64,000 nt of DNA from Thioalkalivibrio sp. ALJ21 (GCF_000378605.1 NZ_KB905156.1:601209-665208), one strand, 5' to 3'; shown: positions 1-64,000, counted from the stretch's first letter. Translations and numbers: made by a program. The notes: generated from the sequence alone by a model not told the origin.

Positions 1-2
1 AA

Positions 3-644
3 CACGTGGCGGCCTTTCGCAACCAGCAGGAAAGCGATCTGCTCGAGGCCCTGGAGCGCAACCGCCTGCTGCGGGCGAAGGGCCGTACGCTGGAGTCGCA
101 GATCAATGCCCTGCGCAAGCGGCTGGATCAGGCGCGGGCAGAGGCCTACCGCGACAGCCTGACCGGGCTGCCCAACCGCACCGCCTTCGAGCGCTACCTT
201 GATGGCCTGCGGGAGGAACTGGGGGCGGAGCAACCGGCCTGTCTGCTGGTCTGGGATATCGACCGTTTCAAGGCGATCAACGACGAGTACGGCCACAGTG
301 CCGGCGACAAGGTGCTGAAGGCCGTCGCGGAGATCCTGGCCGAAGGTGTACACAGCGAGGACTTCGTCGCGCGCTACGGGGGCGAGGAATTCGTGATGAT
401 CCTCACCTCGGACCCGGATACCTGCCAGCGCCGTGCCGATTCGATCCGCGAGGCCGTCGATCGGCTGATCGTACGGGCCGGCAAGACGCGGCTGCGCGTG
501 ACCATCTCGGCAGGTATGTGCCCGATCGCAGCTGGGCAGTCCACCGAGGCCATCTTCGACGCCGCGGATCACGCCCTGCTACAAGCCAAGAAGCTCGGGC
601 GCGATCGCGTGGAGCGGGCCGACCGCGAGCCTCAAACGTCCTGA
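3..644 (+). CDS. Diguanylate cyclase (GGDEF domain), 5' end outside window
   Basis: This is the C-terminal part of a GGDEF protein, which makes the second messenger cyclic di-GMP from two GTP. The reading frame is still open at the window edge, so the real start and any sensor domain lie upstream; a GTG at 6 is in frame but has no visible ribosome binding site. The visible part starts with a charged, coiled-coil-like helix, then the usual linker DSLTGLPNR, the metal and substrate region DIDRFKAINDEYGH, and the active-site signature YGGEEF (GGEEF variant), which predicts an active cyclase. The motif RxxD for product inhibition is not obvious ahead of GGEEF. It ends 34 bases before the sugar kinase gene. 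The family call is safe; the stimulus is unknown. Confidence 0.92.
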   Translation, partial: HVAAFRNQQESDLLEALERNRLLRAKGRTLESQINALRKRLDQARAEAYRDSLTGLPNRTAFERYLDGLREELGAEQPACLLVWDIDRFKAINDEYGHSAGDKVLKAVAEILAEGVHSEDFVARYGGEEFVMILTSDPDTCQRRADSIREAVDRLIVRAGKTRLRVTISAGMCPIAAGQSTEAIFDAADHALLQAKKLGRDRVERADREPQTS

Positions 645-678
645 TCGCCCGGGACAATTTCCCTGATAGGAGGCCACT

Positions 679-1566
679 GTGAGTGCCGAGCCATCCCCCC
701 AGCTGATCTTTGGCGAGGTCCTGTTCGATGTCTTTCCCAATGGACAGCGCGTCCTGGGCGGGGCGCCGTTCAATGTCGCCTGGAACCTGCATCAGCTCGG
801 GGAGCCGGTCTGTTTCGTCGGCGGCATTGGCAACGACCCGGCGGGTGCCGAGGTGCAGGCCCGCATGGATGCGATCGGCATGGATACCCGTGGGCTCTAC
901 CGGCACCCCAAGGTCCCGACCGGCGAGGTCCGTGTCGAACTCGCCCACGGCGAACCCAGCTACACCATCGTGCCGGACCAGGCCTACGACGACGTACCCG
1001 CAGCCTGGGCCGATGGACTGCCCGCCTCCACGCCGCTGCTCTACCACGGCACCCTGGCCCTGCGCCGGGGGAATCACGACCTGCTGGCACGCCTGCGCGA
1101 ACGCGCCGGGCACCGCTTCGTGGACGTGAACCTGCGCGACCCCTGGTATACCCGGGACACGACACTGGACCTGATACGGGACGCCGACGTGGTGAAGCTG
1201 AACCAGGACGAGCTGGCCACCCTGGTCCCCGGGGCTGCGGACGAAGAGGCGGAGAAGACCACCCTGCTGGCGCAGGCGGGCATCCGTCAGGCCCTGGTCG
1301 TCACCGCCGGGGCCGACGGGGCGATCATCCAGACCGTAGAGGGGGAACGCGTTGCGGCCCCCGCCCCGTCGGTACCCGAGCTGCGCGATGCGGTCGGGGC
1401 CGGCGATGCCTTTGCCAGTGTCGTCCTGCTTGGCATGCGGCAGGGCTGGGACTGGCCGACCATCCTCGAACGCGCGCTGGCCTTCGCGGCAGCCGTCTGC
1501 ACCCTGCAGGGCGCCACCAGCGACGACCCCGACTTTTACCGGGACGCCCGCATCCACTGGGATTGA
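679..1566 (+). CDS. PfkB-family carbohydrate kinase (fructokinase-like)
   Basis: A 295-residue ribokinase/PfkB-fold sugar kinase that phosphorylates a sugar or sugar-like alcohol with ATP. The N-terminal substrate signature is seen as GGAPFNVAWNL near residues 26-36, and the C-terminal PfkB signature DAVGAGDAF lies at 237-245, with D243 as the predicted catalytic base. The fold start LIFGEVLFDVFP and the tail are like bacterial fructokinases, but substrate cannot be read from sequence. The GTG start at 679 is chosen because AGGAGG sits six bases upstream. It faces the amidotransferase gene tail to tail, so it is probably not part of that operon. Confidence 0.9.
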   Translation: MSAEPSPQLIFGEVLFDVFPNGQRVLGGAPFNVAWNLHQLGEPVCFVGGIGNDPAGAEVQARMDAIGMDTRGLYRHPKVPTGEVRVELAHGEPSYTIVPDQAYDDVPAAWADGLPASTPLLYHGTLALRRGNHDLLARLRERAGHRFVDVNLRDPWYTRDTTLDLIRDADVVKLNQDELATLVPGAADEEAEKTTLLAQAGIRQALVVTAGADGAIIQTVEGERVAAPAPSVPELRDAVGAGDAFASVVLLGMRQGWDWPTILERALAFAAAVCTLQGATSDDPDFYRDARIHWD

Positions 1567-1620
1567 GCGCGGACAAGCCTGGCCACCTCGTCCGAGATGG
1601 CCGTTGGCCGAACCGCCAGC

Positions 1621-3639
1621 TTACGGGCGCCAGCCGAACTCGTCGGCCTTCTGGCGGGCCAGCGCCGGGATGTCGGTGGCGACGAACTTCTCGTGCAGCA
1701 CCTGCACCCCGATCATGTGGTTGATCACCGCGTCCAGCTGGACCTGGGTGGCCGCCGGGGTGTTCTCGTCCTCGTGGATCTCGAACACGCGCCGCACGCC
1801 CTCCGGGTCCAGCAGGCCCGCCTCGGCCACCTTCTCCGGCGACAGATAGCGATCGGCCAGGGCCTTCATCGCCGCCCACTTGACCGGGTCCGTGTGCGCG
1901 GGCGGGGCCATGAACGCGAATTTCTCGCGCTCGTAGAGCACCTTGGGCAGCAGGCCTTTCATCGATTCGCGCAGCACGTACTTCTCGGTGCGACCCTTGA
2001 TGCGCATGGTCGGCGGGAGGTGGGCGCAGAACTCGGCCAGGTGGTGGTCGAGAAACGGCGGGCGCGCCTCCATGGAGTTGGCCATGTCCATGCGATCACC
2101 ACCCCAGGTCAGGATCTGCCCCTCCAGCATGGTCTTGATCCAGACGTACTGGGCCTTGTCCAGCGGGTGGCGGCCATCCAGCATGTCGTCGTCCAGGGCG
2201 TTGGCGATCGCACGGCCGGGCTGATAGCCCTGCATGCGCTCGCGGCGCTCCGGCGCCAGCAGGCCGGGCACGTGCTCGGCCGCCGCCAGCCAGGGCTGCA
2301 GACAGGATGGGGTAAAGCCCATCATCTTCGTAAACTCGGGGTCGTCGACCTCGTCCTCGGCCAGCATCGCACCCGAGAACAGCTCGTTGGACTCGTTCAG
2401 CATCTGCTGCCAGGCGGCGCGGTCGGCCTCCGGCAGGGTGTCCAGGCCGTGCAGGAACATGTCACGGCGGAAGGCCGGATAGCCGCCGAACAGCTCGTCC
2501 GAGCCCTCGCCGGTGACCACTACCTTGTAGCCCGCCTCGTTCACGTGACGGCTCATCAGCAGCTTGGCCACGCCGAGGGTGTTGTAGATGGTGCGCTCGG
2601 CGTGCCACAGGGCCTCTTCGAAGTTGTCGTAGAGGTGGTCGGCATCCAGCTTCAGGATGTCCTGGTCGGCACCGACGCTCTCGGCCATCTCGCGGGCAAT
2701 CGCGGTCTCGTCGTAGTCATCGTTGTCGAAGCCGATGGTGAAGGCCTTGACCGGTGACTGCTGGCTGGCCGAGGCCAGGCCCAGGGTGATGCAGGAGTCG
2801 ATGCCGCCGGAGAGGTAGCAGGCCACCGGCACGTCGGCCTCCAGGCGCAGCTGGACGGCCTCCATCAGCTGTTCGCGCACACCCTCGATCCAGTAGTTTT
2901 CGTCGGTGTTCTCCTCCGGCGGGCGCTCGGAGGCCAGCGGGAAGTCCATGTCCCAGTATTTCTCCTGGCGCACCTTGAGCTTGCCGTGGGCGCGTTCGAC
3001 GATGACCATGTGGCCGGGTTTCACCTGCTGGATGCCCTCGAAGGCGGTGGTCCCCGGGACCATGGTCTGCATCAGCTGGTGGTACAGGCCGTCATCGGCA
3101 AACTGGCGCGGGACGTCGGGGTTGGCGAACAGCACCTTCAACTCGGAGCCGAACACGAAGCTGCCATTGGCCTCGGTGAAGTAAAGCGGCTTGATGCCGA
3201 ATCGGTCGCGGATCAGGACCAGGCGGTCACGCTTGCGGTCATACAGCGAGATCGCGAACTCCCCGCGGAAATGCTTGATCGCATCCTCCAGCCCCTCACG
3301 CTGGTACAGGTGCATGACCATCTCGGAGTCGCTCTTGGTGCGGAACTGCACCCCGCGCGAGGTCAGGTCGGTACGGATGCGCTTGTAGTCGTACAGCTCG
3401 CCGTTGACCGCGGTCATGATCTCGCCATCGGTCAGGCAGAACGGCTGGCGGCCACGATTCTCGTCCAGATCGATGATCGACAGCCGAGCATGCGAGAACC
3501 CCACCCCGCGATCATCCTGCGTCTTGTAGCCGAAGCCGTCGGGGCCGCGGTGATACTGGATCGCGGCCATGTTGACCAGGGTCTGAGGGTCCACCTTCCG
3601 GTTGGGGTCGGCGTGAAAGATTCCGGCGATGCCACACAT
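1621..3639 (-). CDS. Asparagine-synthetase-like glutamine amidotransferase (last gene of the putative solute operon)
   Basis: A 672-residue class II amidotransferase/asparagine synthetase. The glutaminase domain starts with the catalytic Cys2 (MCGIAGIF after Met removal) and has HRGPDG (30-35), NGELYDY (79-85) and SDSE (103-106). The synthetase domain has the PPi loop SGGIDS (277-282) and GEGSDELFGGY (377-387). It should release ammonia from glutamine and place it on an AMP-activated carboxylate. Classical AsnB makes asparagine, but relatives amidate other carboxylates; AsnO in the N-acetylglutaminylglutamine-amide osmolyte pathway amidates an alpha-carboxyl group. Lying 88 bases after an unusual carbamoyltransferase in the same operon, amidation of a carbamoylated amino acid is the inferred role. 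The start has AAGGAGA six bases upstream. Plain asparagine synthesis remains possible. Confidence 0.88.
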   Translation of the reverse strand: MCGIAGIFHADPNRKVDPQTLVNMAAIQYHRGPDGFGYKTQDDRGVGFSHARLSIIDLDENRGRQPFCLTDGEIMTAVNGELYDYKRIRTDLTSRGVQFRTKSDSEMVMHLYQREGLEDAIKHFRGEFAISLYDRKRDRLVLIRDRFGIKPLYFTEANGSFVFGSELKVLFANPDVPRQFADDGLYHQLMQTMVPGTTAFEGIQQVKPGHMVIVERAHGKLKVRQEKYWDMDFPLASERPPEENTDENYWIEGVREQLMEAVQLRLEADVPVACYLSGGIDSCITLGLASASQQSPVKAFTIGFDNDDYDETAIAREMAESVGADQDILKLDADHLYDNFEEALWHAERTIYNTLGVAKLLMSRHVNEAGYKVVVTGEGSDELFGGYPAFRRDMFLHGLDTLPEADRAAWQQMLNESNELFSGAMLAEDEVDDPEFTKMMGFTPSCLQPWLAAAEHVPGLLAPERRERMQGYQPGRAIANALDDDMLDGRHPLDKAQYVWIKTMLEGQILTWGGDRMDMANSMEARPPFLDHHLAEFCAHLPPTMRIKGRTEKYVLRESMKGLLPKVLYEREKFAFMAPPAHTDPVKWAAMKALADRYLSPEKVAEAGLLDPEGVRRVFEIHEDENTPAATQVQLDAVINHMIGVQVLHEKFVATDIPALARQKADEFGWRP

Positions 3640-3668
3640 GGCATGTCTCCTTGGTTCGATTCCGTGGG

Positions 3669-3707
3669 GCGAGCGGGGCGCGCTTTACGGCGCGCCACGC
3701 CGCTCGC
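3669..3707 (-). other. GC-rich hairpin between carbamoyltransferase and amidotransferase genes
   Basis: The 88-base gap holds two arms, GCGAGCGGGGCGCGC and GCGCGCCACGCCGCTCGC, that can pair into a long hairpin around a six-base loop. There is no run of U after it on the minus strand, so it is not a simple terminator. It may stabilise the upstream mRNA or tune expression of the last gene. Function is inference. Confidence 0.45.
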
Positions 3708-3727
3708 GGTTCAAGTTCAACGCTGGC

Positions 3728-4810
3728 TCAGCCTTCCGGGGTATCCATGACCGCGCTGATCCGGCGGACCACCGTGGTCAGCAGCGCCATTCGCACGAAC
3801 ACAGCCCCGCGGGCCTGGGCGAAGTACCAGTTGTGCGGGGTGTCGTCGAGGTCCGTGGAGAGCTCGTCACCCCGCGCCAGCGGGTGCAGGATGACCGCGC
3901 CCTTCTTGAGAGGGGAGTTGCGATCCAGCTTCAGGCCCTCGCCCATGGATTCGAACGTGTCCCCCACCCAGGCAATGGCGTTGATGTAGACGACGTCCAG
4001 TTCCGGCAGCAGCGGGTCCAGTTCGTGCGCCACGCGCAGCTTCAGGCCGGCCTCTTCCAGCTCCTCGCGCTGGCCCGGGTCAAAATTCTCGTCCTCGCGG
4101 GAGATGATTACGACCTCCTCGATGGCCTCGGGGAACAGGCTCAGCAGGCGCAGCAGCGAACGCACCGTGCGCATGCGCGAGGGCACCCCGATGATGCCGA
4201 CCTTGATGCGCTCCTCCGGCGCCACCGGGCCGGTGAACAACTGCGGTCGCCACTTGGCCAGGGTGTAGACGTCGGCCAGGGCCTGGGTCGGATGCTCGTC
4301 GATCCCGTTGCCGGCGTTGACCAGCGGGATGCGCAGGTTCTCCAGCATGTTGTGCGCCGCCTCGCCATCCGAGGAGCGCAGCACGAGCACGTCGCCGTAG
4401 TTGTTGAACATCTCGGCGATGTCCGCCAGCGACTCGCCCTTGGCGATCCCGGTGCTCTTGGGGTCGGTGATCGACATTACCGCCCCGCCAAGCCGGTGCC
4501 AGGCGCTCTCGAACGACAGCCGCGTGCGAGTGGACGGCTCGTAGAACGCGCTGATCAGGATCTTGCCGGCCAGCGGCAGGTGCATCAGCGCCGGGGTGGT
4601 CTCGTACTGCGCCGCCAGACGGAACAACTGGAGGAGTTCGGCGCGCGAGAACTGCTGACTGGAGACCACATGCGCGGCCGCGAGCTTCAGCAGCGGGTCC
4701 GGGTCTTCCTCCACGGCCTCGAGGAGCGCCTTCGGGCGGTCGGTGCCGGCGGCGCCGTCTTTCGGGTGGAGCACGTGCAGGGGATCTTCGGTGTAGTTCA
4801 CCAGAGGCAT
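3728..4810 (-). CDS. Carbamoyltransferase of the aspartate-carbamoyltransferase family with altered amino-acid site
   Basis: A 360-residue protein that transfers a carbamoyl group from carbamoyl phosphate. The carbamoyl-phosphate site is intact: STRTR (93-97), K124 in the 80s-type loop, R145, and HPTQ (173-176). R214, equal to E. coli PyrB R167, which holds the alpha-carboxylate, is also kept. But the segment matching PyrB Y-M-T-R-V-Q reads Y-I-N-A-I-A (275-280), so R229 and Q231, which hold the aspartate side-chain carboxylate, are both Ala, and HPLPR is HPLAR. This argues for an acceptor without a side-chain carboxylate, for example glutamine. There is about 40 residues of extra N-terminus compared with E. 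coli PyrB. The ATG at 4810 is preferred over upstream codons because they lie inside the overlapping small gene; the start is translationally coupled to it. It is not expected to be the pyrimidine-pathway enzyme. Confidence 0.85.
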   Translation of the reverse strand: MPLVNYTEDPLHVLHPKDGAAGTDRPKALLEAVEEDPDPLLKLAAAHVVSSQQFSRAELLQLFRLAAQYETTPALMHLPLAGKILISAFYEPSTRTRLSFESAWHRLGGAVMSITDPKSTGIAKGESLADIAEMFNNYGDVLVLRSSDGEAAHNMLENLRIPLVNAGNGIDEHPTQALADVYTLAKWRPQLFTGPVAPEERIKVGIIGVPSRMRTVRSLLRLLSLFPEAIEEVVIISREDENFDPGQREELEEAGLKLRVAHELDPLLPELDVVYINAIAWVGDTFESMGEGLKLDRNSPLKKGAVILHPLARGDELSTDLDDTPHNWYFAQARGAVFVRMALLTTVVRRISAVMDTPEG

Positions 4811-4920
4811 CCTTTTTTCCAGTCGCGAATGAACAGGGCCAGCAGCAGGATCGGGGTCAGGGTGGCGACCAGCGTGGCAACCACCACGATCACGGACAAG
4901 GCGGTAGACGAGATCATCAT
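4798..4920 (-). CDS. 40-residue single-TM peptide, likely symporter accessory subunit
   Basis: A short gene found by reading the gap between the symporter and the carbamoyltransferase. It encodes 40 residues starting MMISSTALSV and ending with RDWKKGCLW. Residues 7-32 form one long hydrophobic helix, followed by a basic C-terminal tail. Its ATG overlaps the TGA of the symporter gene (ATGA), and its own end overlaps the start of the carbamoyltransferase gene by 13 bases in another frame, which is a typical sign of coupled translation. Tiny one-helix partners are known beside NSS and SSS transporters, and this context fits that role. The exact partner is inference. Confidence 0.72.
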   Translation of the reverse strand: MMISSTALSVIVVVATLVATLTPILLLALFIRDWKKGCLW

Positions 4921-6383
4921 GCGCTCCGGACCTCCTCGGCCGCGGCGTCGCGGGACAGGCGATCCCAGTCAAACGGCCGCGGCGCCAGCCAGGTACTCAG
5001 CACCATCACGGCCAGGGAGACGGCCGCGCCCACCAGTGCCGCGACATAGAAGCCGATCAGGAAATAGCTGGCCAGCCCAATGCCCGACCCCAATATCATC
5101 GACCAGGCCGCGCCCTGAGGGTTCGCTCGCCGCCAGTACAGCCCGGCGACGATCGGCCAGATCGCCGAGGCCACGAAGGCCCCCGTAAAGTACAGCAGCT
5201 CGGCCAGCGAGCCGATGATCGGCAGCGAGCCGCGATAGCTCGCGGCCAGCCAGGTCAGCAGCCCCAGCAGCACCACGATCACCTTGGTCGCGCGGAACTG
5301 GTTCTGCTCGCTGGCCTGCGGACGGATATGGCCGCGGTAGATATCACGGGTGACCAGGTCCGAGGTGGCCGCCAGCAGCGAGTCGAGGCTTGAGGCCAGT
5401 GCGGCGAAGACAACGATGAAGACCACGATCGCGCCGGTCAGCCCAAGCACCTCGGCCGCGACCAGCGGCCCGACCATGTCCGCCGCAGGCACGTTGATGC
5501 CCAGCGCTGGCGTGGCCAGGGCGATGAAGCCGGCGACGATCGGGATCGGCAGCCACAGCAGCCCGCCCAGCAGGTAGGCGCGGAAGCCGACGTTGCGGCC
5601 AAAGGCAAACGCGCGCGACCACCAGACATTGGAATGGAAGATCTCGCCGACCCCGAACAGCAGGTTGTTGAACAGGAACATGATCGCGGCCGGGAACAGC
5701 AGGCTCAGCAGTTCCGGGCGCTCTTCCATCAGGTTGAAGTGGATCGCCTCGAATCCAACCTTGTCGATGGTCAGCCAGGCAATGAACGCCGCGCCCGCGA
5801 TGATGATGATGGTCTGGATGAAGTCGGTACCGATGACCGCGCGCAGACCGCCCAGCAGGGTGTAGATCACGCAGACCGTGAGGATCACGGTCATCCCCAC
5901 GCGGTAGTCGATCCCGGCCAGGGCATTGATCAGCACCCCGCCGGCCATGGCCATCGAGACCAGCCAGCCGAAGGCGTAGATCAGCGAGACCACCAGGAAC
6001 ACGCGCCAGGTGAAGGTGCCGAAGCGCAGACGGATGAAGTCCCCGGAGGTGAAGCCGCGCGGCATCAGCTCGCGGATGCGTCGCGCCAGCGGCGCGAACA
6101 GGATCAGGCCCAGCGCCCCCAGCGAATACCCGAGCATGCCCCAGACACCGAGCTGCAGCGCCAGCTGGGGGGCGGTCATCGTGGTGTTGGCCGTCACCCA
6201 GGTGGCCATCGCGGTCGCGGTAGCCAGCGCCAGCCCCACGTTGCGACCGGCCAGCATGTGGTCCTCGGCGGTCTTGTTGTGACGACCCAGCCACCAGCCG
6301 AGCACCACCCAGAGGATGCTGAACGCGATCAGCAGCCCCCAGGCGATCGAACTCGGGAGGATCGGGTCGTCGAGGCCGGTCAC
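4917..6383 (-). CDS. Sodium:solute symporter (SSS family)
   Basis: A 488-residue inner-membrane protein with about 12-13 hydrophobic segments and the LeuT-like SSS layout (start ILPSSIAWGLLIAFS; GRNVGLALATATAMATWV around 47-64; ASSLDSLLAATSDLVTRDIY in the middle, the usual SSS sodium-site region). SSS proteins take up solutes such as proline, pantothenate, sugars or ureido compounds with Na+. The GTG start overlaps the stop of the upstream amidohydrolase gene (GTGA), and the stop overlaps the small-peptide gene, so the three are almost surely co-translated. Substrate is unknown; from the neighbours a ureido- or amide-type solute is likely. Confidence 0.9.
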   Translation of the reverse strand: MTGLDDPILPSSIAWGLLIAFSILWVVLGWWLGRHNKTAEDHMLAGRNVGLALATATAMATWVTANTTMTAPQLALQLGVWGMLGYSLGALGLILFAPLARRIRELMPRGFTSGDFIRLRFGTFTWRVFLVVSLIYAFGWLVSMAMAGGVLINALAGIDYRVGMTVILTVCVIYTLLGGLRAVIGTDFIQTIIIIAGAAFIAWLTIDKVGFEAIHFNLMEERPELLSLLFPAAIMFLFNNLLFGVGEIFHSNVWWSRAFAFGRNVGFRAYLLGGLLWLPIPIVAGFIALATPALGINVPAADMVGPLVAAEVLGLTGAIVVFIVVFAALASSLDSLLAATSDLVTRDIYRGHIRPQASEQNQFRATKVIVVLLGLLTWLAASYRGSLPIIGSLAELLYFTGAFVASAIWPIVAGLYWRRANPQGAAWSMILGSGIGLASYFLIGFYVAALVGAAVSLAVMVLSTWLAPRPFDWDRLSRDAAAEEVRSA

Positions 6384-7123
6384 GAGGCCTCCTTCACCTT
6401 CTTGATCTCGCGGATCGCCTCGTCGGTGGTCATCACGCGGGCGTAGCGATCCTTGATGGTGGTGATCGTCGCCTTCTGCATCTCCGGGGTCACCGTCGCG
6501 GTGGCGTCGTCCATCAGCGTGACATAGAAGCCCAGGTCACAGGCATCTCGCACGGCCGTGGATACGCACTCGTTGGAGTACACACCCACAATGAAGAGCG
6601 CCGAGATGTTCAGGTTGCGCAGGATGTAGTGCAGGTTGGTCGAGTTGAAGACCCCGCTGGCCGTCTTGTCGAGGACGATCTCGTCGCCCACCGGTGCCAC
6701 CTGCTCGACGAACTCCGCGTCCTTGGAACCGGGCGCGGCATGCAGCCCCAGGCGCTTGTGCCCCGGGCTGCGGTCGCGGCCGTCGTGGGTCAGCGAGCGG
6801 ATGCGCGTGTGGATCACCTCCAGTCCCTGCTCGCGGAACGCATCCTGCAGCCGGCGCACGTTCGGCAGCACCGTCTGCTCCAGGCGGTTGAAGTAGTACT
6901 CCTGCGCCTCGGGCGGCACGCCCGACTGCACCGAGTCGGCGAACACGCCATGACCGCGCGCGGCGTCCAGGTACTGCAGGTCGATGCACAGCAGGGCGAC
7001 GTGATGCTCGCGCAGCTCCTGACGCAGAACCGGCGTCGTGATCAGGCTCTCCTGGTACTGCTCGCGCAGCGGATCCAGGGAGTCGTAGTCGGTCAGCTGG
7101 GAGACGTTGTCGTTATTGGCCAT
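6380..7123 (-). CDS. Isochorismatase-fold cysteine amidohydrolase
   Basis: A 247-residue member of the cysteine hydrolase family that includes N-carbamoylsarcosine amidase, nicotinamidase and ureidoacrylate amidohydrolase. The catalytic triad is visible: D48 (CIDLQ), K153 (DKTASGVF) and C186 (YSNECVSTAVRDA), with the typical cis-peptide context just before Cys186. Such enzymes cut a C-N bond of an amide or ureide. It carries an extra N-terminal stretch of about 40 residues before the first strand. AAGGA lies eight bases upstream of the ATG. In this operon it could remove an amide or carbamoyl group from the solute imported or made by its neighbours. Confidence 0.9.
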   Translation of the reverse strand: MANNDNVSQLTDYDSLDPLREQYQESLITTPVLRQELREHHVALLCIDLQYLDAARGHGVFADSVQSGVPPEAQEYYFNRLEQTVLPNVRRLQDAFREQGLEVIHTRIRSLTHDGRDRSPGHKRLGLHAAPGSKDAEFVEQVAPVGDEIVLDKTASGVFNSTNLHYILRNLNISALFIVGVYSNECVSTAVRDACDLGFYVTLMDDATATVTPEMQKATITTIKDRYARVMTTDEAIREIKKVKEAS

Positions 7124-7159
7124 GCCGGGCGGTCCTTGGGTCGCGGTGATCGGGGATGC

Positions 7160-8401
7160 TCACGAACGGGCGGCCAGGGCCAGGGCGCTTTGCAGCGTCA
7201 GGTTGGCGCCGGTCTCGATGTCCTCCCAGTTTGTCCATTCCGCCGCGGAATGGCTACGCCCCTGCAGGCTCGGCACGAAGATCATGCCGGTACGCGTGAT
7301 CGCGCTCATGCTCTGGGTGTCGTGCGCGGCCCCGCTGGGCATGGTCAGGTACTCCAGACCCATGCGTTCGGCGGTCGCCTCGATGGTCTGCACGATGCCC
7401 GTATCACAGCGGACCGGATCGATCTCGGAGAGCACGTCGAACTCGAACATCAGGTCGCGTCGACGCGCGAGGCTGGACAGCGTGCGACGGGCCGCATGGG
7501 CCAGCGCGGTCAGGACCTTCTCGTCGGTATCGCGCACCTCGAAGGAGAAGGTCGCCATGCCCGGCACGGTGTTGGCCGCACCCGGCGAGAGCTCCACGCG
7601 GCCGATGGTCGCGCGCGAGTTCGGGCTGCCGTGCTCCTCCAGCAGGCGATTGATCTCGCCACCGAATTCGGCCAGCCCCTGAAAGGCGTCGATGCGCATG
7701 TCCATCGGCGTGGTGCCCGCATGGTTCGGCTGCCCCTTCAGGCGCACCTCCCACTTGAACAACCCGGTGATGGCCTCGACCACACCCACGCTCAGGCCGC
7801 GGCGGTCCAGCACCGGGCCCTGTTCGATGTGGGTCTCGATGAAGGCATGCAGGGTGTGCGGGTCGCGCCGCGCGCTCAGGGCGTCGTCGGCATTCAGGCC
7901 CCAGTTGGCCATCGCCTCGACCAGGGTGATGCCCTCCAGGTCCCGGGCATGACTGATGCTCTCCGGGGTCAGCTTGCCGGCCATCGCCTGCGAGCCGAAC
8001 ATGCCGCCGAACCGGCCCTCCTCGTCGGTGAAGTCGATCACCTCCAGCGGATACTGCAGGTCGACCTCCTGTTCCTTGGCCGTGCGCAGCACCTCCAGCC
8101 CGATCAGGACGCCCAGGGCACCATCCAGCGGGCCGCCGCCGGGGACGGTATCGAGATGCGAACCCATCGCGACCACCGGGCGCTTGCCGTCGTAGTCCAG
8201 TCGACCATGCAGGTTGGCGGCACCGTCCTGCCAGACGTCGAGGCCCGCGGCCTCCAGGCGGCCGCGAAACCACTCGCGCCCGGCGCGGTCGCCCTCGCTG
8301 AACGCACGGCGGTGCAGGCCACGGTCGGCGTCGCGTCCGATCTGCCCCAGCTCGGTAATGTCCTGCTGCAGGCGCTGCATGTTGATCTTGAGTTCGTGCA
8401 T
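7160..8401 (-). CDS. M20-family Zn-dependent N-carbamoyl-L-amino acid hydrolase / allantoate amidohydrolase type
   Basis: A 413-residue binuclear metallohydrolase. Predicted metal ligands are H82 (SHLDT), D93 (DGALG), E127/E128 (TDEEG), H191 (THIEQG) and H384 (GRSHS). The order and spacing match the HyuC/AmaB/beta-ureidopropionase/allantoate amidohydrolase branch, which hydrolyses a carbamoyl-nitrogen bond to free amino acid, CO2 and ammonia. The dimerisation domain includes QPNHAGTTPMD near 225-235. An ATG at 8422 is in frame, but 8401 is preferred because GGAG lies seven bases before it. It is well suited to undo the product of the nearby carbamoyltransferase. Confidence 0.9.
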   Translation of the reverse strand: MHELKINMQRLQQDITELGQIGRDADRGLHRRAFSEGDRAGREWFRGRLEAAGLDVWQDGAANLHGRLDYDGKRPVVAMGSHLDTVPGGGPLDGALGVLIGLEVLRTAKEQEVDLQYPLEVIDFTDEEGRFGGMFGSQAMAGKLTPESISHARDLEGITLVEAMANWGLNADDALSARRDPHTLHAFIETHIEQGPVLDRRGLSVGVVEAITGLFKWEVRLKGQPNHAGTTPMDMRIDAFQGLAEFGGEINRLLEEHGSPNSRATIGRVELSPGAANTVPGMATFSFEVRDTDEKVLTALAHAARRTLSSLARRRDLMFEFDVLSEIDPVRCDTGIVQTIEATAERMGLEYLTMPSGAAHDTQSMSAITRTGMIFVPSLQGRSHSAAEWTNWEDIETGANLTLQSALALAARS

Positions 8402-8470
8402 CGTGTTCTCCGGTGGGGCCACCGGCCCCGGTCGCGGTTCACGCGGATCGACGGGGCGGGGCGAGTGAAT

Positions 8471-8872
8471 TCAGTCGCGCGGGCGGCCGCGCAGGATGGC
8501 CACGATCAGGACCAGAAAGACGACGCCCCCCAGCGCGAAAAAGCCGAACGCACGGGCCAGGCTGTGGTGCGCTACCTCGACCCGGGCCTCGTCGGCCCAG
8601 TCGTCCGCGCCATCGGCCCGCAGGCGAAAGCGATATTCGCCGTCCGGGAGACCGCTGATCACGCTGCTGGTGTCGCCGCCGCGGTAGATCACACGGGCGT
8701 CGTCGAAATCCGGACCGCTCGCCTGTTCGAGTTCGACGGGCCCCTCGGCGTTCCATTCGAGGGTTAGACCACCATCACGGGAGTCCGCGGGCGGGTCGTC
8801 AAAACGAGGCTCGGCCAGTGCAACCAGCGGCAGCAGCAGAAGCAGCAGGCTCGCGGGCAGGAGGGAGCGCAT
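8471..8872 (-). CDS. Exported, membrane-anchored protein with fibronectin-III-like domain
   Basis: A 133-residue protein that I do not recognise by family. It has a clear signal peptide (MRSLLPASLLLLLLPLVALA, likely cut before EPRF), about 75 residues that look like one small beta-sandwich (LTLEWNAEGPVELEQAS... YRGGDTS, then SGLPDGEYRFRLRA, a fibronectin-III-like pattern), and one C-terminal transmembrane helix with a basic end RGRPRD. It would be held in the inner membrane with the domain in the periplasm. The gene lies 26 bases after marR and 69 bases before the M20 gene, so it belongs to the operon. Role unknown. Confidence 0.75.
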   Translation of the reverse strand: MRSLLPASLLLLLLPLVALAEPRFDDPPADSRDGGLTLEWNAEGPVELEQASGPDFDDARVIYRGGDTSSVISGLPDGEYRFRLRADGADDWADEARVEVAHHSLARAFGFFALGGVVFLVLIVAILRGRPRD

Positions 8873-8898
8873 GGCGCGTTTCCTGACGGCCACGCCGA

Positions 8899-9447
8899 TC
8901 AGGTTTTCACCTCGAACGGCTGCAGACCGGCACGCGGCTCGGTGGTGTTCATCGCATCGACCAGCAGGGTCAGCCCCTGATCCAGCTCCGCCAGGCGCTC
9001 GGGCGGGAGGGCGTGCAACGCGCGGTTCAACTCGCCCTGGGGGGCCGCCGGGGCGTCGGACAGGAGCGCCTCCCCCTTGGGCGTGACATACAGGCGCACG
9101 ATGCGTTGGTCCTTCTCCGGGCGGCGGCGCTCGACCAGCCCGCTGTATTCCAGCTTGTCCAGCAGGTTCGAGGTGGTCGAGGCATGCACCGACAGCCGGC
9201 GCGAGAGGTCGCTGACATTCAGCCCGGGCGTACGCTGCAGCTCCCACAGGGCCCACAGCTGCGAGGCACTGATCCCACAGGCGCGCTCCACTGCCCGCGA
9301 GTGCCCCTGCAGGGCGCGAATGATCACGCGCAGCTGACGGATCACGGAACGCGGCAGATCCGGTTCCCCTTCCGTCGCGGGGCGTTGAGGTTCGTTCTGG
9401 GCAGAAACAGCTGACATCACAGTCGGGCTCAGTGTGGCTATTGCCAT
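8899..9447 (-). CDS. MarR-family transcriptional regulator
   Basis: A 182-residue MarR protein (172 if it starts at the ATG at 9417). The winged helix-turn-helix is clear: ISASQLWALWELQR, LSVHASTTSNLLDKLEYSGLVERR (about 85-108) and the wing with PEKDQRIVRLYVTPKG. MarR proteins bind palindromes as dimers and usually repress their own operon until a ligand or stress releases them. It is the first gene of the minus-strand operon, and a 23-base near-palindrome overlaps its promoter. EctR, a MarR protein controlling ectoine synthesis in methylotrophs, is a precedent for osmolyte control. Neither start has a good ribosome binding site. Confidence 0.88.
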   Translation of the reverse strand: MAIATLSPTVMSAVSAQNEPQRPATEGEPDLPRSVIRQLRVIIRALQGHSRAVERACGISASQLWALWELQRTPGLNVSDLSRRLSVHASTTSNLLDKLEYSGLVERRRPEKDQRIVRLYVTPKGEALLSDAPAAPQGELNRALHALPPERLAELDQGLTLLVDAMNTTEPRAGLQPFEVKT

Positions 9448-9493
9448 ATAGTTTTGTACAAAAATACTATTAGCGCAAGTCTGGGCTACTCAA
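9448..9493 (-). promoter_or_regulatory. Promoter and palindromic operator of the marR operon
   Basis: On the minus strand TTGAGT (9488-9493) and TAGTAT (9464-9469) are 18 bases apart and fit a sigma-70 promoter. Positions 9448-9470 form a near-palindrome: ATAGT and ACTAT ends around the perfect 12-base core TTTTGTACAAAA. It covers the -10 box and start point, the usual place for MarR autorepression. The local AT richness stands out from the surrounding GC-rich DNA. Binding is inference. Confidence 0.5.
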
Positions 9494-9725
9494 TCATTGG
9501 ACAAGACCTGTACATGCGTCTATCTAGGGGAGGGGCCACGGAAATGGTCCGTTTGGCCAGGTACGGCGATCTATTCCTTGCCGGCAATGCCAGAATGAGG
9601 ACCGCACTCGCGGTCAGATCTTGGGAGCGACCACTACAGGGGACAGGGACAGGCAGGTCGGCATCGGAAGGGTTTGACCGAACCCGCACGGCCCACGAAA
9701 AGGGCCATCAATCAGAGGGGTGAAA
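9471..9725. other. Divergent intergenic region
   Basis: The gap between the marR operon and the outer-membrane protein gene is about 370 bases. Apart from the marR promoter and the short leader ORF listed separately, I see no gene with good coding signs. No convincing -35/-10 pair was found for the rightward genes, so that promoter may be of an alternative sigma type. Confidence 0.4.
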
Positions 9726-9785
9726 ATGCTGCACACCAACCTTCTCGCGGCGGGACTGGGTCAGTTGTCTCCTCAGGATGCGTGA
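9726..9785 (+). CDS. Possible 19-residue leader peptide
   Basis: ATG at 9726 follows AGAGGGG by five bases, a strong ribosome binding site, and opens a 19-codon frame (MLHTNLLAAGLGQLSPQDA) that ends 34 bases before the start of the outer-membrane protein gene. It could be a leader that couples translation or senses a signal, or simply chance. There is no run of regulatory codons that would point to attenuation. Confidence 0.3.
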   Translation: MLHTNLLAAGLGQLSPQDA

Positions 9786-9819
9786 CCTCCCTGACAGACC
9801 TTTTCGGGAGGAGTACAGC

Positions 9820-11025
9820 ATGGACAAGTACACGTTGAACCGGCCCCTGGGGCTCGGGCTGTCCGGAGCCATCGTGCTCGCCTTGACCCTTGGCCCGCAG
9901 TCCGCGGCCGCGGAGTACGAAGGCATCCAGGTGGGGAATCTGACCATCGGGGGTGCGCTGAGGGCCAACTACATCCTGGGTGACTATCCCGACGGCGATC
10001 GACGCGAATGGGGCAAGGGTGGCGATTTCACTCTGGACACCGCCCGCATCAATCTCGATTACGAAAACGGGCCGTGGCTCGGCAAGTTCGAGTACCGCTG
10101 GTACGAGGGCTATAACATGCTGCATACCGGCTGGGCAGGCTATCGCTTCGACAACGAGAGCCAGCTCGAGGTCGGCGTGACGCGCGCGCCGTTCGGCCCG
10201 GGACCGTACGGTGTCTCCCAGAGCTGGTTCTTCGACCAGCACTATTACCTCGGCCTGTCGGACAACATGAACCTCGGTGCCAAATACACGATGCCGATGG
10301 GCGACTGGACCTGGGATTTTGCTTATTTCTATTCCGATGCCGGGTCCTACTCGGGTGACACCGAGGACAGCGCTCGCTACTCCTACGACGTCGTCAACGA
10401 GACCGGGGATGGCTTTGAGGAACGCAACCAGGTGAATGTCCGCGGGATCTACAGCATCCCGGATACCGATCACGAGGTGGGCTTCTCGGCGCAGTACGGA
10501 GAGCTGCGCAGCCGCGGGCCTCAGGATGACGGGGACCACTTCGCGGTGTCCGGTCACATGGTCAACAGCTGGGGCAACTGGACACTGGCCAGTCAGTTGA
10601 CCTACTACAAGATGGATGTGGACGAGCACACGCTGCTCGACGGCAGCGTCACGGATCGCCGGATCGATATGGGTGCTTACGACTTCCCGAACACCGTGGC
10701 CACTGAGGGCTGGATCCCGGCCGTATCACTCAGCTACTACCACGAGACCCCGAATATCGGCTGGCTCGACTACGTTATCCCCTATGCGGAATTCAGCTCA
10801 GTGGTGAAAAGCGAGAGCGACTTCAACAACAGCGACCTTCTGGTGCTGGGGGCCGCCTGGGGCCGAGGCAACTGGTACATCTATACGGATCTCGCCTACT
10901 CCAACGGCAACGAGTTCGTCGGTGGCAACCGTCGCGGCGACAATCCGTTCGGTGACCGTCTCGGTGCCAACGAAGATGACAACTGGGAAGCCCGCTTCAA
11001 TATCAACTTCGGGTACTACTTCTGA
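9820..11025 (+). CDS. Outer-membrane beta-barrel porin-like protein
   Basis: A 401-residue protein with a signal peptide (cut after AAA, before EYEG) and repeated amphipathic strands with many Trp, Tyr and acidic residues, ending with the outer-membrane signature NINFGYYF, where a C-terminal Phe directs assembly by the BAM machinery. The layout resembles phosphate-selective-porin and alginate-type barrels rather than OmpC-like trimers, but the exact family is not certain. The ATG at 9820 is fixed by GGGAGGAG eight bases upstream. It lies 149 bases ahead of the BCCT transporter gene and is divergent from the marR operon, so it may supply solute across the outer membrane. Confidence 0.82.
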   Translation: MDKYTLNRPLGLGLSGAIVLALTLGPQSAAAEYEGIQVGNLTIGGALRANYILGDYPDGDRREWGKGGDFTLDTARINLDYENGPWLGKFEYRWYEGYNMLHTGWAGYRFDNESQLEVGVTRAPFGPGPYGVSQSWFFDQHYYLGLSDNMNLGAKYTMPMGDWTWDFAYFYSDAGSYSGDTEDSARYSYDVVNETGDGFEERNQVNVRGIYSIPDTDHEVGFSAQYGELRSRGPQDDGDHFAVSGHMVNSWGNWTLASQLTYYKMDVDEHTLLDGSVTDRRIDMGAYDFPNTVATEGWIPAVSLSYYHETPNIGWLDYVIPYAEFSSVVKSESDFNNSDLLVLGAAWGRGNWYIYTDLAYSNGNEFVGGNRRGDNPFGDRLGANEDDNWEARFNINFGYYF

Positions 11026-11174
11026 CCCAGCCCCCGGGAAACGGGGTCCATGCGGATGCCGTTCCCCGGGCCCACGAAAGCTAGAGACATTCACGAAGCC
11101 GGGACCACCCGCCGCCGTCAATACATTGACCGGCTGAACTCGGCATCCCGGACCGGAGTTCCAAGGAGGAGACC

Positions 11175-12794
11175 GTGAGCGACAACGCACAAGACCCGAA
11201 ACGGGCGATCGAGGAGCTCGAGGCCCGTTACGAGACCGATCACGAGATCGGGGAACAGAACATCAACCCGCTGGGGCTGGATCTGCACAACCCGGTATTC
11301 GTCGTCAGCGCCCTGCTGATCCTCCTGTTCGTGATCCTGTCCCTGCTGTTCCCGGAACAGGCCGACGAGAGTCTGGGCGCCACGCGCGCCTGGATCGGCG
11401 AGACCTTTGACTGGTTGTTCCTGTCGGCCGGCAACCTGTTCGTGCTGTTCTGTCTGGCCCTGATCCTGCTGCCGGTGGGGAGCATCCGGATCGGCGGCCA
11501 GGATGCGAAGCCGGACTTCAGTGTGCTGTCGTGGTTTTCGATGCTTTTCGCCGCCGGCATGGGCATCGGCCTGATGTTCTGGGCCGTAGCCGAACCGGTA
11601 GGCTATTTCACCGAGTGGTTCGGAACACCTTTGGGCATCGAGGGCGGCACCGAGGAATCGAAGCACGCCGCGCTCGGTGCAACGATGTACCACTGGGGAC
11701 TGCACCCATGGGCGATCTATGCCGTGGTGGGTCTGGCGCTGGCGTTCTTTGCCTTCAACAAGGGCCTGCCACTAACCATCCGCTCCGCGTTCTACCCGAT
11801 CTTCGGCGAGCGGATCTGGGGCCCGATCGGGCATGTGATCGACACCCTGGCCGTACTGGCCACGCTGTTCGGCCTGGCCACCTCCCTGGGTCTCGGGGCA
11901 CAGCAGGCGGCATCGGGACTGGAGTCGGTGTTCGGCATCGAGGCCGGGCTGAACACCCAGGTGGCGATCATCATCGGCGTTACCGTCATTGCCCTGTTGT
12001 CGATCATGCGTGGCATCCATGGCGGGGTACGCGTGCTCAGCAACATCAACCTGACACTGGCCGCCATCCTGCTGCTGTTCGTGGCCCTGTTCGGCGGCTT
12101 TATCGCCTTCCTCTCCAATACCGGCATTACGCTCAGCGCCTACGCCCAGTACATGTGGCCGCTCAGCAACCCGGTGGGCCGTGATGACCAGACCTTCTAC
12201 CACGAGTGGACGATCTTCTTCTGGGCCTGGTGGATCTCCTGGTCGCCGTTTGTCGGCATGTTCATCGCGCGGGTCTCGCGCGGGCGCACGGTGCGCCAGT
12301 TCGTGACCGCAGTGCTGCTGGTACCGACGGCCGTTACCGTGATCTGGATGAGTGCCTTTGGCGGGACCGGCCTGGATCAGGCCCGCGACGGGATCGGCGC
12401 GCTGGCCGACGGCATCAGCGACTCCTCGCTGGCGCTGTTCCAGATGCTGGAGCACCTGCCGCTGACCACGATCACCTCACTGCTGGCGATCACCCTGGTG
12501 CTGGTCTTCTTCATCACCTCGTCGGACTCCGGCTCGCTGGTGATCGACTCGATCACCTCCGGCGGCAAGACCGACGCCCCGCAGTCCCAGCGCCTGTTCT
12601 GGGCCACGGTCGAAGGCGTGATCGCGGGCGTCTTGCTCGCGGTGGGCGGCGCGGCCGCGCTGCAGGCCCTGCAGGCCGGTGCCGTCAGCACCGGGCTGCC
12701 CTTCGTGATCGTGCTTCTGTTCATGTGCGTCAGCCTGATGATGGGGCTGTTCCACGAACTCAAACTGATCCGCCTGAAGGAGGCGACCGGATAG
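11175..12794 (+). CDS. BCCT-family betaine/choline/carnitine-type transporter
   Basis: A 539-residue inner-membrane symporter with 12 hydrophobic helices. The family glycine stretch is GMGIGLMFWAVAEP (128-141) and the Trp motif is WAWWISWSPFVGMF (350-363), both typical of BCCT proteins. GMGIG, rather than GMGID, matches the Na+-coupled betaine carriers such as BetP, so uptake of glycine betaine or a like solute under salt stress is the best guess. There is a hydrophilic N-terminal tail of about 40 residues with many acidic residues, and only a short C-terminal tail, so osmosensing of the BetP type is unclear. The GTG start has AAGGAGG upstream. A terminator follows. Confidence 0.92.
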   Translation: MSDNAQDPKRAIEELEARYETDHEIGEQNINPLGLDLHNPVFVVSALLILLFVILSLLFPEQADESLGATRAWIGETFDWLFLSAGNLFVLFCLALILLPVGSIRIGGQDAKPDFSVLSWFSMLFAAGMGIGLMFWAVAEPVGYFTEWFGTPLGIEGGTEESKHAALGATMYHWGLHPWAIYAVVGLALAFFAFNKGLPLTIRSAFYPIFGERIWGPIGHVIDTLAVLATLFGLATSLGLGAQQAASGLESVFGIEAGLNTQVAIIIGVTVIALLSIMRGIHGGVRVLSNINLTLAAILLLFVALFGGFIAFLSNTGITLSAYAQYMWPLSNPVGRDDQTFYHEWTIFFWAWWISWSPFVGMFIARVSRGRTVRQFVTAVLLVPTAVTVIWMSAFGGTGLDQARDGIGALADGISDSSLALFQMLEHLPLTTITSLLAITLVLVFFITSSDSGSLVIDSITSGGKTDAPQSQRLFWATVEGVIAGVLLAVGGAAALQALQAGAVSTGLPFVIVLLFMCVSLMMGLFHELKLIRLKEATG

Positions 12795-12880
12795 GCCGCC
12801 AGAACTCCACCCTTGAGGCCAGCACGGGGTCATGCCCCGTGCAATGCCGAGCCAGACTCTCTCGGTACTGGAGAAACAGG

Positions 12881-12916
12881 AAACCCCGCCGGGGCGTAGT
12901 CCGGCGGGGTTTTTTG
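12881..12916. terminator. Rho-independent terminator between convergent genes
   Basis: AAACCCCGCCGG and CCGGCGGGGTTT pair into a perfect 12-base stem around an eight-base loop, with a T run on the plus strand and an A run in front, so it can work in both directions for the BCCT gene and the facing porin gene. Confidence 0.9.
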
Positions 12917-12968
12917 CTCAGCCGTGCCCCGCTCTCCCGGGATCCGGGACACGGGCTGGGGCCACGAT

Positions 12969-13997
12969 CTAAAAGTCGTAGCGCATGCCAAGCGAAAAGG
13001 CCGTGGCGTTTTCGCCCATCGCGCCACCCGGGCCGGAACTGCGCGCCGCACCCCATGGGGTCAGAGCCGAGGCATCGTCATTGTCGACCATGGCAATGTT
13101 GCCGTAGAAGCGCAGGTCGCTGTCGATACGATATTCCAGGCCAAGGGCGTACATCGTGGCATCGGCATCGTCCAGGTCGGAATCCAGCTGGAAGACGTGG
13201 CCGTTCAGGTACATGCTCGGGCTCAGACGGAGCTGGCCGCCCAGTCCGTACACGTCCGCCTCGTCACCATTGACCGTCTCCGAATTCTGGTAGAGGCCGC
13301 CGATGCGGAAGGCCTCTGTGATGCGGTAGCCAATGGCCAGGCGCCAGGCATCCGGGTTCACGTCACCGTCTTCCTGCTTTTCGTAGGCCAGCGCGCCAGT
13401 CAGGTCGCCCAGGCTAAGGTTCAGCGAGGTCGAGTAGGCCTTGTTGTCAGCACCGTCCACCGTCGTGGCGCCATCAGTTTCGTTCGAATACTGGATGTTC
13501 CAGGTCAGGCCGCCAAAGCTCGGAGTCTGGTAGTGGATGCTGTTGTTGAAGCGCTCGTCGAAGCGCCCGGTCTGGGCGGCGGAGCGCGCGAGATTACGCA
13601 GATCGCCAACCTGATCACCGAAGAAGTTGGCGGGACCACGCGCCCGCTTGAAGGGGGTATCGAACTTGCCGACGCGCAACATGCCCCAAGCGTCGCCGCG
13701 CAGCCCGACGAAGGTGTCGCGTGTGGCAAAGCTCAATTCATTGTCTGCCGCGGTGTCGAAGTCCACCTGCTGTTCGATCTGGAACATCCCGATCAGTTGT
13801 TCGCGGAATTCGCGCTCGCCGCGGAAGCCCAGGCGGCTGGAGTTACTCGAAACGTTGAATTCATTGTAGTCGGCGCCGTCATCGAGAACATCCGCGGAAA
13901 CGTGGGCGCGGCCGTACAGAGTCCAGTCGGCCGTCGCCAGGGCCGGAACGACCAGACCAGCCGCAATCAGGCTGGTCAGCAAGTACTTGCGATTCAT
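12969..13997 (-). CDS. General Gram-negative porin
   Basis: A 342-residue outer-membrane porin. The signal peptide (MNRKYLLTSLIAAGLVVPALATA) is followed at once by the first strand DWTLYGRAHVSADV, then SSRLGFRGEREF and ATRDTFVGLRGDAWGMLRVGKFDTPFK, the classic start of proteobacterial trimeric porins with the constriction loop region after it. It ends with Phe (MRYDF). The protein is acidic, as is common in halophiles. ATG at 13997 is chosen because GGGGAGA lies just upstream; an in-frame ATG farther out lacks this. It is divergent from the TonB receptor gene. Confidence 0.92.
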   Translation of the reverse strand: MNRKYLLTSLIAAGLVVPALATADWTLYGRAHVSADVLDDGADYNEFNVSSNSSRLGFRGEREFREQLIGMFQIEQQVDFDTAADNELSFATRDTFVGLRGDAWGMLRVGKFDTPFKRARGPANFFGDQVGDLRNLARSAAQTGRFDERFNNSIHYQTPSFGGLTWNIQYSNETDGATTVDGADNKAYSTSLNLSLGDLTGALAYEKQEDGDVNPDAWRLAIGYRITEAFRIGGLYQNSETVNGDEADVYGLGGQLRLSPSMYLNGHVFQLDSDLDDADATMYALGLEYRIDSDLRFYGNIAMVDNDDASALTPWGAARSSGPGGAMGENATAFSLGMRYDF

Positions 13998-14233
13998 GGG
14001 TTTCTCCCCTTTTGGCATGTGCAGGTTGGCGAGACGCGGCGGCGTCCCGACAGGGCGCAAGCATGGCGAGGGCGGGTGACGCGCCCATTACGAGGGAGTG
14101 AAGATCGTGTTAATAAGCGACACTGTGGCATAAACAATACGCCCGGCCGGGGAACCCGCGCACCGGCCACGAGTCCTCCGAAGAGCAGGCTGACTCGAGG
14201 CCTGTGGCGATGCAGCCGCGAATGGGAGGGACC

Positions 14234-16333
14234 GTGGTGGAGCGACGAGTGGATAGGGCGTTCTCTGGCAAGCTACGGTGGCCCCTGTTCACCGGCCTGC
14301 TGGTCGCGGGCTCGACGGGGCTCGCCGAAGACGACGTGCCGGTGCTGGACCCGGTGGAGATCACTGTGACCGCACCCAGGCTGGCCACGCCGCTGGCGGA
14401 TCTGCCGGCGGCGGTATCGCGCGTGGACGAGCGCCAGGCCACCGAGGGGCGTCAGGGCCTGCAGCTGGACGAGTCGCTGAACCGCGTGCCGGGGCTGTTC
14501 GCCCAGAACCGCTACAACTTCGCGCAGGACGCGCGCATCTCCATCCGCGGCTTCGGCTCGCGCGCACCGTTCGGGGTGCGCGGGCTGCGCATCCTGCAGG
14601 ACGGCATCCCCGAGACCACCCCCGACGGCCAGTCGCAGGTGGATGCGATCGACCTGCTGAACCTGCGCGACATCGAGGTCCTGCGCGGACCCAGCGCCGC
14701 GCTGTACGGCAATGCCTCTGGAGGCGTGATTTCGGCGCGCACCCGCGACGGCCGCGACCCGCGTGGCTTTGGTGGCGGGGTCATGCTGGGCAGCTACGGT
14801 TATCGCCGCGCCGAGGCCATCGCCGAACAGGACCACGGGACCCATCGCTACTCCCTGACCGCCCACGATTTCGCGATCGACGGCTACCGCGACCAGTCCA
14901 CCGCCGAGAAGCGCTACCTGCGCCTGCATACCGCCTCGGAGCTGGAGGCCGGGACGCTGAACTTCCACCTGCGTTACCTCGATGCCCCGCGCACCGATGA
15001 TCCCGGCGGGCTCACCCGCGAGGAGATGCGCCAGAACCGCCGCGCGGCCGCCCCGCTGGCCACGGCCCTCGACAGCACGCAGGAGGCCGAGCAGCTCACG
15101 ACGGGGTTGCAGTGGGAACAGTCCCTCGGACCCGGCGAGCTGCGCCTGGGTGGTTTCTGGACCCAGCGCGACTACGCGCAGCAACTGCCATTCCCCGGCG
15201 ACTCGCGGGTAGCCTACGAACGGGATTTCTACGGACTCAATGCCCAGTACGAACAGGACATCGGGCCGACCCGGGTGCTGACCGGGATCGACCTGGAAGA
15301 GCAGCGTGACGACCGCACCCGGCGCTGCACCGATATCCAGGGGCAGGCGAACTGTCCGGGCGGCACCCCCTCGATCGACGATCTCGCCCTGCACCAGCGA
15401 GAGCGCGCCCGCTCGCGCGGGGTTTTCGTACAGACCGACACCGCGCTGGGGTCGGACTGGAACATGGTGCTCGGCGCGCGCCACGACCGCATCCGCATGT
15501 CCATCGACGACCACTTCTCTGACCGGGTCGGCGAACCGGATCGCTCGGATGCGCGGACCTTCCGCGAGACCAGCGCGATGGCGGGGCTGATCTGGCACTT
15601 CCAGCCGGACTACCGGGCCTACGTGAACGTGGCCACCAACTTCGAGACCCCGACCTTCACCGAGTTCGCGAATCCCGAGGGCGGGGGCGGCTTCAACGAC
15701 GGCCTCGACCCCCAGCGGGCACGCAGCATCGAGGTCGGAATCCGCCGCGAGACCGGTCGCCTGGCCTGGGATGCCTCGGTCTACGCGACCCGCGTGCGCG
15801 ACGAGATCGCCCCGTTCGAAGAACCGAACGTGGACGGACGCACCTTCTACACCAACGCCGGCCGGACCGCGCGCAACGGCTTCGAGCTGGCGGTCGACTG
15901 GTCCGCGACCGAGCAGTGGACGCTGTCCAGCGCGCTCAGCCTGAACGACTTCCGCTATCGGGATTTCGTGGACCAGCAGGGTGAGCGGCGCGATGGTAAT
16001 AGGCTGCCCGGGCTGCCGCGCGAGCAGTTGTTCGTGGAGGCCGACTGGCGCCAGGGGCCTTACTTTTTCACCGTCGATGCGCTGTACACAGGCGGGCGCT
16101 ACGTGAACGACGCCAACGACGAACGGGTGGGCGGACAGACCACGCTGAACCTGCGCGCGGGCCGCCACTGGCAGGATGGCAATGCCCATGTCGAGGCCTT
16201 CGTGGCGGCGAACAACCTGCTGGATGCGGACAACGTCGACAACATCCGCATCAACGACGGCAACCGCCGCTATTACGAGCCAGCCCCGGGCCTGACCCTG
16301 ATGGCCGGCATGCGCATGACCTTCGGGCGCTAG
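14234..16333 (+). CDS. TonB-dependent outer-membrane receptor
   Basis: A protein of about 700 residues that should bring a scarce ligand, such as an iron chelate or cobalamin, into the periplasm using TonB energy. After a signal peptide there is a TonB-box-like stretch (DPVEITVTAP), a plug domain with the usual marks SIRGFGSRAPFGVRGLRI, DGIP and LRDIEVLRGPSAALYGNASGG, then a 22-strand barrel ending in MRMTFGR. The last residue is Arg rather than Phe, a small departure. GTG at 14234 has GGGAGG just upstream and is preferred to ATG codons at 14204 and 14210. No cobalamin riboswitch or clear Fur box was seen upstream, so the ligand is open. Confidence 0.9.
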   Translation: MVERRVDRAFSGKLRWPLFTGLLVAGSTGLAEDDVPVLDPVEITVTAPRLATPLADLPAAVSRVDERQATEGRQGLQLDESLNRVPGLFAQNRYNFAQDARISIRGFGSRAPFGVRGLRILQDGIPETTPDGQSQVDAIDLLNLRDIEVLRGPSAALYGNASGGVISARTRDGRDPRGFGGGVMLGSYGYRRAEAIAEQDHGTHRYSLTAHDFAIDGYRDQSTAEKRYLRLHTASELEAGTLNFHLRYLDAPRTDDPGGLTREEMRQNRRAAAPLATALDSTQEAEQLTTGLQWEQSLGPGELRLGGFWTQRDYAQQLPFPGDSRVAYERDFYGLNAQYEQDIGPTRVLTGIDLEEQRDDRTRRCTDIQGQANCPGGTPSIDDLALHQRERARSRGVFVQTDTALGSDWNMVLGARHDRIRMSIDDHFSDRVGEPDRSDARTFRETSAMAGLIWHFQPDYRAYVNVATNFETPTFTEFANPEGGGGFNDGLDPQRARSIEVGIRRETGRLAWDASVYATRVRDEIAPFEEPNVDGRTFYTNAGRTARNGFELAVDWSATEQWTLSSALSLNDFRYRDFVDQQGERRDGNRLPGLPREQLFVEADWRQGPYFFTVDALYTGGRYVNDANDERVGGQTTLNLRAGRHWQDGNAHVEAFVAANNLLDADNVDNIRINDGNRRYYEPAPGLTLMAGMRMTFGR

Positions 16334-16357
16334 CGCGCCACCACGCCGGACCCTGAG

Positions 16358-16463
16358 CCGTCATTGCGAGGAGGCGAAGCCGACGAAGCAATCTCCCTCA
16401 GGAAGCACCGCATTGCCAGCGTTCGGAGATTGCCACGTCGGCTTCGCCTCCTCGCAATGACGG
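16358..16463. repeat. Palindromic MITE-like element with perfect 28-base terminal inverted repeats
   Basis: CCGTCATTGCGAGGAGGCG and the bases after it (16358-16385) recur as an exact reverse complement at 16436-16463, with 50 bases between. The same 28 bases occur again at 17339 on the other side of the rhomboid gene. It codes for nothing; it can form a long hairpin. Confidence 0.85.
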
Positions 16464-16543
16464 TGCCGTGAAGATGGACCGTAGCCGCTACGTCGCACGC
16501 TGCACTGGGCGCCGCGCGAACCGCCCCAAGGAAGGGTGTCCGA

Positions 16544-17272
16544 CTAATCGCGCCGCCCGGGCTCCTCCGGCGGTTCTCTCGGCTCGATCTCGTCGAGCCG
16601 CCCCTGTTCGATCTTGCGCAGGGTCTCGGGGTCGGTGGGATCGTCGTCCTCCCAGTCATGCCGGCGGTAGATCGGGAACGGGTCTCGACGATAGAGGAAC
16701 CAGCCGCAGACCGCGCCCACAACCGCGCCGAACAGGTGCGCCTCGAACGAGACCTTGGGGCCGCTGGGGAAGACACCCCAGAGCATGCTGCCGTAGAGGA
16801 ACAGGATGATGATGGCCACCGCGATGGACAGCGCATCGCGCCGGCGGATCCCGATGACCACGGCAAAGAACATCAGCCCGTGGGTCAGACCCGAGGCTCC
16901 AATGTGCAGCCCCTCGCGGGCGAACAGCCAGACACCCAGGCCCCCCATCAGCCAGATCAGCGGGACCGCAACGCGCGTGGCGCGCGGGAAGCCGTACAGC
17001 GCAAGCATGCCGAGCACCCACAGGGTTGGCACATTGGCGAGCAGGTGACCCCAGGAGCCGTGGATCAGCGGCGAGGTGATGATGCCCAGCGCCCCGACCG
17101 CGTCGCGCGGCAGGATGCCCAGCCGCGACCAGTCCCCGCCCAGCAGGTCGTGCAGGGCGTGGATCACGATCAGGACGGCGGCCCCCAGCATGGGCCAGAG
17201 CAGCGCACGCCGAATCCGCTCGCGCTCGGCCCGGGGGTCGGCCGGGGGTGCCGGCCGGCGAAGATTCATCAT
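16544..17272 (-). CDS. Rhomboid-family intramembrane serine protease
   Basis: A 242-residue membrane protein with six helices. Key residues are seen: HGSWGHLLAN in the second helix (H76, N80), GASG with the nucleophile S127 in the fourth, and H179 (EAHLFG) in the last, the Ser-His dyad of rhomboids. It should cut transmembrane substrates within the membrane. Charged tails lie at both ends, the C-terminal one very acidic (HDWEDDDPTDPETL). The start MMNLRR is chosen over upstream in-frame codons because those precede the conserved region with no added hydrophobic part. The gene is flanked on both sides by copies of the same palindromic repeat. Confidence 0.88.
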   Translation of the reverse strand: MMNLRRPAPPADPRAERERIRRALLWPMLGAAVLIVIHALHDLLGGDWSRLGILPRDAVGALGIITSPLIHGSWGHLLANVPTLWVLGMLALYGFPRATRVAVPLIWLMGGLGVWLFAREGLHIGASGLTHGLMFFAVVIGIRRRDALSIAVAIIILFLYGSMLWGVFPSGPKVSFEAHLFGAVVGAVCGWFLYRRDPFPIYRRHDWEDDDPTDPETLRKIEQGRLDEIEPREPPEEPGRRD

Positions 17273-17338
17273 CCGCCTAGCCTGCCACGCCCCAGCGCGA
17301 GGTCCAACGTCTCCCATCCCCCGGCGTCGTTACGGGCA

Positions 17339-17500
17339 CCGTCATTGCGAGGAGGCGAAGCCGACGTGGCAACCTCCTGAAGCTGGCTCCGCGCTGCCGT
17401 AGGGAGATGCCTCGCTGCGCTCCCCCTTCGGGCCGGCCTGCGGCCGTTCAACGCGCTTCGCGCTTTTGTGCCGCGGCCCCTGCGGGGCCTCGCAATGGCT
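17339..17500. repeat. Second, degenerate copy of the 28-base-TIR repeat
   Basis: Positions 17339-17366 match the left end of the 16358 element without a mismatch. The right end is worn: only GCCTCGCAATGGC near 17487 still resembles the expected inverted end. Between them are GC-rich hairpins and no gene. The exact right limit is uncertain. Confidence 0.65.
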
Positions 17501-17525
17501 GTGCGAGTCAGTAGTCGCGCGGGGG

Positions 17526-19070
17526 TCAGTGCTCGCCCGGCCCCAGGTCGGCGCCCTTGTCGTGCTGCGCGAGCTTGTCGTGCAGTTCACCACTTTCACC
17601 TCGCGGGGCCTTCACCTCGACCTCCATGCCGTTGCGGCGGAACTTGCCGACGACCTTGTCAATGGCGGCCACCGCCGAGCTGTCCCACAGCGAGGCGCGG
17701 GTCAGGTCGATCTCGATGTGATGGATGCCCTCGCGGTAGTCGAAGCTGTCGATGAACTTGTCCACGGCGACAAAGAACAGCTGGCCGCGCACGGTGTAGA
17801 TGCGCGTCCGGCCGTCCTCCGACAGCGCACTGGTGACCTCGACCGCCTTGACCATCTTGCGCGCGAAGAAGATCGCCGAGAGCAGCACGCCGGCGAACAC
17901 GCCCAGCGACAGGTCGTGGGTGATCACGGTGGTGCCAACGGTCACGATCAGCACGGTGGCGTCGGTGCGCGGCAGCTTGTGCAGGGTGGTCAGCGAGCCC
18001 CAGTCGAAGGTGGCGATGGAGACCATGATCATCACCGCGACCAGCGCGGCCATCGGGATGATCGAGACCAGATCCCCCAGGAACACGATGAACAGCAGCA
18101 GGAAGATGCCCGCCGACAGCGTGGACAGGCGCCCCAGCCCCCCGGACTTGATGTTGATCACCGACTGCCCAATCATCGCGCAGCCCGCCATGCCACCGAA
18201 AAAGCCGGTGACGACATTGGCGATGCCCTGGCCCTGGGCCTCGCGGTTCTTGCCGGAGGGCGTGTCGGTCAGATCGTCGAGGATGGAGGCGGTCAGCAGC
18301 GACTCCAGCAGGCCGACGATCGCCAGCGCGAACGCGGTCGGGAAGATGATCTGCAGCGTCTCCCAGTTCAGCGGGATGTCGGGGAACAGGAACACCGGCA
18401 GGCCGTCCGGAAGCTCGCCCATGTCGCCGACCTCCAGCGTCGGCAGCCCCATGAAATAGACCACGACGCTGAGCACCACGATCGCGACGAGCGGCGGCGG
18501 CAGCAGCTTCGGATAGCCCGGGATCATCGGCAGGCCATAGAGGATGATCAGGCCGGCCGTGACCAGCGCCCACATGGTGGTGTCGCCATCCACCAGGTAG
18601 GGCACCTGGGACAGGAAGATCAGGATCGCCAGCGCATTCACGAAGCCGACCAGCACCGTGCGCGGGATGAACATCATGTAGCGCGCGAGCTTGGCCCAGG
18701 CGAACAGGATCTGGATGATCCCGGTCAGGATGGTCGCGGCCAGCAGGTACTGCAGTCCGTGCTCGGCGATGAGTGTCACCATCAGCAGGGCCATGGCCCC
18801 GGTCGCGGCCGAGATCATCCCGGGGCGCCCTCCGGCGAAGGCGATCACCACCGCCATGGTGAAGGACGCGTACAAGCCCACGCTCGGGTCCACCCCGGCG
18901 ATAATGGAAAACGCGATCGCCTCCGGGATCAGGGCCAGCGCGACCACGATCCCGGCAATCAGGTCTCCGCGCACATTGAACAACCAGATCTTGCGCTGGC
19001 GGGACAGGAAGTCTTGTAGGGTCTGCTGCACGATATGGTCCCCAATACCCATGCGCGCCGAAGCCGACAT
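17526..19070 (-). CDS. SulP-family anion transporter with STAS domain
   Basis: A 514-residue transporter: 12-14 membrane helices (about 25-400) with the SulP signature region [19 protein letters not shown] and GLYASF, then a cytoplasmic STAS domain (about 410-490; [25 protein letters not shown]). SulP carriers move sulfate, bicarbonate or other anions, often with Na+. In an alkaliphile, bicarbonate uptake as in BicA is attractive, but substrate cannot be read. A second in-frame start at 19052 (MGIGDH) is about as likely as the first; neither has a clear ribosome binding site. Confidence 0.9.
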
Positions 19071-19295
19071 GCGTCGGGATCAACGGGTGAACGAACAGGT
19101 ACCAGAGACTTGTGCGAAGTAGCCGGGCCCGGTTGCCACCAGTGGATGGCGCGGTTGCAAGCGGTTCAATGCCGGTACAGACTGAAACCGCCAGGAAAGG
19201 CGGCAAAGTCTAGCACTTCATAAGCCCGTCCTGAAGTTTGCCGCCCCGCTCAAGCCTTTGCCGGGGCTCTTCCATGCGTTCAATTGGGGATCTTC

Positions 19296-19784
19296 ATGCT
19301 GCAGCGCGTCATCATCGCCGTCGACTTCTCGCCCGCCTCTGCCGCGGCCCTGGCCGTTGCACGCCAGCACTGCCCGGGGGCGAAGAAGCGGCTGCTCTAT
19401 GTGATGAAGCCGTCGGACGTGGCAGGGCCCAGTTCCGCTGGTGCGTTCAGTGGTGCGGGATCGTCGCCCCTGAATGCAAAGGAAATGCGCCATTCGGCGG
19501 AAGAAAAAATCCGGTCGCAGTTGCAGGAGTGGGCGGAGGCAGATGACGAGGTCGCCATCGCCGTGGGCAGTGCGCCAGAGGAGATCTCCCGCCATGCCGA
19601 GGAGTGGGGCGCGGACATGATCGTGATGGGGACCCGCGGGCGCAGTCAGATCGCCAACATGCTCTCCGGTTCCGCGACCGAGTGGCTGGTGCGCAACGCC
19701 CGCCTGCCGGTGCTGGTCGTGCACGATGTGCCACTGTCCGACTCGATGAAGGAGAAGCTGCCACCCGAGGGCGCGGTCAACTAA
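19296..19784 (+). CDS. Universal stress protein (UspA family)
   Basis: A 162-residue Usp domain protein. It starts MLQRVIIAVDFSPAS, the usual first strand with the nucleotide-contact Asp, and carries the ATP-binding signature GTRGRSQIANMLSGSATEWLV (G-2x-G-9x-G-S/T) in the C-terminal half, so it should bind ATP. The stretch PSSAGAFSGAGSSP is a low-complexity insert after the second strand. The ATG at 19296 is used; the codon 12 bases upstream is a TTG. Single gene between a SulP carrier and selO. Confidence 0.88.
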   Translation: MLQRVIIAVDFSPASAAALAVARQHCPGAKKRLLYVMKPSDVAGPSSAGAFSGAGSSPLNAKEMRHSAEEKIRSQLQEWAEADDEVAIAVGSAPEEISRHAEEWGADMIVMGTRGRSQIANMLSGSATEWLVRNARLPVLVVHDVPLSDSMKEKLPPEGAVN

Positions 19785-19826
19785 GCCCTCCCAGGGGCCG
19801 TAGCGCAAAGGCCGATCAGGGCACCG

Positions 19827-21329
19827 TCAGGAGGAGCAGCTCAGCTGGATGCCGGCGGCCCAGGCGGGCGGCAGGTCCGCGTAGGCCTCGTACTCGGGCT
19901 GCTCGTCGAACGGACGCTCAAGAATGGCCTGCAGCCGCAGCAGCTCGGAGGTATCGCCCGCCTCGGCCTGCTCGATCGCGGCCTGCGCCAGGTGGTTGCG
20001 CAGGATGTACTTCGGATTTACCGCATTCATCGCCGCCCGGCGTGCCTCGAACGGGCGGGCCTCCGCCTCCAGGCGCGCCTGATAGCGCGACCACCACGCG
20101 CGCCAGGCATCCGCGTCCTCCAGCTCGGCCTCGAGCTGGTCGCGGATCTCGGGCTGCTCCAGATCCGGCAACTGGCGGAAGAAGCGGGTGTAGTCGACGC
20201 CCTCCGCGGCCATGCGTGCCAGCAGGTCGTGGATCAGTTCCAGATCCCCTTCGCATTCCTCCACCAGCCCCAGCTTCCCGCGCATGCGCGTCAGCCAGGC
20301 CTGCTCGAACCGAGGCATGAAGTCCACCAGCAGTGCCTTGGCCCGCTCGATCGCGGCTTCGCGGGTGGCGTCCTGGAAATGGATCACCAGGGTCTCGGCC
20401 AGACGGATCAGGTTCCACTGCGCGATCGCCGGCTGCTGGTCGAAGGCATAGCGGCCGCCCTGATCGGTGTGGTTGCAGATGTAGCCCGGGTCGTAGGCAT
20501 CCAGGAACGCGAACGGGCCGTAGTCGATGGTCAGGCCCAGCAGACTCATGTTGTCGGTATTCATCACCCCGTGACAAAACCCGACGGCCTGCCAGTCGGC
20601 GATCATCTCGGCGGTGTTCGCGATCACCTGTTCGAGCATCGCGGCCACCGGGTCTTCGGCGTCCGCCAGTTCGGGGTAATCGTGCGCCAGCGCATAGTCG
20701 ATCAGTTCGCGCAGGCGTTCGCTGTATCCGCTGTAGAGGAAGTACTCGAAGTGTCCGAAGCGCAGGAAGCTGGGTGCTGCGCGCAGCACGATCGCCCCCG
20801 GTTCCACGCGCTCGCGCAGGACCTGCAGGCTGGAGCCGTACAGGGCCACCGCGCGGGTGGTCGGCACGCCCAGCGCGGCCATCGCCTCGGAGATCAGGTA
20901 CTCGCGTATCGAGGAGCGCAGCACCGCGCGGCCGTCGGCGCCGCGCGAGTAGCGCGTGCGCCCGGCCCCCTTCACCTGCAGTTCCCAGTGTTCACCGGAG
21001 GCGGTTCGGACCTCGCCCAGCAGCTTCGCGCGTCCGTCCCCCAGTTGCGGGACAAAGGCGCCGAACTGATGCCCGGCATAGACACTGGCGAGCGGGTCGG
21101 GGCCCTCCATCGGGTGTCCTTCGGTGCAGGCCCCCAGCCAGGGCTGGCGGGCCAGGTCGGTCGCGGCCAGCCCCAGGCGCTGGCACATCGCGGGGCTGGT
21201 CGCCAGGCACGTGGCATCCGGGAACGGGGCCGGCGCCGGACGGTCATAAAAGGCCTCCGGCAGACTCGCAAAGCGGTTCACCCATTGCAGTTCGGGGGTG
21301 CTGGGCGCTGGGGCTTCGGCGCGGGACAT
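19827..21329 (-). CDS. selO: SelO/YdiU protein adenylyltransferase (AMPylase)
   Basis: A 500-residue pseudokinase-fold enzyme that moves AMP from ATP onto Ser, Thr or Tyr of target proteins in redox stress. Family marks are present: YAGHQFGAFVPQLGDGRAKLLGE in the nucleotide region, QVKGAGRTRYSRGADGRAVLRSSIREYL, GFCHGVMNTDNMS and TIDYGPFAFLDAYDP (the metal-binding DYG). The third-last residue is Cys (SCSS; codon TGC), where animal SelO has selenocysteine; Cys here is normal for bacteria. Divergent from a small membrane-protein gene. Confidence 0.95.
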   Translation of the reverse strand: MSRAEAPAPSTPELQWVNRFASLPEAFYDRPAPAPFPDATCLATSPAMCQRLGLAATDLARQPWLGACTEGHPMEGPDPLASVYAGHQFGAFVPQLGDGRAKLLGEVRTASGEHWELQVKGAGRTRYSRGADGRAVLRSSIREYLISEAMAALGVPTTRAVALYGSSLQVLRERVEPGAIVLRAAPSFLRFGHFEYFLYSGYSERLRELIDYALAHDYPELADAEDPVAAMLEQVIANTAEMIADWQAVGFCHGVMNTDNMSLLGLTIDYGPFAFLDAYDPGYICNHTDQGGRYAFDQQPAIAQWNLIRLAETLVIHFQDATREAAIERAKALLVDFMPRFEQAWLTRMRGKLGLVEECEGDLELIHDLLARMAAEGVDYTRFFRQLPDLEQPEIRDQLEAELEDADAWRAWWSRYQARLEAEARPFEARRAAMNAVNPKYILRNHLAQAAIEQAEAGDTSELLRLQAILERPFDEQPEYEAYADLPPAWAAGIQLSCSS

Positions 21330-21468
21330 CGATACCTCGGCAGATCGCGGCTTCAGGCGTTATGATGCGCGACGATTCGATTTTGCACCTTTGGGCCCAC
21401 ACAGCCCGGGTGTTCCGTCACGCGGGCACGGCTTTCATGCGGTGTGCCCCATTTCCGGGAGGAGACTC

Positions 21469-21972
21469 GTGACCGAGGAGCAGGACAACAAGAATCAGGG
21501 TGGCCTGAAGAACAGCGAACGCCTCGCCTGGCTGGGTTTCATGCTGTTTTTCGTCATCATCCTCGCCATCTACATCGCCCGTGCCACCGGGCTGGAGCAG
21601 GATGTGACCGAGGCCCAGCGCGAGCTGTACCAGACCCAGGTGCAGTTGCAGGAGTACACCCGGCACGAGATTCCGCGTCCGGTCGAGCTGGGCCTGACGA
21701 ACGCGCATATCCAGGACCTGCAGCGCCGCGGCATGGCGCGCGCCGAGGAGCGCCTGCGCGCAGATCTGATGGAGCATCCGGAGCTGATCCCGCACGAGGC
21801 CGAGGGCGACGAGGGCTTTGCGTTCCGACCCGACGGCATCCATGTGCTGAACCACCGCTGGGTATTGGCGAACTTCGAAGGCGACGGTGCCCATGGCCAG
21901 GTGCTGCTCGGCTACGAGGTGGTGCACGGAAACGTGATGTGGGAAGTGATCGACTCGACGCTGGCCTACTGA
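21469..21972 (+). CDS. Hypothetical membrane-anchored coiled-coil protein
   Basis: A 167-residue protein with no family I can name. A short acidic and polar N-terminus (TEEQDNKNQGGLKNSER) is followed by one transmembrane helix (LAWLGFMLFFVIILAIYIA), then a helical region with heptad-like pattern (about 45-110) and a C-terminal beta-rich part (FAFRPDGIHVLNHRWVLANF... HGNVMWEVIDSTL). It would be anchored in the inner membrane with the bulk outside. GTG at 21469 has GGGAGGAG eight bases upstream. It faces argH tail to tail. Confidence 0.78.
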   Translation: MTEEQDNKNQGGLKNSERLAWLGFMLFFVIILAIYIARATGLEQDVTEAQRELYQTQVQLQEYTRHEIPRPVELGLTNAHIQDLQRRGMARAEERLRADLMEHPELIPHEAEGDEGFAFRPDGIHVLNHRWVLANFEGDGAHGQVLLGYEVVHGNVMWEVIDSTLAY

Positions 21973-22021
21973 CGGTCCTGGTAAATCAGATGGTGCGCCT
22001 TCGCACCACCTCGATCGTGTT

Positions 22022-23458
22022 TCAGCCCATCGTGCCCGCAAGGTGCTCACGGGCGGCCGCGACCTGGCGCCGGACCTGCTCCGGGGCCGTGCCACCGGTC
22101 AGGTTGCGGGCGGCGGCTGACCCCTCAGGGGTCAGCACGGTATAGACATCGTCGCCCACTGCATCACTAATGGCCTGCAGGTCAGCCAACGGCAGTTCCG
22201 CCAGATCGACTCCGCGATCCTGGGCGACCCGCACTGCGCGACCTACGACCTCGTGGGCATCGCGGAAGGCCACACCCCGCCCGACCAGGTAGTCGGCAAG
22301 ATCCGTTGCCGTGGCAAAGCCCTTGCGCGTGGCCGCCAGGGTGTTCTCCGCGCGCACCTCCAGGTTGGGCACCATGTCGGCGAACGCGCGCAGCGAGCCG
22401 AGCAGGGTATCCACGGTGTCAAACAGCGGTTCTTTGTCCTCCTGATTGTCCTTGTTGTAGGCCAGCGGCTGGCCCTTCATCAGAGTCAGCAGGGACATCA
22501 GATGGCCATAGACCCGGCCGGTCTTGCCGCGCACCAGTTCGGGCACGTCCGGGTTCTTCTTCTGCGGCATGATCGACGAACCGGTGCAGTAGCGATCCGG
22601 CAGGTCGATGAACGCAAACTGCGCGCTGGTCCAGAGGATCAGCTCCTCGGCCTGGCGCGACAGGTGCATCATCAGCGTCGCCGCGGCGGCGGTGAATTCG
22701 ATCGCGAAGTCGCGATCCGAGACCGCGTCCAGCGAGTTGCGCGTCACCCCGTCAAAGCCCAGCAGCACGGCGGTGTACTCGCGGTCCAGCGGATACGGTG
22801 TGCCGGCCAGCGCGGCCGCGCCCAGCGGAAGGACGTTGACCCGCGCGCGGCAGTCGACCAGGCGCTGGGCATCGCGCTCCAGCATCTCGTACCAGGCCAG
22901 CATGTGGTGCCCGAAGGTCACCGGCTGAGCGGTCTGCAAATGGGTGAAGCCGGGCATCACTGTCGCGGCCTCGCGCTCGGCCAGATCCACCAGCCCGCGC
23001 TGGTAGCCCCGGATCAGGCCCAGGATGTCGTCGATGGCGGCGCGCAGCCACAGGCGGATGTCGGTCGCCACCTGGTCGTTGCGCGAACGGCCGGTGTGCA
23101 GCTTCTTGCCGACATCACCGATGCGCTCGATCAGCCGCGCCTCGATGTTCATGTGCACATCTTCGCGGCCGATCTGCCAGTCGAACTCGCCGGCGGCGAT
23201 CTCGTCGCGGATAGCATCCAGCCCCTGCAGGATCTGTTCGGCCTCGGCGTCAGTCAGCACGCCGACCTTCGCCAGCATGCGCGCATGCGCCTGCGAGCCC
23301 TGGATATCCTCGCGATAGAGGCGCTGGTCGAACTCGACCGAGGCGGTAAAGCGTTCGACAAAGGCATCGGTGGGTTCGGAGAAACGGCCACCCCAGAGCT
23401 TGGCCTCGCCCTCGGGGGCGGGGGCCTGCGGCTTGTCGCGTGCGGAATCCTGCGTCAT
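22022..23458 (-). CDS. argH: Argininosuccinate lyase
   Basis: A 478-residue enzyme of the fumarase/aspartase superfamily that splits argininosuccinate to arginine and fumarate, the last step of arginine synthesis. It has LWGGRFSE near the start, [13 protein letters not shown] in the middle, and the superfamily signature [12 protein letters not shown], including the catalytic Ser loop. The ATG at 23458 (MTQDSARDK) is chosen: the family usually begins 15-20 residues before LWGGRF. The order argH, algZ, algR, hemC, hemD is the same as in Pseudomonas. Confidence 0.96.
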
Positions 23459-23565
23459 GGTGCACCCTGAAACGGGTTGGAAAGACACGGAAGTATAAGG
23501 GAGACGCGGCACAGTGTCCCCCGACCAAATACAAGGATGGACGGCACCCGGAGGGGAGACGGGTC

Positions 23566-24606
23566 GTGAGGGCACACAAGCCGGACGACGAGACCACCGA
23601 ACTGGCGAAGCAATCGCCGCTGCCGGATTTCTGCAGCGCCGAGACGCTGTTGCGCGTGCTGATGGTCGCGGTACTGCTGGCCCTGGCGGTGACCCTGCTG
23701 CGCGGGGGCGGGCAGGACTGGGTGCCGGGGCTGGCCCTGCATGCGCTGTTCATCTTCTGGGTCGCGCTGACCAGCCTGCTGATCCTGTGTGCCGGCAAGC
23801 GGCTGCTGGTGCGCCTGCCTTTGTGGGGGCAGATCATCCTGCCCCCGCTGGTGCCGATCGCCAACACGGCGGCGGTCTTTCTGGGGGCCGAGGGCCTGCA
23901 GCTGGCCGATCCGGCCTGGCGCTGGCCGGCGATCGCGGTGGCCACGATCCTGAGCCTGGTGGCGATGCATTACCTCTACCTGCAGGCGGCCTGGCAGCGC
24001 GAGACCCGGGCCGTCTCCCGCGCCCGCGAGCAGGCGATGCGCGCGCGGCTGCGGCCGCACTTTCTCTACAACAGCATGAACACCATTGCCGGGCTGTGCC
24101 GCAGCGAACCCGCGCGCGCGGAGCAGATCACGCTGGATCTGGCCGATCTCTTTCGCGCCACCTTCGCGACCGCGGATCGCCAGTCCCTGCGCGCGGAGCT
24201 GGAGCTCGTGCGGGCCTTCCTGAATATCGAGCGGACGCGCTTTGGCGAGCGGCTCGAGGTGGATTGGGATTGCCCGGATCAGGCCGGTCTGGACGTCAGT
24301 GTGCCCACCCTGATCCTGCAACCGCTGGCGGAAAACGCGATCCAGCACGGGATCGGACCGGCCCGGGGTCCCGGCTTTGTGCGCGTTCGTTGTCGGCTCG
24401 ACTCCGGCACAGTGATGCTGTCGCTGACCAACAGCGTCGATCCGGAGGCGCACAGCGAGGGGACCGGCACCGCCAGCGAGGCCGTGCGCCTGCGCCTGCG
24501 CCATGCGTTTGGCGATCGGTGTCGCTTCGAGACTGAGGCGCGAGCGGGCGAGTTCGAGGTCCGCATTCGCCTGCCACTGGAACGGGGGAATCAACATGCC
24601 GAGTGA
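23566..24606 (+). CDS. algZ: AlgZ/LytS-type sensor histidine kinase
   Basis: A 346-residue membrane kinase of the AlgZ (FimS) type. It has four hydrophobic helices (about 30-140), then the His-kinase region with [14 protein letters not shown] (phospho-accepting H165) and the N box [15 protein letters not shown]. The glycine boxes of the ATP domain are weak, as in the LytS/AlgZ group generally. It is predicted to control the LytTR regulator encoded next, which overlaps it by 11 bases. GTG at 23566 has GGAGGGGAGA upstream. In Pseudomonas this pair controls alginate and type IV pili; the targets here are not known. Confidence 0.92.
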
Positions 24607-25321
24607 AGCCTTGCGCGTCCTGATCGTGGACGACGAACCGATCGCGCGCCAGCGCCTGGCCGGGATGGTCAGCGACGCGGGCCACCGGGTAATCGGCGAG
24701 GCGGGCGAAGCGATCGGCGCCCGCGACGCCATCACCCGCGAAGCACCCGACCTGGTGCTGCTGGATGTCGAGATGCCCGGCGAGTCGGGCATGGATCTGG
24801 CCGCCGAGATCGGTTCCAGGCAGCCCGACCTGATGGTGATCCTGGTCACCGCACATGAGCAGTTCAGCCTTGAGGCCTTCGAGGCCGGCGTGCGCGACTA
24901 CGTACTCAAGCCTGTGCGTGGCGAGCGCCTGACCCAGGCCCTGCAACGCGCGGCCCGGCACAAAGCCCGGTCGTCGGTACCCGCCCCACGGGCGGTTCGT
25001 CTGACCATCGGGCGGCGCGAGGAACGCGTAGCCCTCGACCGTATCGCCTACTTCACGGCCGAGGACGGCTATGTGATTGCGCGCGGTGAGCAGCTCGAGG
25101 GTTTTGTGGATACGCGACTGCACGAGCTGGAATCCCGGTTCGGCGAAGCCCTCCTGTGCGTGCGCCGGGGCTGCCTGGTGGTGCGCACGGCGATCCGGGG
25201 GCTGGAGACACGCGGCCCGGCCGATCACCGCCTGCTGTTTCACGGCCACGTCGATCCGGTGGCCGTCAGCCGCCGTCAACTGCCACAGGTGAGGGCCTTC
25301 CTGCGCGGCAATCTGGCATAG
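24596..25321 (+). CDS. algR: AlgR-type LytTR response regulator
   Basis: A 241-residue regulator. Receiver domain 6-120 with acidic pair D12-D13, phospho-acceptor D57 (LLDVEMP) and the conserved KP (VLKPVRG); LytTR DNA-binding domain from about 140 to the end ([26 protein letters not shown], then VRRGCLVV). LytTR domains bind through loops and strands rather than a helix-turn-helix. It overlaps algZ, so the pair is co-translated. It sits 101 bases ahead of hemC, as in Pseudomonas. Confidence 0.94.
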
Positions 25322-25376
25322 CAAGAAGCGACAGCCCCTGGATCCGGGAGGGTTCGGGCCACTGCGCCGAAACCGT

Positions 25377-25382
25377 TATACT
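25377..25382 (+). promoter_or_regulatory. Possible -10 box of the hemCD promoter
   Basis: TATACT lies 41 bases ahead of the hemC ATG. No good -35 box is found at the right distance (best TTCGGG), so activation by a regulator, perhaps AlgR, is possible. Confidence 0.4.
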
Positions 25383-25422
25383 ACGGCGCTTTATTCTCCA
25401 GCCGCCGGACCACGGACCCCCC

Positions 25423-26370
25423 ATGAAACCCCTGCGTATCGCCACACGAAAAAGCCCGCTCGCCATGTGGCAGGCGGAACATGTCGCCGCGCGCCTGCGG
25501 GAACTGCACCCGGATCTCCCGGTGGAACTGGTCGGCATGACGACCCAGGGCGACCGCGTCCTCGACTCCCCGCTGGCCCGTATCGGTGGCAAAGGGCTGT
25601 TCGTGAAGGAGCTGGAGATCGCGATGCTGGAAGATCGTGCGGACATCGCGGTGCATTCGGTCAAGGACGTGCCGATGGAGCTGCCGGCGGACCTGGTGCT
25701 GCCGGTGATCCTCGACCGGGAGGATCCGCTGGATGCGTTCGTCTCCAATAACTATGCCCATGTCGACGAGCTGCCCCAGGGCGCGCGCGTGGGCTCGTCC
25801 AGCCTGCGCCGGCAGTGCCAGCTGCGGGCGCGGCGGCCGGATCTGCAGATCACCGATCTGCGCGGCAACGTGAATACCCGACTCGGCAAGCTGGATGCCG
25901 GCGAGTACGACGCGATTCTGCTGGCGGCCGCCGGGCTGAAGCGCCTCGGGTTCGACGAGCGCATCCGCGCCCGGCTGGAACCGGCAGTCAGTCTGCCAGC
26001 GGTAGGCCAGGGGGCAATCGCCATCGAGTGCCGCGAGAACGACCCGGAGGTCGCGGCGCTGATCGCACCCCTGAATGATTGCGACACCTCCGACCGGGTG
26101 CGCGCCGAACGCGCGTTCAATCGCCGCCTGGAGGGTGGCTGCCAGGTACCGCTGGCCGCCCATGCGACCCTGGACGGTGACCGGCTGCACCTGGACGGTC
26201 TGGTCGGCGCCGTCGATGGCAGCCAGCTCCTGCGACGCCAGGTGGAAGGGCCGCGCGGCGACGCGGAGGCCCTTGGGGTGCAGCTGGCCGAACAACTGCT
26301 GGAACTGGGGGCCGGCGAGCTGCTGGCCGCCGCCCATGCCGAGAACGCAGCCTCCACGAAAGGATCCTGA
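25423..26370 (+). CDS. hemC: Porphobilinogen deaminase (hydroxymethylbilane synthase)
   Basis: A 315-residue enzyme joining four porphobilinogen units into hydroxymethylbilane in heme synthesis. It starts [18 protein letters not shown] and has [18 protein letters not shown] (with the catalytic Asp in the first domain as D in SVKDVP), [11 protein letters not shown] and the cofactor site EGGCQVPL with C240 holding dipyrromethane. Three bases separate it from hemD, so they form one unit. Confidence 0.97.
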
Positions 26371-26372
26371 AG

Positions 26373-27188
26373 ATGGCCGAGCTGGATATCATGAAGCCCA
26401 CTGCCGACGGTCCCCTGAACGGCTGCGGGATCCTGGTCACGCGGCCGGCGGCGCAAGCCGAGGAGTTCTGCGCCCTGCTGGCCGACGATGGCGCCGAGGT
26501 GATCCGCTTTCCGGTGCTGGAGATCCTGGCGCCCAGCGACCCGACCAATCTGCGCGCGGTGCTGGATCAGCTGGACTCGTTCGACATTGCGGTTTTCATC
26601 AGCCCGAACGCGGTGCAGCGGGTGCTGAACCTGGCGCTGGCCGACCGCGCCTGGCCCGAAGGGACGCGGATCGCGGCCATCGGTAACCGCACCGCGAAGG
26701 AGCTGAAGGGCTTTGGCCTGAACGTGGACATCGCCCCGCCGCGGCGCTTCGACAGCGAGGCGTTGCTGGAACAGCCGGCAATGCAGGACGTGACCGGCCA
26801 GCGCGTAGTGATCTTTCGCGGCGACGGCGGGCGCGAATACCTCGGCGATACGCTGAAATCGCGCGGCGCGGAGGTCACCTTTGCCGAGGCCTATCGGCGC
26901 GGGCGCCCGGAGGGCGATACCGGCGCGCTGATGTATGCGTTCTCGCGCGACCAGATCGACATCATCACCATCACCAGTGGCGAGGGCCTGCGTAATCTCT
27001 ACGAGATGGTCGGCAAGCTCGGGCGCATGTGGCTGCGCAAGACGCCGCTGGTGGTCGGTTCCGAACGCATCGGCGAGATCGCGCAGGAGCTGGGGTTCAA
27101 GGCCGCCGTGGAGGTCGCCGACGACCCGACCGATGCCGCGATGCAGCAGGCGGTACATCGCCTGGCCGCACAACTCGCGACTAGTTAG
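26373..27188 (+). CDS. hemD: Uroporphyrinogen-III synthase
   Basis: A 271-residue protein that closes hydroxymethylbilane to uroporphyrinogen III. HemD is poorly conserved, but LVTRPAAQAEEF near the start, FISPNAVQRVL, AAIGNRTAKELKGFG and the second-domain ITITSGEGLRNLYEMVG fit the family, and the place right after hemC supports it. The end overlaps the end of the convergent flavoprotein gene by eight bases. Confidence 0.93.
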   Translation: MAELDIMKPTADGPLNGCGILVTRPAAQAEEFCALLADDGAEVIRFPVLEILAPSDPTNLRAVLDQLDSFDIAVFISPNAVQRVLNLALADRAWPEGTRIAAIGNRTAKELKGFGLNVDIAPPRRFDSEALLEQPAMQDVTGQRVVIFRGDGGREYLGDTLKSRGAEVTFAEAYRRGRPEGDTGALMYAFSRDQIDIITITSGEGLRNLYEMVGKLGRMWLRKTPLVVGSERIGEIAQELGFKAAVEVADDPTDAAMQQAVHRLAAQLATS

Positions 27189-28218
27189 CGGCCTCGTGGG
27201 GCGCGGCCGGCTCGAAGCTGTCGTAGTAAAGCTGCTCGGTCGGTAGTCCCGCGGCGAGAAAGGCGTTGGTCGCCGCCTCGATCATCGCCGGCGGGCCGGC
27301 CATGTAGACATCGAATCCGGACAGGTCCGGGTATTCGGCCAGTACCGCGTCGTGGGGCCAGCCCGCGACCGCCGGGAACCCGCCCGCCGTGTCCGCCGGT
27401 ACATCGGAGAGCACCGGCGTAAAGCGAAAATGCTCGCCGTGTTCGGTGCTCATGCGGGCGAGCCAATCGGGGGCGTAAATCCCCTCTGCACTGCGCGCGC
27501 CCCAGAACAGGTGGTGCGGGCGGTCGAAGCCCTCGACCGCCAGATGATCCAGCATCCCCTTGAGCGGGCCGAAGCCCGTGCCGCCGCCGACGAACAGGCG
27601 CGGACGCTCGGATTCCTCGTCGACAAAGAACGTGCCGAGCGGCCCCTCGATACGCAACAGCGCCTTGGGCTGCATCTCCTCGAACACCATCTTCGAGAAG
27701 CGCCCACCCTCCAGGTGGCGCACATGCAGGACCAGCTGCTCGTCGTCATGCGGGGCATTGGCCAGCGAGTAGCTGCGGCGCCCGCCGCCCTTGAGCAGGA
27801 CATCCAGGTACTGCCCGGCGAGGAACTGCATGCGCTCGGTTGCGGGGAGCTGCAGGCGCAGCTCCATCACATCGTCGGCCAGACGGTTCAGCTGCGCGAC
27901 GCGACAGGGCAGCGTCTTCACGACGATGTCCTTGGCCGCGCCGATCTCGCGGACCTCGATCTCCAGATCATCCACCGGCACCGCCTGGCAGAACAGTGCC
28001 CAGCCATCGGCCAGTTCCGCCTCGGTAATACCCGGCGGCTTCTGCGGCCCGTGGTCGACTTCGCCCGCGAGGACGCGGCCCTTGCAGGATCCACAGGCGC
28101 CGTTGCGACAGCCGTAGGGAAACGCAAACCCCTGGCGCAGCGCGGCCTCGAGGACGGTCTCGTCGTCCTCGACCTCGAGCTGCTGCCCGCTGGGCTGGAT
28201 GATCACGTCAAAGGCCAT
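27181..28218 (-). CDS. 2Fe-2S ferredoxin / FAD / NAD(P)H reductase (CDP-6-deoxy-glucoseen reductase-like)
   Basis: A 345-residue electron-transfer flavoprotein. A plant-type ferredoxin domain comes first (CRNGACGSCKGRV, 36-48, then a fourth Cys about 30 residues on), followed by an FAD domain (RSYSLANAP) and an NAD(P)H domain (LFVGGGTGFGPLKGM; end MAGPPAMIEA). This is the Fre/AscD-like type often found near ubiD in gammaproteobacteria. It may feed electrons to an oxygenase; the partner is unknown. The ATG at 28218 has GGGAGC seven bases upstream. Confidence 0.88.
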   Translation of the reverse strand: MAFDVIIQPSGQQLEVEDDETVLEAALRQGFAFPYGCRNGACGSCKGRVLAGEVDHGPQKPPGITEAELADGWALFCQAVPVDDLEIEVREIGAAKDIVVKTLPCRVAQLNRLADDVMELRLQLPATERMQFLAGQYLDVLLKGGGRRSYSLANAPHDDEQLVLHVRHLEGGRFSKMVFEEMQPKALLRIEGPLGTFFVDEESERPRLFVGGGTGFGPLKGMLDHLAVEGFDRPHHLFWGARSAEGIYAPDWLARMSTEHGEHFRFTPVLSDVPADTAGGFPAVAGWPHDAVLAEYPDLSGFDVYMAGPPAMIEAATNAFLAAGLPTEQLYYDSFEPAAPHEAAN

Positions 28219-28378
28219 GCGCTGCTCCCGCTGCTGATCCAACAAGGGGGCTTATTGTCGCCACGGTCCGGGCAAACGCAAGCAACCCCGGAAGCGGCAT
28301 GTGGCGGTCCCGGGGGGTGCATTCCGCGGACGGGATGGGGCAGACTCGGAAGCGCCAATCACAGGCAGGGAGAAAGGA

Positions 28379-28945
28379 ATGCAGGGAGAAAAATGGACGG
28401 CCGCACTGGCCGCTGCCGGGCTGATGCTGCTGGGCGGCTGCGCGGCCAACGAAACCCGTGAAACGGATGCGGGGGCCGAGGCCGCCGCCGAGGTCACCAA
28501 TCCGGAGGTGATCGTCGCGGTGCCCGAGCGCTTCGCCTATAGCGACGATGCAACGGTGTCCGAGGCCATTCGCCGCGAATGCGAACTGGAGGAGCGCTTC
28601 CCCGGTTTCGTGCAGGAGTTCGGCGCGCGCCATGATGTTCGGGTCGAAACCGGCGCGGACGTGAGCCCCGGTGACGCTGGGAAGGTACTGGTGGTGGAGA
28701 TCACCCAGGCCCGCAATGACGGAAGCGCCTGGTCCGGACACCGGTCCCTGGCGGAGGCCGAGGGCACGCTGTACGAGAACGGCGAGGCGGTGGCCGAGTT
28801 CACCTCGCGTCGGGTCTCCGGTGGCGGGGCATTCGGCGGGTTCAAGGGCAGCTGCGCGGTGATGGGGCGCACGGTTCGGGCCATGGGCGCCGACATCGCG
28901 GCCTGGGTGCGGCTACCCGAGGATGGTGCACACCTGGGCAACTAG
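28379..28945 (+). CDS. Hypothetical lipoprotein
   Basis: A 188-residue protein with a type II signal peptide and lipobox LGGC (Cys at about residue 21), so it should be a lipid-anchored envelope protein. The mature part is acidic (TRETDAGAEAAAEV) and then forms a single alpha/beta domain (VIVAVPERFAYS; GKVLVVEITQARNDG; AVAEFTSRRVSGGGAFGGFKGSC). The tail resembles small lipoproteins with a glycine-rich GAFGGFKGSC stretch and two Cys. GGGAGAAAGGA precedes the ATG. No function can be given. Confidence 0.75.
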   Translation: MQGEKWTAALAAAGLMLLGGCAANETRETDAGAEAAAEVTNPEVIVAVPERFAYSDDATVSEAIRRECELEERFPGFVQEFGARHDVRVETGADVSPGDAGKVLVVEITQARNDGSAWSGHRSLAEAEGTLYENGEAVAEFTSRRVSGGGAFGGFKGSCAVMGRTVRAMGADIAAWVRLPEDGAHLGN

Positions 28946-28974
28946 GGGACTGCCGGGCGGGGCTGTGGCGACGA

Positions 28975-30438
28975 CTACAGCCCCAGCTCGTCCCACAGGG
29001 CATCCACCCGCTCGCGTACGGCCGAATCCATCGTGATCGGTCGGCCCCACTCGCGCTCGGTCTCACCCGGCCACTTGGAGGTCGCGTCCATGCCCATCTT
29101 GGAGCCCAGCCCGGAGACCGGCGAGGCGAAATCCAGATAGTCGATCGGGGTGTTCTCCACCAGCGTCGTGTCACGCGCGGGGTCCATGCGCGTGGTAATC
29201 GCCCAGATCACATCGTTCCAGTCGCGCGTGTTCACGTCATCATCGACGACGATCACGAATTTTGTATACATGAACTGGCGCAGGAACGACCAAACGCCCA
29301 TCATCACGCGCTTCGCGTGGCCGGGATACTGCTTGCGCATGGAGACCACCGCCATGCGGTAGGAGCAGCCCTCCGGTGGCAGATAGAAGTCCACGATCTC
29401 CGGAAACTGCTTCTGCAGGATCGGGATGAAGACCTCGTTCAGGGCGACCCCCAGGACCGCCGGTTCGTCGGGCGGGCGCCCGGTGTAGGTGGAGTGATAG
29501 ATCGGCTGGTCGCGGTGGGTGATGCGATCGATGGTGAACACCGGGAATTCGTCGACCTCGTTGTAGTAGCCCGTGTGATCCCCGAACGGACCCTCCGGCG
29601 CGGTTTCGCCGGGATGGATGTGGCCCTCCAGTACGAACTCGGCCGATGCCGGGACCTCGAGATCGGAGCCGATGCAGCGGGTGACTTCGGTGCGGCTGCC
29701 CCGTAGCAGCCCGGCAAAGGCGTATTCCGACAGTGTATCCGGCACCGGTGTGACCGCACCGAGGATGGTCGCGGGGTCGGCCCCCAGAGCCACCGCAATG
29801 GGGAACGGCTCTCCCGGGTGCGCCTGACACCACTCCCGGTAGTCGAGCGCGCCCCCGCGATGCGACAGCCAGCGCATGATCACGCGGTTGCGGCCGATCA
29901 CCTGCTGACGGTAGATGCCGAGGTTCTGCCGCGACTTTTCCGGCCCGCGGGTGACGACCAGGCCCCAGGTGATCAGCGGCCCGGCATCCCCCGGCCAGCA
30001 GGTCTGCACCGGCAGGGTGGACAGGTCCACGTCGTCGCCTTCGATCACATGGCGCTGGCAGGCGGCCCCGCGCGTCTTCTTGGGCGCCATGTCGAGCACC
30101 TTGCGAAACACGGGCAGCTGCTCCCAGGCCGCCTTCAGGCCCTTGGGCGGGTCCGGCTGCTTGAGAAAGGCCAGCAGCCGGCCGACCTCGCGCAGGGCCT
30201 CCACCGAGTCCTCGCCCATTCCCATGGCCACGCGCTCCGGCGTGCCGAACAGGTTGGCCAGTACCGGGATATCGGAACCCTTGGGGTTCTCGAACAGCAA
30301 TGCGGGTCCGCCGGCGCGCAGGACGCGATCGGCGATCTCGGTCATCTCCAGGTTCGGGTCGATCTCGGTGGTGATGCGCTTGAGCTCGCCGCGGGCCTCG
30401 AGCCCGTCGATGAAGTCACGCAGGTCCCTGTATTTCAC
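28975..30438 (-). CDS. ubiD: UbiD-family 3-octaprenyl-4-hydroxybenzoate carboxy-lyase
   Basis: A 487-residue prenyl-FMN decarboxylase of ubiquinone synthesis. It starts [22 protein letters not shown] and has the family core [30 protein letters not shown] and [19 protein letters not shown], with the E-(R)-E region needed for catalysis. Length equals the E. coli protein. The GTG start has GGGAGA upstream. It needs prenyl-FMN from a UbiX not in this window. It may be in one transcript with xthA, 33 bases upstream. Confidence 0.95.
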
Positions 30439-30471
30439 GGGTGTCTCCCAGGGCGCGGCCGTCGGCCGCGC

Positions 30472-31239
30472 CTAGTCGCTGAATTCGGCCCAGACGGGGG
30501 CGTGGTCGGAGGGCCGTTCCCAGCCGCGGGGCTCGCGGTCGATGCCCGCGGCGGTCAGGCGTTTCTGCAGGGCGGGGCTGGCGAGCACCAGGTCGATCCG
30601 AAGGCCGCGATTGCGCCGGAACGACGCCGCCCGGTAGTCGAACCAGGAGAATTCATCCTCCGGCTGTTCGAACGCACGGAAGGTGTCCGCGAGGCCAAGT
30701 TCCGTGAGGGCCGCCAGGGCCTCCCGTTCCGGGGTCGAACAGAGGATGCGCTCGTGCCAGGCCTCGGGTTCGTGCACGTCGCGGTCCTCCGGGGCGATGT
30801 TGAAATCGCCCAGCACCACGAGATTCGGGTGCGCCGCGATCTCGGCGGCCAGCCAGGTACGCATGCGCGCCAGCCAGTCGAGCTTGTAGGCGTACTTTTC
30901 GGTCCCGACGTTTTCGCCATTCACAACATAGAGGTTGACGATACGGATATCGCCGACCGTGGCCGCCAGAATACGGCGCTGGGCATCCTCCAGCCCCGGC
31001 GGGTCGGTGATGACATCCGTTGCCTGTGTACGCGAGAGGATGGCCACACCGTTGTAGGTCTTTTGTCCGGAGTAGACGACTTCATAACCGGCATCCTGGA
31101 TCGCACTGACCGGGAAATTCTCGTCGGTCAGTTTGGTTTCCTGCAAGGCGAGGATGTCCGTGCGCGAGCTGCCCAGCCAGTCGAGGACCTGGGGCAGGCG
31201 GACCTTCAGGGAGTTGACGTTCCAGCTGGCGATTTTCAC
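30472..31239 (-). CDS. xthA: Exodeoxyribonuclease III / AP endonuclease
   Basis: A 255-residue DNA-repair nuclease that cuts at abasic sites and trims 3' ends. Motifs in order: KIASWNVNSLKVRL, ILALQETKLTDENFP (metal Glu), VVYSGQKTYNGVAILSR, VLGDFNIAP (catalytic Asp-Asn) and the end PSDHAPVWAEF (catalytic His). The GTG start overlaps the stop of the peptidase gene upstream (GTGA), which settles the start. Confidence 0.94.
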   Translation of the reverse strand: MKIASWNVNSLKVRLPQVLDWLGSSRTDILALQETKLTDENFPVSAIQDAGYEVVYSGQKTYNGVAILSRTQATDVITDPPGLEDAQRRILAATVGDIRIVNLYVVNGENVGTEKYAYKLDWLARMRTWLAAEIAAHPNLVVLGDFNIAPEDRDVHEPEAWHERILCSTPEREALAALTELGLADTFRAFEQPEDEFSWFDYRAASFRRNRGLRIDLVLASPALQKRLTAAGIDREPRGWERPSDHAPVWAEFSD

Positions 31240-33284
31240 GCGGCGTCCTCCAGACCACTGTGGCGCAGCAGGGCGTCGATCTGGGGATCGCGGCCGCGGA
31301 AGGCCCGGAAGGAATCGGCGGCGGGCCGCGAGGCGCCTACCTCCAGGATCTCGCGCAGGTAGGCGGCACCGACCTCGGGCGAGAACAGGCCCTCTTCCTC
31401 GAACCGCGCAAAGGCATCGGCGGACAGGACCTCCGCCCACTTGTAGCTGTAGTAGCCCGCCGCGTAACCACCGGCAAAGATATGGGCGAAGCCATGCGGG
31501 AAGCGGTTGAATGCCGGCGGCCGGACCACGGCAACCTCGTCGCGGACCGCTTCCAGGAGATCGAGGATGGCCTCAGCCCTGTCCGGTGCCGGGCCTGCAT
31601 GCAGACGCATATCGAACAGGGAGAACTCCACCTGGCGCAGGAGCTGCAGCGCGGCATGGAAGTGGCGAGTATCGACCAGGCGCTGGTAGAGGTCGTCCGG
31701 CATGGGGTCGCCAGTCTCGTAATGTCGGGCGAACAGGTCCAGGGCCTCGCGCTCCCAACACCAGTTCTCCATGAACTGGCTCGGGAGTTCGACGGCATCC
31801 CACTCGACCCCGCTGATCCCGGCGATCTCCGGCTCGTTCACCCGTGTGAGCATGTGGTGAAGGCCGTGACCGAACTCGTGGAACAGGGTGATCACCTCGT
31901 CGTGGGTAAACAGTGCAGGCTTGCCATCCACAGGCGGCGTCGAGTTGCAGGTCATGAACGCGACCGGGACCTGCTGGGCCGCGTCCGAGACAAAGCGTTG
32001 TCGGCAGACATCCATCCAGGCACCGCCACGCTTGTTCTTGCGGGCGTATAGATCAAAGTAGAATCCAGCACGTTCGATGCCGTTCGCATCAAAAACACGG
32101 TAATAACGAACGTCGTCATGCCAGCATTCGACATTCGGGTCGGCCTCGAAACGGACACCAAACAGGCGCTCGACCAGACGAAACAGGCCCTCCACCGCCT
32201 GGCTGGCGGGAAAATAGGGCTTCAGCATTTCCTGGCTCAGCCCCAGACGCCGCTCACGCATCTTCTCGGCAGCATAGGCCATGTCCCAGGCTTCCAGTGA
32301 GTCGAGACCGAGCTCGTCGCGGGCGAAGGTGCGAAGCTCGTCTAGATCCTGCTCGGCCCGGGGACGTGCGCGCTGGGCGAGGTCCTGCAGAAAGGTATCG
32401 ACCTGGGCGGCGCTCTCGGCCATCTTGGTCGCCAGTGAGCGCTCCGCGTAGTGCGCAAACCCTGTAAGGCGGGCTTTCTCTTCCCGCAGCTGGAGGATTT
32501 CGACCATCACCTCGCTGTTGTCGAAACGACCGGCGTCGGGACCCTGGTCGGATGCCCGAGTCGCGAAGGCCTCGTACACGCGGCGGCGCAGCTCGCGGTC
32601 GTCGGCATGGCTCATCACCGCGAAATAGCTCGGAAAATCCAGGGTCACGAGATACCCGGTTTGCTCCTGGGCACGGGCATTCTGGGCCAGCATGGCCTGT
32701 TCTGCGGCGGGTATGCCGGCGAGTGCGTCCGGATCGTCGGTCTGCCAGGTCCATGACTGGGTCGCATCAAGGACGTTCTCCTCGAATCGCGCCGTGAGTG
32801 CAGACAGGCGCGCGTCGATCTCCCGCAAGCGGGCGCGCGCATCCTCAGGGAGGTCCACACCACTAAGGTGAAAGTCCCGCAGAGCGTCATCGATGACCTT
32901 GCGCCGCTCGGGCGCGAGCCGGGCGTATTCCGGGCCATCGGCCAGACGGCGAAAGGCGGCGTACAGCCCCTGATGCTGGGAAACCCAGCTACCGAACTCG
33001 GACAGCTTGGGCAGACAGGCATTGTAAGCCTGACGCAGTTCGCTGCTGTTCATAACCGCATTCAAATGCCCGACAGGTGCCCACACCTGGGAAAGACGGG
33101 CATCCAGGTGCTGCAGGGGTGCCACCAGGCCATCCCAGGTGGGCTGGTCGCCGGCCTTTCCAACAAGCGCCTCGATTCCGTCGCGATTCTCCTGAAGGAC
33201 GGTATCGATGGCAGGGAGGACATGTTCCGGGGCGATGGATCGAAACGCGGGCAGGCGATCCGTTTGCAGCAGGGGGTTGGTCAC
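31236..33284 (-). CDS. prlC: Oligopeptidase A (M3 zinc peptidase)
   Basis: A 682-residue cytosolic peptidase of the thimet type which clears short peptides, such as cleaved signal peptides. The zinc motif is TLFHEFGHGLHHML (HEXXH), with the third ligand Glu in GVEWDAVELPSQFMENW. Length fits E. coli OpdA (680). The GTG at 33284 is chosen because AGGAG is five bases before it; the longer reading frame upstream has no such site. xthA follows with a four-base overlap. Confidence 0.95.
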   Translation of the reverse strand: MTNPLLQTDRLPAFRSIAPEHVLPAIDTVLQENRDGIEALVGKAGDQPTWDGLVAPLQHLDARLSQVWAPVGHLNAVMNSSELRQAYNACLPKLSEFGSWVSQHQGLYAAFRRLADGPEYARLAPERRKVIDDALRDFHLSGVDLPEDARARLREIDARLSALTARFEENVLDATQSWTWQTDDPDALAGIPAAEQAMLAQNARAQEQTGYLVTLDFPSYFAVMSHADDRELRRRVYEAFATRASDQGPDAGRFDNSEVMVEILQLREEKARLTGFAHYAERSLATKMAESAAQVDTFLQDLAQRARPRAEQDLDELRTFARDELGLDSLEAWDMAYAAEKMRERRLGLSQEMLKPYFPASQAVEGLFRLVERLFGVRFEADPNVECWHDDVRYYRVFDANGIERAGFYFDLYARKNKRGGAWMDVCRQRFVSDAAQQVPVAFMTCNSTPPVDGKPALFTHDEVITLFHEFGHGLHHMLTRVNEPEIAGISGVEWDAVELPSQFMENWCWEREALDLFARHYETGDPMPDDLYQRLVDTRHFHAALQLLRQVEFSLFDMRLHAGPAPDRAEAILDLLEAVRDEVAVVRPPAFNRFPHGFAHIFAGGYAAGYYSYKWAEVLSADAFARFEEEGLFSPEVGAAYLREILEVGASRPAADSFRAFRGRDPQIDALLRHSGLEDAA

Positions 33285-33379
33285 GGGGACTCCTGATTCG
33301 ACTAGGACGGGAATTATGCCATTCGGACCGCGGGGCCGGGAGGGCGTTCCACCGTGGCGAGTCTCCGGAGACCCCAAGG

Positions 33380-33910
33380 CTAGGCAGGCTTGTCGGGATC
33401 CGAGGATGGGGGTTGCAAGGGGGTGTAACGCCCCATTCCGCCCAGCCAGGCGAGCGGTGCGTAGAAGGGAGAACGGCAGGTGTGCCGATATATCTGCAGG
33501 GCGGCGTTGTAGCGAATCAGGGTGTCGCGAATGGCCTGATCCAGAGCCACCACCCGACGGGCCGTCTCTTCTACATTTTCTTTTTTAATATCAATATCTT
33601 GTGGGTAAATCGAATCCCACAGTGCGCGGATCTCGCGCTCCGCTTCGGCGACGGTGCTCAGGTCGCCCCGGCGACGAGCGGTCTCCTGACGCTGCAACGA
33701 GCGATGCAAATGCTCGACGGCCGAGGGTCCGCTGCCGGCATCCACGCAAACCTTCTGCAGATGGCCGTTGCGCTGCACCAGCAAACGCTCCAGTTGATCC
33801 CAGGCACCCACCACCTGGCGTTCCTGAACGGCCAGATGGGAGTACAAGCGGGCAATGGCCAGAGTCAGACCCACGAGGCCAACGATCGTGACGATAACGA
33901 ATATCGCCAT
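33380..33910 (-). CDS. LemA-like membrane protein
   Basis: A 176-residue protein with an N-terminal membrane helix (AIFVIVTIVGLVGLTLAIARLY) and then a long helical region with VQERQVVGAWDQLERLLVQRNGHLQKV, which resembles the first helices of LemA proteins, where a W-Q-L-LLQRR pattern follows the anchor. The end is basic and Pro-rich. It lies only six bases after gyrB, so it may share its transcript. Family match is suggestive, not certain; function of LemA proteins is poorly known. Confidence 0.6.
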   Translation of the reverse strand: MAIFVIVTIVGLVGLTLAIARLYSHLAVQERQVVGAWDQLERLLVQRNGHLQKVCVDAGSGPSAVEHLHRSLQRQETARRRGDLSTVAEAEREIRALWDSIYPQDIDIKKENVEETARRVVALDQAIRDTLIRYNAALQIYRHTCRSPFYAPLAWLGGMGRYTPLQPPSSDPDKPA

Positions 33911-33916
33911 CCGGGA

Positions 33917-36352
<2,436 letters not shown>

Positions 36353-36382
36353 TTACGGCATCCGGCGGGTAGCAGACACTGC

Positions 36383-36388
36383 AGTATA
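36383..36388 (-). promoter_or_regulatory. Possible gyrB promoter -10 box
   Basis: TATACT on the minus strand, 34 bases before the gyrB start in the 66-base recF-gyrB gap. No good -35 box. Gyrase promoters in other bacteria are supercoiling-sensitive, and a lone -10 box would fit. Confidence 0.4.
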
Positions 36389-36415
36389 ACGTAAAGCCGA
36401 GGGCTGGGGCGTGGC

Positions 36416-37489
36416 TCAGTCCGGGGTCACTACACCATGTTCCACGTGAAACAATCGCGTGGTTCGCCCACCTTCCAACCCCGGAATATGTGGCTCGACA
36501 GTGGTGACCAGCACCTGCCATCCGAACTCCAGAAGGCCGCTCATCAGCCCCTCCACCGCAGCGACATCGAGCTCCGAGACCACATCATCCAGTAGCACCA
36601 CCGGCGCCCTGCCCGCCTCGCGTTCCAGCATTCTGGCCTGCCCTCCGGTCAACGCCGTGATCAGTCGTTTTTGTTCACCCCGCGACGCCTCCGCCGCGAC
36701 CCGGCCGTCAAAGCGGAGATCGATGTCAGCGCGCTGCGGCCCGACCTGTCCGAAACCGCGTTCTTCGTCCGAATCCCGACTGCGTGCGATCGCTTCCGAA
36801 AGCGAACGATCCCGGTCCCAGCCCACACGAAGGTGCACCTGGAAGTCCCCCAGGCGCTGCGAAAACCCGAAGACGCGGGCTGCCTCCGAAGTATTGATTT
36901 CCCAGCGATCGATATAGGCCTGCCGGGCCTGCGTGATGTTCTCACCGGCGTCGACCAGTGGTCGTTCAAACTCACGGGCCGCCCGACGATCACCCTTGCG
37001 CAACGCGGCGTTACGTTGTTCGTGGGCCCGCCTCCATTGTTGCCAGTGCCATCGATACCCTCGCACCGAATGAAAACAACCCCAATCGAGCAAACGCCGC
37101 CGTTCCTCTGGTGACCCCGTGAGCAGGTCAAAGGAACCCGCATGCAGTACCCGCACCGGCAGCCATTCCGCGACACTGGCATGCCCTTCCATCCAGCGCC
37201 CGTCAAGTCGCGAGCGCCGAGTGCCTTCCCAGCTCACGCCCAGGCGATGTTCGCCGCCATGGAGGTCGCGCACCCGTCCCCCGATCCAAAGACCTTTCTC
37301 ACCCGATCGAACGACTCGGCGAAGCTGGGGTGTCCTGAACGATCGTCCTGCGGCAAGCACATGGCACGCCTCCAGCACCGAGGTCTTGCCTGCGCCGTTT
37401 GGCCCCACAAGCCGATTGATCCCCTTGCCCGGCTCGAACGTCTGCTCCGAGAGATTGCGCACCCCTCGCCACCACAGGGCTTCCAGCAC
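36416..37489 (-). CDS. recF: DNA replication and repair protein RecF
   Basis: A 357-residue SMC-like ATPase that loads RecA at gaps. Walker A is GPNGAGKTSVLEA near the start (L-E-A-L-W-W-R-G-V-R-N-L first), the signature region SRGEQKRLITALTGGQA lies in the middle, and Walker B is VVLLDDVVSELD. GTG start at 37489, 23 bases after dnaN. The last codons (LFHVEHG) contain a parS-like site, listed separately. Confidence 0.96.
   Translation of the reverse strand: MLEALWWRGVRNLSEQTFEPGKGINRLVGPNGAGKTSVLEACHVLAAGRSFRTPQLRRVVRSGEKGLWIGGRVRDLHGGEHRLGVSWEGTRRSRLDGRWMEGHASVAEWLPVRVLHAGSFDLLTGSPEERRRLLDWGCFHSVRGYRWHWQQWRRAHEQRNAALRKGDRRAAREFERPLVDAGENITQARQAYIDRWEINTSEAARVFGFSQRLGDFQVHLRVGWDRDRSLSEAIARSRDSDEERGFGQVGPQRADIDLRFDGRVAAEASRGEQKRLITALTGGQARMLEREAGRAPVVLLDDVVSELDVAAVEGLMSGLLEFGWQVLVTTVEPHIPGLEGGRTTRLFHVEHGVVTPD
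36438..36453. promoter_or_regulatory. parS centromere-like site inside recF
   Basis: TGTTCCACGTGAAACA differs by one base from the classic parS TGTTTCACGTGAAACA, and its left half equals the Pseudomonas form TGTTCCACGTGG. ParB would bind it as a dimer and spread from it. It lies about 2 kb from the proposed oriC and 11 kb from parAB. I found no second copy in the window. Confidence 0.8.
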
Positions 37490-37512
37490 AGTGCCTGTCC
37501 GCCCGGTCGCGA

Positions 37513-38616
37513 CTACAGGCGCATCGGCATCACGACGTAACGAGCCCCACCGGGCGGCTCGGCCTGCACCAGGATCGAGGAGTTTCCGTCCCGCAGCCCG
37601 ATTCGAACCTGATCGGTTTCGATCGCATTAAGCACATCGACCAGGTAACCGAGGTTGAATCCGATTTCCATCGGCGGCCCCTGATACTCGGCCTCGACCG
37701 ACTCCTGGGCCTCTTCACGATCGGCGTTGTGAGTCATCACCTGACAACCCTGATCACCAAGCGTCATCCGCACGCCACGATACTTGTCCGACGCGACGAT
37801 GGACACGCGTGCCAAAGCCTGCTTGAGTCGCTCACGCTCTACCGTGAGCGTTGCCGGCAGATCCGCCGGAATTACGCGCTCGTAATCGGGGAACCGCCCC
37901 TCGATCACCTTGCTCCGCAACACCGCATTCCCCAGATCGAACAGCACCTGATCTTCACTGAACCCGACGCGCACCGGTACATCGTCATCCGACAGGTTCC
38001 GGCGCAGCTCTGCGATGGTCTTGCGCGGCACGATCTTCTCGATCCGTCCATCAATCGCCTGGTCGAGTTCGGCCTCGGCCAGTGCCAGCCGGTGCCCGTC
38101 GGTTGCGACCGCCCTGAGGCTGTGACCGCTGGCCACCAGCAACAGGCCCTGAAGGTAATAGCGGACATCCTGCTGCGCCATCGAGAACATCGTCGCCTCG
38201 AGCAACCGGCGCAGGCGGTTCTGCGGGATATCCAGGGTCCACTCCGAGCTCTTGCTCTCCCAATCGGGGAAATCCGCCCCCGGCAACGTGGCCAGGCTGA
38301 AGCGCGACCCGGCGAACCCCACGGACATCCGTTCCCCGTCAACTGTTGCCCGGATCTCGCTGTCTTCCGGTGCCGCCTTCACTACATCCAGCAGCTTGCG
38401 TACCGATACCGTCACGTCGCACTCGCCCGGAATGGTTCCCGCCGCCTCGCCTTGCCAGGCAAGTTCCAGGTCGGTGGTATCCATGCGAATGCCGCCCCGT
38501 TCGTCTGGCCGCAAGCGCACGTTGCCGAGGATCGGCATCGTCAAACGTTTCTCGGCCGCCCCGACAATCCGTTGCAGGGCGTCAGTCATCGCTTCGCGCT
38601 GGAAAGAGAGTTCCAT
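37513..38616 (-). CDS. dnaN: DNA polymerase III beta sliding clamp
   Basis: A 367-residue clamp protein made of three repeated domains, starting MELSFQREAMTDALQRIVGAAEKR and ending with the typical PGGARYVVMPMRL. Marks include RAVATDGHRLALAE and EGRFPDYERVIP. It forms a ring dimer on DNA and tethers the polymerase. AGGA lies before the ATG. It follows dnaA across a 252-base gap that holds the likely origin. Confidence 0.98.
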   Translation of the reverse strand: MELSFQREAMTDALQRIVGAAEKRLTMPILGNVRLRPDERGGIRMDTTDLELAWQGEAAGTIPGECDVTVSVRKLLDVVKAAPEDSEIRATVDGERMSVGFAGSRFSLATLPGADFPDWESKSSEWTLDIPQNRLRRLLEATMFSMAQQDVRYYLQGLLLVASGHSLRAVATDGHRLALAEAELDQAIDGRIEKIVPRKTIAELRRNLSDDDVPVRVGFSEDQVLFDLGNAVLRSKVIEGRFPDYERVIPADLPATLTVERERLKQALARVSIVASDKYRGVRMTLGDQGCQVMTHNADREEAQESVEAEYQGPPMEIGFNLGYLVDVLNAIETDQVRIGLRDGNSSILVQAEPPGGARYVVMPMRL

Positions 38617-38868
38617 GGCGGTGTCCTGTAATTGGGTTTAAGTAATTTAAAACTGATGATAATAAGGTCCGCGTCTCCCTGTGCGGAAAACCTTTAACAG
38701 ATTGATTAGTAACCGTTTTTTAGCCCGAAATAGGCTTTCAAACCTCTGTATCGCCTGTGTCTATCCTGTGGATGAAATCAGGCGCCAAAAAATCGCGCTC
38801 AGTACGCACGACTTCCCCCCATCTTATCCACAGCTTGCTCCGTCGACCTCCCGGGGTGTCGGGCAGCC
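38617..38868. other. Putative replication origin (oriC) in the dnaA-dnaN gap
   Basis: This 252-base gap holds a perfect DnaA box TTATCCACA at 38824-38832, a one-mismatch box on the other strand at 38767-38775 (TCATCCACA), and AT-rich stretches near 38635-38666 and 38693-38732 that could unwind. Gene direction changes just to the right of it (minus left of 40.2 kb, plus right), as expected around an origin. The gap would also carry the dnaN promoter. Only two clear boxes were found, so this is a candidate. Confidence 0.5.
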
Positions 38869-40236
38869 TTAGCTGCTCAGCGTCCGCAGCAGGTTCGCAT
38901 AGTCTTCATCCAGGCTCGCATCCGCCTCGCGCAGCTCGACAATCTTGCGACAGGCATGGATGACCGTTGTATGGTCGCGCCCGCCGAAGGCCTGCCCGAT
39001 CTCCGGCAGGCTGTGCTGCGTCAGTTCCTTCGCGAGTGCCATCGCCATCTGGCGCGGTCGCGCCACCGAGCGACTGCGTCGCGTGGAGAGCAGATCGGCG
39101 ACCTTGATGCGGTAATAGTCGGCCACGGTCTTCTGGATGTTTTCCAGCGTGATCAGCTTGTTCTGAACGGCGAGCAGATCGCGCAGCGCCTCTTTGGCAA
39201 AGTCCAGGGTGATCGGCTTGCCGGTGAAATGCGCGTTCGCGATGACTCGGCGAAGTGACCCCTCCAGCTCCCGGATGTTGGACCGGATGCGCTTGCCCAT
39301 GAAAAAGGCGACTTCGGTCGGCAGCTCGATACCGGCCTGTTCCGCCTTGCGTTGCAGGATCGCCACGCGCGTCTCCAGTTCCGGAGGTTCGATGGCGATG
39401 GTCAGGCCCCAGCCGAACCGCGACTTCAGCCGCTCCTCAAGCCCCTCGACCTCCTTCGGATAGCGATCCGAGGTCAGGATGATCTGCTGCTGGCCTTCAA
39501 GTAACGCATTGAATGTGTGGAAAAATTCTTCCTGCGAGCGTTCCTTGTTGGCAAAGAACTGGATGTCGTCGATCAGGAGGGCATCGGCCGTACGATAGTG
39601 CTGCTTGAAGTCGTCGATCGCGTTGTGCTGCAGCGCCTTGATCATGTCGGCGACGAAGCGCTCGGAGTGCAGGTAGATGATCCGGCCTTCCGGCAGTCGG
39701 CTCAGGATGCTGTTGCCGATTGCGTGCATCAGATGGGTTTTGCCCAGGCCCACGCCGCCATAGATAAACAGCGGGTTGTAGGCCACGCCCGGGTTCTCGG
39801 CGACCTGCAGACTGGCAGCACGCGCCAGTTGATTCGATTTACCCTCGACGAAGGTGTCGAAGGTGAAGGCCGGGTTCAGGTTACTGACCGGCCCCTTGGG
39901 GACCGCCGCTCGCCGAGGTGTCGCGCTGGCGGGAGCACGAGCGGGTGCCACACCCTCCGGCTCCGCGGAGGTCCACTCCGTGCCCCCGATCCCCAGGCGA
40001 ACGCGTTGGCCATCCGTTTCTTCGGAGCCGGGGCGCAGTTCGCTGACGGCCTCTTCGATGGAGCTCAGGAGATGGTCGCGGACATGCTCGAAGACAAACT
40101 GGTTGGGTGCCAGCAGGCGCAGGGCCCCAGCTTCCTCCTCGGCATGCAGGGGTCGCAGCCAGGTGTTTAGCTGCTGCTCACTCACACGACCCTGCAGGCG
40201 ATCCAGACAGGCTGTCCACAGGGTATTGGCAGTCAC
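38869..40236 (-). CDS. dnaA: Chromosomal replication initiator DnaA
   Basis: A 455-residue AAA+ initiator. Domain I (1-90) starts [26 protein letters not shown]; a Pro/Ala-rich linker follows; the AAA+ domain begins [22 protein letters not shown] with Walker [11 protein letters not shown] and Walker [10 protein letters not shown]; the DNA-binding domain ends with [16 protein letters not shown] start with GGAG upstream. Divergent from rpmH. It binds DnaA boxes in the downstream gap and probably regulates its own gene. Confidence 0.98.
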
Positions 40237-40324
40237 ACGCGGGTCTCCGGGATCACGAGGGTTCGGGGGCCTCCGAGTCTACGCCGATGGTAACCCCGCG
40301 CGCTAGCCGAGTCTCGCCCGCTGA

Positions 40325-40353
40325 TTGACTTCGCGCACGGTTGACGGTAGTTT
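40325..40353 (+). promoter_or_regulatory. Putative rpmH promoter
   Basis: TTGACT (40325-40330) and TAGTTT (40348-40353) are 17 bases apart, 35 bases before the rpmH start. A second TTGACG at 40341 has no good partner. The call is moderate because the -10 box is weak. Confidence 0.5.
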
Positions 40354-40387
40354 TCTCCGCCCTTTATCCCATTGTCCGAGATTCGTC

Positions 40388-40528
40388 ATGAAGCGCACCT
40401 TTCAACCGAGTCGGCTTGTCCGCGCCCGTACCCACGGCTTCCGTGCCCGCATGGCCACCCGTGGCGGCCGCAAAGTCCTGAACGCCCGTCGCGCCAAAGG
40501 CCGCAAGCGTCTCTGCCCGACCAACTGA
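40388..40528 (+). CDS. rpmH: Ribosomal protein bL34
   Basis: A 46-residue basic protein of the large ribosomal subunit ([20 protein letters not shown]... [18 protein letters not shown]), full length. The gene next to rnpA and divergent from dnaA is the standard bacterial order. Confidence 0.98.
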
Positions 40529-40550
40529 TCGCGCTGTCCGGCTGGCCATC

Positions 40551-40901
40551 ATGACCGCCGGGGCGCAGGGCTTCCCGCGCCAGGCGCGCTTGCTGGTCGG
40601 CGCTGATTACCAGCGCGTCTTTGCCGACGCGCGACCGATCCGTGGCCGCCATTTGACACTGCTGTATCGCGCACGCGAGGGCGGCGACGAGCCCCGGCTG
40701 GGACTCGCGATCGGCAAGCGCAATGTCCGCAACGCCACGGATCGCAACCGGATCAAGCGCATCGCGCGCGAGGCTTTCCGCCAACGCCGCGCGGCGCTGC
40801 CACCTGTGGACCTGATTGTCCTGGCCCGCGCCGGTGCGGGCGCCTGTGACCGACGGGCCCTGCGCTCGGAGATGGAAACGCTGCTGGATCGCCTGCAATG
40901 A
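40551..40901 (+). CDS. rnpA: Ribonuclease P protein component
   Basis: A 116-residue basic protein that helps RNase P RNA cut tRNA 5' leaders. The signature [28 protein letters not shown] is clear. It starts 22 bases after rpmH and overlaps yidD by four bases (ATGA). Confidence 0.96.
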
Positions 40902-41155
40902 CGCTTGTACGCAAGATTGCCCTGTTGCCGGTTCGGGCCTATCAATACGGCATCTCCCCGTTCATGGCGCCGCATTGCCGGCATTACCCGACGTGCTCGG
41001 CCTACACCGTCGAGGCGGTGGAAAAACACGGCGTCGCACGCGGCTTCTGGCTCGGGCTCCGGCGCATCCTGCGTTGCCACCCGTGGTCCCCAGGGGGCTA
41101 TGACCCTGTGCCGGAACCCCATCTGTCCGCCCATTCGCATCGTTCCCGGAAATAG
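40898..41155 (+). CDS. yidD: Membrane protein insertion efficiency factor YidD
   Basis: An 85-residue protein of the YidD family: [34 protein letters not shown] with three Cys typical of the family, then [20 protein letters not shown]. It is a small amphipathic membrane-associated helper of YidC, encoded eight bases downstream. Confidence 0.95.
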
Positions 41156-41163
41156 TCGCGCTC

Positions 41164-42870
41164 ATGGATAACTTGCGTCCCCTTTTGTGGCTCAGCCTGG
41201 CCTTTGTCCTGTTCCTGATGTGGCAGGCCTGGAACCAGGACTACGGCACTCCCGCCCAGCCGGAAACGGCCGAGCAGGAGGCGGAGGACCCCGATGCCCG
41301 CCCGGAGGACGTCCCCGATGCGCCGCAGTTCGAGGACGAGGACGATCCGCGTGCCGCCGCCGAGGACGTCTCCGAGATCAGCCCGATCCAGGAGCCGGAT
41401 CGTCGCCAGTTCACCGTCCGTACCGACAAGCACGAGCTGCTGATCGACACCCGTGGCGGCACCATACTGCGCGCGGATCTGCTCCAGTATCCGCGCGATC
41501 TGCAGGACGACCCGCTGGTTCCGGTTCGCCTTTTCGACCACCGCGTGCGCGGCTACGTGGCCCAGAGTGGTCTGACGCACGACCGCGTCAACGACCGCGC
41601 GATGGAGGGGCGGGCCCCCTCGCACCACGCCAACTTCGAGGTTGATGGCGACCACTTCGAGATGGCCGAGGGCGACGATACCCTCGAGGTGCCGATGCGC
41701 TGGGTCTCGGACGATGGCGAGATCGAGGTCATCAAGACCTATACCTTTACCCGCGGGACTCACCTGATCGAGGTGGGTTACGAGGTCCGCAACCAGGGCG
41801 ATTCCACCTGGAGCGGGCGCCAGTATCGACAGCTGCGCCACGGACCGACCCCGGATCGCGAGTCCTGGTGGTTGTACACGTTCACCGGGGCCGCGTATTT
41901 CGACGGCAGTTACCAGCGTGAGCGTTTCGAGTCGCTGGCCGACGACCCCATCCAGCAACGCCTGCATGGCGGCTGGGTGGCGATGATCCAGCACTATTTC
42001 GTCTCTGCCTGGGTCCCGGGTGAGGACGAGGTGAATGCGCTGTATGCCCGAGCCGTGCCTGGCGAGGTTGGCGAGGAATACTTGATCGGCCTGCACTCGG
42101 CCGAGCCCCTGACCGTGCGCCCGGGCGAGAGTGGGCAGCTTCAGACCCGCCTGTGGGTTGGGCCGAAGCTGCAGGACGAGCTCTCCCAGATCGCCCAGGG
42201 CCTGGAACTGACCGTCGACTACGGGATGTTCACCTTCCTGGCCAAGCCGCTGTTCTGGCTGCTGGATCTGATCCACAGCGTCGTCGGCAACTGGGGCTGG
42301 TCGATCGTGCTTCTGACCATCCTGATCAAGCTCGCGTTCTTCAAGCTGTCGGCCACCAGCTATCGCTCCATGGCGCGCATGCGCAAGGTCGCGCCCAAGC
42401 TGCAGGCACTGAAGGAGCGCTACAAGGACGACAAGCAGCGCATGAACCAGGCGCTGATGGAGCTGTACAAGAAGGAGAAGATCAACCCGCTGGGTGGCTG
42501 TCTACCGATCCTCGTACAGATCCCGGTGTTCATCGCCCTGTACTGGGTGCTGCTGGAGAGTGTGGAACTGCGCCAGGCGCCCTGGTGGCTGTGGATCCAG
42601 GATCTGTCCTCGCGTGATCCGTACTTCATCCTGCCAATCCTGATGGGCGTGTCGATGTTCGTGCAGTACAAGCTGAACCCGCCGCCGATGGACCCGGTGC
42701 AGCAGAAGATCTTCATGGCGCTGCCGTTCGTGTTCACCGTGTTCTTCGCCTTCTTCCCGGCGGGCCTGGTGCTGTACTGGTTCACCAACAACCTGTTCTC
42801 TATCGCCCAGCAGTGGTACATCACGCGCAAGATCGAGGGCGGCGAGGACCCGGACAAGCAGAAGAGCTGA
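41164..42870 (+). CDS. yidC: Membrane protein insertase YidC
   Basis: A 568-residue insertase. First membrane helix at 5-22 (LRPLLWLSLAFVLFLMWQAW), then an acidic linker (QPETAEQEAEDPDARPED) richer in Asp/Glu than in E. coli, as in halophiles, a periplasmic beta-domain to about 345, and five membrane helices with the family core GNWGWSIVLLTILIKLAFFKLSATSYRSMARM and LGGCLPILVQIPVFIALYWVLLESVELRQAPWWLWIQDLS. It inserts and folds inner-membrane proteins, including Fo subunits encoded farther along. Confidence 0.97.
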   Translation: MDNLRPLLWLSLAFVLFLMWQAWNQDYGTPAQPETAEQEAEDPDARPEDVPDAPQFEDEDDPRAAAEDVSEISPIQEPDRRQFTVRTDKHELLIDTRGGTILRADLLQYPRDLQDDPLVPVRLFDHRVRGYVAQSGLTHDRVNDRAMEGRAPSHHANFEVDGDHFEMAEGDDTLEVPMRWVSDDGEIEVIKTYTFTRGTHLIEVGYEVRNQGDSTWSGRQYRQLRHGPTPDRESWWLYTFTGAAYFDGSYQRERFESLADDPIQQRLHGGWVAMIQHYFVSAWVPGEDEVNALYARAVPGEVGEEYLIGLHSAEPLTVRPGESGQLQTRLWVGPKLQDELSQIAQGLELTVDYGMFTFLAKPLFWLLDLIHSVVGNWGWSIVLLTILIKLAFFKLSATSYRSMARMRKVAPKLQALKERYKDDKQRMNQALMELYKKEKINPLGGCLPILVQIPVFIALYWVLLESVELRQAPWWLWIQDLSSRDPYFILPILMGVSMFVQYKLNPPPMDPVQQKIFMALPFVFTVFFAFFPAGLVLYWFTNNLFSIAQQWYITRKIEGGEDPDKQKS

Positions 42871-42877
42871 TCGGGCC

Positions 42878-44194
42878 GTGACCGTGACGGATACCATCGT
42901 CGCGGTCGCCACCCCGCCGGGGGTCGGCGGCATTGGCGTGGTCCGCCTGTCGGGCCCCCAGTCGCTGGCGATCGCGCGGCGCCTGACCGGGCGCGAGGGC
43001 CTGCGACCCCGCCATGCCCACTACGGCCGCCTCATTGATCCGGCCAGCGGCGAGGCGATCGACGATGGCCTGATCCTCTATTTCCCCGCCCCTCATTCCT
43101 ACACCGGTGAGGACGTGGTCGAGCTGCAGGGCCACGGCAGTCCGGTGCTGCTGGAGGCGCTCGTCGCGGCATCAGTCGATCTCGGCGCCCGCCGCGCGCG
43201 GCCGGGCGAATTCACCGAACAGGCCTTTCTGAATGGCCGCCTCGACCTCGCGCAGGCGGAGGCCGTCGCCGACCTGATCCATGCCCAGACGGCCGAGGCC
43301 GCGCGCCTGGCCCGCTCCAGCCTCGACGGGGCGCTGGCCGCGGAGCTGGAGCCGGTCTCCCGGGCCATCCGCGATATGCGCGTGATCATCGAGGCCGAGA
43401 TCGATTTCGGCGAGACCGACCTCGAATCCGAGGCCGCCCCGGACATCGCCCGGCGGGCGGAGGATCTGCACACGACCATCCTTGCGCTGCTGGAGCGCCT
43501 GCGCCCGGCCCGCTACTTTGCCCAGGGCCTGCGTCTGGCCCTGGTGGGGGCCCCGAATGTCGGCAAGTCCAGCCTGATGAACCGCCTGGCCGAGAGCGAG
43601 GTGGCCATCGTCACCGACCGACCCGGGACCACCCGCGACGTGCTGCGCTCGCCGATCGCCATCCACGGCATCCCGGTCGAGCTGATCGACACCGCCGGGC
43701 TGCATGCCAGCGACGACCCGGTCGAGCGGATCGGCATGGAGCGTGCCCGCGAGGCTGCCACCGGGGCGGACCTGATCCTGGATCTGCGCGACCTCACGCG
43801 CCCCGAGGCCAAGCCGGATCTGGAGGCCCCGCCCGAGATCCCGCGGCTCACGGTCTGGAACAAGCAGGACTGCGTTGGACAGGATTCCCTTCCAGGCGAG
43901 GGGATCTCCATCTCGGCACGCACGGGTTCGGGCATTGATGAGCTCAAGCAGGCGATCGTCGAGCGCCTCGGTGCCGGCGAGGGCGGGCAGCAGCGCTTCA
44001 GCGTGCGGGCGCGCCATCTCGATGGCCTGCGCCTGGCAGCGCTGCATCTGGGGCGTATCGAGGCCTGCGCCGCGCCCGACCTGATCGCCGAGGAACTGCG
44101 GCTGGCCGAGGCCGCACTGGATGCCCTGCTGGGTCGCCAGGACCACGAGGCCCTGCTCGGCGAGATCTTCGCCGGTTTCTGCATCGGCAAGTGA
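42878..44194 (+). CDS. mnmE: tRNA modification GTPase MnmE
   Basis: A 438-residue GTPase that works with MnmG on the wobble uridine of some tRNAs. The folate-binding N-domain begins DTIVAVATPPGVGGIGVVRLSG; the G domain has GAPNVGKSSLMNRL, the DTAGL switch and NKQD; the end CIGK has the conserved Cys. The GTG at 42878 or the one two codons later could be the start; distance to yidC is only 7-13 bases. Confidence 0.96.
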   Translation: MTVTDTIVAVATPPGVGGIGVVRLSGPQSLAIARRLTGREGLRPRHAHYGRLIDPASGEAIDDGLILYFPAPHSYTGEDVVELQGHGSPVLLEALVAASVDLGARRARPGEFTEQAFLNGRLDLAQAEAVADLIHAQTAEAARLARSSLDGALAAELEPVSRAIRDMRVIIEAEIDFGETDLESEAAPDIARRAEDLHTTILALLERLRPARYFAQGLRLALVGAPNVGKSSLMNRLAESEVAIVTDRPGTTRDVLRSPIAIHGIPVELIDTAGLHASDDPVERIGMERAREAATGADLILDLRDLTRPEAKPDLEAPPEIPRLTVWNKQDCVGQDSLPGEGISISARTGSGIDELKQAIVERLGAGEGGQQRFSVRARHLDGLRLAALHLGRIEACAAPDLIAEELRLAEAALDALLGRQDHEALLGEIFAGFCIGK

Positions 44195-44202
44195 TGGCGT
44201 AC

Positions 44203-44253
44203 GGAAACACTGATCCATGTATACGCTCGCGTTGGTACCCCAGGATTCCGCGA
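44203..44253 (+). repeat. Fragment of the parA-parB MITE family
   Basis: About 50 bases after mnmE match the left end of the 47600 element (GGAAACACTGAT, then ACGCTCGCGTTGG and ACCCCAGG) with a few changes. The right part and inverted end are missing, so this is a worn fragment in the mnmE-mnmG gap. Confidence 0.7.
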
Positions 44254-44345
44254 TCCCCATGCGGCCGCTTCGATGCCGCCCCCACTCCTGCTAAACTGCT
44301 GATTTTACGTTTTCGGGCCGCCCGGCGGTCGGGTTTCAAGAGGTC

Positions 44346-46220
44346 ATGGCAGAAGAATTCGATGTCATCGTGATTGGCGGCGGACACGCCGGCACCGAGG
44401 CCGCACTGGCCGCGGCGCGCGCGGGTGCGCGCACGCTGCTGTTGACCCACAACATCGAGACCATCGGTCAGATGAGCTGCAATCCGGCGATTGGTGGCAT
44501 CGGCAAGGGCCACCTGGTCAAGGAGATCGATGCCCTGGGGGGCGTGATGGCGCGTGCGGCGGATGCCGCCGGCATACATTTCCGCATCCTCAATCGGCGC
44601 AAGGGCCCGGCGGTGCGCGCGACACGCGCCCAGTCCGACCGGCAGCTCTACCGCCAGGCCATTCGCCAGTTCGTGGAGGCCGAACCGAATCTGCAGATCT
44701 TCCAGCAGCCGGTGGCCGACATCACCATGGAGGGCGATCGCGTGACCGGTGTGGTCACCGAGGCGGGCCTTGCGTTCCAGGCCCGCGCCGTCGTGCTGAC
44801 GGTGGGGACCTTCCTCAACGGCCAGATGCACACCGGGCTGACCCAGCAGCCGGGCGGCCGCGCGGGCGATCCGCCGAGCGTGCGCCTGGCCGCGCGGCTG
44901 CGCGAGATGGCCTTTGCGGTCGGGCGCCTGAAGACCGGCACCCCGCCGCGCATCGACGGGCGCAGCGTCGACTTCTCGCGGCTCGAGGTGCAGCCGGGCG
45001 ATGACCCGCGACCGGTCTTCTCGTTCACCGGCTCGACCGACGACCACCCGGCCCAGCGCCCCTGTCATATCGCGCGCACGAGCGAAAAGACCCATGACCT
45101 GATCCGGGCGAACCTCGATCAGGCGCCGATGTATTCCGGCCAGATCGACAGCACCGGACCGCGGTACTGCCCCTCGATCGAGGACAAGGTCGTGCGCTTT
45201 GCCGACAAGACCAGCCACCAGGTCTTCGTCGAGCCGGAGGGGCTGACCACCCACGAGCTCTACCCGAACGGCATCTCCACCTCCCTGCCCTATGCGATCC
45301 AGGTGCCGCTGGTGCAGAGCATCGAGGGCTTCGAGCACGCCCGCATTACCCGTCCGGGCTACGCGATCGAGTACGACTACTTCGACCCGCGTGGCCTGCG
45401 CCCGTCGCTGGCTACGCGGGAGGTGGCCAACCTGTTCTTCGCCGGGCAGATCAACGGCACCACCGGATATGAAGAGGCCGCCGCCCAGGGCCTGGTCGCC
45501 GGGCTCAATGCCGCCCGCCTGACCCGGGACGCCGAACCCTGGATCCCGCAGCGTTCCGAGGCCTATATCGGCGTGCTGATCGACGACCTGGTCACCCGCG
45601 GCACGCAGGAGCCCTACCGTATGTTCACCTCGCGCGCCGAGTACCGGCTGCTGCTGCGCGAGGACAACGCCGACCTGCGCCTGACCCCGGTCGGCCGCGA
45701 GTACGGCCTGGTCGAGGATGAACGCTGGGCACGGTTCGAGCGCCGCGCCGCCGCGATCGAGTCGGAGATGAGCCGCCTGGCACAGACGCGACCGGACCGC
45801 GATCAGCGCAGTCGCCCGGCCCTGGCCGAGCTCCTCGGCAAGGGCCCGGAACCGGATGCCACGCTGCTCGATCTGCTGCGCCGGCCGGAGGCCGACTATG
45901 ACGCTCTGATGCAGGCACTCCCGGAACTGGACGCGAGCTGCACGCCGGACGTGCGCGAGCAGGCCGAGATCCAGGCCAAATACGCCGGGTACATCGAGCG
46001 CCAGCAAACCGAAGTCGCGCGCCAGGCGAAGGCCGAGCAGACGGCACTGCCGGATAACCTCGACTACGCGCGGGTACATGGCCTGTCCAACGAGATCCGC
46101 CAGAAGCTCGCCGAATTCCGTCCGCATACGCTGGGCCAGGCCCAGCGTATCCCGGGCGTGACCCCGGCTGCGCTTTCGGCCCTGGCCGTACACCTGAAAC
46201 AACGCGCCAGTGGCGAGTAA
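44346..46220 (+). CDS. mnmG: tRNA uridine-5-carboxymethylaminomethyl modification enzyme MnmG (GidA)
   Basis: A 624-residue FAD enzyme, partner of MnmE. The dinucleotide fold starts [23 protein letters not shown]; then the family signature [25 protein letters not shown] and [13 protein letters not shown]; the helical C-terminal domain ends with the [13 protein letters not shown] part. Eleven bases overlap with rsmG. Close linkage to rsmG and parAB is the ancestral bacterial order. Confidence 0.97.
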
Positions 46221-46839
46221 CGACTGGCGTGCGGCGCTGGGCGCCGTGGCCGACGAGTGGGCGCTGGATGGCGCGGCCATCGAGGCCCTGGCGATCTATC
46301 TGGAGCAGCTCGGGCGCTGGAATCGGGTGCACAACCTGACCGCTGTGCGCGATCCCGCCCAGTGGATTCCCCGCCACATCCTCGACAGCCTGACCCTGCG
46401 CCCGTATCTTCACGGGGACCGCATCCTGGATGTCGGGACCGGCGCGGGCCTGCCGGGCTTCGTGCTGGCCGCCTGCGAGCGCGAGCGCGATTTCTGCCTG
46501 CTGGACAGCGCCGCCAAGCGCATCCGCTTCCTGCGCAACGTGATCGGGCTGGCCGGGCTGGCCCGGGTCGAGGCCGTGCATATGCGGATCGAGGATTTCC
46601 GACCCGCCGCGCCCTACACCACGGTGCTGGCGCGGGCCTTCAAGGCCCCGGCGGACATGGTCGCGCGCGTCGCACCGCAGGTGGCCACGGGCGGGCGGGT
46701 GCTGGCCATGCTCGGGCAGCGCTCGGTGGCGGACGCGCCGCTGCCCACCCCGTGGTCGTACCGGAGTGTGGACCCGGTTACCATTCCCGGCGAGACCGCC
46801 GAGCGGCACATCGCCATTATCGAGAGAGCCGAGACGTGA
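46210..46839 (+). CDS. rsmG: 16S rRNA m7G527 methyltransferase RsmG (GidB)
   Basis: A 209-residue S-adenosylmethionine enzyme methylating G527 of 16S rRNA. It has [20 protein letters not shown], and the cofactor site [13 protein letters not shown], then [13 protein letters not shown]. The GTG start lies inside mnmG and its stop overlaps the parA start (GTGA), so translation is coupled along the set. Confidence 0.96.
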
Positions 46840-47591
46840 CCGATACGCTGGCCATCACCAATCAGAAGGGCGGGGTGGGCAAGACCACCACCTGCGTGAA
46901 TCTCGCCGCCTCGCTCGCCCGGCTGGGCAAGCGCGTGCTGGTCGTGGACCTCGACCCGCAGGGCAATGCCACCACCGGGTCGGGCGTCGACAAGCACGCC
47001 GACGACCCGACCTCCTGCGAGGTGCTGCTGGGCCAGGCGACGGTACCGGAGGCCGCCCACCGCGTGGAGGGCGGTTTCGATCTGGTACCGGCGAACGGGG
47101 ACCTGACCGTGGCCGAGGTGCGCCTGATGGATCAGGAGCGACGCGAATATCGGCTGCGCGACGCCCTGGCCCCGGTGGCTGGCGACTACGATCACATCCT
47201 GATCGACTGCCCGCCCTCGCTGAACCTGTTGACGGTCAACGGGCTGGTGGCCGCCGACGGGGTCGTGATCCCGATGCAGTGCGAGTACTACGCACTCGAG
47301 GGCCTGACCGCGCTGATGCGCACGATCGAGAGTATCCAGAAGGGCCCGAACCCGCAGCTGCGCATCGCGGGGCTGCTGCGCACCATGTTCGATCCGCGCA
47401 ACCGCCTGTCCGGTGACGTCTCCGACCAGCTCACCGGGCATTTCGGCGAACGCGTGTTCCGGACTGTGATCCCGCGCAACATCCGTCTGGCCGAGGCCCC
47501 CAGCTTTGGCCAGCCGGCCTTGTTGTATGATGCCTCCTCACGCGGGGCGGTGGCCTACCTCGCGCTGGCCGGCGAGATGCTGCGCCGCTGA
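46836..47591 (+). CDS. parA: Chromosome partition ATPase ParA (Soj)
   Basis: A 251-residue ATPase with the deviant Walker A NQKGGVGKTTTCVNLAASLA near the start, VVDLDPQGNATTGSG, and Walker B HILIDCPPSL. No N-terminal helix-turn-helix, so it is the chromosomal type that binds DNA non-specifically when ATP-bound and pulls ParB-parS. A mobile element separates it from parB, which normally follows closely. Confidence 0.96.
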   Translation: MTDTLAITNQKGGVGKTTTCVNLAASLARLGKRVLVVDLDPQGNATTGSGVDKHADDPTSCEVLLGQATVPEAAHRVEGGFDLVPANGDLTVAEVRLMDQERREYRLRDALAPVAGDYDHILIDCPPSLNLLTVNGLVAADGVVIPMQCEYYALEGLTALMRTIESIQKGPNPQLRIAGLLRTMFDPRNRLSGDVSDQLTGHFGERVFRTVIPRNIRLAEAPSFGQPALLYDASSRGAVAYLALAGEMLRR

Positions 47592-47599
47592 TCGCGCCC

Positions 47600-47868
47600 A
47601 GGGAAACACTGATTAATGCACACGCTCGCGTTGGCACCCCAGGTTTTCCGAGACAAGGCGCGTCGTGCAGCGGGTAGTGGTTCTACCCGCAAGCGGCGCA
47701 ACGCAGAATCGGGGAACCTGGGGTGCCAACCCCGAAGGGGCTCGGCCGCTTTTGCGCGCGCACGGCGTTGCGGTTCCCTTGTGCAGAATGCTGCACGGCA
47801 GTCACCGCGCCTTGTTCGCACGCAAAAGCGACTCGAGCGCGAGCGCGTGCATTAATCAGTGTTTCCCT
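47600..47868. mobile_element. MITE-like element with 31-base terminal inverted repeats, between parA and parB
   Basis: The ends AGGGAAACACTGATTAATG (from 47600) and its reverse complement (to 47868) match over about 31 bases with one change. Inside is a second inverted pair (GTTGGCACCCCAGG near 47630 and its complement near 47720) around a third hairpin GCGGGTAG/CTACCCGC. No gene or transposase is inside. No clear target duplication was seen. It fills nearly all of the 297-base parA-parB gap. Confidence 0.8.
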
Positions 47869-47888
47869 AGACGAGCAGGACTGAAACG

Positions 47889-48731
47889 ATGGCAAAACGT
47901 GGACTGGGCCGCGGGCTCGATGCCCTCCTGTCGGGGGCACAAAGCGGCGGCGACGAGAGCGACTCCCTGGCGCAGCTGCCGATCGAACAGATCCGCCGCG
48001 GTCAGTATCAGCCGCGCGTGCACATGTCCGAGCCCGCGCTCGCGGAGCTGGCCGAATCGATCCGCGCCCAGGGCATTGTCCAGCCGGTCGTCGTGCGGCG
48101 AGTCGAGGGTGGCTTCGAACTGATTGCCGGCGAGCGCCGCTGGCGCGCCGCCCAGATCGCGGGACTGGAGAGTGTGCCCGCCGTGGTCCGCGACATCCCG
48201 GACCAGGCCGCGGCCGCGATGTCGCTGATCGAGAACATCCAGCGCGAGGACCTGAACCCGCTGGAAGAGGCCCAGGCCATCCGGCGCCTGATCGACGAAT
48301 TCGAGATGACCCACCAGGCGGCCGCCGACGCGGTCGGCCGTTCGCGCACCTCCGTCACCAACCTGCTGCGTCTGCTGGAGTTGCACGACGTAGTCAAGGA
48401 ACACGTGAACGAGGGCCGGCTGGAGATGGGCCATGCCCGCTCGCTGCTCGCCCTGCCGCTGGACGATCAGCCCGGGGTGGCCGCGACGGTCGTCAAGCGC
48501 GACATGACCGTACGTGCCACTGAGCAACTGGTGAAGAAGGTCCTCTCGGCGCAACCGGAACCGCGCAAGGAGGCCGGCCCCTCGCCCGAGGTCCGGCAAC
48601 TCGAAAGCCGCCTTTCCGACCGCCTCGGTGCCCCCGTTCAGGTCCGCTACAACCGCCAGGGCAAGGGCCGGCTGGTCATCGAATACAACAGCCTCGACGA
48701 GCTCGACGGCATCCTCGAACACATCCAGTAA
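47889..48731 (+). CDS. parB: Chromosome partition protein ParB (Spo0J)
   Basis: A 280-residue CTPase and DNA-binding protein. It opens with KRGLGRGLDALL (the ParA-stimulating tip), has the ParB box QYQPRVHMSEPALAELAESIRAQGIVQPVVVR, the GERRWRAAQIAG CTP motif, ENIQREDLNPLEEAQA, and a helix-turn-helix TTHQAAADAVGRSRTSVTNLLRLLEL. The C-terminal dimer domain ends EYNSLDELDGILEHI. It should load on the parS site inside recF. Confidence 0.96.
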   Translation: MAKRGLGRGLDALLSGAQSGGDESDSLAQLPIEQIRRGQYQPRVHMSEPALAELAESIRAQGIVQPVVVRRVEGGFELIAGERRWRAAQIAGLESVPAVVRDIPDQAAAAMSLIENIQREDLNPLEEAQAIRRLIDEFEMTHQAAADAVGRSRTSVTNLLRLLELHDVVKEHVNEGRLEMGHARSLLALPLDDQPGVAATVVKRDMTVRATEQLVKKVLSAQPEPRKEAGPSPEVRQLESRLSDRLGAPVQVRYNRQGKGRLVIEYNSLDELDGILEHIQ

Positions 48732-48791
48732 ACCACCCCTCCGCCTCTCCCAAAGCCTCTCGCCAGCACGCTTTCGACACCCCATAACGGT

Positions 48792-48820
48792 TTGACCTAA
48801 TAGAAGGGTGCTCTTATAAT
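48792..48820 (+). promoter_or_regulatory. Near-consensus promoter of the atp operon
   Basis: TTGACC (48792-48797) and a perfect TATAAT (48815-48820) are exactly 17 bases apart, 43 bases before atpI. This is the strongest sigma-70 promoter I see in the window and suits a very highly expressed operon. Confidence 0.85.
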
Positions 48821-48863
48821 GCGCGCACTTTTTGGGAGAGGGGTGGGTGTGCCCATCCGCTGA

Positions 48864-50124
<1,261 letters not shown>

Positions 50125-50145
50125 TTCGATTCACCTTCAAACTGA

Positions 50146-50412
<267 letters not shown>

Positions 50413-50465
50413 CAAGGCTGAGCGAGTCCCGAGGTCCCCTCCACTCGTCAACCTGAGGTAGCAGG

Positions 50466-50936
50466 ATGAATATCAATCTGACCATCATCGGCCAGCTCCT
50501 GGCGTTTGCCGTATTCGTGTGGTTCACGATGCGCTACGTTTGGCCGCCCATGTCCGCCGCCCTGGAAGAGCGCCGCAAGAAGATTGCGGACGGCCTGGCC
50601 GCCGCCGAGCGTGGCGAAAAGGAACAGGAGCTCGCCCAGGAGCGCGCGACCGCGGTGATCAAGGAGGCCAAGCAGCAGGCCAACGAGATCATGGCCTCTG
50701 CGCAGAAGCGTGCGACGGAGCTGGTCGAGGAAAGCAAGACCACCGCGCGCGAGGAAGGCGAGCGTATCAAGGAACAGGCGCACTCCGAGATTGAGCAGGA
50801 GATCAACCGTGCGAAGGAAGAGCTGCGCAAGCAGGTCTCCCAGCTGGCGGTTGCCGGTGCCGAGCAGATCCTGGCCAAGGAGATCGATGCCAAGGCCCAC
50901 GGCGATCTGCTGAAGAAGCTCGCGGCCAAGCTCTAA
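50466..50936 (+). CDS. atpF: ATP synthase Fo subunit b
   Basis: A 156-residue stator stalk protein: one N-terminal membrane helix ([25 protein letters not shown]) and a long charged coiled coil ([24 protein letters not shown] onward). It dimerises and ties F1 to Fo through the delta subunit. Length equals E. coli b (156). Confidence 0.97.
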
Positions 50937-50945
50937 GGAGACGTT

Positions 50946-51482
50946 ATGTCAGACCTGATTTCGGTCGCCCGACCCTACGCCCGCGCGGCATTCGAGCGGG
51001 CCCAGGAGAAAAACGATCTCGCTGGCTGGGCCGAGCAGCTCGAGTTGCTGGCGGCGATCGCCACCGACTCGCAGATGCACAGTCTCCTCTCCAACCCGCG
51101 GCTCCCGCGTGCCGATCGCGCGCAGCTCGTGCTGGACGTGGCCGGCGACAAGGTCGGCCCCGAGGCCGGCAACCTGGTGCGGCTGCTGGCCGAAAACGGC
51201 CGCCTGCCCGCGCTGCCCGCCGTATACGACGCGTTCTCCGCGATGAAGGCCGAGGCCGAAAAGCGCGTGCACGCCGACGTGGTTGCCTTCCGCAAGCTCA
51301 CGCAGGCGCAGGAGAAAGAGATCCACGACGCCCTGGTCAAGGGCCTGGGCTGCGAAGTCGATCTCGAGTGTTCGGTCGACAGCTCCCTGCTCGGGGGGGC
51401 CATCATCCGCGCCGGCGACCTGGTAATCGACGGCTCCGTGCGAGGCCAGCTGAACCGCCTGGCTGCCAATTTGAGTCGCTAA
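50946..51482 (+). CDS. atpH: ATP synthase F1 subunit delta
   Basis: A 178-residue subunit linking the b stalk to the alpha subunits. It starts [20 protein letters not shown], the usual ARPYA motif, and the end is [25 protein letters not shown], also typical. AAGGAG lies upstream of ATG. Confidence 0.97.
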
Positions 51483-51495
51483 GAGGATATTTAAC

Positions 51496-53037
51496 ATGCA
51501 ACTGAATCCCTCCGAGATCAGTGATCTGATCAAACAGCGCATCGAGAAATTCGATGCCTCCTCCGAGGCCTCCACCGAGGGCACCGTGGTCAGCCTGACC
51601 GACGGCATCGCTCGCGTGCACGGCCTCGGTGATGTCATGCAGGGCGAAATGATCGAGTTCCCCGGCGACACCTTCGGCATGGCGCTCAACCTCGAGCGCG
51701 ACTCTGTCGGCGTCGTGATCCTGGGTGACTACAAGCACATCAAGGAAGGCGATACCGCGAAGTGCACCGGCCGCATCCTGGAAGTGCCGGTCGGCGAGGG
51801 CCTGCTGGGCCGCGTGGTCGATTCCCTCGGCCGCCCGATCGACGGCAAGGGTCCGGTGGACACTGGCGTCACCAGTCCGATCGAGAAGATTGCTCCCGGT
51901 GTTATTGACCGCCAGTCGGTTGATCAGCCGCTGCAGTCCGGCATCAAGGCGATTGACGCGATGGTCCCGGTCGGTCGCGGCCAGCGCGAACTGATCATCG
52001 GAGACCGCCAGACCGGCAAGACCGCGGTGGCCATCGACGCGATCATCAACCAGAAGGACTCCGGCGTTAAGTGTATCTACGTCGCCGTGGGTCAGAAGGC
52101 CTCGTCGGTCGCCTCCGTGGTGGCCAAGCTGGAAGAGGCCGGCGCGATGGAGAACACCATCATCGTCGCCGCCAACGCCTCCGAGTCGGCCGCGATGCAG
52201 TTCATCGCCCCGTACGCCGGCTGCGCGATGGGCGAGTACTTCCGCGATCGCGGCGAAGACGCCCTGATCGTCTACGACGACCTGACCAAGCAGGCCTGGG
52301 CCTATCGTCAGGTGTCGCTGCTGCTGCGTCGTCCGCCGGGCCGTGAAGCCTACCCGGGTGACGTCTTCTACCTGCACTCGCGTCTGCTGGAGCGCGCCTC
52401 GCGCGTGAACGCCGACTACGTCGAGCAGATGACCAACGGTGAAGTGAAGGGCCAGACCGGCTCGCTGACCGCGCTGCCGATCATCGAGACCCAGGCAGGT
52501 GACGTCTCGGCGTTCGTGCCGACCAACGTCATCTCGATCACCGACGGCCAGATCTTCCTCGAGACCGACCTGTTCAACTCGGGCATCCGCCCGGCGATCA
52601 ACGCCGGTCTGTCCGTGTCCCGAGTCGGTGGTGCCGCGCAGACCAAGATCATCAAGAAGCTGGGTGGTGGCGTGCGTCTGGCGCTGGCGCAGTACCGCGA
52701 GCTGGCCGCGTTCTCGCAGTTCGCCTCCGATCTCGACGAGCTGACCCGCAAGCAGCTGGACCGCGGCAAGCGCGTGACCGAGCTGATGAAGCAGGGCCAG
52801 TACCAGCCGATGTCCATCGGCGAGATGGCATTCTCGCTGTACGCCGCCAACGAGGGCTACCTCGATGACGTCGAGGCGGACAAGGTCGTGAGCTTCGAAA
52901 AGGAACTGATCGCCTACGCGCGTTCCTCGCAGAAGGAGCTCCTGGACGAAATCAACAGCTCTGGCGACTACAACGACTCCATCCAGGAAAAGCTGAAGAA
53001 GGCCCTGGAAGAGTTCAAGGCCAAGCACAGCTGGTAA
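51496..53037 (+). CDS. atpA: ATP synthase F1 subunit alpha
   Basis: A 513-residue subunit with regulatory nucleotide sites. It begins [20 protein letters not shown], the P-loop is [14 protein letters not shown] near 170, and the alpha/beta signature [17 protein letters not shown] lies near 365. Same length as E. coli AtpA (513). Confidence 0.98.
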
Positions 53038-53049
53038 CGGGAGCACGCA

Positions 53050-55345
<2,296 letters not shown>

Positions 55346-55357
55346 GGAGTGAGCAAC

Positions 55358-55777
55358 ATGCCCATGACGATGCACGTGGATGTGGTCAGTGCCGAGGAGT
55401 CCATTTACTCCGGGACCGCGCTGATGATCGCGGCCCCGGCCGAGGGTGGCGAGGTCGGTGTCTATGCGGGCCACACCCAGATGCTGGCTCGCCTGAACCC
55501 GGGCGAGCTGCGCATCCTGGAAAAGGAAGGCGCGGATCCGCAGCCGGTGTTCGTCTCGGGCGGTATCCTCGAGGTCCAGCCGTATCATGTGACGGTCCTG
55601 GCGGATACGGCGGTGCGGGCCAAGGATCTGGACGAAGCCGAGGCGCTGGAGGCGAAGAAACGCGCGGAGGAGGCCCTGGAGAATTCCAAGGCCGATTTCG
55701 ACTACGCCAAGGCGCAGGCGGAACTCGTGGAGGCCGCCGCCCGCCTGCAGATGATCCAGAAGCTGCGCCGGAAATAA
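55358..55777 (+). CDS. atpC: ATP synthase F1 subunit epsilon
   Basis: A 139-residue subunit with an N-terminal beta barrel ([38 protein letters not shown]) and a C-terminal helical hairpin that can brake ATP hydrolysis. ATG at 55358 is chosen over the GTG at 55349 because AAGGAG sits eight bases before it. Last gene of the operon; a hairpin follows. Confidence 0.96.
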
Positions 55778-55807
55778 TCCGGCAAACTGCGACGAATGAC
55801 CGACCCC

Positions 55808-55834
55808 AAGGGCCAACCGATTCGGTTGGCCCTT
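55808..55834 (+). terminator. Terminator hairpin after the atp operon
   Basis: AAGGGCCAACC and GGTTGGCCCTT pair around a five-base loop, then TTTAT. The T run is short, and the glmU start lies right after it, so some read-through into glmU is likely. Confidence 0.7.
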
Positions 55835-55847
55835 TATGATTGCACCC

Positions 55848-57227
55848 ATGCCTGAAACGACACCCCTCCATATCGCGGTCCTCGCGGCCGGCAAGGGGAC
55901 GCGCATGCGGTCGCGCCGCCCCAAGGTCCTGCAAGCCCTTGCCGGACGCCCCCTGCTGGACCATGTCCTCGAACGCGTAGCGCCGCTGGAAGCCGCCGCG
56001 CTCCACGTGGTGGTGAGCCACGAACAGGAACGGGTGCGCGCGGCGTTTGCCGATCACGTCCCCGCGCTTGACTGGATCGACCAGGGCGAGCCGCGCGGCA
56101 CCGGGCATGCGGTCTATCAGGCCCTGCAGCACATCCCCGAGCATGCGCGTGTCCTGGTGGCCTATGGCGACGTCCCGCGGATCCCGATCGCGGATCTGGA
56201 GGCCTGTGTCCGCGGCGACGGCATAACAGTGCTGGCCGCCGAGATTGCCGATCCCACCGGCTACGGCCGCCTGATCCTTGATGCCGAGGGCCAGCTCGAC
56301 CGTATCGTCGAACACAAGGAAGCCACCCAAGCGGAACGTGCGGTCGACCTGATCAATACCGGCGTCCTGGCCGCGCCGGCCGGGGACTTGCGTCGCTGGC
56401 TTGCGTCCTGCGAACCCGATCCGGCCGGGCCACGGGAATGGTATCTGACCGACATCGTGGCCGTGGCGCGGGGTCAAGGACGTGTGATCGATGTCGTGCG
56501 CAGTTCCGATCCCGTGGCCGTGCTGGGTGTGAACGACCGCGAGCAGCTGGCCGTCCAGGAGCGCCTGCACCAGGCGGAGCAGTGCTCCCGGATGATGCGG
56601 GATGGTCTCGCGGTGGCGGACCCCGCCCGTCTGGATGTGCGCGGCGTCCTGAAATTTGGACAGGACTGCTCGATCGACGTGAACGTCGTGATCGAGGGCA
56701 CGGTGACGCTGGCGGACGATGTCTATATTGGCCCCGGCTGCGTGCTGCGCGATTGCGAGATTGGGTCCGGCACGCAGATCGCGGCACACAGTGTCCTGGA
56801 AGGTGTACGGATCGGCGAGGGCGCGAACGTTGGACCGTTCGCCCGCCTGCGCCCGGGGACCGAACTCGGTCCCGGTGCCCGCGTCGGCAACTTTGTCGAA
56901 ATCAAGAACGCCACGCTGGGCCCGGGCGCGAAGGCGAACCACCTGACCTACGTCGGGGATGCCAGCGTCGGGGCCGGCGCCAATCTGGGCGCAGGAACGA
57001 TTACCTGCAACTATGATGGTGCGAACAAGCATCGCACCGAGATCGGCGAGCGTGCGTTCATCGGCTCCAACACGGCCCTGGTGGCGCCCATCCGCATCGG
57101 CGATGACGCGACGGTGGGAGCGGGCTCGACCTTGTCCGACGATGTCGATCCGCGCGCGCTGGCGCTGACCCGTGCACGCCCGCGCGTTATCCAGGACTGG
57201 CCGCGCCCCAAGAAGAAGTCCGACTAG
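55848..57227 (+). CDS. glmU: Bifunctional GlcNAc-1-phosphate uridyltransferase / glucosamine-1-phosphate acetyltransferase GlmU
   Basis: A 459-residue enzyme for the last two steps to UDP-GlcNAc, used for peptidoglycan and LPS. The uridyltransferase domain starts IAVLAAGKGTRMRSRRPKVLQ, with VAYGDVPRI and the metal-site NTGVLAA; from about 255 come left-handed beta-helix hexapeptides (IGPGCVLRDCEIGSGTQI, then GPFARLRPG and FVEIKNATLGPGAKANHLTYVGD), the acetyltransferase site. An in-frame ATG at 55836 lies inside the terminator; the one at 55848 fits the family start better. Confidence 0.96.
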   Translation: MPETTPLHIAVLAAGKGTRMRSRRPKVLQALAGRPLLDHVLERVAPLEAAALHVVVSHEQERVRAAFADHVPALDWIDQGEPRGTGHAVYQALQHIPEHARVLVAYGDVPRIPIADLEACVRGDGITVLAAEIADPTGYGRLILDAEGQLDRIVEHKEATQAERAVDLINTGVLAAPAGDLRRWLASCEPDPAGPREWYLTDIVAVARGQGRVIDVVRSSDPVAVLGVNDREQLAVQERLHQAEQCSRMMRDGLAVADPARLDVRGVLKFGQDCSIDVNVVIEGTVTLADDVYIGPGCVLRDCEIGSGTQIAAHSVLEGVRIGEGANVGPFARLRPGTELGPGARVGNFVEIKNATLGPGAKANHLTYVGDASVGAGANLGAGTITCNYDGANKHRTEIGERAFIGSNTALVAPIRIGDDATVGAGSTLSDDVDPRALALTRARPRVIQDWPRPKKKSD

Positions 57228-57260
57228 ACACAAAAGTCCGACTCGACATAAGGAGTTTGC

Positions 57261-59111
57261 ATGTGCGGTCTGCTGGCAGGTATTGGTGAGCGCAACCTGG
57301 TCCCGATCTTCGTCGAGGGTCTGCATCGACTGGAATACCGTGGGTATGACTCCGCCGGTATAGCCGTCATCGAGGACCGCGCGCTGCGGGATGTCCGTGC
57401 GGTTGGCAAGGTGGCCACCCTGGAAGAACAGATCGACGCGGCCGGACTGCAAGGGCCGGTGGGCATCGCCCATACGCGCTGGGCCACGCACGGGCCGCCC
57501 ACCGAGGTGAATGCCCACCCCCACCGTTCCCGTGACGGCCGGGTCGCCATCGTCCATAACGGCATTATCGAAAACCACGCCCGTCTGCGAGACGACCTGG
57601 CCGCCGCTGGCTGGCCTTGCGTATCGGCAACCGACAGCGAGGTCATCGCCCACCGTATCGAACAGGCCCTGGTCGACGGGGCCTCGCCCCTCGAGGCCAT
57701 GCGCCGCGCCTGTGCCGAGCTCGAAGGCGCCTATGCCATCGCCGCGGTGTTTGCCGACTATCCCGACGAGCTGATCGTCGCGCGCTCCGGCAGCCCGCTG
57801 ATCCTGGGCCTGGGGATCGGCGAGTTCTTTGCCGCCTCGGATATCCAGGCCCTGCTGCCGGTGACCCAGCGATTCGTCGACCTCGAGGACGGGGATATCG
57901 CCCGCCTGACGCGCAAGGGCACTGAGATCCAGGACCTGCACGGCCAGCCGGTCGAGCGCGGCATCCGCGAGACCCGCTGTCAGGCAAGCGTTGCCGATCG
58001 GGGCGAGTACCGCCACTTCATGCTCAAGGAGATCTACGAACAGCCGCACGCGCTGGAGGAGACACTGTCCGGTCGTCTGGGTGAGGATGCCGTGCTGGAG
58101 AACATCCTCGGGCCCGGTACCAGCGAGCGTCTGGCGGATGTCAGCGCCGTGCAGATCGTGGCCTGCGGCACCAGCTATCATGCCGGCATGGTCGCAGCCC
58201 ACTGGATCGAGGAGCACCTGGGCCTGCCCGCTCGCGTCGATGTGGCCAGTGAATACCGCTACCGCCGCCACGTCCTGGCCCCGGCCACGCTGCTGGTCGT
58301 GATCTCCCAGTCGGGGGAGACCGCCGATACCCTCGCCGTGCTGCGCCAGTCCCAGGACGAGCCGTTCCTGGCCCGTCTGGCCATCTGCAATGTCCCCGAG
58401 AGCACCATGGCCCGTGCTGCGGATCTGGTGCTGATGACCCATGCCGGACCCGAGATCGGTGTCGCCTCGACCAAGGCATTCACGACCCAGCTGGCCGCCC
58501 TCGCCACCCTCGTACTCCTGCTGGGCCAGACCGCTACGGCCGCCCGTATGACCGCCGAGGAGCGCGCCGCTGCGGTGACGGCCCTGCGCAGCCTCCCTGA
58601 TCAGGTGGCGCGCATCCTGGCCCTGGACAACCCGATTGCGCGCGTCGCCGAGGATCTGATGGAGCGGCACCACGCCCTGTTCCTCGGGCGCGGGGCCCAT
58701 TTCCCGATCGCCCTGGAGGGCGCGCTCAAGCTGAAGGAGATCTCCTACATCCATGCCGAGGCGTATCCCTCGGGCGAGCTGAAGCACGGCCCGCTCGCGC
58801 TCGTGGACACCGAGATGCCGGTGGTTGCTGTGGCCCCCGACGACGCGCAGCTGGAGAAGCTCTCCAGCAACCTGCAGGAAGTGCGCGCCCGGGGCGGGCA
58901 GCTGATCGTGATCGGCGAGTCCAGTGCGGCGCGTACGCTGGCCCCGGAGGACATCTGGATCGGCCTGCCACAGAGCGAGCCGCTGAGCCCCTGGCTGGCG
59001 CCAATCCTGCTGACCGTGCCGTTGCAGTTGCTGGCCTACCATACGGCCGTGCTCAAGGGCACGGACGTCGATCAGCCGCGCAATCTCGCGAAATCGGTGA
59101 CGGTAGAATAG
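57261..59111 (+). CDS. glmS: Glutamine:fructose-6-phosphate aminotransferase GlmS
   Basis: A 616-residue enzyme making glucosamine-6-phosphate, the entry to UDP-GlcNAc. Class II amidotransferase with Cys2 (MCGLLAGIGERNLVPIF), YRGYDSAGI and HTRWATHGPP; two SIS sugar domains with ACGTSYHAGMVA, SQSGETADT and EAYPSGELKHGPLAL; end DQPRNLAKSVTVE as in all GlmS. AAGGAG before the ATG. Follows glmU by 33 bases. Confidence 0.98.
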   Translation: MCGLLAGIGERNLVPIFVEGLHRLEYRGYDSAGIAVIEDRALRDVRAVGKVATLEEQIDAAGLQGPVGIAHTRWATHGPPTEVNAHPHRSRDGRVAIVHNGIIENHARLRDDLAAAGWPCVSATDSEVIAHRIEQALVDGASPLEAMRRACAELEGAYAIAAVFADYPDELIVARSGSPLILGLGIGEFFAASDIQALLPVTQRFVDLEDGDIARLTRKGTEIQDLHGQPVERGIRETRCQASVADRGEYRHFMLKEIYEQPHALEETLSGRLGEDAVLENILGPGTSERLADVSAVQIVACGTSYHAGMVAAHWIEEHLGLPARVDVASEYRYRRHVLAPATLLVVISQSGETADTLAVLRQSQDEPFLARLAICNVPESTMARAADLVLMTHAGPEIGVASTKAFTTQLAALATLVLLLGQTATAARMTAEERAAAVTALRSLPDQVARILALDNPIARVAEDLMERHHALFLGRGAHFPIALEGALKLKEISYIHAEAYPSGELKHGPLALVDTEMPVVAVAPDDAQLEKLSSNLQEVRARGGQLIVIGESSAARTLAPEDIWIGLPQSEPLSPWLAPILLTVPLQLLAYHTAVLKGTDVDQPRNLAKSVTVE

Positions 59112-59153
59112 GCCCTTGTACGCGGCACTCCCGGAGTTTCTATCAGGAAACGC

Positions 59154-59182
59154 TTGTATTCGCCGGACGGGTCGGCTAGATT
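59154..59182 (+). promoter_or_regulatory. Putative promoter of the 98-residue orphan gene
   Basis: TTGTAT (59154-59159) and TAGATT (59177-59182) are 17 bases apart, 38 bases before the ATG at 59221. Both boxes are fair matches. Confidence 0.55.
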
Positions 59183-59220
59183 CGGGCGCGCTCGAATAAC
59201 CGTACGATCAGGAGTAGCCC

Positions 59221-59517
59221 ATGGATCAGCAAGAGCTCAACAACCGCTGCGTCAACCTGTTTCAGTCCCCGCGCATCCAGACCAAGCTCTGGAACCCGCG
59301 CATGTTCTGGAACGTCGGCCGCAAGCTGAACGTGACCCCCGAAGAGCTGACCGAGCCCAAGGTCGACCTCTGCGAGCTCGAGGTTATGCTGTCCGCGGCT
59401 GCCTACGAGCCCTCCCAGTGCGCCGACAACCTGAATGGTCGCGATGCCGGCCGCGCCGACTTCATCCGTCGTGCCGTGCAGTCCGGCCAGCGTCCGTTCC
59501 TGCGTCGCGCCGCCTGA
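59221..59517 (+). CDS. Small conserved-looking protein of unknown function
   Basis: A 98-residue soluble protein I do not recognise. It has no signal or membrane segment, three Cys (NNRCVNL, VDLCELEV, PSQCADNL), and ends in a basic stretch (RRAVQSGQRPFLRRAA). AGGAG precedes the ATG, and the gene has its own promoter and terminator, so it seems a single, probably well-expressed gene. Codon use is strongly biased to C/G third positions, as in highly expressed genes nearby. Function not guessed. Confidence 0.75.
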   Translation: MDQQELNNRCVNLFQSPRIQTKLWNPRMFWNVGRKLNVTPEELTEPKVDLCELEVMLSAAAYEPSQCADNLNGRDAGRADFIRRAVQSGQRPFLRRAA

Positions 59518-59541
59518 TCCGGTCTCTGACTGGTGATGTCG

Positions 59542-59571
59542 AAGACCCGGCCTTTGCGCCGGGTCTTTTGT
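59542..59571. terminator. Rho-independent terminator
   Basis: AAGACCCGGC and GCCGGGTCTT form a ten-base stem with a six-base loop followed by TTGTTTT. It ends the orphan gene and lies just after the convergent dtd gene end. Confidence 0.88.
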
Positions 59572-59594
59572 TTTGGGGCGTCGGTCAGCGCTTC

Positions 59595-60038
59595 TCAGGC
59601 GCGCGTCTCCAGCCAGAAGGTCACCGGGCCGTCGTTCACCAGGCTGACCTGCATGTCCGCGCCAAAGCGCCCGCTGGCGACCTGCGGGTGTGAGGCCTGC
59701 GCCTGGTGCACCAGATATTCGAACAGCGCCTGGCCATGCTCTGGGTTCGCGGCACTGGTAAAGCTCGGCCGCATACCCTTGCGCGTATCGGCGGCCAGCG
59801 TGAATTGCGGCACCAGCAAAAGCCCACCGCCGGTATCCCGAAGGCTCAGGTTCATGCGCCCTTCGGCATCCGCGAACACGCGGTAGCCGAGCACGCGCTC
59901 CAGCAGCCGCCTGGCGGCCGACTCGCTGTCCTCTGGCTCCACTGCGACCAGCGTCAGCAGCCCCGGACCGGTGGCACCGACGCGCTCGCCGCCGACGTCG
60001 ACCGCGGCCTCGGTCACGCGCTGGATCAGGGCGATCAC
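59595..60038 (-). CDS. dtd: D-aminoacyl-tRNA deacylase
   Basis: A 147-residue enzyme that frees tRNA from wrongly attached D-amino acids. It starts [21 protein letters not shown] and has the active-site motifs [17 protein letters not shown] and [11 protein letters not shown] (the Gly-cisPro loop). Its ATG overlaps the pip stop (ATGA), so the two are co-translated. Confidence 0.96.
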
Positions 60039-61021
60039 GCCGAGGCAGCCCCGGTCCCGCCCGCGACCTGCCCGTCGAGATCATCGGCCAGGGTATCGGT
60101 CGCCGCGACCAGCTTGCGCACGATGCCTGGCTCGGCAGCCGAGTGCCCGGCGTCGGCGACGATCGCCATGCGCGCCTGCGGCCAGGCCCGATGCAGCTCC
60201 ACCGCCTGCTCCACCGGGCACACCACGTCGTAGCGCCCGTGTACGATCCAGCCCGGTATGTCGCGCAGGCGTGGGGCGTCGCGCAGCAGCTGGTCCGGTT
60301 CCAGGAAGGTGTCGTGCATGAAGTAGTGGCACTCCAGCCGTGCCAGGCTCACGGCGACATCCGGATCGTCGAAATGAGCGATTACGTCATCATTCGGGAT
60401 CAGGCAGGAGGTGTGTCCTTCCCAGCCCGACCAGGCGCGCGCCGCTGTGTGCCGGATCGCCGGATCCGGATCGGTCAGCCGACGGTAGTAGGCCCCGACC
60501 AGGTCGTTGCGTTCGTCCGGCGGGATGGGCTTCAGGTAGTGGGCCCACGCCTCGGGAAACAGGCGGTCGGCCCCCGACTGGTAGAACCACTGGATATCCC
60601 GCGGCCGGCACAGGAACACCCCGCGCAGGATCAGTCCCAGCACGCGACCGGGATGGGTCTGCGCGTAGGCCAGCCCCAGTGTGGAGCCCCAAGAGCCACC
60701 GAACACGGCCCAGCGCTCGATCCCCAGGTGTTCGCGCAGCCGCTCGATATCAGCCACTGCATGCCAGGTGGTGTTGGCCTCCAGGCTCGCGTGCGGCGTC
60801 GAACGTCCACAGCCGCGCTGGTCGAACAGCACGATGCGGTAACGCTGCGGGTTGTAGAAGCGCCGATGCCACGGCTCGCAGCCCGAGCCCGGCCCGCCGT
60901 GCAGGAATACGACCGGGATCCCGTCGGGTGTGCCACATTCTTCAAAATAGAGTTCGTGGCCGTCACCGACCGCGAGCCTTCCTGTGCTGTGCGGTTCGAT
61001 CTCCGGGTACAGGGTGTCCAT
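60035..61021 (-). CDS. pip: Proline iminopeptidase
   Basis: A 328-residue alpha/beta-hydrolase (S33) that removes N-terminal proline from peptides. Marks: [36 protein letters not shown], the nucleophile elbow [22 protein letters not shown] for the acid and DAGHS for the His. The start codon lies within a fragment of the MITE end (GGAAACACTGAT), so its leader has been reshaped by that repeat. No clear ribosome binding site is visible. Confidence 0.94.
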
Positions 61022-61035
61022 TGATCAGTGTTTCC
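61014..61035. repeat. End fragment of the parA-parB MITE family at the pip start
   Basis: On the minus strand GGAAACACTGATCAATGGAC matches the terminal repeat of the 47600 element with two changes. The ATG of pip is part of it. No other part of the element is seen. Confidence 0.6.
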
Positions 61036-61093
61036 TAGATTGCGGGCCCCGAGTGTCGCCAAAACGTTCGCGCAGGGAAAGTCCGCAGTCCGT

Positions 61094-61384
61094 CTATTCG
61101 TCGATGATCTGCCCCCGATAGACCCGGCGCCGTTGCGGCTCCACGTGGCGATCCGACGAGTCCGGCGCAGTTTCCGGCGGTGCCAGGTGCCCCGAACGCT
61201 GCAATTCGCTGCGCAGCGAAAGCGCGGCGGCCTGGGCGGCGCTCGACTGCGACCGTGAGGCGTAGTCCAGGATTGCCTCCATGAAGTCGGGGTTGGTGAC
61301 CGACAGCCGCGCCACCGCCGGGAACTCCGCGCGCAGGTTTCGGCGCAGCTCGGCGGCCAGGCTTAAGCTCTTGCGGTCGTGCAT
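61094..61384 (-). CDS. Hypothetical protein
   Basis: A 96-residue soluble protein with a helical first half (SLSLAAELRRNLRAEFPAVARLS, then FMEAILDYASRSQSSAAQAAALSLRSELQ) and a disordered, charged end. GGGGGA lies before the ATG at 61384. It sits 72 bases ahead of pip and might be co-transcribed. I do not know the family. Confidence 0.6.
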   Translation of the reverse strand: MHDRKSLSLAAELRRNLRAEFPAVARLSVTNPDFMEAILDYASRSQSSAAQAAALSLRSELQRSGHLAPPETAPDSSDRHVEPQRRRVYRGQIIDE

Positions 61385-61594
61385 ATCGGTCCCCCACCGT
61401 TGAAGCGCCTGTCCAACCCGTATGCAAGCGCGGTGCCATGCGGCTAGCCCGCATTCGCTGGCGGGCGCCGGCGTTTATTGCTTCTACCGGGTGCATAACG
61501 GTGTGTGCCTGCACCGACAATGGGCACCATCCGGCAACCGCGGCGGGTATGGCGGCGCTTGCGAAGCAGGCCTCGCCGCCCTATGTTGCGGGCC

Positions 61595-62389
61595 ATGGAA
61601 ACGCCCACCGTCCCCGCCTCCATCCGCCGCCTGGCCGGCCGCGCCATCGCGGACTTCGACATGATCCGCGAGGGTGATCGCATCCTGGTCGGGCTGTCTG
61701 GCGGCAAGGATTCGCTGACGCTGCTGTGGCTGCTGCATGGCCTGACGCGACGGGCGCCGGTGCGTTTCGAGGTCGGCGCGGTCACGATCAACCCGGAGAT
61801 CGAGGGCTTCGAACCGCAGCGCCTGATGGACTATCTCGGCCGGTATGGCATCCCGTACCACTTCGTCTCCGAGCCGATCGCGGAGCTGGCCGGCGAGCAC
61901 ATGGACAACGACTCGTTCTGCTCCTTCTGCTCGCGCATGAAACGCGGCCTGATGTATCGCACCGCGCGCGAACACGGCTACAACGTGCTGGCCCTTGGCC
62001 AGCACCTGGATGACCTGGCCGAGAGCTTCATGATGAGCGCCTTCCACGGTGGCCAGCTGCGCACAATGAAGGCCCACTACGCGATCGACGCCGGCGACCT
62101 GCGAGTGATCCGCCCGCTGGTGTACGTGCGCGAACGCCAGACGCGGGATTTTGCCGAGGCCGCCGGGCTGCCGGTAATCCTGGACAACTGCCCGGCCTGC
62201 TTCGCGATGCCCACCCAGCGCGAACACATGAAGAAGTTGCTCGCACAGGAGGAGGCACAGCACCCGCGGCTGTTCCGCAACCTGCGAACGACCCTGAAGC
62301 CGTTGATGACCGAGGGCGGGATCCCGCCGCGGATCCCGGCCGACCCACCCGAATCCCGCGATCATGGCCGAACGCCGGCATCTGCGTGA
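61595..62389 (+). CDS. TtcA-family PP-loop tRNA thiolation enzyme
   Basis: A 264-residue ATP-dependent enzyme. The PP-loop SGGKDSLTLL and the Cys pair CSFCSRMKRGLMYRTA match TtcA, which adds sulfur to C32 of tRNA using an Fe-S cluster; a further CPAC lies in place of the usual Cys. LALGQHLDDLAES differs from the E. coli HHRDD form, so it may be a TtcA paralogue with another target. The start METPTVPA at 61595 is preferred, as upstream codons give a basic, unconserved lead. It overlaps the acyltransferase gene by 26 bases. Confidence 0.85.
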   Translation: METPTVPASIRRLAGRAIADFDMIREGDRILVGLSGGKDSLTLLWLLHGLTRRAPVRFEVGAVTINPEIEGFEPQRLMDYLGRYGIPYHFVSEPIAELAGEHMDNDSFCSFCSRMKRGLMYRTAREHGYNVLALGQHLDDLAESFMMSAFHGGQLRTMKAHYAIDAGDLRVIRPLVYVRERQTRDFAEAAGLPVILDNCPACFAMPTQREHMKKLLAQEEAQHPRLFRNLRTTLKPLMTEGGIPPRIPADPPESRDHGRTPASA

Positions 62390-63269
62390 CCGGCTGATCG
62401 CCGGCGGTCTGCGCCTGCTCGCCCGCCTCCCGCTGCGCGTTAATCATGCGCTGGGCGGGTTACTTGGCGCGCTGGCCTGGTACTGGCCGACGCGCTCCGC
62501 CCGCATCACCCGCCGCAACCTCGAACTCTGTTTCCCGGACAAGGACGCCGCCTGGCGCCGCCGGGTCGGGCGTCGATCGCTGATGGCGATGGGTCGGGCG
62601 CTGACCGAGTCCCCCTGGCTCTGGCAGGCCTCACCGCAGACCCTCGCACGACTGGCGGTCGATCCGCCCTGCTACGCCCGCCTGCGTGAACGCGAGGGCG
62701 GGCGGGCGCTGTTCCTCTGCGCCCCGCATCTGGGTTCCTGGGAGTTCGCCGGGCTGCAGGCCGCCTGCCACGGGCCGATGGCCACCCTGTACAGCCCGTT
62801 CAAGACCCCCGAGATCGACCGCTGGGTGCGCGAGGCCCGCGCCTCGACCGGCGCGACCCTGGCCCCGGCCGACCGCTCCGGGCTGCGCGTGCTGCAGCAG
62901 GCACGCGATCGCGGCGAGATCATCGGCATCCTGCCGGATCAAAGCCCGAAGGGCGCCTCCGGTACGCATGCGCCGTTCTTCGGCCACCCGGCGCTGACCA
63001 TGACCCTGCTGCCGCGCCTGCTGCGCGGGCGCGAGGATCATGTGGTGTTCCTGTTCGCCGAGCGCCTGCCGAAGGGGCGCGGGTTTCGCTATCACGAGAT
63101 CGAGGCCGGGCCGGAGGTTGCCGACCGAGACTTCGCCCGCGCTGCCACCGCGATCAATGCCCATGTGGAGACCCTGGTTCGGCGCTGCCCGGAGCAGTAC
63201 AACTGGGCCTACAAGCGCTTCCATCCAGCCCCCGAGGGCCAGCCCAGCCCTTATAGAAGCGCTGAATAA
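62364..63269 (+). CDS. Lipid A biosynthesis acyltransferase (LpxL/HtrB family)
   Basis: A 301-residue inner-membrane acyltransferase that adds a secondary fatty acyl chain to lipid A. The active site HX4E is HLGSWE (H122, E127) in FLCAPHLGSWEFAGLQ; IIGILPDQSPKGASGTHAPFFG is the second family motif, and the start has NHALGGLLGALAWYWPTRSARITRRNLELCFP. Its last codons (RSAE, stop) lie inside the end of a MITE-like repeat, so the original C-terminus may have been replaced by the insertion. Confidence 0.92.
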   Translation: MAERRHLRDRLIAGGLRLLARLPLRVNHALGGLLGALAWYWPTRSARITRRNLELCFPDKDAAWRRRVGRRSLMAMGRALTESPWLWQASPQTLARLAVDPPCYARLREREGGRALFLCAPHLGSWEFAGLQAACHGPMATLYSPFKTPEIDRWVREARASTGATLAPADRSGLRVLQQARDRGEIIGILPDQSPKGASGTHAPFFGHPALTMTLLPRLLRGREDHVVFLFAERLPKGRGFRYHEIEAGPEVADRDFARAATAINAHVETLVRRCPEQYNWAYKRFHPAPEGQPSPYRSAE

Positions 63270-63432
63270 AGCCATCTTGGCTTTCGGAGCCGCACGCGGC
63301 GCTGCAACGTTCTGTATGTCTTTGCACGGGCAAAGGGGTTTGCAGCTTGCTTCGGAACCAACCACTACGGTGGTCGGTTCCGGCGGCACGTCCCTGTGCC
63401 GCCGGGAAACGCCGATAAATCAGCGTTTCCCG
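63254..63432. mobile_element. MITE-like element with worn ends, after the acyltransferase gene
   Basis: The left end GAAGCGCTGAATAAA and the reverse complement of the right end (GAAACGCTGATTTAT) match at 11 of 15 bases, and the latter resembles the 47600 family end GGAAACACTGATTAAT. Inside are hairpins AAAGCCA/TGGCTTT, GGAACC..ACCAC/GTGGTCGGTTCC (63353-63380) and GGCGGCAC/GTGCCGCC (63382-63403). No gene inside. Confidence 0.5.
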
Positions 63433-63462
63433 GTCGCTGACAACCGGTCGGGTTCCGAGCAC

Positions 63463-63496
63463 AAAAAAGCCGCCGGACCCGGAGGTCGCGGCGGCC
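63463..63496 (-). terminator. glnA terminator
   Basis: On the minus strand GCCGCC and GGCGGC close a hairpin with inner pairs, followed by a run of six T. It lies 37 bases after the glnA stop. Confidence 0.8.
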
Positions 63497-63532
63497 GGTG
63501 CCTCTGGCCCCTAGGGGCCGGAAGCGGGTGCC

Positions 63533-64000
63533 TTAGAGGCTGTAGTACATGTCGAACTCGACCGGATGGGTGGTCATGCGCATGCGCGTGACTTCTTCCA
63601 TCTTCAGGTCGATGTAGGCATCGATCATGTCGTCGGTGAACACGCCACCCTGGGTCAGGTATTCGCGGTCCTGGTTCAGGGCTTCCAGCGCCTGGTCCAG
63701 CGAATGGCAGACCTGCGGGATGCCCTTTTCCTCTTCCGGCGGCAGGTCGTAGAGGTTCTTGTCCATCGCATCGCCCGGGTGGATCTTGTTCTGGATACCG
63801 TCCAGGCCGGCCATCAGCATCGCGGCAAACGCCAGATACGGGTTGGCGGTGGAGTCCGGGAAGCGCAGCTCGATGCGGCGGGCCTTCGGGCTCATCACGA
63901 ACGGGATGCGCAGCGACGCGGAGCGGTTGCGCGCGGAGTAGGCCAGCATGACCGGCGCCTCGAAGCCCGGCACCAGACGCTTGTAGCTGTTGGTGGACGG
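63533..64000 (-). CDS. glnA: Glutamine synthetase type I, C-terminal part (5' end outside window)
   Basis: The last 155 or so residues of GSI, which makes glutamine from glutamate and ammonia. Visible: [26 protein letters not shown] (active-site Arg), [25 protein letters not shown], and the adenylylation Tyr in NLYDLPPEE, so activity is likely controlled by GlnE. The end [11 protein letters not shown] is typical. The rest of the gene continues past 64000. Confidence 0.97.

Follow-up and report, generated by a model that had tools for sequence, protein, structure and literature searches.

Which genes make N-carbamoyl-L-glutamine 1-amide (CGA), and does a compact operon that joins a carbamoyltransferase to a relative of asparagine synthetase supply them? 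CGA is recorded as having been isolated in 1991 by Galinski and Oren, according to their citation in PMC1224877; Ectothiorhodospira marismortui is the one reported source, in which CGA is reported to be a minor solute. No description of genes for its biosynthesis was found in the open-licence literature, an absence that is itself weak evidence. The operon considered here lies in a 64 kb stretch of DNA (the 'window') from Thioalkalivibrio sp. ALJ21, which has a genome of 2.96 Mb and relatives within Thioalkalivibrio.

A preliminary description of the window had suggested that this operon serves the synthesis and recycling of CGA as an osmolyte. That interpretation is supported by the presence of the genes in the one reported CGA producer, by the pairing of the two proposed synthetic genes, by their rarity, and by a changed acceptor site in the carbamoyltransferase. 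Gene content, conservation, co-occurrence of the synthetic pair, active-site residues, presence in the producer and conservation of the operator were all computed directly. Taken together, they make the operon the strongest candidate to date for the CGA genes that have been missing: we assign a probability of about 0.6 to its being responsible for CGA synthesis, recapture and breakdown, and regard it as quite probable that it makes a carbamoylated, amidated amino-acid solute in the general sense.

Gene content and order of the operon

The operon is encoded on the minus strand and contains, in order, a MarR-family regulator (8899-9447; PF01047, E 2e-15), an FN3-like protein that is exported and anchored by a C-terminal membrane helix (8471-8872), an M20-family N-carbamoyl-L-amino acid hydrolase (7160-8422; TIGR01879, 370 bits and above the cut-off), an isochorismatase-fold amidohydrolase (6380-7123; PF00857, E 7e-33), an SSS sodium:solute symporter (4917-6383; PF00474, E 1e-33), a 40-residue single-helix peptide (4798-4920), a carbamoyltransferase of the aspartate carbamoyltransferase (ATCase) fold (here 'CTase'; 3728-4810; OTCace_N, E 1e-38) and an AsnB-like glutamine-dependent amidotransferase (1621-3639; Pfam Asn_synthase, E 5e-90, together with GATase), with families assigned by Pfam and NCBIfam profile searches. 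The arrangement is compact, and starts and stops overlap by a few bases at the junctions that run from the isochorismatase-fold gene through the symporter and the 40-residue reading frame to the CTase, the start of which is most likely the ATG at 4810 and not the TTG at 4972. The gene content given in the preliminary description is confirmed by these searches, with every named gene present on the minus strand and in tight order; the FN3-like gene had been missed, so that the operon is slightly larger than described, and the tiny symporter partner mentioned there exists and corresponds exactly to the 40-residue reading frame.

A divergent BCCT osmolyte carrier had also been associated with the cluster. 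The carrier is present (E 2e-178), but a porin-like gene lies between it and the operon, and the linkage is not consistent, with BCCT carriers found in only two of the related loci, the flanks of which were covered to approximately 8 kb. The porin-like gene (9778-11025, divergent and furnished with a signal sequence) has no Pfam or NCBIfam match, and adjoins the cluster in several Thioalkalivibrio. On the other side, a PfkB-type, fructokinase-like sugar kinase (679-1566) converges on the AsnB-like gene, and a similar gene is found downstream of that gene in several Ectothiorhodospira loci; this kinase may be related to sucrose, another osmolyte.

The carbamoyltransferase and the amidotransferase

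A single scan of genome contigs yielded 167 relatives of the CTase, the best 80 of which were compared using residue numbers mapped on E. coli PyrB (aspartate carbamoyltransferase). In ATCase, R167 binds the alpha-carboxylate of aspartate, while R229 and Q231 bind its beta-carboxylate. The CTase has the PyrB fold (the predicted model, at pLDDT 85, is of the ATCase fold) and the PyrB carbamoyl-phosphate site, with S52, T53, R54, T55, K84, R105, H134 and Q137 kept in all 80 of the relatives compared; E50 and R167 are invariant across the same 80 sequences. Unlike PyrB, all 80 carry alanine, serine or threonine in place of R229 and alanine or serine in place of Q231, and further acceptor-site changes (K232 to W, T228 to N and P268 to A) accompany a score of 194.6 bits against the ATCase equivalog TIGR00670, under its cut-off of 236.95. 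Previous work on ATCase established that E233 orients R229 and that E50 does the same for R167 (PMC6056424); the CTase family keeps the second of these pairs, and the R229-E233 pair, including the glutamate, is gone.

Judged by these residues, the CTase is not an aspartate enzyme. Because R167 is kept and R229 and Q231 are lost, its acceptor is predicted to be an L-amino acid whose alpha-carboxylate is free and whose side chain carries no carboxylate, a prediction that is compatible with glutamine and is no proof of it. The same prediction further suggests that carbamoylation would precede alpha-amidation. The preliminary description had held that a transferase restricted to aspartate would contradict its interpretation; the residues for aspartate specificity have been lost. 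Identification of the gene as an ordinary pyrB or argF was ruled out, as both are found elsewhere in the genome and their acceptor residues differ. Separately, a group of CTase paralogues at approximately 40% identity (L148, L149 and L150, with larger stretches in L151-L153) lacks a partner AsnB and displays a degraded carbamoyl-phosphate loop, reading for example VNRTRFSFES or SRSHTRLSFNS versus STRTRLSFES; these are probably non-catalytic carbamoyltransferase-like proteins.

The AsnB-like protein scores 424 bits against TIGR01536 (cut-off 267), and its Cys1 nucleophile and SGG(I)DS ATP pyrophosphatase motif (SGGIDS in the window's own copy) are kept in 22 of 22 sequences; it belongs to a clade of its own, monophyletic with an UFboot value of 100. 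Against TIGR03104, the family of the amidotransferase AsnO of the N-acetylglutaminylglutamine amide (NAGGN) pathway, it reaches 304.9 bits under a cut-off of 570.1, and it falls in a separate clade. Cut-off scores, motif alignment and the tree ruled out both an ordinary asparagine synthetase and the NAGGN enzyme AsnO. Alpha-amidation by the asparagine synthetase superfamily is nevertheless precedented by the NAGGN pathway, in which an AsnB-family enzyme amidates an alpha-carboxyl group to give an uncharged, glutamine-based osmolyte; by its sequence, the cluster's enzyme is a different one, belonging to another amidotransferase clade, and the proposed cap is a carbamoyl group in place of the N-acetyl group. 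A separate TIGR03104 protein is also encoded in the genomes of E. mobilis, T. sibirica, E. shaposhnikovii and the window's organism; in the last of these it is a true NAGGN amidotransferase (G000:C1:1203045-1204817, 915 bits), so that a second glutamine-based osmolyte is probably made there.

Hydrolases, transport and regulation

The closest structure to the M20 protein is the L-carbamoylase 3n5f (E 1.5e-81), and its metal ligands and carboxylate-binding asparagine and arginine, which it has in common with N-carbamoyl-L-amino acid hydrolases and with ErtE, are kept in all 39 relatives; unlike ErtE, it scores under the cut-off of the ErtE equivalog (391 bits versus 520) and sits with a synthetic pair. 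The isochorismatase-fold enzyme has a D48-K153-C186 triad that is conserved in 40 relatives, one of which is not covered at D48. Since carbamoylases act on free carboxylates, we infer that a 1-amide would be taken off first; relatives of the isochorismatase-fold enzyme also attack carbamoyl groups, and carbamoyl removal is the other activity proposed for it. Both hydrolases are missing near many CTase-AsnB pairs and are therefore considered accessory.

Among solved structures, the symporter matches the urea symporter DUR3 best (E 7e-33), a resemblance in keeping with a ureido solute. The FN3-like protein has no Pfam family; it lies beside the symporter in 41 loci, its predicted model (pLDDT 89) has an FN3 fold, and it is likely a symporter partner of an apparently undescribed type. 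The 40-residue hydrophobic peptide likewise has no family match, and similar peptides, with a basic/Trp tail of the form D-W/Y-K-x-x-x-(L/I)-W, are found between symporter and CTase in distant genera; it is likely an accessory subunit, and both small proteins look like partners that accompany the symporter.

Ectoine genes are known to be repressed by EctR (PMC5924519). The MarR protein of the cluster is 37% identical to one MarR encoded upstream of ectA-ectC, and may be of the EctR type. The ectoine operon with EctR is similar to the arrangement proposed here, in that a MarR-type regulator heads a compatible-solute operon, and differs from it in that its synthetic enzymes are unrelated to the CTase and the AsnB-like protein. 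A putative palindromic operator, TATTTTTG-TA-CAAAACTA as read on the minus strand, occupies positions 9449-9466 directly ahead of the operon, and is the only site in the 64 kb with two or fewer mismatches to the core. It is conserved before the regulator in all Thioalkalivibrio and Ectothiorhodospira loci that have the cluster MarR; in another locus (L087) the regulator lies at the opposite end, and the FN3 gene that leads the operon is still preceded by an almost identical palindrome. The palindrome was not seen in most loci of the Idiomarina/Kangiella type. Five Pleionea-like loci (L064, L066, L071, L081 and L088) share another palindrome ahead of the FN3 gene; its form is TAATTTGAnnnCAAAnTA, and it is perhaps a second type of operator.

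Distribution of the pair and weighing of explanations

The CTase and AsnB-like genes are neighbours in 78 of the 80 named loci that represent the best 80 of the 167 relatives (in L028 the AsnB-like gene is truncated where the contig stops); of the two exceptions, one is a contig that ends at the CTase (L055) and the other is Thiorhodospira sibirica (L050), in which both genes are present but unlinked. The two hydrolase genes lie between the members of the pair in 7 of the 78, mostly in Leptospiraceae and Spirochaetaceae bins. Across 369 gammaproteobacterial genomes, the two genes (scored as present above 300 bits for the CTase and above 500 bits for the AsnB-like protein) occur in exactly the same 23, a pairing far beyond chance; an AsnB at 42% identity in one further genome and CTases at 40% identity in others form separate groups. 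Phylum-wide, the CTase is found in 2 of 398 genomes, one of them the window's own, and the distant carrier (47-48% identical) keeps the order FN3-symporter-CTase-AsnB with a divergent M20 gene. Within the window's genus the CTase is present in all 23 genomes that are at least 90% complete, and the six genomes that lack it do not exceed 80% completeness. Searches of plasmids found only ordinary PyrB and distant AsnB.

The type strain DSM 4180T is listed as E. marismortui (PMC7824335), and Ectothiorhodospira mobilis DSM 4180 is thereby identified as the reported CGA source. Its CTase is 71% identical to that of the window (and recurs at 100% identity in genome G035, of the same family as the window), within a cluster that reads MarR-M20-isochorismatase-CTase-AsnB and is devoid of the symporter. 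The preliminary description had recommended looking for an adjacent pair in a known producer, and had named as unfavourable its absence from producers or its prevalence in non-halophiles; the pair is present and adjacent in this producer, and its phylum-wide occurrence is as low as given above. T. sibirica, in which no osmostress genes are annotated and CGA has been proposed as a possible solute, carries both genes as well.

Judging from their names, nearly all of the named hosts come from marine, saline or soda-lake habitats. Of the 23 carriers, only two have ectoine synthase, and their scores for NqrA are no more than marginal; across the 369 genomes neither marker shows a positive association with the pair. 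Proteome acidity, expressed as the DE/KR ratio, is 1.09 in 19 carriers versus 1.06 in 49 non-carriers (p 0.26, from C1 fragments no longer than 20 kb). As these markers are unsupportive, the link to salt rests upon the producer, the habitats of named hosts and the regulator.

In the proposed pathway, the ATCase-like enzyme would use carbamoyl phosphate to carbamoylate L-glutamine at its alpha-amino group, with R167 holding the alpha-carboxylate and a side-chain carboxylate no longer needed; the AsnB-like enzyme, using ATP and glutamine, would then amidate the alpha-carboxyl group of the N-carbamoyl amino acid to give an uncharged solute. Solute that leaks from the cell would be imported by the DUR3-like symporter with its FN3-like and 40-residue partners, and broken down to glutamine by removal of the 1-amide (isochorismatase-fold enzyme) and then of the carbamoyl group (M20 carbamoylase), while the EctR-like regulator would bind the conserved palindrome ahead of the operon.

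The same chemistry and osmolyte role might instead involve another acceptor, such as asparagine or some other neutral amino acid, or else glutamate; CGA would then be made in some lineages only. The pocket evidence establishes only that the pair binding a side-chain carboxylate is absent, and the family spans 47-100% identity; the pocket residues, however, hardly vary among the relatives, the CGA producer included, which argues for one substrate and leaves a different acceptor rather unlikely. The operon might also serve the catabolism of an imported ureide, which the symporter would bring in and the hydrolases would split, with the CTase running in reverse to provide carbamoyl phosphate for ATP. 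The DUR3-like transporter and the two hydrolases of the cluster would fit such a role, and so would a homologue of carbamate kinase encoded in the window's genome (G000:C1:1229483-1230370; TIGR00746, 339.7 bits against a cut-off of 358): the statement of the preliminary description that no carbamate kinase is present holds for the cluster, from which this gene is far removed, and not for the genome. In six other carriers, however, matches to carbamate kinase are weak or lacking, and this argues against catabolism as the general role; the conserved core consists of the CTase and an ATP-consuming, synthetic AsnB, the hydrolases are dispensed with near many pairs, and Ectothiorhodospira loci have no transporter, so that ureide catabolism appears improbable. 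A carbamoylated amide might also be produced for another purpose, be it the storage of nitrogen, signalling or secondary metabolism; the high nitrogen content that the product would have and the lack of correlation of the pair with ectoine synthase, NqrA and proteome acidity might be cited for this. Such a purpose is likewise doubtful, given the saline or alkaline habitats of almost all named hosts, the EctR-like regulator and a presence throughout the near-complete genomes of the window's genus that is unlike most secondary metabolism.

Synthesis, recapture and breakdown of CGA remain the preferred explanation, and the operon offers a specific two-enzyme test for CGA synthesis. Genome surveys of osmoadaptation, that of T. 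sibirica included, are at present blind to this solute, and the operon would give them a genetic marker for it. The CTase itself represents a subfamily with a changed acceptor site, the members of which are likely to be called aspartate carbamoyltransferase by automatic annotation.
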